A DNA stretch of 32,836 nucleotides from Maribacter sp. (lineage in GTDB: Bacteria > Bacteroidota > Bacteroidia > Flavobacteriales > Flavobacteriaceae): assembly GCA_023141835.1 (NCBI GenBank), contig JAGLKG010000211.1:1-32836 (forward strand), in the 5' to 3' direction. The notes below the pieces were generated by a model. It saw only the letters and a list, made by a program, of their open reading frames with translations. It did not search any database and was not told the origin of the DNA. Position numbers and translations under genes: made by a program. How positions within the stretch are numbered: the first letter of the stretch is position 1; each line of letters starts with the position of its first letter. Below are positions 1 through 32,836 of this stretch, piece after piece.

Positions 1-1143
1 TTCGTATTCATCGTTCTCTGGCAATTCGAGCTTGTAGTTTTCGTTGATATAATCGACTTCCAATCTAGCTGAAAACATATAGGTACTCCCGTCCAGTTGT
101 TCTTCGTGAAGATACGTGGAATCGTGCTCATCCTCAATTTCACCAAAAAGCTCCTCTACGATATCCTCTACTGTCATTATACCAGATGTACCCCCATATT
201 CATCCAAGACCACGGCCATACTTTTTCTCTTCTTAGTCAACACATTCAAAATATCATGAATGAGCATTGTTTCAGGCACAAATTCAACTGGTCTTAAAAT
301 ACTCTTTATGGTTTTCGGTTTTCTGAACAACTCGTACGAATGCACATAGCCAATAATATTATCAATGGTATTCTTGTATATTAAAATCTTGGAATAGCCT
401 GTTTTAGTAAAAAGTTTGGTCAAATTCTTGGTGTTCTCATGCAATTCCACAGCTGTAATCTCAGTTCTGGGAACCATTACTTCCCTGGCTTTAACCGCAG
501 TAAATTCCAAGGCATTCTGAAATATTTGAATCTCTGAATCTATTTCATCTTCTTTTTCAACAGTTTCCATTTGTTCGGTAATATAATCTCCGAGCTCTAT
601 TTTACTAAAAGCCAATTGGGCCATATCTCCCTCAGTTTTAAAAAAAGACTTTAAGATAAAATCCGATACTTTAATGACAAACTCAGAGATAACCGAAAAC
701 AAAATATAGAAAAAATAGGCTGGTGCCGCTAATATTTTGAGTAAACTATTGGCATAAATCTGAAACAATACCTTCGGCAAAAACTCCGCCGTTATCAATA
801 TTATGAAGGTTGATATTATGGTTTGTGTCCCTAAACTAAAATCGGTCAATACAAGATGTAGAATAACATTAGTAGAAGGCAAAATCTCTATAAACCAGTT
901 CATTAGCAATTCGCCCATAAACAAACCATATACGACCAAGGCAATATTATTACCAATGAGCATGGTAGCAATGAACTTGGATGGTCTCTTGGTCAATCGA
1001 GAAAGAACCTTTGCCAAAAAGTCATCCTGCTTTTTTTCAATCTCTATATGAATCTTATTGGCAGATATAAAAGCTATCTCCATACCTGAAAAGAAGGCGG
1101 AAAACACCAATGATAGAAGTATTATAAGAACGGATACGTCCAC
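1..1143 (-). CDS. CNNM/CBS-pair membrane protein (HlyC/CorC family), 3' end outside window
   Basis: Hemolysin/CorC-type integral membrane protein, a family implicated in divalent cation transport or tolerance; the substrate here is unknown. 381 residues are visible. Hydrophobic segments lie near residues 3-20, 57-80, 107-128 and 137-160 (CNNM/DUF21 domain, with FFSGMEIAFISANK at 17-30). A CBS pair follows at about 218-335, with REVMVPRT at 220-227 and VVLDEYGGTSGIMTVEDIVE at 311-330. The C-terminal CorC_HlyC domain begins near 350 and runs off the window. The chosen start is GTG at 1143, just after the stop of the upstream small gene; it keeps the first membrane segment, whereas the next ATG (residue 21) would cut it. 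Flavobacteria also have GldE, a relative next to gldD; the lptC neighbourhood argues against that assignment. It is probably translated with the upstream lptC-group genes. Confidence 0.9.
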   Translation of the reverse strand, partial: MDVSVLIILLSLVFSAFFSGMEIAFISANKIHIEIEKKQDDFLAKVLSRLTKRPSKFIATMLIGNNIALVVYGLFMGELLMNWFIEILPSTNVILHLVLTDFSLGTQTIISTFIILITAEFLPKVLFQIYANSLLKILAAPAYFFYILFSVISEFVIKVSDFILKSFFKTEGDMAQLAFSKIELGDYITEQMETVEKEDEIDSEIQIFQNALEFTAVKAREVMVPRTEITAVELHENTKNLTKLFTKTGYSKILIYKNTIDNIIGYVHSYELFRKPKTIKSILRPVEFVPETMLIHDILNVLTKKRKSMAVVLDEYGGTSGIMTVEDIVEELFGEIEDEHDSTYLHEEQLDGSTYMFSARLEVDYINENYKLELPENDEYE

Positions 1144-1145
1144 TT

Positions 1146-1349
1146 TTATTTTTCGTTATCACGTTTTCGTTGTTCGAACTTTTTCCTGTAGTTTCGACGA
1201 AAAATGAACATCCCCATAGAGACTACAGCAAAAAAGACAAACAAATATGCTCCTTGCCGATCAACATTCCAATCTGTAAAAATCCTGTAAAAAGAAAAAA
1301 ACGTGACCGCTAAATAAAGGTATTCTGTGTATCTTAAAATCTTAATCAT
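1146..1349 (-). CDS. small two-helix membrane protein, function unknown
   Basis: A 67-residue protein with two hydrophobic stretches (about residues 10-24 and 34-50), followed by a strongly basic tail (RRNYRKKFEQRKRD). Its start overlaps the end of lptC by 8 bases and its stop is 2 bases before the GTG of the CNNM/CBS gene, so it is almost certainly co-translated with both. I do not recognise a named family. The position between lptC and the CNNM/CBS gene is one I associate with flavobacterial genomes, which supports a real gene. Its role could be related to the LPS-export protein or the ion-transport-like neighbour, but nothing in the sequence decides this. Confidence 0.75.
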   Translation of the reverse strand: MIKILRYTEYLYLAVTFFSFYRIFTDWNVDRQGAYLFVFFAVVSMGMFIFRRNYRKKFEQRKRDNEK

Positions 1350-1950
1350 TGATATCTTCTTTTATTGCCATTAAACCATAGGTTTTATGCGCATTTAAAA
1401 AACTAAAATCCTTGTTGAAATCCATGCCTTCACCATCCATTATCGTTCCTTCCTCAGGATTGGTATATTTAAACTTATTTTGGGTAAAAGCCCATTTAAT
1501 GGTATGATCATAATAGAGCTGGGGAGTTTCCAACATTTTACCGTCATGGGTTTCAAGAATCACATTGCCTTGTAAGTCAATCAAATTAGTAGTCGGATAT
1601 CGAATGCCATAATCTGCCCGTATTACACTTTTATTATTCCGCTCATCGTAAATATCAACGACCAAGCCCTCTGGAAATGTACGATAGGGAAATTCGAGAT
1701 TTTCAAAATTCTCGGTAACAGGGGCCCTTAAAACTGAAATAACGCTAGTAGTATCAATATCCTCGTTTTCCAATGACCTTCTCGATTCTGTATAGGTAAG
1801 CGTAAAATTTTCGGCAACACCTTGGGGAAACACTAGGGGCAATGCTTCATCACCCACTCGCTTATAATTGTCAGTACATGAAAAAAAAAGCATTGCCCCG
1901 AAAATCGCCCGAGCAATGCTTTTAAGATTATATCCAATGGTTATTACCAT
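1342..1950 (-). CDS. lptC: LPS export protein LptC
   Basis: Predicted periplasmic, membrane-anchored component of the Lpt machine that carries lipopolysaccharide from the inner-membrane LptBFG transporter towards LptA and the outer membrane. The 202-residue protein starts with a basic then hydrophobic segment ending in a lipobox-like FFSC (about residues 22-25), so it may be a lipoprotein. The beta-jellyroll signature is clear: repeated short strands, ADYGIRYPTTNLIDLQGNV, then ETPQLYYD, and a C-terminal FKYTNPEEGTIMDGEGMDF. Enterobacterial LptC has a transmembrane anchor instead. The start lies 1 base after the stop of the TPR gene, and the end overlaps the next small gene by 8 bases. Confidence 0.88.
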   Translation of the reverse strand: MVITIGYNLKSIARAIFGAMLFFSCTDNYKRVGDEALPLVFPQGVAENFTLTYTESRRSLENEDIDTTSVISVLRAPVTENFENLEFPYRTFPEGLVVDIYDERNNKSVIRADYGIRYPTTNLIDLQGNVILETHDGKMLETPQLYYDHTIKWAFTQNKFKYTNPEEGTIMDGEGMDFNKDFSFLNAHKTYGLMAIKEDIND

Positions 1951-1951
1951 T

Positions 1952-3322
1952 TTACAAATTGGGAACCTTTATGCTACCACCTACCCAACATTTAAAAGAT
2001 ACTGTTTTACCGGCCATACCAGCTGTAAAAATCATTTCTTTTGTAGGTGCTTTTGCAGAATAACTCGCGGCCGATTGATTGGCTCTACCTCTTAAAGAAG
2101 GGTCTACCCTCCCTGCTTTTCTTGCCATATCAGCAGCTTTCCAATAAATAGCCCGTTTTTCGAACGCGGTCTCACCACATTGGTTTGCACTTGTCGCATA
2201 TAAATTAGCAATCAATAAATAAGCCTTCCCATTTGTTGGGTCCGCGTCTATGGCCTTTTGGGCATAACTCCTTGCAGTAGACTTACTGCCTCTTCTATAT
2301 ATGGTGGCCACCTTGTATGCAATATCAGATTTTCTTCTGGCATCTGTTTCTAATTCCATCGCCTTATTGAAATCAGCTACAGCGCCTTTTGTGTCTCCAG
2401 CTTTTTGCTTAAGCGTACCTCCATAAACATAGGCATCAGCTGATGGGTCTAAAGCCAATTGGGCTTCGAACAGTTTTTTGAACATGGGGTCATCTGTACA
2501 TTCCTTGTTGAACATTCTTCCTACAGCTCTTTTTACCCAAGTAACATCATTTTTCTTGCCATCGAAGCTTTTCTGATATAATGGAATAAGGTTGGCGCAA
2601 TCTGCCAAGTCGCCTAACTTGGTATCTATACTACCCGCTATCTTACCAAATGACTCTGAATTAGTAGTAGATGCCTTCAGTAGCTTTTTCTCTTTTGGCG
2701 TTATTGTTTTATTTTCTTCTTTTGGCAATAATTTTGAAATTATACCAGTCAATTTTATATTTTCTTCCTCTATTTTTTCGGTCACGTCATCATACACATC
2801 AAAAACCTCTTGCAAATTCTTACTACCCGCTTTATGTAAATCTACCAGACTGGAGAAATATAAGTACAACGCCTTGGGGTTTTTAAAATTGGTCCGATCT
2901 TCCTTAAATGCCTTTCCCAATAAATCATAAATCTCGTTCTTTTCGATTTTTTTATGATTGTACCGCAACATTACCTGTTCAATCATCACTTTTGCCAATG
3001 GATACTTTTTAGGAAAATATTTTCTACTGGCTTCGTGCAATGCCAACATACTCTGAATATTGGTGTCTTTCTCAGCACCTGAAGATTTTTTGATTCTGTC
3101 ATTTATAATTCTTTTCCCATAGACAAAATTCGCCCTGTTTACGCCGGGGCAATTATCATAGACCATTTTCCAAGGGGTATAGGCCGCTTCATAATTCTTG
3201 ACTTTTGTATGCTCTACATAAATAGAAAGATTGGTCATGCATTCCTGATTCTGACCCTGAGCATTACTTACTCCTATAAATCCTAAAAGCATTACTGCCG
3301 TGAAGTAAAGTTTCGTTTTCAT
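1952..3322 (-). CDS. secreted TPR protein of the lptC operon
   Basis: A 456-residue protein with a signal peptide (MKTKLYFTAVMLLGFIGVSNA, cleavage near 21). The mature part is helical. TPR-like repeats are clearest between about residues 285 and 400 (GDTKGAVADFNKAMELE; ARSYAQKAIDADPTNGKAYL). The C-terminal end (about 430-456) is rich in small and hydrophobic residues and closes with VSFKCWVGGSIKVPNL, a tail I associate with flavobacterial homologues. Five Cys in the mature protein could form disulfides. It probably acts in the periplasm as a scaffold. It sits 41 bases after the beta-barrel gene and 1 base before lptC, so envelope biogenesis is the likely context; no specific function is assigned. 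Confidence 0.82.
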   Translation of the reverse strand: MKTKLYFTAVMLLGFIGVSNAQGQNQECMTNLSIYVEHTKVKNYEAAYTPWKMVYDNCPGVNRANFVYGKRIINDRIKKSSGAEKDTNIQSMLALHEASRKYFPKKYPLAKVMIEQVMLRYNHKKIEKNEIYDLLGKAFKEDRTNFKNPKALYLYFSSLVDLHKAGSKNLQEVFDVYDDVTEKIEEENIKLTGIISKLLPKEENKTITPKEKKLLKASTTNSESFGKIAGSIDTKLGDLADCANLIPLYQKSFDGKKNDVTWVKRAVGRMFNKECTDDPMFKKLFEAQLALDPSADAYVYGGTLKQKAGDTKGAVADFNKAMELETDARRKSDIAYKVATIYRRGSKSTARSYAQKAIDADPTNGKAYLLIANLYATSANQCGETAFEKRAIYWKAADMARKAGRVDPSLRGRANQSAASYSAKAPTKEMIFTAGMAGKTVSFKCWVGGSIKVPNL

Positions 3323-3363
3323 TTTAGTTATGTTTTTAAAGCGGTTAATGTACTAAATTTTTA

Positions 3364-4653
3364 TTAATATATCCTTTTCTTAGTGAACCAAATATCGTTC
3401 AATGATAGACCCACGTTAACTTTAAAGTAGTCCTCCTGGATTAAATTTGATTTTGTCGTTCCTCTTTTTCCAAGCTCAAAACCTAAGTTGAGATTCGAAA
3501 AACTTCCGCGCATGGGTAATCCAAATCCAAAAGTTATGCCAAAGTTGTTTATCTCTTCATTATTAACAACCATCCCCGTACGATCCTTACGAAGACCTGC
3601 CCTATAGGTTATTTTTTCTAGATATCCTGAGAATGCAGAAGCGTTGGGTATAAAGAATCCACCTAGGGCAAACGAACTGGCATCTTCGTACATAAAATTG
3701 TCAACGTCTATGAAATCATTCGAAAATGATCCAAGACCCTGGAAACTGTACTCTGCGCCTAAAAACCATTTTCTGTCCTGCCCGAATCCAAGCCCCAAGG
3801 TTGTTATTGTCGGTATTTTCAATTCGGTGTGCCGTAGGTTAACAGCATCCAAATCTACATTGACCACTTCAATATTCTGTCCAGAAGAAGTAGCAAAAGA
3901 CCCTACTTGTTTTGTATTTTTAGAAGTCAGATTTGCCTGGGTATTTACTCTGACCGATGCAAATAGACTATATTTATTATTGAATGTCGGCGTATAATTA
4001 AGGGCATAATTAAAATCCATTCCGTTAATTTTGGAGCTTCTACGATCCAAAGTCCCAAACTGTACATTCTCAACATTCTGAATTCTATCATTTTCAAGTG
4101 TCCCAAAGTTAAAATTGGCAGTTACTCCTAAACTTAAATTCTTTGCAAACTCAAATCCCGTAGAAAAGTAGACCTTATTAAGACCTCCTTCGCCAACATA
4201 TTGGCTTCTGACCAAAGAGCCATTATCATTGGTGCTTTCTGCAAACAAGTTATAGCCGACAGAAGAATAGGGCATTATGCCAAAACCTATACCCCAACCT
4301 TTTTTTATGCTCATGGCTATTGATAAGTAGTCTAGATTGGTAACTTTATTACTTTGACTTTCCGTAGTGTTCTTAAGACTTAACTTCTTATGGGATATCC
4401 CAACAGTATATGTGGTATTACCAAAATCCTCGCCGAATTGAATACCCATTTTACTTAATGCTGCCGGGTTTTTAAGATTAATGTGAATACTATCGGCAAA
4501 CATACCTATACCACCCATCATTTGATTTTCGATTGTTCCTTTGGATTGCAACTCACCAATGCCAAAATAAGAGTATGGTGAAACTGTGCCATTTTGAGCA
4601 TACATGCCAGTCGCGGCAAAGCATACTATTGCAATAACAATTTTTTTGATCAT
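3364..4653 (-). CDS. outer-membrane beta-barrel protein (FadL/porin-like)
   Basis: A 429-residue protein with a signal peptide (cleavage after MYA, about residue 19). The mature part consists of alternating amphipathic strands with frequent Gly and aromatic residues (for example WGIGFGIMPYSSVGYNLF, and FGITFGFGLPMRG near the C-terminus), as expected for a large outer-membrane barrel. The N-terminal SPYSYFGIGELQSKG and a region assigning NPAAL resemble the FadL-like barrels common in Bacteroidota. The ATG directly abuts the coaX stop with no intervening base, so translational coupling is likely. The transported substrate cannot be read from the sequence. The reading frame is intact. Confidence 0.8.
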   Translation of the reverse strand: MIKKIVIAIVCFAATGMYAQNGTVSPYSYFGIGELQSKGTIENQMMGGIGMFADSIHINLKNPAALSKMGIQFGEDFGNTTYTVGISHKKLSLKNTTESQSNKVTNLDYLSIAMSIKKGWGIGFGIMPYSSVGYNLFAESTNDNGSLVRSQYVGEGGLNKVYFSTGFEFAKNLSLGVTANFNFGTLENDRIQNVENVQFGTLDRRSSKINGMDFNYALNYTPTFNNKYSLFASVRVNTQANLTSKNTKQVGSFATSSGQNIEVVNVDLDAVNLRHTELKIPTITTLGLGFGQDRKWFLGAEYSFQGLGSFSNDFIDVDNFMYEDASSFALGGFFIPNASAFSGYLEKITYRAGLRKDRTGMVVNNEEINNFGITFGFGLPMRGSFSNLNLGFELGKRGTTKSNLIQEDYFKVNVGLSLNDIWFTKKRIY

Positions 4654-5382
4654 TTAACGCTTGTTGTAGTCCAGCAAATAATTTAACCCTTCTAGTAGAA
4701 ATTTGGAATTGGCAAATATGGTATTTTTTAATCGTTTTGACAAAAATAGGGCATCGCCTCCTGTTAAAATAACTGTTAAATCTTTATATCTGGACTTATA
4801 TTGATCTATTACTCCGTCAATTTCACCAATTATCCCATTTACAATGCCACTATGAATGCTCGATTCTGTTGTAGTACCGATTAAATCGTTGGGGGTTTTG
4901 ACTTCTAAAAAAGGAAGTTTGGAAGTATGATCATTCAATGCCTTGTACCTCATGGTCAACCCTGGGGATATGGCACCACCCAGATACTCCCCCTGAGCAT
5001 TGACAAAGTCATAGGTAATACATGTCCCGGCATCTATGACCAAGCAGTTTCTGTTATGATAGTGATAATATGCGGAGGTTGCCAGAGCTATTCTATCAAC
5101 ACCCAGAGTTTGCGGTGTAGCATATCTATTTTTAAAAGGGGTTTTTGAGTGATGACCGAGGACATGAACATCACAAAGAACAGTTAATGCATCAATATCT
5201 CTTTTGGGCAAATTAACAACCGAAGAAACAATGGCCAACCCTATTTTGGGATATTTGCCAAATACCTCCTTTACCCCTTCAATTAGACCAGATGTCTCAA
5301 TGATGGTATCATATAAAATGGCCTCGTTTTCAAAAACAGCCAACTTTACAAAGCTATTTCCTGCATCAACAATTAGGTTCAT
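4654..5382 (-). CDS. coaX: type III pantothenate kinase
   Basis: Catalyses ATP-dependent phosphorylation of pantothenate, the first step of coenzyme A synthesis, in the cytoplasm. The 242-residue length is typical. ASKHA-fold motifs are in order: N-terminal phosphate loop VDAGNSFVKLAV (residues 5-16), the pantothenate-site stretch TPQTLGVDRIALA (89-101) with the GVDR Asp at 96, the second nucleotide motif VIDAGTCITYDFV (115-127, Asp117), and GGAISPGL (135-142). A late LTGGDA motif is also present. It is the first gene of the minus-strand operon leading to lptC; its stop is immediately followed by the ATG of the barrel gene. Confidence 0.95.
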   Translation of the reverse strand: MNLIVDAGNSFVKLAVFENEAILYDTIIETSGLIEGVKEVFGKYPKIGLAIVSSVVNLPKRDIDALTVLCDVHVLGHHSKTPFKNRYATPQTLGVDRIALATSAYYHYHNRNCLVIDAGTCITYDFVNAQGEYLGGAISPGLTMRYKALNDHTSKLPFLEVKTPNDLIGTTTESSIHSGIVNGIIGEIDGVIDQYKSRYKDLTVILTGGDALFLSKRLKNTIFANSKFLLEGLNYLLDYNKR

Positions 5383-5430
5383 ACTGTAAAGATCGGGAAA
5401 TGAAAAAAAACAAATGTCTTTTTTTTTAAA

Positions 5431-5465
5431 TTTGTTTGCATATCCTAAATTTGAAAGTATATTTG
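5431..5465 (+). promoter_or_regulatory. Bacteroidota-type promoter of tRNA-Phe
   Basis: TATATTTG at 5458-5465 fits the Bacteroidota -7 consensus TAnnTTTG. TTTG repeats at 5431-5438 give a -33 element, with 19 bases between the nearer copy and the -7 box. The -7 box ends 18 bases before the first base of the mature tRNA, leaving room for a short 5' leader. Confidence 0.7.
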
Positions 5466-5483
5466 CACCCGCTTATTAAGCAT

Positions 5484-5556
<73 letters not shown>

Positions 5557-5557
5557 C

Positions 5558-5589
5558 AAAAAATCCTTACTCTGAGTAAGGATTTTTTT
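5558..5589 (+). terminator. intrinsic terminator after tRNA-Phe
   Basis: ATCCTTACT (5563-5571) and AGTAAGGAT (5575-5583) form a perfect 9-bp stem with a 3-nt loop. It is flanked by an A run upstream and a T run (5583-5589) downstream, so the stem can extend as A-U pairs and could work on both strands, but no minus-strand gene ends here. Confidence 0.88.
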
Positions 5590-5628
5590 GTTTTGAGACT
5601 ATCTTGCATTAACAACTAAACTATTGTT

Positions 5629-6600
5629 TTGTTCTATATTGACCTAGATATCCCAATCGCAGACCTTCAGGAATACCTTAAGAACCAAGGTTGGCTGGTC
5701 TCAAATGATGAACGTGTCATATCAGTTGAAAAGCCAGGTGAGGGTAATATGAATGTTGTGCTTCGCATTACAACGAATATCCGTTCCTTCATATTAAAGC
5801 AATCGCGACCCTACGTTCAGAAATATCAACAAATTGAGGCCCCTTTAGAGCGTATTGAGGTTGAATATCAGTTTTATTCAACGGTACAGGGCAATCAAAT
5901 TGATGCCCATATTCCAAATATCCTGGCCTATGATAAAATGGAATTCTCACTTATGATGGAAGATCTGGGCCAATGTAAGGACATGACCTATCTCTATGGG
6001 AACAGAACTATCAAAAGAACCCATTTGGATCGTCTAATTCATGTTCTTCAGGCTATTCATAAATCAAAACCTGAAGGTTTCCCAAAGAATATGGAGCTGC
6101 GAAAACTGAATCACCAGCACATTTTTGTTCTCCCTTTTATGGAAGACAACGGATTTCAACTGGATGATATCCAGGAAGGATTGCAGGAGCTATCGCTCAC
6201 GTACAAAGGAGACACCGTTTTAAAGAGTGTTGTCGAAACCTTGGGAGTAAAGTATCTTTCTGAAGGCTCTACCCTTATACATGGAGATTATTACCCTGGA
6301 AGTTGGATAACGGAGGATGACAACATTTATATAATTGATCCCGAATTTAGTTTTTTGGGGTTTGCCGAATTTGATTTGGGGGTAATGGCGGCCCATTTAA
6401 TCATGGCCACTTCGGACAGTTCCTATTTAGATTTTGTTTTGAAAAAATATCAGGGTTGCATTGATAAAAAATGGGTGCATCAAATAGTAGGCATTGAAAT
6501 CATGCGAAGGTTAATAGGGTTGGCCCAATTGCCCTTAGAACGAACACTTCAAGAAAAAGAGTATCTTTTACAAATGGCCCGAAAAATGATTTTGGAATAA
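5629..6600 (+). CDS. methylthioribose-kinase-like APH-family phosphotransferase
   Basis: A 323-residue small-molecule kinase of the aminoglycoside phosphotransferase/choline kinase fold. The closest family I recognise is 5-methylthioribose kinase (MtnK). Visible motifs are the Gly-rich nucleotide loop PGEGNMNVVLRI (36-47), the lysine strand FILKQSRPYV (54-63), the hinge MMEDLG (109-114), the catalytic HGDYYPGSW (218-226) and the metal-binding DPEFSFLG (237-244). MtnK is usually near 400 residues, so this is a shorter relative and the substrate is uncertain. The only conventional start is TTG at 5629: an in-frame TAA lies 9 bases before it, and the first internal ATG would remove the nucleotide loop. 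It is followed after 14 bases by the ADP-ribosylglycohydrolase gene, suggesting one transcript. No MtnA or other methionine-salvage gene is nearby, so the substrate may instead be a ribose or ribosyl compound; that is inference. Confidence 0.8.
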   Translation: MFYIDLDIPIADLQEYLKNQGWLVSNDERVISVEKPGEGNMNVVLRITTNIRSFILKQSRPYVQKYQQIEAPLERIEVEYQFYSTVQGNQIDAHIPNILAYDKMEFSLMMEDLGQCKDMTYLYGNRTIKRTHLDRLIHVLQAIHKSKPEGFPKNMELRKLNHQHIFVLPFMEDNGFQLDDIQEGLQELSLTYKGDTVLKSVVETLGVKYLSEGSTLIHGDYYPGSWITEDDNIYIIDPEFSFLGFAEFDLGVMAAHLIMATSDSSYLDFVLKKYQGCIDKKWVHQIVGIEIMRRLIGLAQLPLERTLQEKEYLLQMARKMILE

Positions 6601-6614
6601 AAAGATAGCATCCT

Positions 6615-7898
6615 ATGAAAAAAACCATAGCCTTTTGGGGAATAATCGCCTTCTTGGGCATGTCCTGTAAAGAAGATACCTCTCCCATCGACATTCCTGC
6701 TCCTAAAAAGTCCGCATTCCTAACGGAAGATCTGAAATTATCAGAAACGGAATACTATGATAAAATTCTTGGCGCGCTGGTTGGTTCAGCCATAGGTGAT
6801 GCCATGGGGGCCTCTACAGAAATGTGGCATCGAAATGACATACAATTGAAATATGGGTATATTACCGGACTTACTCCAGCCCTAAGGGAACAGTCGCCCG
6901 AAGGAACCTGGGACCACAATCTGGTTGCTGGAGCAACCACTGATGATACCCGTTGGAAGTATTTGATGATCAAGTATTTTACAAAACACGGTAATGACCT
7001 TAACCCTACCAATTTTTCCTCTTTTATTGGTAATTACTATAAATCACTCGCCAAATCACTGTCTGACAAGGATATTTTGACAAATACCGATGTTTTGGAT
7101 GAAAAAATGGAGAAAGTCGATTGGATTAAGGAATGGGGCCGGGTAGCTTTGGCATATCAAAACGGGCCAGATGCCTATCAACAGGCCCTTAACCGATTTT
7201 ACGGTGGAGAAATGTCCTGTGCAGGACAATTGTATACTCCTATGTTGGGCCTGGTAGCCCCCAATCCAGAGGCTGCCTATACCACAGCCTACAAACATGC
7301 TATTTTTGATTTGGGCTACGCCAAGGATATTTCCGCCCTGGTAGCTGCAATGACCCAGACAGCACTTAGAACCCAGAACATGGATTCTATACTTCAGACT
7401 GTAGCCTTTACGGATCCCTTAGGGTATCAGGACAGCCGATTAGTAGGGCGTATTTCCTATGCCCTGGCGGATGGAACACAAAAAGGGATTTTGGGCATAC
7501 GGGAATTAGATCTTAATGATTCTTTGATTACGAGTAAACCGAGTTTCAAAATGCCGAAGGGTTATCCTGAAACCAAGGAGGAATGGGTACGACAGGAGAT
7601 GGTATACGAACTATTGGAAAAAGACAAAAGGGCCATTGCCTTTCACGCCGGGGAAATTTGGCAGATTCTTGTCGCTGGATTGGAATTTGGAAAGGGCGAC
7701 TTTGAAAAAACCATGCATTTCATAGTCAACTATGGAAGGGACAACGATACTGTAGCTGCTGTGGCCGGTATGATCCTAGGGGCCAAAGATGGGTATGCAC
7801 AACTTCCTTCCGGGTTAAAAGAAGAAGTATTGCAGGTAAACAAGGATATTTTGGGCATAGATTTGGAGGCCCTGGCGAAAGAAATGGTATCCAATTGA
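6615..7898 (+). CDS. ADP-ribosylglycohydrolase-family lipoprotein
   Basis: ADP-ribosylglycohydrolases (DraG/ARH family) hydrolyse ADP-ribose linkages or related N-glycosides using a two-metal centre. This 427-residue protein carries a lipoprotein signal (FLGMSC, lipidated Cys18) and so should sit in the periplasm or outer membrane, unlike the cytoplasmic DraG prototypes. Metal-site motifs are VGSAIGDAMGAS (56-67), TTDDTRW (108-114) and the late GRDNDTVAAVAGMILGA (about 373-389), all with their acidic residues present. No truncation is seen. An exported enzyme makes a classical role in reversing intracellular protein ADP-ribosylation unlikely; ADP-ribose-like or nucleoside debris outside the cytoplasm is more plausible. 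The gene follows the MtnK-like kinase by 14 bases. Confidence 0.87.
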   Translation: MKKTIAFWGIIAFLGMSCKEDTSPIDIPAPKKSAFLTEDLKLSETEYYDKILGALVGSAIGDAMGASTEMWHRNDIQLKYGYITGLTPALREQSPEGTWDHNLVAGATTDDTRWKYLMIKYFTKHGNDLNPTNFSSFIGNYYKSLAKSLSDKDILTNTDVLDEKMEKVDWIKEWGRVALAYQNGPDAYQQALNRFYGGEMSCAGQLYTPMLGLVAPNPEAAYTTAYKHAIFDLGYAKDISALVAAMTQTALRTQNMDSILQTVAFTDPLGYQDSRLVGRISYALADGTQKGILGIRELDLNDSLITSKPSFKMPKGYPETKEEWVRQEMVYELLEKDKRAIAFHAGEIWQILVAGLEFGKGDFEKTMHFIVNYGRDNDTVAAVAGMILGAKDGYAQLPSGLKEEVLQVNKDILGIDLEALAKEMVSN

Positions 7899-7931
7899 AT
7901 GCCTTGATTAATCTGGCATAGGAGAGATCCT

Positions 7932-7960
7932 AAAAACCACAACATATTGGGTTGTTTTTT
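7932..7960 (+). terminator. possible terminator after the ADP-ribosylglycohydrolase gene
   Basis: ACAAC and GTTGT pair across a 7-nt loop, with A-rich sequence upstream able to pair with the T run that follows (about 7953-7960) across a small bulge. The stem is weak. It lies in the 161-base gap between the hydrolase gene and the BKACE gene, where a transcription boundary would make sense. Confidence 0.4.
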
Positions 7961-8059
7961 TCGAAACACGTATCTCAAAAGAAAATTCTACCGTTTAAAG
8001 AGTTTATTTTCAATCAAATGATTACTTGGTCTATATTTAGAGATAAACATTTTCTCGAA

Positions 8060-8938
8060 ATGAACGAAGAACTCATACTTAATTTCACGCCAACAGGGAT
8101 GATTCCTACTAGGAGCATGACATCCCATGTCCCTATAAGTGTTTCTGAAATCGTTGAGGATGTGCATCAGGCGGTTGAACTAGGCATTACCATGGTACAT
8201 TTGCATGCTAGAGATCCTATTTCGGAAGAACCTACCTACAAAAAGGAAATCTATGCAGAAATAATTCGAGGAATCCGCAAATATGCTCCAAATCTAGTCA
8301 TATGTGTTTCCCTGAGCGGCAGAACTTTCAGTGCGCTCGAGCAACGTTCCGATCCTTTGTTGCTAGAAGATGATGTTAAGCCTGATATGGGCAGCCTAAC
8401 CCTCAGCTCGCTCAATTTCAACAATATAGCGAGTATAAATTCCCCAGAAATGGTACAGGATTTGGCAAAATTAATGAAAGAAAAAGACATCGTTCCAGAG
8501 TTAGAGGCATTTGATTTAGGAATGATTAACTATGCTAAGTATCTGGAGAAAAAGGAACTCATTAAGCCTCCATTCTATTTTAATTTACTCTTGGGAAATA
8601 TAGCCTGTTCCCAAGCTGATCTTCTTCACTCAGGTATCATGATTAAAGATCTTCCAGAAAATGCTTTGTGGAGCCTAGCCGGAATTGGTAATGTACAACT
8701 TAAAATGAATTCACTTGCAATAGCCATTGGCGGAGGGGTTCGAGTGGGATTGGAAGATAATATTTGGTATAACACTGCGAGAACAAAAAAAGCGCAGAAC
8801 ATTGATTTATTAACACGAGTACATACCATCGCAACCGCAAATGAAAGAAAGGTTATGACTCCAGAGGTATTTAGAAGTAAAATGGGAATGGAATCTGGTA
8901 ACGGCGCATATGGGCGTAAATTTGACAACCAAACTTAA
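8060..8938 (+). CDS. BKACE-family beta-keto acid cleavage enzyme (DUF849)
   Basis: Zn-dependent TIM-barrel enzyme of the beta-keto acid cleavage enzyme family, whose founder Kce condenses 3-keto-5-aminohexanoate with acetyl-CoA. Other members use different beta-keto acids, so the substrate is open. With the ATG at 8060 it is 292 residues, close to the family norm. The metal motif VHLHARD is at 46-52 (His47, His49), followed by VSLSGR (83-88), PELEAFDLGM (146-155) and VRVGLEDN (227-234) with the catalytic-type Glu232. Most members I recall have His before VRVG; here it is Gly (GGGVRVG). The frame is open further upstream only through a TTG in a T-run, giving an unlikely N-terminus. The gene lies 4 bases before the acyltransferase-like gene, which suggests a shared pathway. 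Confidence 0.85.
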   Translation: MNEELILNFTPTGMIPTRSMTSHVPISVSEIVEDVHQAVELGITMVHLHARDPISEEPTYKKEIYAEIIRGIRKYAPNLVICVSLSGRTFSALEQRSDPLLLEDDVKPDMGSLTLSSLNFNNIASINSPEMVQDLAKLMKEKDIVPELEAFDLGMINYAKYLEKKELIKPPFYFNLLLGNIACSQADLLHSGIMIKDLPENALWSLAGIGNVQLKMNSLAIAIGGGVRVGLEDNIWYNTARTKKAQNIDLLTRVHTIATANERKVMTPEVFRSKMGMESGNGAYGRKFDNQT

Positions 8939-8942
8939 ATTT

Positions 8943-9623
8943 ATGGAAGTTACATCAAATCTCAAAAGGTCTAAAATCTCATGGTTGTGGAATATCTTAC
9001 GACATGGTTTGTTTTTGCATGGCTTGACAAATCGGCTTGAAAAAATCGGCATAACCCTTACACCCTATTATTGGGTTGAGGAAGGAGTATTTGGCAATGA
9101 ACCTACCCAAATTAAGGGAGATCTTTCGGCTTTTAAATTAAGGAAGCTGTGCTTGGAAGAAGTCAAGAAAGCCGGCAAAAAGATAGCCCCAGAAAACAAA
9201 GATGATATGGTAAAAGGCTTTGAAAATGGACAGATTTATTTAGGATTAATCCATAATGAAGATATTGCAGCTTGCATGGCCATTGAGCTAAATGATTTTA
9301 TCTTCAATAAGAAGTTATACAAGCTTGAACAAAATGAAGCGTACTTATTAAATATGTGGACCTTTAATTCTTACAGGGGAAAGAATTTGGCCCCTTATTT
9401 ACGCTATCAAAGCTATCTTTTGTTAAACAAAATGGACCGTACTAAAACGTATAGTCTAAGTGCCTTTTTCAACAAGTCGACATTGAAATTCAAGAAAAAA
9501 CTTAAGGCTAAAAATCTCAAGCTTTTTATCGCTGTCAATTTGTTCAATAAGTACCACAGATTATTTGTTTTAAGAAGTTATCATCGGTCAAAAGAAAAAA
9601 AAGGAAAGCGGACCTTCATTTGA
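8943..9623 (+). CDS. GNAT-like acyltransferase, function unknown
   Basis: A 226-residue protein from the ATG at 8943. The central and C-terminal part resembles a GNAT fold: AYLLNMWTFNSYRGKNLAPY contains the acyl-CoA pyrophosphate loop (RGKNLAP), followed by a helix and a strand with Asn-x-Ser-type sequence (FFNKSTLKF). The first 60 residues are basic and hydrophobic (ISWLWNILRHGLFLHG) and may bind membrane or a partner. The C-terminus is very basic. The gene starts 4 bases after the BKACE stop, so co-translation is likely; an acyl-CoA product from BKACE could be its donor, but this is inference. It converges with the GH32 gene 15 bases later. Confidence 0.65.
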   Translation: MEVTSNLKRSKISWLWNILRHGLFLHGLTNRLEKIGITLTPYYWVEEGVFGNEPTQIKGDLSAFKLRKLCLEEVKKAGKKIAPENKDDMVKGFENGQIYLGLIHNEDIAACMAIELNDFIFNKKLYKLEQNEAYLLNMWTFNSYRGKNLAPYLRYQSYLLLNKMDRTKTYSLSAFFNKSTLKFKKKLKAKNLKLFIAVNLFNKYHRLFVLRSYHRSKEKKGKRTFI

Positions 9624-9638
9624 AATAACCTTTTATGA

Positions 9639-11189
9639 TTACCAAATCCTTTGGATTTTTCCTATTTCAAAATCCTTTAACTCCAACAGTGTCTCTGTGC
9701 CGTTTTTTATCTCCACTTTAGAATAAGCTTCATTCGGAAATACCTGTGCTGTCATCACATATTGCCCTTCATTGATAAATATTTCAACAGAGGACCAATC
9801 AATCAATATTCGGACCTCCATGTTTCCATCTGGAAGATTGGGAATGGGCATTTTTTGTAATGATTGGGCAAAACTTTCCTTGAATTCTTTTTTTCCGGAT
9901 TTCGAGCGGTCCAAAAGGAAAAGCTTTTGGTGATTATCCCAGGTCAAAACAACCTCTTCCCCTAAATCGTTTTCTATGGCCATTGAAAAATCCCGGGAAT
10001 CCGTTGTAAATCTTATCTGTGATTGTTGCAATCCGTCATAAGAAATCGTTTTAACCGAATTTGACCCTATGGTCACAGTTTTGGAAGAGCCTTTGAAAAT
10101 GATATTGTCCAAATCCTTTATGGGATAACCTATCAAATCATAGGTGTTGCCAATTTTTCTTAAGGACAATTTTCGAGGTACCGTCATTGCACTTCGCCAT
10201 TTTTCAGTAGGTGTATCTTCGGCATAGGCCCAATTACTCATCCACCCTATAAAGAGCCGCTCGCCAGAAGGCAAATTATTATAGGTAACTCCAGCATAAT
10301 TATCGGTTCCCCAATCGACCCAACGTTCATCCGTTTGATCAGAGGTAAAGGTCTTGCCATCAAAATCTCCAATAAAGTATTGGGTTCCACTTCCACCATT
10401 GGGTGCACCGGGGTTGATACTGATAAAAAGCACCCATTTTTCCTCATCTGAACCCTCTACCCTCAACTGAAACATATCCGGGCACTCCCAAACACCTCCA
10501 TGGGCACCTTGGTCGCTCCCAAAGACACTCACCTTCTCCCAGTCAATTAAATTTAGGGAATTCCATATCTGTAAGTGATCACCAGCCACCAGTAACATAC
10601 TCCACAAACCTTCCTTGTTGTTCCAAAACACCTTCGGGTCTCTAAAGTCTTTGGGATCCCCTACAATAACAGGATTTCCTTCATACTTAGCCCAAGTATC
10701 CCCATTGTCCAGACTATAGGCTATACCTTGAGTTTGAAAATGGGTTTCCTTATCGGGGTGGTGATAGGTGAAAATTGCCACCAAAGGAGGGTTTTCAACA
10801 GTGCCAAAACCAGAGGTATTCTTTGTATCAACTACTGCGCTTCCAGAAAAAATATAGCCATTGTCATCTGGAAAAAGGGCTACTGGCTTATGCTCCCAGC
10901 GTATAAGATCCTTACTAGTTGCATGACCCCAATGCATAGGGCCCCATTCAATGTCCTCGGGATAGTACTGATAAAATAGATGATAAATCCCTTGATGATA
11001 GACCAATCCGTTTGGATCGTTCATCCACTTTTCTTCAGGTGAAAAATGAAATTGTGGCCGATATGATTCGTTGTAATAATCTAAATGTACCGTTTCTGGC
11101 TTAACATCTTTTTTTGTCTTTTCGTCCTTACATGATGTTAAAACCATAAATACAAAAAGAAGCGGAACCCATTTCAAATCAACACTCAT
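9639..11189 (-). CDS. GH32 fructan hydrolase lipoprotein (levanase/inulinase type)
   Basis: Glycoside hydrolase family 32 enzyme that cleaves beta-fructosidic bonds of levan, inulin or sucrose. Counting from the ATG at 11189 it is 516 residues: a signal peptide with lipobox LTSC (Cys20), a five-bladed propeller, then a C-terminal beta-sandwich from about 350. Catalytic residues are in place: nucleophile Asp58 in WMNDPNGL (55-62), transition-state Asp184 in FRDPKV, and acid/base Glu235 in WECPD (234-238). HWGHA (86-90) and FSGSAV (114-119) are further family blocks. A TTG nine bases upstream would only add MCC and is less likely. No SusC/SusD pair, fructokinase or transporter adjoins it, so it is not part of a fructan utilisation locus inside this window. 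Confidence 0.93.
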   Translation of the reverse strand: MSVDLKWVPLLFVFMVLTSCKDEKTKKDVKPETVHLDYYNESYRPQFHFSPEEKWMNDPNGLVYHQGIYHLFYQYYPEDIEWGPMHWGHATSKDLIRWEHKPVALFPDDNGYIFSGSAVVDTKNTSGFGTVENPPLVAIFTYHHPDKETHFQTQGIAYSLDNGDTWAKYEGNPVIVGDPKDFRDPKVFWNNKEGLWSMLLVAGDHLQIWNSLNLIDWEKVSVFGSDQGAHGGVWECPDMFQLRVEGSDEEKWVLFISINPGAPNGGSGTQYFIGDFDGKTFTSDQTDERWVDWGTDNYAGVTYNNLPSGERLFIGWMSNWAYAEDTPTEKWRSAMTVPRKLSLRKIGNTYDLIGYPIKDLDNIIFKGSSKTVTIGSNSVKTISYDGLQQSQIRFTTDSRDFSMAIENDLGEEVVLTWDNHQKLFLLDRSKSGKKEFKESFAQSLQKMPIPNLPDGNMEVRILIDWSSVEIFINEGQYVMTAQVFPNEAYSKVEIKNGTETLLELKDFEIGKIQRIW

Positions 11190-11246
11190 ACAACACAAAT
11201 TTTATTACACTCCGTAATATACTAAACACCCTTAAAATAGTATCTT

Positions 11247-11254
11247 TACATTTG
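11247..11254 (+). promoter_or_regulatory. -7 promoter box before the rhodanese gene
   Basis: TACATTTG matches TAnnTTTG and ends 13 bases before the ATG at 11268. A second, imperfect box (TATCTTTA) overlaps just upstream. I do not see a convincing -33 TTTG. It would drive the rhodanese-transferase-nucleoside phosphorylase run. Confidence 0.5.
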
Positions 11255-11267
11255 ATATTTTTTCCTC

Positions 11268-11762
11268 ATGAGAACAGTTATTTGCTTTTGTATCTTTCTT
11301 TTTTTGTCTTTTCAGGGATTGGCCCAAAAGAAGATGGATAGAACCCTACGAAATCTGAATAACGAATCAGTTCCCTACATTCAAGTCCAAGAGGCTTTTT
11401 CCCTAGATAGCCTTATTTTCCTTGACACTAGAAGAATAGAAGAGTTTAAGGTCAGTCATCTAGAAAACGCCATATGGGTAGGGCATGATCAATTTAATCT
11501 TGATAAAATAAAGCAGTCATTCTTAAATCACAGTACACCCATAGTGGTATATTGTTCTATTGGGGTTCGCTCTGAGGACATAGGGGAAAAGCTGTTGGAA
11601 ATAGGGTATACCAATGTTAAAAATCTTTATGGAGGAATTTTTAAATGGAAAAACCAGGGCTATCCCATTTATGATACCAATGGCAATGAAACTGAAAAAA
11701 TCCATGCCTTTGATAAGCATTGGGGCAAATTATTGACCAAAGGCGAAAAGGTTTACGACTAA
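11268..11762 (+). CDS. exported rhodanese-domain protein
   Basis: A single rhodanese domain (sulfur transfer, or binding of arsenate- or phosphate-like oxyanions) in a 164-residue protein with a signal peptide ending at LAQ (residue 20). The fold is complete: FLDTRRIEEFKVSHLENAIW (51-70), then the active-site loop VVYCSIGVRSE with Cys96 and a six-residue loop, then LYGGIFKWKNQGYP. The location would be periplasmic. Its stop is 14 bases before the ATG of the TIGR04282-like transferase. Rhodanese genes beside TIGR04282/TIGR04283 transferases are a pattern I associate with arsenosugar clusters; a role with arsenic or sulfur species is therefore suggested, not shown. Confidence 0.85.
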   Translation: MRTVICFCIFLFLSFQGLAQKKMDRTLRNLNNESVPYIQVQEAFSLDSLIFLDTRRIEEFKVSHLENAIWVGHDQFNLDKIKQSFLNHSTPIVVYCSIGVRSEDIGEKLLEIGYTNVKNLYGGIFKWKNQGYPIYDTNGNETEKIHAFDKHWGKLLTKGEKVYD

Positions 11763-11776
11763 GACAGCCATCATTT

Positions 11777-12448
11777 ATGAGTATAATCTTGCCAATCGAC
11801 ACAAAAGACGACAAGACAGCAATTAACGATCAATCGGTCACCTCTGAAAATCTATTGTTGATTTTTACTAGAAATCCAGTTTTGGGCAAATGCAAAACAC
11901 GATTAGCGGCCACCATAGGTGATCGCACCGCATTGAATATTTACAAATTTCTAATAGTCCATACCCAGGAATTGACAAAGAATGTCTCTGCACATAAAAG
12001 AGTGTATTATTCCGAGGAAATTTGGAACAATGACGTTTGGGACAATACTATTTTTGATAAAAGGCTACAAGAAGGAATTGATTTGGGTGAACGTATGGCC
12101 AATGCCTTTTTAAAGGGTTTTGAAGACGGATTCAAGAATATCATCATCATCGGTAGTGATATGTATGATTTGAGCAAGTCCGATTTGGATGAGGCATTTT
12201 TGTTATTGCAAAAAAATGATTTTGTCCTTGGCCCTGCTGAAGATGGTGGTTACTACTTATTAGGGATGCGGAATTTTAAAAAAACCCTCTTTCAAAACAA
12301 GGATTGGGGCAAAGAGAATGTTTTCAAGAATACCATGGATGACTTAAAAAAAGACAAAGTCCATCTTCTGAAAACTAAAAATGATATCGACGTTTATGAT
12401 GACATTAAGAATGTTGATGCTTTCAAGCCTTATTTAAAGAACCTATGA
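11777..12448 (+). CDS. TIGR04282-type transferase (DUF2064, arsenosugar-associated)
   Basis: A 223-residue nucleotide-diphospho-sugar-transferase-like protein from the ATG at 11777. Family motifs are LLLIFTRNPVLGKCKTRLAA near the N-terminus (the KTRLA phosphate-binding block), IIIIGSDMYDLSKSDLDEAF in the middle (the GSD acidic motif), and FVLGPAEDGGYYLLGM. This group is annotated as an arsenosugar-biosynthesis-associated glycosyltransferase because it co-occurs with ArsS; the exact reaction is not established to my knowledge. The upstream in-frame extension to 11720 lies inside the rhodanese gene and is less likely. The end overlaps the nucleoside phosphorylase start by 4 bases (ATGA), so the two are translationally coupled. 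Confidence 0.85.
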   Translation: MSIILPIDTKDDKTAINDQSVTSENLLLIFTRNPVLGKCKTRLAATIGDRTALNIYKFLIVHTQELTKNVSAHKRVYYSEEIWNNDVWDNTIFDKRLQEGIDLGERMANAFLKGFEDGFKNIIIIGSDMYDLSKSDLDEAFLLLQKNDFVLGPAEDGGYYLLGMRNFKKTLFQNKDWGKENVFKNTMDDLKKDKVHLLKTKNDIDVYDDIKNVDAFKPYLKNL

Positions 12449-13266
12449 GAATTACCGAAAAACAATTACAGGAGTCGACAGATTATTTAAAGGAAAAAGG
12501 GTTTGACAATCCAGAAATAGGCATAGTTTTGGGTACTGGGTTAGGGAAATTAGTAGATGCCATTGAAAATCCAATAACCGCACATTACAATCATATCCCG
12601 TTCTTCCCTCTGGCCACGGTTGAATTTCATTCTGGAAAACTGATGTATGGCACCATTGAAGGAAAAAAAACTGTGGTAATGCAAGGTCGTTTTCATTTAT
12701 ACGAAGGTTATGATTTTGTTGATGTTACTTATCCAATTCGTGTTATGCGTAAATTGGGGATAAAAAAACTTTTTGTTTCCAATGCCGCCGGGGCAATAAA
12801 TCTTGATTTTAAAAAAGGAGATCTTATGTTGATTGAAGATCACATAAACCTTTTGGGTGGTTCACCTTTGGCTTTTGGCAATGTGGCTGATTTTGGAGAC
12901 CGTTTTGTTGATATGAACGAACCCTATGATGTCAACATGCGAGAAAAAATTGAGGCCATTGCAGAACGAGAGAACATAACCCTTCAAAAGGGAGTTTATG
13001 CATCGGTAATCGGACCCCAATTGGAAACCAAGGCAGAATACAGAATGTTGAAGATAATTGGTGCAGATGCGGTGGGTATGAGTACGGTTCCCGAAGTAAT
13101 TATTGCCAATCATTTGCGACTACCCATTGTGGCCGTTTCAGTTTTAACAGATGAATGTGATCCAGATAACCTTAAACCTGTTGATATTCAGGATATAATC
13201 AAAGTAGCAGGTGAAACAGAGCCCAAAATGATCAGGCTTTTCAGGGAATTGTTAAAAAGCTTATGA
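12445..13266 (+). CDS. punA: purine nucleoside phosphorylase, trimeric type I
   Basis: Phosphorolysis of purine nucleosides to base and ribose-1-phosphate in the cytoplasm. The 273-residue protein carries the trimeric PNP motifs: GIVLGTGLGKL (26-36), GRFHLYEGY (81-89), VSNAAGAINLDFKKGDLMLI (111-130), and IGPQLETKAEYR with Glu194 (base contact, human Glu201) and Met212. Where human PNP has Asn243 in the SLITNK stretch, this protein has Asp236 (SVLTDECDPDN). In human PNP, changing that Asn to Asp is known to favour adenosine, so 6-amino purine nucleosides may be substrates here. It overlaps the TIGR04282-type gene by 4 bases. In the arsenosugar route the ArsS product is an arsenic-substituted adenosine, so a nucleoside-cleaving enzyme fits; ordinary purine salvage remains possible. 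Confidence 0.92.
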   Translation: MRITEKQLQESTDYLKEKGFDNPEIGIVLGTGLGKLVDAIENPITAHYNHIPFFPLATVEFHSGKLMYGTIEGKKTVVMQGRFHLYEGYDFVDVTYPIRVMRKLGIKKLFVSNAAGAINLDFKKGDLMLIEDHINLLGGSPLAFGNVADFGDRFVDMNEPYDVNMREKIEAIAERENITLQKGVYASVIGPQLETKAEYRMLKIIGADAVGMSTVPEVIIANHLRLPIVAVSVLTDECDPDNLKPVDIQDIIKVAGETEPKMIRLFRELLKSL

Positions 13267-13306
13267 GTTATCTGAAAGCAACTCATTGTTTATATAAGTA
13301 AGTATA

Positions 13307-13331
13307 ATTGTTTTGCTCTGAGCAAAACAAT
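13307..13331. repeat. perfect 12-bp inverted repeat
   Basis: ATTGTTTTGCTC at 13307-13318 and GAGCAAAACAAT at 13320-13331 are exact reverse complements around one central T. As RNA this is a strong hairpin 40 bases after the nucleoside phosphorylase stop, but no T run follows on either strand, so it may be an unusual terminator, a processing or stability hairpin, or an operator. Confidence 0.85.
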
Positions 13332-13350
13332 CGGAAAATCTATATTAACG

Positions 13351-13440
13351 GAGTTAAACTGGAGGTGAATCTTGTTAATCTCCCTGTAAGGTATTGCCTT
13401 GACCAACCACTAATGCATCAAATTTGTTATAACAGGGTTA
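13351..13440 (+). promoter_or_regulatory. candidate structured RNA leader of the DUF547 gene
   Basis: Three nested or adjacent helices can be drawn: GGAGGT with ATCTCC (13361-13384 region), CCCTGT (13382-13387) with ACAGGG (13432-13437), and inside the latter a small AAGG/CCTT hairpin. The first and second share bases, so they are alternatives. The segment ends directly before the ATG at 13445. I do not recognise a known riboswitch class; whether it is a conserved RNA is untested. Confidence 0.35.
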
Positions 13441-13444
13441 AATA

Positions 13445-14191
13445 ATGCTAAAGTTGAAATTATTGGGAACGTTCCTTTTGCCAATTATCTTATTACTGAA
13501 TTGTTTTGGTACTCAGTCCTTACAAATCAGCGGTCGTAAAAGCGTTCTTACTGTTGACCATTCTTTATGGGACAGCTTGCTAAAAAAACATGTTGATCAA
13601 GAAGGTAGGGTGGACTATGCTAATTTCAAAATTGACAGGGCAGTGCTAAAAGTGTATTTAGACCATTTAGCGAAAAAACCCATTTCGCATACTGCGTCAA
13701 AGGAGGAGCGCCTAGCCTATTACATTAATTTATACAATGCAGGCACCGTTCAATTGATTTTGGAAAATTACCCCTTGAACAGCATCAAAGATATATTCCG
13801 TCCTTGGGGCAAGGATAGGCTATTCATAGGGAAAGAGGAATACTCCTTGGGAGAGATAGAGCATGGTATCCTCAGAAAAATGGATGAGCCCCGAATTCAC
13901 TTTGCCATAAACTGCGCGTCTTTTTCTTGTCCCAAATTACAGAACGAAGCCTATATAGCTCGTAAAATAGAAGCACAACTTGAAAGGGCCACTTCTGATT
14001 TTATAAATGACTTATCGAAAAACAAAATTTCCAAAGACTTCGTTCAACTTTCCAAAATTTTCAAGTGGTACAAAGGAGATTTTAATGAAAATGGCTCCTT
14101 GGTCGATTATTTGAATGTATATTCCCAAATTTCAATCCAGGATGGAGCTAAAATCACTTTCCTAAATTATGATTGGCGTTTAAATGAATAA
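13445..14191 (+). CDS. exported DUF547 protein (arsenosugar-type cluster copy)
   Basis: A 248-residue protein with an N-terminal hydrophobic segment (about residues 4-20) ending at Cys20; the residue before it (Asn) is poor for a lipobox, so secretion or anchoring is unclear. The DUF547 signature is present: LAYYINLYNAGTVQLILENY (90-109), LGEIEHGILR (135-144), and the paired-Cys block HFAINCASFSCP (Cys157, Cys162), then FKWYKGDF. The biochemical function of DUF547 is not known to me. It overlaps the following TIGR04283-type glycosyltransferase by 8 bases, which ties it to the arsenosugar-type cluster. A second DUF547 gene is at 20902-21621. Confidence 0.82.
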   Translation: MLKLKLLGTFLLPIILLLNCFGTQSLQISGRKSVLTVDHSLWDSLLKKHVDQEGRVDYANFKIDRAVLKVYLDHLAKKPISHTASKEERLAYYINLYNAGTVQLILENYPLNSIKDIFRPWGKDRLFIGKEEYSLGEIEHGILRKMDEPRIHFAINCASFSCPKLQNEAYIARKIEAQLERATSDFINDLSKNKISKDFVQLSKIFKWYKGDFNENGSLVDYLNVYSQISIQDGAKITFLNYDWRLNE

Positions 14192-14888
14192 AGACAATCC
14201 CAAAATAAGCATTGTTATTCCGGTTCTCAACGAGGAGGGCCATATTGGCCATCTAATTTCATATATAAAGGAGAACAGTACCGCTGAAAATATTTTGGAA
14301 ATCTTGGTTGTTGATGGTGGAAGTGTGGACAATACCGTTTCAATTGCAAAAAGTACTGGGGCAAAAGTGCTTCTTTCTGAAAAAGGAAGGGCCAAACAAA
14401 TGAATTTTGGCGCCAAATTTGCGAGAGGCAACATCCTTTATTTTTTACACGCCGATACTTTCCCTCCAAAACATTTTGATAAACATATTATTGACACGGT
14501 TTCAAAGAGTAAGGCAGCGGGGTGTTTTCAAATGAGGTTCGATAGCAATAACTTGTTGCTAAGATTTTTTGCCTGGTTCTCGAAATATAACCATAGACTT
14601 TGTAGAGGTGGTGATCAATCACTCTTTATCACACAAGGGTTATTTAAAAAAACACATGGTTTCAACGAAGATTATGTGGTTTTTGAGGATAATGAATTCA
14701 TTGGTCGTCTTTATCAATTTACAAGCTTCACAATAGTACCCCATCATGTAAAAACTTCTGCCAGAAAGTATAGAAAGACTGGGATAGTAAAGTTACAGTA
14801 CCATTTTGGGATCATTCATCTAAAAAATTACTTGGGTGCAGGACCTGAGAAATTATATGACTATTATAAGCGAAAGATCTCAGCCTAA
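14184..14888 (+). CDS. TIGR04283-type family 2 glycosyltransferase (arsenosugar-associated)
   Basis: A 234-residue GT-A glycosyltransferase. Motifs in order are KISIVIPVLNEEGHIGHLI (8-26), VVDGGSVDNTV (42-52), SEKGRAKQMNFGA (70-82), LHADTFPP (the DxD-type metal motif), GGDQSLFI, and the catalytic acidic motif FEDNEFIGRLYQ. The KGRAxQMN block and the GGDQ block separate the TIGR04283 group from general GT2 enzymes. The group co-occurs with ArsS and TIGR04282 proteins and is annotated as arsenosugar-related; donor and acceptor are unproven. Its ATG lies inside the last codons of the DUF547 gene (8-base overlap). It converges with the amidase gene 9 bases downstream. Confidence 0.88.
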   Translation: MNKDNPKISIVIPVLNEEGHIGHLISYIKENSTAENILEILVVDGGSVDNTVSIAKSTGAKVLLSEKGRAKQMNFGAKFARGNILYFLHADTFPPKHFDKHIIDTVSKSKAAGCFQMRFDSNNLLLRFFAWFSKYNHRLCRGGDQSLFITQGLFKKTHGFNEDYVVFEDNEFIGRLYQFTSFTIVPHHVKTSARKYRKTGIVKLQYHFGIIHLKNYLGAGPEKLYDYYKRKISA

Positions 14889-14897
14889 ATACCAGCG

Positions 14898-15917
14898 TTA
14901 TTTTCCTTGATAATCCAGCAAGACCCCTTCACTGATCCATTTGGCAAGAGCTTGCCTATTATCAGGGTCCAATATTCTTAGTTGGTCCTTTTTGTTTCTA
15001 ATATTCCCAATTTCAATGTACGCCATTGCGGGTAAGGTCTGCTTTACAAGGTATAGGTTCCTATTTCCAAGCGTTCCCGAATATTCTCGATTAGGTTGGT
15101 ACTTTTTGTATTTTTTCTTGAACGTAGCATGAATACTTTCAGCAAGTTTTTTGCCACTTTTACTTTTTTCATGGTGATAGAAAAACACATCGATGTTCTG
15201 GCTCTTACTACGACTATCCACGTGGGTGACAATCAGTCTTTGATGTTGGCCCTTATGCGTTTTATACAGCTCGTTCACTATATCCACACGTTGTTTCAAA
15301 CGGGCCAATTGAACCAAGGGAATGGCTTTATCCGAGTAAGCAATCTCATCTTTATCCATTTTTAGAATTTTCCCATCACGAATCCCATCATCTTCATCCC
15401 TAATAATGACATATACCAAAGCCCCGTGTGAAATCAACTCCCTGGCCAACCGCAAGGTAATATCATAAGCATACTCATCCTCAGAAATAATACGCCCGTT
15501 ATATTGGGTAATTGCCCCAGGGTCTGGACCACCGTGACCAGATATCAAGTAATACACGGTTTCTTTTAAGCGTGAACTTTTGGCCGTTATTTCTGCATGT
15601 TTCTTACCGAATATTGGGTACAATGTGCCCTTGGTCAATTTTAGTTCCCCATTCTTAGCCTGACGAATTGCCGCAAGGGAGTCCGACCCTGGCAACAAAT
15701 AACTACGCCCTTGGTACAAATGAACGCCATCCCCAAGATTATCGCGATTAAGAGCTACAAAATCATCGAAGGATTTAGAGGGCTCCAACCCTTGTTTACG
15801 AAGTAGGGAATATATGCCATCGCCTTTTTCCGCCTTGACCGAAATAGATGAGTTCTGGGCCGTGGCCAACGAAACGGCCAATATTAGAAGAATGAATATT
15901 TTGTTTTTACCTTTCAA
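14898..15917 (-). CDS. N-acetylmuramoyl-L-alanine amidase (Amidase_3) with LysM-like N-terminus
   Basis: A zinc amidase that cleaves the amide bond between muramic acid and the stem peptide of peptidoglycan. The 339-residue protein has a signal peptide (cleavage after ATA, residue 20), a LysM-like segment (about 25-78: EKGDGIYSLLRKQGL to RSYLLPG), then the Amidase_3 domain. Putative zinc and catalytic residues are His128 in ISGHGGPDPGA, a Glu in ISEDEYAYD (144-152), His232 in VTHVDSR, and Glu302 in AYIEIGN. The usual SxHAN motif is replaced by THVDS, a divergence of this subgroup. It is the last gene of the run that begins with the Omp85 gene, 12 bases after a broken paralogue, consistent with a cell-wall remodelling unit. 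Confidence 0.85.
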   Translation of the reverse strand: MKGKNKIFILLILAVSLATAQNSSISVKAEKGDGIYSLLRKQGLEPSKSFDDFVALNRDNLGDGVHLYQGRSYLLPGSDSLAAIRQAKNGELKLTKGTLYPIFGKKHAEITAKSSRLKETVYYLISGHGGPDPGAITQYNGRIISEDEYAYDITLRLARELISHGALVYVIIRDEDDGIRDGKILKMDKDEIAYSDKAIPLVQLARLKQRVDIVNELYKTHKGQHQRLIVTHVDSRSKSQNIDVFFYHHEKSKSGKKLAESIHATFKKKYKKYQPNREYSGTLGNRNLYLVKQTLPAMAYIEIGNIRNKKDQLRILDPDNRQALAKWISEGVLLDYQGK

Positions 15918-15929
15918 ATGATACCTTTT

Positions 15930-16853
15930 CTAATTATCGTCAAACGTAAGTGTTGAATAATCGGATAAAATCCCACTGGTAATCAAATCAGCAATATTTC
16001 CTTTATTTGAGGAAACCATTAGGGCTTTCACTGTCTTATCACTATTTCTACCCATCTCTATAAATGTGATAGTAGGAAGAATATTTCTGGCAAATGAAAC
16101 CTCTTTAAAGTCCTTGAATATTTGGGAGTACTCTCCAATAGACTTATGTTTAACAGTGTTTCCACCAAGCACCTTTAAAATATTAATTGCCATTTTCTTC
16201 CCCTCCCTGCTCTCTGCATAATGTTAAACGGTGACCTCAGTTTTAAATTTGGTCAAATCATCATCTGCCTTAATGACCAATACTCTTTGATAGGCTCCAT
16301 TATGCCTTAAAAATCGCTTGTTCACCAAACTCGCAAAATCCATTAAATTCAAGGAATCATTCAGAGAATTGTCCAATACATAAACCCTAGCACCATGTTC
16401 CAACAATTTCTTCGCTATTCTTTGGGCAATTTCATCCTTTAACTTGGCTGAATCCACCTCGCTTCCATTGCTTTTATCAGTGATCAAATAGTATACCGCA
16501 TTTTGCAGCGTGCTATCCTTTCTTTTTAAAGAGGCTAGATTATCATTAAAAATCGGTGTTTCCTTGCCACCTGGCAACTGAATACTCAAACCCATATTTT
16601 TGAAAGAGTCGGGAGCATTGGGGATTAGATATTCCTTGCCAATGATCAAATGGCTACCGTTTTTAATCTTCTCCTCATTTAATTCAATGAACTTCGCATA
16701 ATACTTTACAATATCGATGCCTTGATTTCGTAAAACCGAAAAAATTCCATCTCCATTTTTAGCAGTTACAGTCAGCAGTGAGTCTTGGGCAGGCATTTTG
16801 CAAAAAATCAGCAATACAAGTATCGAAAGTAGGTGTTCTCTTTGAAAATTCAC
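15930..16853 (-). pseudogene. degenerate amidase paralogue interrupted by one in-frame TAA
   Basis: A 308-codon frame with a signal peptide (MNFQREHLLSILVLLIFCKM, then PAQ), a LysM-like segment (KNGDGIFSVLRNQGI to KEYLIPN) and an Amidase_3-like region, clearly homologous to the intact amidase that follows. The frame is broken only by TAA at 16224-16226, after residue 209; the same frame then continues for 97 codons (HYAESREGKK to the stop at 15930). In an ungapped alignment the TAA falls on Tyr247 of the neighbour (VFFYHHE), so a single third-base change (TAC or TAT to TAA) explains it. The zinc motif GHGG of the neighbour is here DKSNG, so the ancestor probably lacked catalysis. The later Glu (TFIEMG) is kept. 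It lies 26 bases after the Omp85 gene. Alternatives are a sequencing error, a translated 209-residue product, or stop-codon readthrough. Confidence 0.78.
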
Positions 16854-16879
16854 TGGTTAAGGTGTTTATACAAAGTTTA

Positions 16880-18142
16880 TCAAAAATACTGACCAATTCC
16901 AAATACAATTCCGCGGGAAGGGTTTTTGGTGATTCCATGGCCATAGTCAATTCTAAAAATGGCATTGAAAATTCGTTTGTGGATCAATCTCAACCCTACA
17001 CCGGGATAGACCCTTAGGTTTTCATGATCTCCAAAATCGCTAAAATCCCCGCCTGCATTTCGCCAGGATCCTCCATCAACGAACAGGTTTCCTTGTAAGA
17101 CGAACCATTTTTTGTCAACAATAGTGTGTCTGTATTCGGTGTTGAAAACAATGGCGGCGGTACCCCTATCGATTGTATTCCCTACGCCTCTAATATTCAA
17201 ATTGTTATCCACCGAAAACGGGGCAAAAGGAGTTTTCATATTACTGGCCAGACCCAATCGCAAGCGATTGGCCCAATTTCCATTGGTTCCCAATCTTTTA
17301 TAAAAAATGAAATCATTAAAACCTATTAAAAATTTTGGTAGGTTATCGTCGGTACTCCCCACGTATTGAAAATTGAGTGTGCTTCTAAATCCATTCAAAT
17401 ATTGATAATGGTACTCTATATCCTCAAAACCATAAATGAGTTTAATCAAATGTTTATCAACATTCAACTTCTGCGGAATATCAGATTGAGTTGCCCCTGA
17501 AAGGTATTCATAGTCCTCCGTGAACAGACTAAACCCAAGCTCCACTCTATTTTTAAAGTTGACCTCATAAAGCCCCATGACCTCCAAACCATTATTCCCA
17601 TACTTATAATCTGCTGTGGTATTGTTGAAGAAAATAGGCTCTTGAGTAGCAAAATCATTGTAGCTCACTGACAGGCCCAGCTCTTTCGAAAAGAGATATG
17701 GTGCCCTTAGATTTAAACCGTAGGAATTAAATACATCATATTGATAAAAACCTCCCAAAGTTATGTTCTTTCCTAACAAATTAAATTCCTGAAGTCCTAT
17801 TCTAAATGCAAAATCATCATTGGACGAAGTAAAAAGGTTTGCAAAGGGAATCAAAGTAAAGTTCTCTTCGATATTGATGATAACATCGTAACTACCCAAA
17901 TCTGTTTTAAAGGTTTGATAGTAGGCGTGGGAAACAGATGGAAGCCTTTTAAGCCTCACAATATCCTCTTCAAGTACTAAGGAGTCTAATACGAACCCCG
18001 CCCCAGAGTTTATTAACTTTTTAATAAATGACGTACGGATTCTTTTGGCGCCCTTTATTTTGACATCTGCAATTATAGGCTGTTGTGCCGCTCCAAATAA
18101 AAAAATAAAGAATAGAATAAAAAATACATACGTCTTTATCAT
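16880..18142 (-). CDS. short Omp85/BamA-like outer-membrane protein
   Basis: A 420-residue surface-antigen family (Omp85) protein. It has a signal peptide (to about residue 19), one POTRA-like domain (about 22-95: IIADVKIKGAKRIRTSFI and YDVIINIEEN), then a barrel to the C-terminus. The Omp85 signature appears as NIRGVGN near 319, in place of the more common IRGF/IRGY, and the protein ends in an aromatic residue (IGQYF), as outer-membrane barrels do. BamA has five POTRAs and is about twice as long, so this is not the essential assembly factor. It may be a small translocator or a two-partner-like barrel. It heads the run with the two amidase genes. Confidence 0.83.
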   Translation of the reverse strand: MIKTYVFFILFFIFLFGAAQQPIIADVKIKGAKRIRTSFIKKLINSGAGFVLDSLVLEEDIVRLKRLPSVSHAYYQTFKTDLGSYDVIINIEENFTLIPFANLFTSSNDDFAFRIGLQEFNLLGKNITLGGFYQYDVFNSYGLNLRAPYLFSKELGLSVSYNDFATQEPIFFNNTTADYKYGNNGLEVMGLYEVNFKNRVELGFSLFTEDYEYLSGATQSDIPQKLNVDKHLIKLIYGFEDIEYHYQYLNGFRSTLNFQYVGSTDDNLPKFLIGFNDFIFYKRLGTNGNWANRLRLGLASNMKTPFAPFSVDNNLNIRGVGNTIDRGTAAIVFNTEYRHTIVDKKWFVLQGNLFVDGGSWRNAGGDFSDFGDHENLRVYPGVGLRLIHKRIFNAIFRIDYGHGITKNPSRGIVFGIGQYF

Positions 18143-18165
18143 AGTGAGCCAAAAACCTTATACCC

Positions 18166-18173
18166 CAAAGATA
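18166..18173 (-). promoter_or_regulatory. -7 promoter box before the Omp85 gene
   Basis: On the minus strand TATCTTTG matches TAnnTTTG, 23 bases before the ATG at 18142. A TTTG occurs 14 bases further upstream (18188-18191), slightly closer than the usual spacing. It would separate the Omp85-amidase genes from the lipoprotein and GH113 genes upstream. Confidence 0.45.
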
Positions 18174-18220
18174 AGTTTAAGATATTACAAAGGCGTCACG
18201 AAACGACCATGATATTCATA

Positions 18221-18946
18221 CTATTTCAATTCAAAATCCACAACCGAAAATTGATTTACCCAATTGTCCTCACTTACGCCCATCAGGGTAAAGCTATAAT
18301 TCGTGTTATTCATTAAACTTGGTGGGGCGTTCTTGGTGATATTCAAAACCACGTTGCCCAATTCATAATAAGTAAACATCCTTTCAAAAGTGTAGGTCCC
18401 AGAAAGTAAATTATCTTGGGCATTGGAAACTATTTGAAAATATATTTTAGTATCATCATATAGACCGTCGTCCCATGAAAAAACTGGCATATTCAAGGAA
18501 GTATCAATACTAGTATTCTGAGGTAAATACTCAGTGGGTTTTGACCTATGCTTCAAATGAATGGGATTGCTCAAATGCGTCTTCCCATCTTCTTCAAACG
18601 CAACAATTACCCATTTTTCAGCTTGGGCATCTACTTCGAACTTTTTTAGATAACCATTAAAAATATCGAACAGAGAATAATCTACAAAAGAGTAATTATT
18701 AAAATCGTTCTTATCGACCAAGTTGTTCTCTGTCTCAAAATATTGGATATTGACCGCTCCATCTCTCGGATATAAAAAAACACTTACCAAATTATCGTTC
18801 TCATTACTGGCAGCACAAGCAATAACATTATCCAAGACAATTTCCCTTTCACCCAGAAGGCTTTCCAGAGTGTCTTCGTTATTGATTCCATCAGTTGAAC
18901 AACCTAGGAATAAACAAATAACAATAAGGAATCCAAGCCGAAACAT
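18221..18946 (-). CDS. lipoprotein of unknown function
   Basis: A 241-residue protein from the ATG at 18946, which lies one base after the stop of the GH113-like gene. It begins MFRLGFLIVICLFLGCS, a lipoprotein signal with Cys16. The mature part is rich in Asp, Asn and aromatic residues with strand-like periodicity, as in Ig-like or fibronectin-type modules (for example FSWDDGLYDDTKIYFQIVSN). I recognise no catalytic motif. Translational coupling to the GH113-like hydrolase suggests the two lipoproteins act together at the cell surface, perhaps as a binding partner. A longer frame continues upstream across the GH113 gene but has no signal peptide and is rejected. Confidence 0.75.
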   Translation of the reverse strand: MFRLGFLIVICLFLGCSTDGINNEDTLESLLGEREIVLDNVIACAASNENDNLVSVFLYPRDGAVNIQYFETENNLVDKNDFNNYSFVDYSLFDIFNGYLKKFEVDAQAEKWVIVAFEEDGKTHLSNPIHLKHRSKPTEYLPQNTSIDTSLNMPVFSWDDGLYDDTKIYFQIVSNAQDNLLSGTYTFERMFTYYELGNVVLNITKNAPPSLMNNTNYSFTLMGVSEDNWVNQFSVVDFELK

Positions 18947-18947
18947 A

Positions 18948-19949
18948 TTAGTACATCTCATAGAAATCCCGGATAACCTCTTGTGCAGGTTTATTCTGAG
19001 GCGTAAACCTGTTATCTCCACCACCTCCTGCTTTTTCATGGTGTATAAACCATTTCCAAACATACCCCCCTGCAAACCAATCCTCGCTCCAGAATTCCTC
19101 AAAGATTGCTTTTTTGGCATTTGCCTGCCCAACTAAATTCACATTGTCATCATTCCGATCTACCAACCATGGCTTTTTAGCCGTATAATCCATACTTCGA
19201 TACCCGTATTCAGTAAAAATAATAGGCCGGCCTTTCTCTTCAGAGAGGTCATTCATTTTGTTTTTATGCTTTTGCCATCCCAGACGTAATTGTTCTACGG
19301 TTGGTGTTCTTTCCTTTGATAAAGGAAAATAAGCATCAATACCTATGAAATCCATATCCTCCCAAAATGTGGTTCTTGAATATTCATCCCAATTTGCGGC
19401 ATAGGTTAATTTCCCATTATAAACCTCTCGGATTTTCCTGATTAAGTCTTTCCAAAATATCGGTCTATTTGCTACAAATTGCTCCAATTCTGTTCCTATG
19501 CAGAAAAGCGCGGTATTTGTTTCCTGGGCCAAAACCGCATGGGCCAAAATAAACTTCTCATAAGATGCTTCCAGATTTTTCCAATCCGCTTCGGATTCCA
19601 TCTTCAGCGTGCCAGTAAACACTCCCCGCCAAATCCATATCTGTGGCTTCAACATTACTTCTATTCCATTTTTATGAAGTATTTCAATATACTGCTTGGC
19701 CCCGCTCTTTGTCTCACCAAACCACTGTCTTTCTGTGTCAAAAATTATTTCGGGTGAATCTATTTCACGAATGAACCCAAAGGGCATAACAGCCGCATGG
19801 TTGGCATGTATATTCAATATCTCATTAACATGATGTTGGCCTACCTTTTCCCTAGAAGCGACAAAGCTGACGCCATTAATTTTTTCCTTGACCTGGCTTG
19901 CACAGGAAAACTGTAAAAAACAAATTATCAATAGCCCTAGGTTCCTCAT
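18948..19949 (-). CDS. GH113-like glycoside hydrolase lipoprotein
   Basis: A 333-residue (beta/alpha)8-type protein with a lipoprotein signal (LQFSC, Cys16). The layout resembles GH113 beta-mannanases and GTA TIM-barrel hydrolases: MPFGFI (55-60), KPQIWIW (101-107), the acid/base candidate Glu154 in FCIGTELEQF, FIGIDAYFPL (201-210), and the nucleophile candidate Glu247 in IIFTEYGYRS. WKWFIHHE near the C-terminus fits strand 8. Two glutamates about 93 residues apart after strands 4 and 7 are typical of clan GH-A. The substrate is uncertain; beta-1,4-mannan is known for GH113, but related proteins may have other substrates. It sits downstream of a beta-barrel gene and one base before a lipoprotein gene. 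Confidence 0.82.
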   Translation of the reverse strand: MRNLGLLIICFLQFSCASQVKEKINGVSFVASREKVGQHHVNEILNIHANHAAVMPFGFIREIDSPEIIFDTERQWFGETKSGAKQYIEILHKNGIEVMLKPQIWIWRGVFTGTLKMESEADWKNLEASYEKFILAHAVLAQETNTALFCIGTELEQFVANRPIFWKDLIRKIREVYNGKLTYAANWDEYSRTTFWEDMDFIGIDAYFPLSKERTPTVEQLRLGWQKHKNKMNDLSEEKGRPIIFTEYGYRSMDYTAKKPWLVDRNDDNVNLVGQANAKKAIFEEFWSEDWFAGGYVWKWFIHHEKAGGGGDNRFTPQNKPAQEVIRDFYEMY

Positions 19950-19995
19950 TCATCCTCGATTAAAGTTCTAAATGTAAGGCATTTAGAATTACTTA

Positions 19996-20880
19996 CTATA
20001 AAATAGCCCGCAATCCTATGTTAAAAGTTTGGCCTAAACCCGTATTGTTTCCTCTTAAAAAGTTAGTGTAAAGGACCTCGACATTCAAGGCATTTGTTAA
20101 TTGATATTTGGCGCCACCACCCATCGCTGTATAATCTTGCGTAAAATTATTGCCCAAATCCAATCGTTGGGAATGCTGTGCCAGAACCAATAGGGTGAAT
20201 TTAGAGCTCGGAAAATAACTCAAAAACAAACCAGGGGCCAAATTGAAGCTGTTGTTGGCAAAGCTATTGCCAGCCTTTCCAACACTCAATTCAGAGTTTA
20301 ACTCGGCAAACAACTGCCATTCATTTCCTAGGAAAGTATGGTCGTAATAAAAACGATTTTGCCAAACATATCCTTTTTGATCTAAAAACACGCCATTTTC
20401 AGTCTCATTATCCACCAATGGGATGAAAAATGAACTTTGGATGGAAAAATTACTTGCCGAAGCAAAAGGAACAAACTTCACTGACGGGGCAATAGAGGTA
20501 ATCCCCGAGCGTGCCAAACCATCCTTCCCACCAAACTTAAAAACATCAAAGGCCTTTTGATCATTTATTACATTGCTACGTATTTCAACGATAGCTCCTA
20601 TATTCCAACTTTTTGTATTGCCCACACCGCTATACACTTCAATGGTCGATGTAAAAAATGTGGCACGAGGAATACGACCAACTTCAAAAGTACTTCTCGT
20701 TTCTGTATATAGGTTATTAAACCATTTTAAGTCCCATTGGCCCTTACCAACCAACTTCGATGGGGTGTACTGCTGAATATTACTTTGTTGTGGTATGGCT
20801 TGCTCATCATTTTGAGCTACGGCAGTAAATGACACAAGTATAATAAGCAATGACCCTAGAAAGTTCTTCGTTGTTTGCAT
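19996..20880 (-). CDS. outer-membrane beta-barrel protein, function unknown
   Basis: A 294-residue protein with a signal peptide ending AVA (about residue 22). The mature part is amphipathic strands with many aromatic residues (WDLKWFNNLYTE, WQLFAELNSELSVG, FTLLVLAQHSQRLDLG) and a C-terminal strand NIGLRAIL. This is compatible with a 12- to 14-strand barrel. I cannot name a family with confidence; it looks like the barrels annotated as putative transporters or alpha-amylase-like barrels in Bacteroidota. It is 46 bases before the GH113-like gene and 21 bases after the DUF547 gene, probably one transcript. Confidence 0.72.
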   Translation of the reverse strand: MQTTKNFLGSLLIILVSFTAVAQNDEQAIPQQSNIQQYTPSKLVGKGQWDLKWFNNLYTETRSTFEVGRIPRATFFTSTIEVYSGVGNTKSWNIGAIVEIRSNVINDQKAFDVFKFGGKDGLARSGITSIAPSVKFVPFASASNFSIQSSFFIPLVDNETENGVFLDQKGYVWQNRFYYDHTFLGNEWQLFAELNSELSVGKAGNSFANNSFNLAPGLFLSYFPSSKFTLLVLAQHSQRLDLGNNFTQDYTAMGGGAKYQLTNALNVEVLYTNFLRGNNTGLGQTFNIGLRAIL

Positions 20881-20901
20881 TTCTTTTTCTTTAATTGATT
20901 T

Positions 20902-21621
20902 TTAATGTATTTCATTTAGGGTCCAATTATACTTATAGTAAGAAACCTTCGCTTTTGCAGGTAATTTTTCTGTTCTGTATGTGTTGATATAGTCAACAAG
21001 CCTTTGACCTCCTTTAGTAAAGTCCTTCTTATACCATTCAAATATTTGCGATATCCTTACTTTGTTCTTGACTACCTTAATAAAATCAGGGTCGTTCAAT
21101 GCAGATTGTGTTTGTCGTTCTAATTGGTCATCTAATGTCAAGGGCATATAGGCCTTGTTTATAATGGGCGGACAGCCAAGACCTGCACAAACAAGCACAA
21201 AATGAAAACGGGGTTCTCTTGGAAATTCAGCCCTAAGCATTTTATGTTCTATATCATTCAGGCTTATATGCTCGCCCCCAATTTCGTGTTTGGTAACATC
21301 AAAAAATCCAGCTATGTCCAACGGTGATTTGATGGGGTAATTCTCTACGACTCCTTTAATGACCAATAAGTTGTATCCGTTGATCCAAAAGGCCTGGTAT
21401 TCGGTAGGATCTTCCTTTGATATTCTAATTTCTTTGACCAAATCAAGCACATTATTGAGCGAATTAGTATTCTTACCTATCGCTTTGTAATCGACTCTAC
21501 CATCCTTTACATAGGTGCTGAAAAACACATCGGCTTGCGCAAAATATTCTTCTTTTTCCTGTCCTTTAACTATGAAAACGGTTAATAAACAAATTAGGCC
21601 AACAGCAGATCTTTTAAACAT
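20902..21621 (-). CDS. exported DUF547 protein (second copy)
   Basis: A 239-residue secreted DUF547 protein with a signal peptide (cleavage near VKG-Q, residue 20). It has the same blocks as the copy at 13445-14191: YQAFWINGYNLLVIKGVVEN, LNDIEHKML, HFVLVCAGLGCPPI (two Cys five residues apart), FEWYKKDF and YYKYNWTLNE. The copies align along their length but differ at most positions, so this is an old duplication or separate acquisition. It is divergent from the FAD oxidoreductase-polyferredoxin genes, with 182 bases between, and leads the minus-strand envelope run. Function unknown. Confidence 0.82.
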   Translation of the reverse strand: MFKRSAVGLICLLTVFIVKGQEKEEYFAQADVFFSTYVKDGRVDYKAIGKNTNSLNNVLDLVKEIRISKEDPTEYQAFWINGYNLLVIKGVVENYPIKSPLDIAGFFDVTKHEIGGEHISLNDIEHKMLRAEFPREPRFHFVLVCAGLGCPPIINKAYMPLTLDDQLERQTQSALNDPDFIKVVKNKVRISQIFEWYKKDFTKGGQRLVDYINTYRTEKLPAKAKVSYYKYNWTLNEIH

Positions 21622-21640
21622 TTGTATAAAATTTAATCAT

Positions 21641-21648
21641 CAAATGTA
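21641..21648 (-). promoter_or_regulatory. -7 promoter box before the DUF547 gene
   Basis: Minus-strand TACATTTG matches TAnnTTTG and ends 19 bases before the ATG at 21621. No clear -33 box is seen. The 182-base divergent region (21622-21803) otherwise holds AT-rich sequence with a weaker box TATATTTA (21760-21767) in the opposite direction. Confidence 0.5.
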
Positions 21649-21803
21649 CTTTATGTCGATGTACTTCTGAATGTCTTACATCAAGTTCTCGAATTCAAAT
21701 TACCTCAAAATATATCACATAATTATAACAGAATTAAAATACCTTGAAAATTAAGTTCCTATATTTAGTTGCGACATAAGTCCTGACAATTAACAAAAAC
21801 CAT

Positions 21804-23150
21804 ATGGAACACATAGTCATTATCGGCAATGGAATCTCTGGGGTAACCGCTGCTAGACATATTCGAAAACTTTCTGACAATAAAATTACGATCATATCGG
21901 CGGAAAGCGATTATTTTTTCTCCCGTACAGCTCTTATGTATGTCTATATGGGTCATATGAAGTTCGAGCACACCCAACCTTACGAAGATTGGTTCTGGAA
22001 AAAAAATAGGATAGAACTTCTTAAAGGTTTTGTTGAAAGTATAAACTATCGGGAAAAGAGACTTCATTTAAAAGGTGCACCTGACGTTGAATACGACAAA
22101 TTAATCATTGCGACAGGTTCAAAGTCAAATAAGTTTGGGTGGCCAGGTCAAGATTTAGAGGGCGTTCAGGGCCTTTATTCAAAGCAAGACCTAGAAAATT
22201 TGGAAAACTATGCCCCGAACAACAAAATTTGCAAACGTGCCGTCATCGTTGGAGGTGGTTTAATTGGAATTGAACTGGCCGAAATGCTTCGAAGCCGGGA
22301 AATTCCTGTCACTTTCTTGGTCCGGGAAAGTAGTTTTTGGAATGTGGTGTTACCTTCAGGAGAATCTAATTTAATCAACGAACATATTCTGGAACACCAT
22401 ATCGATCTACGTTTATCTACCAATTTGGTTGAAATAATCACTGATGAAAATGGAAGGGCCAAAGCAGTTACTACTGACAAAGGAGAAACCATTGAATGCA
22501 ATTTTGTCGGACTAACTGCGGGCGTATCACCCAATATCGATTTTTTAAGGGAAAGTGGTATCGAACTGAGTCGTGGTGTAAAAGTCAATCGTCTATTGGA
22601 AACCAATATCAAGGATATCTACGCTATTGGAGATTGTGCGGAACAACATGAGGCCATCGGGAGCCGTAGGCCTATTGAAGCGGTCTGGTACACCGGCAGA
22701 ATGATGGGCGAGACTGTTGCACAAACCATCTGTGGTCGAGAAACCGAATATAAACCCGGACACTGGTTCAATTCGGCCAAATTCCTGGATTTAGAATACC
22801 AAACCTATGGTTGGGTATTCAGCGAGCAGATAAAAAAAGATTATGAAAAGCATTTTCATTGGCGGCATTCTAAAGAGAAAATCTGCATTACAATTGCTTA
22901 CCACGCTGATACCAATGAATTTTTAGGGATTAATACCTTTGGAATACGGATGCGCCATGAAATTTTTAACCGCTGGCTGACCGAAAGGAGACAATTGGAC
23001 TATGTAATGGAATATTTAAAGGATGCCAATTTTGACCCTGAATTCTATGCACAATATGAGTCTGAGATTGTGGAACGGTTCAATTCAGAACTCGGAATGC
23101 ACATTGAACTTAAAAGGAAAAGTTGGAAACGTATTTTTAAAACAGCATAA
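21804..23150 (+). CDS. NAD(P)/FAD-dependent oxidoreductase (Pyr_redox_2)
   Basis: A 448-residue flavoprotein with two dinucleotide folds: FAD-binding IIGNGISGVTAARHI (6-20), the LIIATGSKSN block (100-109), NAD(P)-binding VIVGGGLIGIELAEML (147-162) and the second FAD motif IYAIGDCAE (272-280). The order is that of ferredoxin or nitrite reductase-type FAD reductases. The C-terminal 150 residues (from about 300) are not the usual dimerisation domain: they contain a conserved-looking aromatic and His-rich stretch (KHFHWRHSKEK) and an acidic tail. It precedes the membrane polyferredoxin gene by 9 bases, so it probably passes electrons between NAD(P)H and the Fe-S protein. The final acceptor is unknown. 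Confidence 0.87.
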   Translation: MEHIVIIGNGISGVTAARHIRKLSDNKITIISAESDYFFSRTALMYVYMGHMKFEHTQPYEDWFWKKNRIELLKGFVESINYREKRLHLKGAPDVEYDKLIIATGSKSNKFGWPGQDLEGVQGLYSKQDLENLENYAPNNKICKRAVIVGGGLIGIELAEMLRSREIPVTFLVRESSFWNVVLPSGESNLINEHILEHHIDLRLSTNLVEIITDENGRAKAVTTDKGETIECNFVGLTAGVSPNIDFLRESGIELSRGVKVNRLLETNIKDIYAIGDCAEQHEAIGSRRPIEAVWYTGRMMGETVAQTICGRETEYKPGHWFNSAKFLDLEYQTYGWVFSEQIKKDYEKHFHWRHSKEKICITIAYHADTNEFLGINTFGIRMRHEIFNRWLTERRQLDYVMEYLKDANFDPEFYAQYESEIVERFNSELGMHIELKRKSWKRIFKTA

Positions 23151-23159
23151 GGCAAGTAT

Positions 23160-24740
23160 ATGAAAGCAATAAAAAACATTGGCCTTATCCTTTTTTTAAT
23201 AGGTCTTGGCATATTTACCTCACTAACATTCCTTGGAAAGTTTCAGGTTGATCAGAACATCTTGGATCAGGTCATTTCAGAAAAAGGAATTAAAAGTGAG
23301 GTTTTCATCAAAGAACTGCAAAATAACCTTGTTGGCAAGGAGTTCAGTGGTATGCTATCATTTTCTACCAAGATCGTCACTGCTTTGAAAATGGCAAATG
23401 CGCAACACCGAAAAAACAAGGAATATAAAAAAGTGACCTATATAAACCCCAATGATATGGCTGCCTACATTGGAAAAAAATCAGGTAGTGGTTTTATAGC
23501 CAATAATAAAGGGTTAATGTGGTTTCTGACCTTTGGGCTGGGCATTCTTGGATCTCTTATGTTCATTATCCCAAACGTTGTTTTATTAGGCAAAAAAGGG
23601 ATTAAAAACGACGGCATCTATCTAGAAAATGCAACCAATAGAGGGTGGATCGCCTGGTTGGTCTTCATCTTCCTGGTTTCATTTTATCTCATTCTTTATT
23701 TCCGGTCCGAATACGCCGTGAATTGGACCTACCTGGTAGACCCAATCAGCGAAGGTATTAGTGGCAACCCAGCGGGACATTGGTTTGTTTATGGATTCAT
23801 GTACTGTGTGGTTATGACGGTAATGGCCATCCGCATGTATATCAAATACAGGCACAATATGTACCAAATGGTGCGGACGACATCGGTATTGTTCTTTCAG
23901 ATTATATTTGCCTTTTTGATTCCAGAAATCATGGTACGCCTACAAATGCCCTATTACGATTTCAAAAATGCTTTCCCCTTGGATTATGATTTCTTTTTTA
24001 GCTGGAATTTAAAAGAGCTTTTGGCCAGCGGTGGCATTGGATTGTTCATTCTAGTATGGGGCATTGTGTTGACCTTGATCATAGTACCCGTTATGGTTTA
24101 CTTTTTTGGGAAAAGATGGTATTGTTCATGGGTATGTGGTTGCGGCGGACTAGCCGAGACTTTAGGAGATCCGTATAGACAACACTCAAGCAAATCGCTT
24201 TTTTCTTGGAAAGTTGAGCGATGGCTTGTTCATGGGGTATTGGTCTTCGCAGTAACCATGACTTTAATGACATTATATAGTTTCTTCTCTGAATCAAGCA
24301 CTGTTTTGGGCATAAAAACACAAAGTGTTCAAAATACATATAGCCTTTTAATCGGGGCATTTTTCGCCGGAGTGATAGGCACAGGTTTCTATCCCATTTT
24401 CGGGAACAGGGTTTGGTGCAGGTTTGGATGCCCATTAGCGGCCTATTTAGGTTTTGTACAACGATTTAAATCCCGCTTTAGAATTACCACCAATGGTGGC
24501 CAATGCATTTCATGCGGCAACTGTTCTACCTATTGCGAGCAAGGTATAGACGTAAGGGCCTATGCCCAAAAAGGTGAAAACATTGTTCGGTCAAGCTGTG
24601 TAGGTTGTGGTATTTGCTCTGCAGTGTGCCCTAGGGGAGTTCTAAAACTGGAAAATGGACCATTAAAAGGGCGAATAAATCCAACGCAGGTGCTTTTAGG
24701 CAATACTGTGGATTTAATGGAATTGATGAATAAAAAGTAA
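23160..24740 (+). CDS. membrane polyferredoxin, NosR/NapH/CcoG-like 4Fe-4S protein
   Basis: A 526-residue integral membrane electron carrier. Hydrophobic segments are near residues 7-25, 118-143, 163-181, 206-224, 240-258, 292-316, 357-375 and 396-412. Cys motifs of the NosR/NapH type follow: YCSWVCGCGG (Cys322, 326, 328) and WCRFGCP (Cys420, 424). Two 4Fe-4S clusters are coded by CISCGNCSTYC (449-459) and CVGCGICSAVCP (480-491). The N-terminal 30-115 loop between the first two helices is likely periplasmic. The first motif lacks the Pro of CxxxCP. It pairs with the FAD oxidoreductase upstream (9-base gap). No nos, nap or cbb3 oxidase genes are in the window, so the electron acceptor is not known; CcoG is another relative but differs in layout. 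Confidence 0.85.
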   Translation: MKAIKNIGLILFLIGLGIFTSLTFLGKFQVDQNILDQVISEKGIKSEVFIKELQNNLVGKEFSGMLSFSTKIVTALKMANAQHRKNKEYKKVTYINPNDMAAYIGKKSGSGFIANNKGLMWFLTFGLGILGSLMFIIPNVVLLGKKGIKNDGIYLENATNRGWIAWLVFIFLVSFYLILYFRSEYAVNWTYLVDPISEGISGNPAGHWFVYGFMYCVVMTVMAIRMYIKYRHNMYQMVRTTSVLFFQIIFAFLIPEIMVRLQMPYYDFKNAFPLDYDFFFSWNLKELLASGGIGLFILVWGIVLTLIIVPVMVYFFGKRWYCSWVCGCGGLAETLGDPYRQHSSKSLFSWKVERWLVHGVLVFAVTMTLMTLYSFFSESSTVLGIKTQSVQNTYSLLIGAFFAGVIGTGFYPIFGNRVWCRFGCPLAAYLGFVQRFKSRFRITTNGGQCISCGNCSTYCEQGIDVRAYAQKGENIVRSSCVGCGICSAVCPRGVLKLENGPLKGRINPTQVLLGNTVDLMELMNKK

Positions 24741-24838
24741 GCAAAACTATATGACATATAATACTAAGCTTATCTCAGTGACCTTGTATAACATATTCCA
24801 GTCCAATTAATAACCCAAAAGACAAATTGATAAAATAT

Positions 24839-24860
24839 TGTCACGCTGAGCTTGTCGAAG
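24839..24860 (+). repeat. left 22-nt inverted repeat of the GIY-YIG element
   Basis: Starts TGTCAC and contains CTGAGCTTGTCGAAG. It matches the reverse complement of 25192-25213 at 20 of 22 positions; the two mismatches are at positions 6 and 7. The GAGCTTGTCGAAG core is a repeat type common between genes in Bacteroidota genomes. It lies 15 bases before the GIY-YIG ATG. Confidence 0.9.
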
Positions 24861-24875
24861 CGCAATCCATTAGCA

Positions 24876-25211
24876 ATGAGATTTTACTACGTTTACATTT
24901 TACAATGTTCCGATAGCACTTACTATACAGGTATGACCAATAACCTAGAAAGAAGATTTGTCCAACACAATGCAGGATATAAAAAGAATGGTTATACATT
25001 TAACAGAAGACCTGTAAAGTTAAAATGGCATGTACACTGTACCAACCCATCTGAAGCAATTAAAATTGAAAAACAAATTAAAGGCTGGTCACATAAAAAG
25101 AAAGAAGCTCTAATAAATGAGAATTGGCAAGACCTTATAGATTTCTCTAAAAACTATACAGAGTTCGGACGTCCTGACAATAGAGATTTGTCTTCGACAA
25201 GCTCAGACTGA
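24876..25211 (+). CDS. GIY-YIG nuclease bounded by inverted repeats
   Basis: A 111-residue single-domain GIY-YIG endonuclease of the UPF0213/URI1-like group. The GIY part is YYVYILQCSD and the YIG part is YYTG (16-19); the catalytic Arg lies in NLERRF (Arg26/27) and the metal-binding Glu in IEKQIKGW (Glu65), so it should be active. It starts at the ATG at 24876; a TTG at 24852 inside the left repeat would add eight residues coded by the repeat. The C-terminus SSTSSD and the TGA stop are coded by the right repeat, so the gene and repeat have fused. The neighbours run in the same direction but the gaps (135 and 28 bases) and the repeats suggest an insertion rather than an operon member. Confidence 0.9.
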   Translation: MRFYYVYILQCSDSTYYTGMTNNLERRFVQHNAGYKKNGYTFNRRPVKLKWHVHCTNPSEAIKIEKQIKGWSHKKKEALINENWQDLIDFSKNYTEFGRPDNRDLSSTSSD

Positions 25212-25213
25212 CA
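25192..25213 (-). repeat. right 22-nt inverted repeat of the GIY-YIG element
   Basis: Plus-strand CTTCGACAAGCTCAG then ACTGACA; the reverse complement of the left repeat with two mismatches. It codes the last five codons plus the stop of the nuclease gene (the preceding Ser codon overlaps its edge). Confidence 0.9.
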
Positions 25214-25239
25214 TTTTTTAATTTCAAACGTCATAGCAA

Positions 25240-25728
25240 ATGGCATCAAAATTCACATATATTATCTTCATCTTTCTAGGTCTATTGACCATCCAAAAAG
25301 AAAAAGAAAAAAAATACTACAAAGACTACTATGTATCCGGCCAACTCAAATCAGAGGGTTGGCTAGAAAATGACCTAAAAAAGGGGTACTGGAAATTCTA
25401 TTATGAAAGTGGCAGAATTTCAGCGCAAGGACATTACGAAAACAATAAAAGAGAAAAGTATTGGTATTTTTACGCCCTAAATGGAATTAAATCCAAGGAA
25501 GGAAATTATGTCCATGGGCAAATGACCAAATGGTGGTTGTTCTATGATGCCAAAGGCAAGATCAGTCATAAATGTCAATTAAGCAATGGAAATAAAGATG
25601 GGTACTGTCTCAAATATAAGAACGAAGAACTGGTCTCGGCCGAAAAATATCGAAATGGAAAAAAAATCAAGGAATGGTTCAATTTTGTTGATTTTCAGCG
25701 AGAAAACAAACTATCCGATTTAAAATAA
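25240..25728 (+). CDS. YwqK/MORN-repeat-like protein
   Basis: A 162-residue protein with an N-terminal hydrophobic segment (about residues 5-19) that may be a signal peptide or anchor. It has three or four repeats of about 20 residues with the form G-W/Y-x-F-Y-x-x-G-x-x-x-x-x-G-x-Y, for example KKGYWKFYYESGRISAQGHY and REKYWYFYALNGIKSKEGNY, typical of the MORN_2/YwqK antitoxin family. In Bacteroidota such proteins are mostly not true antitoxins, and no toxin gene is near. The stop overlaps the next ATG by one base (TAATG), so it is coupled to the GT2 gene. Confidence 0.82.
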   Translation: MASKFTYIIFIFLGLLTIQKEKEKKYYKDYYVSGQLKSEGWLENDLKKGYWKFYYESGRISAQGHYENNKREKYWYFYALNGIKSKEGNYVHGQMTKWWLFYDAKGKISHKCQLSNGNKDGYCLKYKNEELVSAEKYRNGKKIKEWFNFVDFQRENKLSDLK

Positions 25729-26417
25729 TGGCAAACATAAAGGTTATAATCCCTGCCTTCAACGAGGCAGATTCAATTGCCCAAGTAATACATGAAATTC
25801 CGGATATCGTTTCTGAGATTATTGTGGTAAACAATAATTCAAGTGATGAAACCGCAAAAAAAGCCCAAGATGCAGGCGCTACCGTCCTTACTGAAAACAA
25901 GAAAGGCTATGGCCATGCATGTCTTTGTGGAATGGATTATGTAGCCAAACAATCCAACCTGCCCGATATTATCGTATTTATTGACGGAGACTACTCTGAT
26001 TATCCGGAAGAGATGACGAAAGTAATCAAACCTATTCTCGACCAAAGTATAGATTTTGTTATTGGAGCCAGGGTAAAGAAGAAAAGGGAAAAAGGAAGTA
26101 TGACGCCCCAGCAAGTTTTCGGCAATTGGTTGGCCACCTTTTTAATGAAATTGCTTTTTAGAGCAACATTCACGGACCTAGGACCGTTTAGGGCCATAAA
26201 ATATGACAGGTTATTGGCCTTGGAAATGGAGGACAAAACCTATGGCTGGACGGTGGAGATGCAGCTTAAGGCATTAAAAAATAAAATTACATATACCGAA
26301 GTACCAGTACGTTACAAAAAAAGAATTGGTATTTCGAAAGTATCAGGAACCGTAAAAGGTAGTATATTTGCAGGCGTAAAAATCCTGGGGTGGATATTTA
26401 AATATAGTTTGAAATAA
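25728..26417 (+). CDS. family 2 glycosyltransferase, dolichol-phosphate-mannose-synthase-like
   Basis: A 229-residue GT-A enzyme probably transferring a sugar from a nucleotide donor to a polyprenyl phosphate on the cytoplasmic face. Motifs are KVIIPAFNEADSIAQVI (5-21), VVNNNSSDET, the DGDYSDYPEE metal motif (DxD-like), and TDLGPFRAIKYDRLLAL, followed by TYGWTVEMQLKAL and a C-terminal VRYKKRIGISKVSGT. There is no transmembrane tail, so it should be a soluble or peripheral member. It is coupled to the YwqK-like gene and lies 1 base before the CESA-like gene. A polyprenyl-phosphate mannose or glucose synthase would supply the donor for the polytopic transferase at 28658. Confidence 0.87.
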   Translation: MANIKVIIPAFNEADSIAQVIHEIPDIVSEIIVVNNNSSDETAKKAQDAGATVLTENKKGYGHACLCGMDYVAKQSNLPDIIVFIDGDYSDYPEEMTKVIKPILDQSIDFVIGARVKKKREKGSMTPQQVFGNWLATFLMKLLFRATFTDLGPFRAIKYDRLLALEMEDKTYGWTVEMQLKALKNKITYTEVPVRYKKRIGISKVSGTVKGSIFAGVKILGWIFKYSLK

Positions 26418-26418
26418 A

Positions 26419-27903
26419 ATGAGTCTGACAATCGCATACATAATCATAGCCATCTACAGTGTTGCCTTGCTGTTGATATTCTTTTATAGTTTGGCACAAT
26501 TGAACCTGTTGGTCAATTACCTAGGGTATAAAAAAAGAAATCATGAGGCTCCTAAATTCAATCTTTTGAATCCCAGAGAGATTCCCTTTGTCACCATACA
26601 ACTTCCGGTATACAATGAGGAATATGTCATGGAAAGACTATTGGATAATATCGCCAAAATAGAATATCCAAAAAGTAAATTGGAAATACAGGTTTTGGAT
26701 GATTCTACAGATGATACCGTTCAAGATACTGCCGAAAAGATTAAGGTTTTACAGGAAAGCGGACTTGACATTCAACATATACGTCGGGAAAATCGTCAGG
26801 GTTTTAAGGCTGGGGCCCTAAAAGAAGGATTGTTGACTGCTAAGGGAGACTTCATTGCCATATTCGATGCAGACTTTTTACCAGATTCGGATTGGTTGAA
26901 GAAAACTGTCATTTATTTTAAGGATAAAGAAATCGGAGTTGTCCAGACCCGTTGGGGTCATATTAACCGTGACTATTCCACATTGACCAAAATACAGGCC
27001 TTTGCACTTGATGCCCATTTTACTTTGGAACAAGTGGGTAGAAATTCAAAAGGCCATTTTATAAATTTCAATGGTACGGCGGGTATTTGGCGTAAAGAAT
27101 GTATTCTAGATGCTGGCAACTGGGAAGGGGACACCTTGACCGAAGATTTAGACCTTAGTTATCGCGCACAATTGAAGAATTGGAAATTCAAATATTTGGA
27201 GGATGTTGAAACCCCAGCTGAACTTCCGGTCGTCATCAGCGCCGCCCGCTCCCAACAGTTCAGATGGAATAAAGGGGGAGCCGAGAACTTTAGAAAAACG
27301 GTCTGGAACGTTATCTTGGCCAAGAACATATCCTTTAAAACAAAGTTTCATGGCGTGATGCATTTATTGAATAGCTCTATGTTTCTTTGTGTCTTTATTG
27401 TGGCAATTTTAAGCATTCCAACCATGTATATTAAGAACATGTACGTTGATTTGGGTGGGGTTTTTAGTGCACTGAGTTTCTTTATCCTAAGTACCATTAT
27501 TCTATTTATTTGTTATTGGTTTACTTACAAGAGTATCCAAGGAAGTGGTTTGGATAATTTTGTTGATTACATTAAAATCTTCTTTACTTTTTTCTCAGTG
27601 GCCCTGGGCTTCTCTTTGCACAATTCAATTGCTGTTTTAGAAGGTCATATGGGGAAAAGAAGTGAGTTTGTACGAACACCAAAATTCAATTTGAATAGTC
27701 TTACTGACAGTTGGAAAGGAAATAAATATCTTTCTAAAAAACTTTCCCGTAACATGATACTGGAATTTGCTTTAATGGTATATTTTCTGTTTGGAATGTA
27801 CAGTGCCGTTCCTTTAAATGATTTTGGCTTGTTTCCTTTTCATTTTATGCTGTTTGCCGGATTTGGCTTTGTATTCTTCAAATCGCTTACAGCTAGGGCT
27901 TAG
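26419..27903 (+). CDS. membrane GT2 glycosyltransferase, cellulose-synthase-like
   Basis: A 494-residue membrane enzyme with a GT-A domain on the cytoplasmic side. One helix at about residues 5-33, then PFVTIQLPVYNEEYVMERLL (56-75), Asp94/95 in LDDSTDD, DADF (150-153), the base motif TEDLDL (241-246) and the processive-type QQFRW (279-283), then four or five C-terminal helices (about 315-490). These D, DxD, TED, QxxRW motifs are those of cellulose synthase, hyaluronan synthase and glucomannan synthase-like enzymes, but the chain length made (a polymer or one glycolipid sugar) is not shown. No PilZ domain is present. It follows the GT2 gene by one base. Confidence 0.9.
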   Translation: MSLTIAYIIIAIYSVALLLIFFYSLAQLNLLVNYLGYKKRNHEAPKFNLLNPREIPFVTIQLPVYNEEYVMERLLDNIAKIEYPKSKLEIQVLDDSTDDTVQDTAEKIKVLQESGLDIQHIRRENRQGFKAGALKEGLLTAKGDFIAIFDADFLPDSDWLKKTVIYFKDKEIGVVQTRWGHINRDYSTLTKIQAFALDAHFTLEQVGRNSKGHFINFNGTAGIWRKECILDAGNWEGDTLTEDLDLSYRAQLKNWKFKYLEDVETPAELPVVISAARSQQFRWNKGGAENFRKTVWNVILAKNISFKTKFHGVMHLLNSSMFLCVFIVAILSIPTMYIKNMYVDLGGVFSALSFFILSTIILFICYWFTYKSIQGSGLDNFVDYIKIFFTFFSVALGFSLHNSIAVLEGHMGKRSEFVRTPKFNLNSLTDSWKGNKYLSKKLSRNMILEFALMVYFLFGMYSAVPLNDFGLFPFHFMLFAGFGFVFFKSLTARA

Positions 27904-28012
27904 GCATAAACCAAACTTTATTTCTTTGCCTTTTTTAAGCAGCTCGGCTTTAGTCAAATTATCTGGATTCAGATTTGTTTTCTTTTTCTACTTCAATATT
28001 GGCTTTAACAGT

Positions 28013-28020
28013 TATATTTG
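28013..28020 (+). promoter_or_regulatory. -7 promoter box before the DoxX-like gene
   Basis: TATATTTG matches TAnnTTTG, about 53 bases before the ATG at 28074. The gap 27904-28073 after the CESA-like gene is otherwise T-rich and shows no hairpin terminator. Confidence 0.45.
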
Positions 28021-28073
28021 AGTTAGAGAATTAATGTGGTTTGTTGACCTCCCAAAAAAACAACTACAAGGAT

Positions 28074-28502
28074 ATGTATGGAAAAATAGTTAAACTCTTT
28101 TTAAGGTTAGGAATCGGAGTCGGATTTCTGTCCGCTGTTGCAGATAGATTGGGGTTTTGGCCCGACACCATTGCAGCATGGGGGAATTGGGGTTCATTTT
28201 TGGATTATACAGCGGTTATCAATCCATGGGTGCCAGAAACAATAATTCCAATCCTAGGATTCATTGCTACTTTAGCAGAAGCGTTGTTCGGATTATGTCT
28301 CCTTTTAGGTTTTAAAACAGAGTTGATTGCAAAATTAAGTGGTTATCTGTTGCTCATATTTGCGCTGGCAATTACTTTTTCATCAGGTATTAAGGGCGCG
28401 TTTGATTATTCCGTGTTTGCTGCATCGGGTGCTGCGTTTGCTTTGAGTCTTTTGAGCGATAAGTATTTGGAACTAGACCTTTTGTTTTCTATAAAGAAAT
28501 AA
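28074..28502 (+). CDS. DoxX-like four-helix membrane protein
   Basis: A 142-residue protein with four hydrophobic segments (about residues 5-23, 54-72, 82-99 and 104-123), matching DoxX/SURF4-type small membrane proteins. The N-terminal LFLRLGIGVGFLSAVADRLG is the family's usual first helix with its basic and acidic pair. The biochemical role of this family is unresolved; links to quinone or thiosulfate oxidation apply only to archaeal DoxDA. The ATG at 28074 is chosen; a TTG at 28041 would add an unlikely basic extension. It sits alone between the glycosyltransferase genes, with its own promoter box. Confidence 0.8.
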   Translation: MYGKIVKLFLRLGIGVGFLSAVADRLGFWPDTIAAWGNWGSFLDYTAVINPWVPETIIPILGFIATLAEALFGLCLLLGFKTELIAKLSGYLLLIFALAITFSSGIKGAFDYSVFAASGAAFALSLLSDKYLELDLLFSIKK

Positions 28503-28657
28503 CAGCACTGGTATTTCCATGATTTCTCTAGAACAAAGTAGTGTAGTTAATTTTAAAACATTCTTCGAAGTATACAAAGTCCGTTGATTTTAGAATTTGT
28601 AGTACGAAACATATTTTATTTTTTCGTTTCTTCGTAAAATAGCCATTACCAACCACT

Positions 28658-30019
28658 ATGTTTCGTAAAACCCTATCCTATTGGAGGCTTCATAAAATTC
28701 CACTTTTATTGGCAATTTTAAGCATTGGCTTTTACTATTTCTTTGCCTACCATTTAGAGCGTACGGATTTCTTAAAATTGATTACCCTTTTCGGGAGTCT
28801 GTTTTTCTTATGCTACAAGCTCATTCAATTTGAAAAATGGAATTTCAAATTTCTATTGGTCGTCGGCATCCTTTTTCGCTTGGTGTTCCTAATTGCGGAG
28901 CCCAATCTTTCGCAGGACTATTATCGTTTCATCTGGGATGGGGAATTGGTCGGTAATTTTATCAATCCGTATTTACATTTGCCCAATACCTTAATTGAAC
29001 AACAGGACCTGATTGTCTCCAATGCCCAGGAATTACATCAAGGCATGGGAACATTAAGTGCGAGACACTTCAGTAACTATCCCCCTTTGAATCAATTTTT
29101 ATTTGCCCTGGCAACCTTTTTGGGAGGAAAGAGTATTTTGGGTTCTGTCATAACCATGCGCATGATCATCTTATTTTCTGATCTCGCCATATTTTATTTT
29201 GGACGAAAATTACTCAAAAACCTCAACCTATCCCCTCATCTTATCTTTTGGTACTTTTTAAATCCATTGATTATAGTCGAGCTCACCGGAAACCTTCATT
29301 TTGAAGGCGTCATGCTTGCCTTTTTCGTTGCATCACTTTATTTGCTTTCAATAAAAAAATGGGTTTTGGCAGCTGTTTTATATGCACTGTCCATATCCGT
29401 GAAATTGGTACCATTGATATTTCTGCCTCTTTTCTTAAAACATTTTGGGTTAAAAAAGAGCATCCCTTTCTTTGCTATAATCGGCATTACTTCAGTTATA
29501 CTTTTAGCTCCATTTTTCTCGACCGAGTTCATAACAAACTATTCCAATACCATAGGGCTTTGGTTTTCAAATTTTGAATTCAATGCGGGATTGTACAATG
29601 TAATCAAACAATTTGCCATTCAATTCGAAATAAAACCATGGAAATTGATAAAGACCTATGGTAAGATCACACCATACGTGATTATCATACTTGTATTATT
29701 GTTCACTTTTTTGAGAAAAAATCAGAAACTATCTGTCTTGATTTCCTCCATGCTTTGGATTTTGACGATTTATTATTTTCTAACTACGACAATCCATCCT
29801 TGGTACATTATATTCTTGGCCTTATTGACAATTTTTACCCAATATAAGTATGCTCTTGTGTGGTCGTTACTGGTCATTCTCAGCTACTATGCTTATTCCC
29901 AAATCAGTTTCAAGGAAAACTTGGGGTTACTTGCCGTTGAATATATTGCCGTATATGGATTTTTAATTTTCGAATTATTTAGACATAAGGGACAAAAATT
30001 GCTTTTTCGTAAAAATTGA
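28658..30019 (+). CDS. polytopic glycosyltransferase, DUF2029/GT-C mannosyltransferase-like
   Basis: A 453-residue protein with about 12 hydrophobic segments. The first large loop carries the GT-C acidic signature NLSQDYYRFIWDGELVGN (conserved Asp), followed by HFSNYPPLNQ (Tyr-Pro-Pro), which is shared by polyprenyl-phosphate-dependent mannosyltransferases. GNLHFEGVMLAFF lies on a later helix. Such enzymes move a sugar from a lipid-phosphate donor to a lipid or glycan outside the membrane. The donor may come from the GT2 at 25728. Separated by 155 bases of featureless sequence from the DoxX-like gene, so independent transcription is possible. Confidence 0.78.
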   Translation: MFRKTLSYWRLHKIPLLLAILSIGFYYFFAYHLERTDFLKLITLFGSLFFLCYKLIQFEKWNFKFLLVVGILFRLVFLIAEPNLSQDYYRFIWDGELVGNFINPYLHLPNTLIEQQDLIVSNAQELHQGMGTLSARHFSNYPPLNQFLFALATFLGGKSILGSVITMRMIILFSDLAIFYFGRKLLKNLNLSPHLIFWYFLNPLIIVELTGNLHFEGVMLAFFVASLYLLSIKKWVLAAVLYALSISVKLVPLIFLPLFLKHFGLKKSIPFFAIIGITSVILLAPFFSTEFITNYSNTIGLWFSNFEFNAGLYNVIKQFAIQFEIKPWKLIKTYGKITPYVIIILVLLFTFLRKNQKLSVLISSMLWILTIYYFLTTTIHPWYIIFLALLTIFTQYKYALVWSLLVILSYYAYSQISFKENLGLLAVEYIAVYGFLIFELFRHKGQKLLFRKN

Positions 30020-30042
30020 ATTCCAAGCCATGGCTTTTCAAT
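30015..30042. repeat. imperfect palindrome between the GT-C gene and the arginine leader
   Basis: AAGCCATGGCTT (30025-30036) is a perfect 12-nt palindrome, and ATTGAA (30015-30020) pairs with TTCAAT (30037-30042) outside a 4-nt bulge. It overlaps the stop of the GT-C gene and ends 8 bases before the leader's -7 box, so it could be a weak terminator or an operator. Confidence 0.6.
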
Positions 30043-30050
30043 TTAATTTG

Positions 30051-30058
30051 TACATTTG
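30051..30058 (+). promoter_or_regulatory. -7 promoter box of the arginine leader
   Basis: TACATTTG fits TAnnTTTG and ends 7 bases before the leader-peptide ATG at 30066. Transcription would then start within a few bases of the ATG, giving a very short 5' end, as is usual for attenuation leaders. No strong -33 TTTG was found at the right distance. Confidence 0.6.
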
Positions 30059-30065
30059 CCAAGTA

Positions 30066-30149
30066 ATGAAGAACGAACTATATATTTCTGCAACTAATTG
30101 GGCATTTGCTCCCAATCGTTCATTTACACCCACACGCCGTCGCCCGTAA
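30066..30149 (+). CDS. candidate arginine leader peptide (27 aa)
   Basis: An ATG-started 27-codon frame begins MKNELYISATNW and ends NRSFTPTRRRP then TAA. Arg codons are at 18 (CGT) and, consecutively, 24-26 (CGC CGT CGC), just before the stop. It lies 91 bases before the first gene of the arginine operon (GNAT-argG-argC). Stalling of ribosomes at the Arg run when charged tRNA-Arg is low could control folding of the RNA that follows, as in known amino-acid leader peptides. It is too short to be assessed by homology here; the codon cluster, position and promoter support it. Confidence 0.65.
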   Translation: MKNELYISATNWAFAPNRSFTPTRRRP

Positions 30150-30187
30150 GGGTGTCTACTATTCTGGAGATAGGTGTGTCCATTTCC
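30126..30187 (+). promoter_or_regulatory. candidate attenuator of the arginine operon
   Basis: Several mutually exclusive pairings overlap the Arg codons. CGCCC (30141-30145) pairs with GGGTG (30150-30154) around a GTAA tetraloop that holds the leader stop codon. ACACCC (30126-30131) can instead pair with GGGTGT (30150-30155). ACACGCC (30132-30138, Arg codon 24) can pair with GGTGTGT (30173-30179), which would block a downstream hairpin GGAGAT/ATTTCC (30166-30187). There is no T run directly after that last hairpin; the nearest is about 25 bases on. The switch may therefore act by another route than intrinsic termination. Confidence 0.45.
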
Positions 30188-30240
30188 GCAAAAACTCAAA
30201 CAAATCATTTTTCAATATTTTTTATTTAAACTAAGTAACA

Positions 30241-30861
30241 ATGGAAATTGTTATTGCTAACGAATCTCATTTTAAATACGCAGAGGTCATTTGCGATACC
30301 ATCGCCGAATCGGCCAAGGTTAGGGGCACTGGTATTGCCAAGAGAACTCCGGATTACATTCTTAAAAAACTTGAAAACAGGAATGCGGTCATTGCACTCG
30401 ATGATGGCAAGTTTGCGGGGTTCTGTTATATTGAAATTTGGGGACATGATAAATTCGTGGCCAATTCAGGTCTTATCGTACACCCGGATTACAGAAACCA
30501 AGGTCTAGCCAAAAAAATTAAAAAAGCCATTTTTGAGCTTTCAATCAAGAAATTTCCAGCAGCCAAAATATTTGGGATTACAACGGGTTTGGCCGTGATG
30601 AAGATCAATTATGAGTTGGGATACAAACCTGTGACCTTTTCTGAACTAACAGAGGACCCCCAATTTTGGAAAGGCTGCCAGACGTGCAAAAACTTTGACA
30701 TTCTCACCAGAACAGAACAAAAAATGTGTTTATGTACAGGAATGTTATATGATCCAGTATTAAAGAAAAAAAATGCAAAAAAAGAAAAAGTTAACGGCAA
30801 GGCATTTAAAAGACTAAAAAGTATAAAGGAACAACTGTTTCTTAAAAGGAAAACCAAATAA
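30241..30861 (+). CDS. GNAT acyltransferase of the arginine operon
   Basis: A 206-residue protein: the GNAT domain occupies about residues 1-135, with the acyl-CoA loop VHPDYRNQGLAKKIKKAI (80-97). The likely job is N-acylation of glutamate, the first step of arginine synthesis, because the next genes are argG and argC and some Bacteroidota use N-succinyl or N-acetyl intermediates. This assignment rests on context. A four-Cys motif follows the domain (Cys146, 149, 163, 165: CQTC then CLC), resembling a small metal-binding site, and the C-terminus is strongly basic. The tail may bind zinc or RNA. The gene is 37 bases before argG. Confidence 0.8.
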   Translation: MEIVIANESHFKYAEVICDTIAESAKVRGTGIAKRTPDYILKKLENRNAVIALDDGKFAGFCYIEIWGHDKFVANSGLIVHPDYRNQGLAKKIKKAIFELSIKKFPAAKIFGITTGLAVMKINYELGYKPVTFSELTEDPQFWKGCQTCKNFDILTRTEQKMCLCTGMLYDPVLKKKNAKKEKVNGKAFKRLKSIKEQLFLKRKTK

Positions 30862-30898
30862 AGATTTTCGTCCAAACGAAAACAAAATAAAAATAATA

Positions 30899-32089
30899 AT
30901 GAGCAAATTAGTATTAGCATATAGTGGTGGGTTAGATACCTCGTATTGCGCAAAGTATCTCTCCAAGGAAAAAGGGTATGAAGTTCATGCCGTTAGTGTC
31001 AACACAGGTGGGTTTTCCTCAGAAGAGATTTCTTCTATAAAAGAAAAAGCTATTGAATTGGGCGCCAGCTCCTATACTTCGATAGATGCCGTACAAACCT
31101 TTTATGACAAGGTTGTAAAGTATCTTATTTTCGGCAATGTTCTAAAGAATAATACCTATCCACTCTCGGTCAGTGCGGAACGAATTGTACAGGCCATTGA
31201 AATTGTTAACCATGCAAAAAAAATAGGTGCCAAATATATTGCACATGGAAGCACTGGGGCAGGTAACGATCAGGTAAGATTCGATATGATTTTTCAAATC
31301 ATTGCTCCGGAAATTAAAATAATAACCCCTATACGGGACAATAAATTGACCCGGGAGGCTGAAATCGAATACCTCAAGGAAAACGGCGTGGATTATTCTT
31401 GGGAAAAAGCTAAATACTCTATAAACAAAGGTCTATGGGGAACATCTGTCGGTGGTGAAGAAACTTTGACTTCAAATTTACCGTTGCCAGATTCGGCATA
31501 TCCCAGTCAATTGCAGGAAAAGGATCCAACGAAGGTGAAACTCACTTTTGAAAAAGGGGAATTGATTGCCATTGACGGACAAAAAGATGTACCCGTAGCC
31601 AACATTGAGAAATTAGATGCGCTTGCCTCCAAATATGCCATTGGAAGGGATATCCATGTGGGTGATACCATTATCGGTATAAAAGGCAGGGTTGGTTTTG
31701 AAGCTGCGGCATCGCTTATTATTATAAAAGCCCATCATTTATTGGAAAAACATACCTTGAGCAAATGGCAACAGTACCAAAAAGAACAACAAGGAAATTT
31801 CTATGGAATGTTATTGCATGAAGGCAATTACCTTGACGAAGTAATGCGAAATATTGAAGCTTTCTTAACCGATACCCAAAAGAATGTTTCGGGAGATGTA
31901 TTCGTTTCCCTTTATCCTTTTCAATTTAGATTAAACGGCATCTCCTCTGAGCATGACCTTATGAATGCTTCATTCGGGAGTTACGGAGAAATGCATAAAG
32001 GATGGACAGCTGATGATGCTAAAGGTTTTATCAAAATACTTTCCAACTCAGGGAAAATATATAACCACGTAAACCACAATCATGATTAA
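30899..32089 (+). CDS. argG: argininosuccinate synthase
   Basis: Joins citrulline and aspartate using ATP to form argininosuccinate in the cytoplasm. The 396-residue length is normal. The ATP pyrophosphatase loop is AYSGGLDTSYC (7-17), followed by the family blocks IAHGSTGAGNDQVRFD (the citrulline and ATP site, about 113-128), TPIRD, and KYSINKGLWGTSVGGEE (aspartate and citrulline contacts). No truncation or missing active-site residue is visible. It overlaps argC by 8 bases, so the two are coupled. Expression is probably controlled by the leader at 30066-30187. Confidence 0.96.
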   Translation: MSKLVLAYSGGLDTSYCAKYLSKEKGYEVHAVSVNTGGFSSEEISSIKEKAIELGASSYTSIDAVQTFYDKVVKYLIFGNVLKNNTYPLSVSAERIVQAIEIVNHAKKIGAKYIAHGSTGAGNDQVRFDMIFQIIAPEIKIITPIRDNKLTREAEIEYLKENGVDYSWEKAKYSINKGLWGTSVGGEETLTSNLPLPDSAYPSQLQEKDPTKVKLTFEKGELIAIDGQKDVPVANIEKLDALASKYAIGRDIHVGDTIIGIKGRVGFEAAASLIIIKAHHLLEKHTLSKWQQYQKEQQGNFYGMLLHEGNYLDEVMRNIEAFLTDTQKNVSGDVFVSLYPFQFRLNGISSEHDLMNASFGSYGEMHKGWTADDAKGFIKILSNSGKIYNHVNHNHD

Positions 32090-32836
32090 GGTAGGTATTA
32101 TAGGTGGATCGGGATATACGGGTGGGGAGTTGATCCGAATTTTATTGAACCACCCTAAAGCAGACATTGATTTTGTGTACAGTACCACAAGGGCAGGCAA
32201 GAAGGTTTCCTCTGCACATCCTGATTTGTTGGGGTTGACAGAATTAAATTTTACAGGAGATGTAAATCTGAATGTTGATGTGGTTTTCCTTTGTTTGGGA
32301 CATGGTAATTCTACAAAGTTTTTGAATGAAAATGATTTTTCCACAGCAACCAAAATCATCGATTTAAGCAATGATTTCAGGTTAATGGCAGATTCCATTT
32401 TGAATGGAAAAGAATTTGTCTATGGACTCCCTGAATTGAAAAAAACAGATATTAAAAATGCTAATCATATAGCCAATCCCGGTTGTTTTGCGACAGCAAT
32501 CCAACTGGCTTTGCTTCCCTTGGCAAATGCGAATTTTTTGAACAATCAGATTCATGTAAATGCCGTTACCGGAAGTACTGGAGCAGGAATAAGTCCATCT
32601 GGAACCACACATTTTAGTTGGCGAAATAGTAATGCTTCCTGGTATAAACCTTTTACACATCAGCATTTGGACGAAATCAATGAAAGCCTTGAGTCTCTCC
32701 AACATCAAGTTGGGGAAATCATGTTTCTACCAAATCGAGGAAACTTCACAAGAGGCATATTGGCCACCGCCTATACCCCTTTTGAAGGTAGTGAAGCTGA
32801 TGCCGTTAAACTATATCAGAACTTTTATAAAGAAGC
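32082..32836 (+). CDS. argC: N-acyl-gamma-glutamyl-phosphate reductase, 3' end outside window
   Basis: NADPH-dependent reduction of N-acyl-glutamyl-5-phosphate to the semialdehyde in arginine synthesis. 251 residues are visible from the ATG at 32082. The Rossmann motif is VGIIGGSGYTGGELIR (4-19), and the catalytic Cys135 lies in IANPGCFATAIQL (130-142). VTGSTGAGISPSG and FLPNRGNFTRGI, both family blocks, follow. The frame is open to the last base, so the C-terminal part lies outside the window. Its start lies within the last codons of argG (8-base overlap). Whether the substrate is the acetyl or succinyl form cannot be told from the sequence. Confidence 0.95.
   Translation, partial: MIKVGIIGGSGYTGGELIRILLNHPKADIDFVYSTTRAGKKVSSAHPDLLGLTELNFTGDVNLNVDVVFLCLGHGNSTKFLNENDFSTATKIIDLSNDFRLMADSILNGKEFVYGLPELKKTDIKNANHIANPGCFATAIQLALLPLANANFLNNQIHVNAVTGSTGAGISPSGTTHFSWRNSNASWYKPFTHQHLDEINESLESLQHQVGEIMFLPNRGNFTRGILATAYTPFEGSEADAVKLYQNFYKE

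Follow-up and report, generated by a model that had tools for sequence, protein, structure and literature searches.

A GIY-YIG nuclease gene bounded by palindromic repeats in Maribacter sp.: a candidate counterpart of the RAYT/REP arrangement

Bacterial genomes contain thousands of short hairpin-forming repeats, and a family of GIY-YIG nuclease genes may spread repeats of this kind. The question is raised by a 375-bp unit of Maribacter sp. in which a small nuclease gene is enclosed by two inverted repeats: do gene and repeats belong together, and what would such a unit do? The window, i.e. the whole stretch of DNA that was analysed, comprises 32,836 nucleotides of contig JAGLKG010000211.1 (assembly GCA_023141835.1).

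The repeats and the gene between them

Table. Features of the window (upper rows) and nuclease loci with their repeat types by contig of the window's genome (lower rows)
Feature	Position	Strand	Remarks
Upstream neighbour, ferredoxin-type (ccoG-like) gene	23160..24740	+	presumably ccoG; synteny, site marker
Segment between the ccoG-like and MORN-like genes	24741..25239	.	synteny
Left REP-like palindrome	24839..24862	+	head outwards; basis: sequence, covariation
Left head	24839-24843		TGTCA
Left stem	24844-24847 / 24859-24862		CGCT / AGCG
Left inner part	24848-24850 / 24856-24858		GAG / CGA; possible tandem G.A
Left loop	24851-24855		CTTGT
GIY-YIG nuclease gene	24876..25211	+	111 codons/aa; Pfam PF01541, 64.4 bits
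Right REP-like palindrome	25190..25213	-	head outwards; basis: sequence, covariation
Right head	25213 down to 25209		TGTCA
Right stem, inner part and loop			GTCT/AGAC; GAG/CGA; CTTGT
Downstream neighbour, MORN-like repeat protein gene	25240..25728	+	presumably a MORN repeat protein; synteny, site marker
Nuclease gene or fragment	contig C126		repeat type A
Nuclease gene or fragment	contig C59		repeat type C on one side, unclassified repeat on the other
Nuclease gene or fragment	contig C313		repeat type P
Nuclease piece, 50 aa	contig C23		repeat type B

The initial annotation had placed inverted 22-nt repeats with 20 of 22 identical positions around the gene. They were confirmed at 24839-24860 (+) and 25192-25213 (-), but reach further inwards, to 24862 and 25190. 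The identity of 20/22 stood as well, but the two supposed mismatches are really covarying stem positions, CG/CG on the left and GT/AC on the right. Both repeats are one small palindrome, 5'-TGTCA-NNCT-GAG-CYTGT-CGA-AGN'N'-3', with the head outwards. Among 185 distinct clade-A copies, i.e. repeats of the window's type from the loci compared, NN and N'N' were pairable (G-T allowed) in 178, compared with a mean of 53 and a maximum of 74 upon shuffling. The other repeat types covaried too, with 116/121 (shuffled maximum 67), 18/23 (10), 31/32 (17) and 52/54 (33). Tandem G.A pairs may form between the inner GAG and CGA. In a nearest-neighbour DNA fold the clade-A repeat was no more stable than its shuffles (z of -0.02 and -0.21), a result that counts against the reading we favor below; one perfect type-P palindrome had an unusual stability with a z of -4.4. 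We base the hairpin of the clade-A repeat on covariation in place of thermodynamic folding.

The 13-mer core of the repeat occurred twice within two mismatches in the window, where 0.34 copies were expected. A search of the window's genome for exact matches (4.0 Mb, 632 contigs, 83% complete) located the core at these two places only, i.e. exact core matches revealed no dispersal of the repeat in its own genome. The proposal that the core is scattered through Bacteroidota held for some relatives but not for this genome: the clade-A 22-mer pattern was present in 32 of 149 Flavobacteriaceae genomes with 145 copies, while a backward control gave none.

The enclosed gene was confirmed as that of a GIY-YIG nuclease. 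Its protein exceeded the curated cut-off of PF01541 (22.6 bits) by far and matched no other Pfam family. In 33 aligned proteins Y17 and E65 were invariant, and Y7, G19 and R27 were conserved at 90% or more; we take Y7, Y17, R27 and E65 to be the catalytic Tyr, Tyr, Arg and Glu of the GIY-YIG fold. As had been noted before, the right repeat supplies the end of the gene. It codes for the last residues SSTSSD and has the TGA stop (25209-25211) inside TGACA. The stop was within the right REP in 13 of the 22 clade-A loci that have one, with tails readable in 31 of the 57 loci given. An alternative TTG start in the left repeat is present at 24852, yet it is probably not in use since the proteins of relatives align from the ATG at 24876. 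A structure model (pLDDT 84.6) was confident to about residue 96, with low confidence for the partly repeat-coded tail of residues 97-111. The nearest solved structures by sequence were PDB 1zg2 (E 2.5e-11) and 1ywl (E 1e-8). The median dN/dS was 0.11 for 40 usable pairs among 20 sequences of relatives, after omission of pairs whose dS reached 2.5 or for which there was no estimate; judged by this ratio the gene is under purifying selection.

Association of repeats and nuclease genes

In a scan for inverted repeats that was free of any motif, an inverted repeat with a score of at least 14 flanked the gene in 30 of 56 relatives taken from named genomes, compared with 2 of 523 shifted positions, and TGTCA heads emerged at many clade-A loci. 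We then used a structural repeat finder (head [TC]GTC, stem, GAG...CGA), which was drawn up after the inverted-repeat scan and 27 loci had been seen, many of them later scored by it. Three of 108 genes were dropped because of short flanks. Hairpins on both sides were detected for 75 of 105 nuclease genes, the window's included, versus 0 of 575 shifted positions, and a hairpin within 300 bp for 90 of 105 versus 24 of 575; the finders demand [TC]GTC by construction, hence these counts are no independent test of the head type. Both nearest repeats pointed head-outwards in 53 of the 75 genes. Several genes kept as misses had other GTCA-type palindromes by eye.

A check free of the finder's post-hoc design was a gene-blind search of 388 Flavobacteriaceae genomes for two clade-A cores with outward heads and 305-365 bases between them. 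The initial annotation had considered that the repeats might flank random genes equally often. Yet, 11 of the 12 pairs found, the window's among them, enclosed a GIY-YIG nuclease gene, and the twelfth was a tandem repeat array. Five heads-in control pairs enclosed a nuclease in two cases and had one just outside in another, which counts against the reading favored below. Some nuclease match was present in 31 of the 32 genomes with the clade-A 22-mer and in 75 of the 117 without it, and at least 18 of the 145 copies were within 500 bp of a nuclease, both among the matches listed. Two loci, L265 and L298, carried clade-A repeats in tandem arrays of alternating orientation, resembling the REP arrays called BIMEs.

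The type of repeat tracked the clade of nuclease. We distinguished by patterns of our own making the loop types A (CYTGT-like), B (long, TG...TAT) and C (CGNAGT-like) as well as the near-perfect GTCAT palindromes of type P. On a nuclease tree of 131 proteins and 95 columns, with 52 of 126 inner branches open, 94 labelled rows required 4 changes of type, the minimum being 3. All six labels, 'other' and 'none' included, required 15 changes versus a shuffled mean of 81, and none of 200 shuffles was as low. The window's genome itself combines four different repeat types with nuclease genes or fragments. No repeats were found at its two long GIY-YIG ORFs (339 and 455 aa), and a small GIY-YIG gene on contig C400 had no repeat score.

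Some further loci are described for themselves. On contig C313 type-P palindromes stood on either side of a second GIY-YIG gene (L005, 1447-1981) with one in-frame stop: a single one to its left, three to its right. A nuclease clade with a YTGST-like motif (L143, L058, L128, L132, L138, L156 and L158) had no scored repeats; several members displayed other palindromes by eye, e.g. GTCATTGAGTGATTC...GAATCGTACCGAAATGAC in L143, where two identical nuclease copies stand in tandem. Another GIY-YIG clade (L065, L064, L153, L157, L165, L170, L173 and the second gene of L073) was likewise devoid of scored repeats and amounts to a natural negative control.

In Pseudomonadota 108 of 247 genomes had a match to an l5-type nuclease. 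Among the best matches 15 of 30 loci had repeats on both sides and 24 of 30 a repeat within 300 bp, compared with 2 and 43 of 223 controls, respectively. A looser palindrome finder, with hits at 43 of 59 loci on any side and 21 on both against 128 and 14 of 330 controls, gave way to the stricter one. The type-P pattern, which is of the CGTC type, was present in 82 of the 247 genomes with 0 in the backward control. As anticipated in the initial annotation, the repeat load correlated with the nuclease: genomes with a close nuclease (E of at most 1e-17) had the pattern in 40 of 57 cases, those with weaker matches only in 22 of 51 and those with no match in 20 of 139. Twenty or more copies were reached in 20 of the 57 genomes versus 5 of 190. 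The odds ratio for REP presence and a close nuclease in the 247 genomes was 8.3, and 20 for 20 or more copies; these counts and ratios are raw genome counts that ignore kinship. Against the favored reading stand the 20 genomes with the pattern and no nuclease match and 17 of the 57 genomes with a close nuclease from which it is absent. Many type-P repeats fit the form of CGTC-tagged REPs, i.e. a [C/T]GTC head, an AT-initial stem of 8-9 bp, a loop of 4-5 and a CCA tail, while other flanking repeats of Pseudomonadota, e.g. those with GAG...CGA inside, are outside that form. In L187, L192, L200 and L288 a second, CTAAGTTAGCGCTTATGCCC-like repeat lay outside the CGTC palindromes and beyond the unit ends, as if these units were nested in another repeat family.

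The Y1 transposase genes, which belong to RAYT systems, served as controls. In 30 loci from chosen repeat-bearing genomes, 20 of them with enough flank, none of the 20 had repeats on both sides and 1 had a repeat on one side. A Y1 match was absent in 8 of 12 chosen clade-A-bearing Flavobacteriaceae genomes, and the Y1 matches of the window's genome were on contigs C601 and C373, away from the window's contig. Y1 genes were present in 16 of 17 chosen Pseudomonadota genomes, a finding against the favored reading; therefore, an argument from absence alone does not exclude a RAYT in this phylum. It is the unflanked Y1 genes that disfavor a RAYT as hidden mobiliser.

In Actinomycetota 13 of 149 genomes had matches, all weak except the query's own, which again counts against the favored reading. 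Support is thin, and we make no claim for that phylum. A nuclease relative in a Nocardioidaceae MAG (L063) was flanked by AGGTTGGTCGAGCCYGTCGAGA, with GAG...CGA.

Sites with and without the unit

An empty site lacking the whole 375-bp unit, as asked for in the initial annotation, was found in the same-genus genome G029. Here, the ccoG-like and MORN-like genes nearly abut with neither a nuclease match nor a clade-A repeat between them, and the sole hit of the finder is within the ccoG-like coding sequence. For this survey the neighbouring glycosyltransferase served as the anchor, and the 30 genomes matching it best were compared: the ccoG-like gene was upstream in 26, and 17 had the three neighbours together. 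Among those 30, a nuclease match at the site was confined to the window and to L221, where the nuclease is decayed and has its right repeat. In five relatives (L014, L018, L025, L052 and L059) the window's site had the gene or remnants of it together with one or more clade-A repeats; no relative with the nuclease but without repeats was found there.

Clade-A genes occupied nine gene neighbourhoods in our grouping. In a DNA tree of 47 rows the neighbourhoods changed 11 times, with a minimum of 8 and a shuffled value of 26.4, which shows that the genes were partly inherited by site and counts against the favored reading. Sites 3, 5, 8 and 9 needed one change each, and several sites are stable across genus-level distances. 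The six rows of site 1 were scattered with 5 changes, as few as in 134 of 500 shuffles. A single site-1 clade was nevertheless not rejected (p-AU 0.14). For this reason we do not claim independent insertions at site 1, and G029 may have lost the unit instead of preserving the state before insertion.

Type P gives a clearer signal of movement than the window's site. Eight pairs of type-P copies at unrelated sites had a common sequence of 326-382 bp only, three of the pairs being within one genome (G309, G344 and G274). In the best pair (88.7%) homology extended from GTCATTCC to GGAATGAC; in the others it halted inside a repeat or approximately 14-26 bp beyond. In Pseudomonadota the repeat-bounded unit that is all some copies at unrelated sites have in common is about 355 bp long, whereas L177/L179 and L189/L278 had their neighbourhoods in common as well. 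In 114 mutually non-independent pairs, homology ended within 3 bp of a head in 67 of 155 scorable cases and within 10 bp in 78. Because both copies carry one repeat family, such stops are to some extent expected; what is informative is the lack of any common sequence beyond them. The 87 repeat-bounded units with a median of 396 bp showed no target-site duplication above shuffled pairs, a further result against the favored reading.

Explanations and comparison with known systems

Taken together, we favor as probable the view that the window holds a GIY-YIG counterpart of RAYT/REP, a minimal REP-type element that would spread its repeats by way of cleavage. The parallel to REP/RAYT on a different fold, suggested at the outset, is supported. 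In this unit the small nuclease gene would sit between two palindromes of its own, [T/C]GTCA heads outwards. The nuclease would most likely recognize the conserved head and hairpin of its own repeat family when the repeat strand is single-stranded or extruded, and would nick or cut it at the head. Starting from the cut end, repair or replication could then copy the repeat, repeat pairs or the whole unit elsewhere. Recognition is suggested by co-evolution. The pairing of nuclease clade with repeat family and the covariation within the hairpins are visible in the sequences. Cleavage is suggested by the GIY-YIG fold, and copying by the units in common and a repeat load that tracks the gene; the unit-only copies at unrelated sites, the empty site and the purifying selection are likewise read from sequence, while binding, cleavage and copying by the nuclease as well as present-day movement are what we infer. 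The mechanism, proposed by analogy to TnpA-REP, is the best-supported one. With a slight leaning only, we extend this to a bacterial class of mobile DNA that relies on a GIY-YIG nuclease alone, with about 350-400 bp, one gene and [T/C]GTCA palindromes. In Pseudomonadota the CGTC-type REPs, and in Bacteroidota the TGAGCYTGTCGAAG, GAGCGCAGTCGA and TTCGAGTG...TATCGAGAA repeats, would be its non-autonomous offspring.

Could the gene spread only itself, with REPs as target and not as cargo? A free-standing homing endonuclease might cut REPs or REP pairs and be inserted through the REP arms by gene conversion. GIY-YIG is a homing-endonuclease fold, homology stops at REPs, several nuclease copies adjoin additional REPs, and L134, an l5-type relative and not the window protein, weakly matches a homing endonuclease model and, below cut-off, a group I intron endonuclease model. 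We nevertheless regard homing as unlikely because the empty site of G029 is without a clade-A repeat, the window's genome offers no exact core copy as a target beyond the two of the unit, and a REP load rising with the nuclease is not needed by pure homing.

Still less probable is a domesticated nuclease that resolves or trims REP cruciforms for the host, its expression being regulated by REPs that spread otherwise. Several sites and copies, unrelated flanks, decayed copies and empty sites are element-like and not what housekeeping predicts, and the Y1 genes lacked REPs on both sides, even though their presence in most of the chosen repeat-rich Pseudomonadota genomes would suit a role in maintenance, as would the partly site-stable inheritance, the purifying selection, the stop codon within the REP and very weak PDB matches to the structure-specific Slx1 nucleases (E 0.18). 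Hardly any weight falls on REPs and a mobile nuclease gene merely landing in the same intergenic gaps. REPs are indeed plentiful in some genomes, with up to 201 exact pattern matches in a REP-rich one, but none of the 575 shifted controls had hairpins on both sides, the repeat type is specific to the nuclease clade, both exact cores of the genome are here, nearly all gene-blind pairs hold the nuclease and the two long GIY-YIG ORFs of the same genome are without repeats. Passive co-location was rejected on the shifted controls, the gene-blind pairs and the Y1 controls.

Among known systems, the closest structures by sequence are those of UPF0213 and small GIY-YIG proteins (1zg2 and 1ywl), listed as hypothetical proteins; some GIY-YIG clades of our tree are without a scored repeat. 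Free-standing GIY-YIG homing endonucleases have the fold of the catalytic domain in common with the window protein, which differs by a GIY-YIG match alone in Pfam and by its repeat-bounded unit. A classical insertion sequence would show target-site duplications, which the 87 units did not. No title or abstract opening among the literature matches listed, which cover few subscription papers and no bioRxiv preprints, links GIY-YIG genes to REPs; in the parts available, 'nuclease' occurs 0 times in the REP survey PMC12306157 and 'palindrom' 0 times in the GIY-YIG survey PMC1564403.

The RAYT/TnpA-REP systems (REPtrons, REPINs) combine GTAG-tagged REPs with an HUH Y1 enzyme and, according to the available text of PMC8266576 and PMC3733652, resemble the window's unit by a small enzyme gene between inverted short palindromes with an unpaired 5' motif, by dispersed repeats, by cognate families of enzyme and repeat, and by palindromes that are both perfect and internally mismatched. 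In our data the enzyme gene between inverted cognate palindromes is seen in the window and the dispersal outside the window's genome. The enzyme differs, GIY-YIG here and HUH Y1 (PF01797) there, and so does the head, [T/C]GTCA instead of GTAG: the flanked gene of the window matched PF01541 and no Y1 transposase, and the motif-free scan gave TGTCA heads in place of the GTAG type at many clade-A loci. By enzyme and head the unit is not a member of the RAYT/REPtron family; an alike way of working is compatible with these differences. Moreover, according to the part available of PMC6006769, transposition of REPtrons as whole units is not apparent, whereas here copies of some units lie at unrelated sites.

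CGTC-tagged REPs were described from five phyla in 2013, include dRS3 and RPE-4/RPE-6, and 'apparently lack a dedicated transposase' (Di Nocera, PMC3733652). Many type-P repeats beside Pseudomonadota nucleases match the form given in the available text of that paper, which contains no association with a transposase, while here GIY-YIG genes are flanked. The window's clade-A repeat, with its TGTC head and a stem of 4 bp, possible tandem G.A and one G-C pair, is related to but distinct from CGTC-tagged REPs. Position, phylogeny, copy number and common units now tie CGTC-tagged REPs to a specific enzyme family, and the GIY-YIG nuclease may be their missing partner. If true, this would account for several short repeats that are common in the genomes of Bacteroidota and Pseudomonadota, and such elements would, to our knowledge, be among the smallest self-moving elements. 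REP-type systems would then have arisen at least twice on unrelated enzymes, and the nuclease unit would be the non-homologous twin of RAYT/REP, alike in its way of working but built on an unrelated enzyme and a different head motif.
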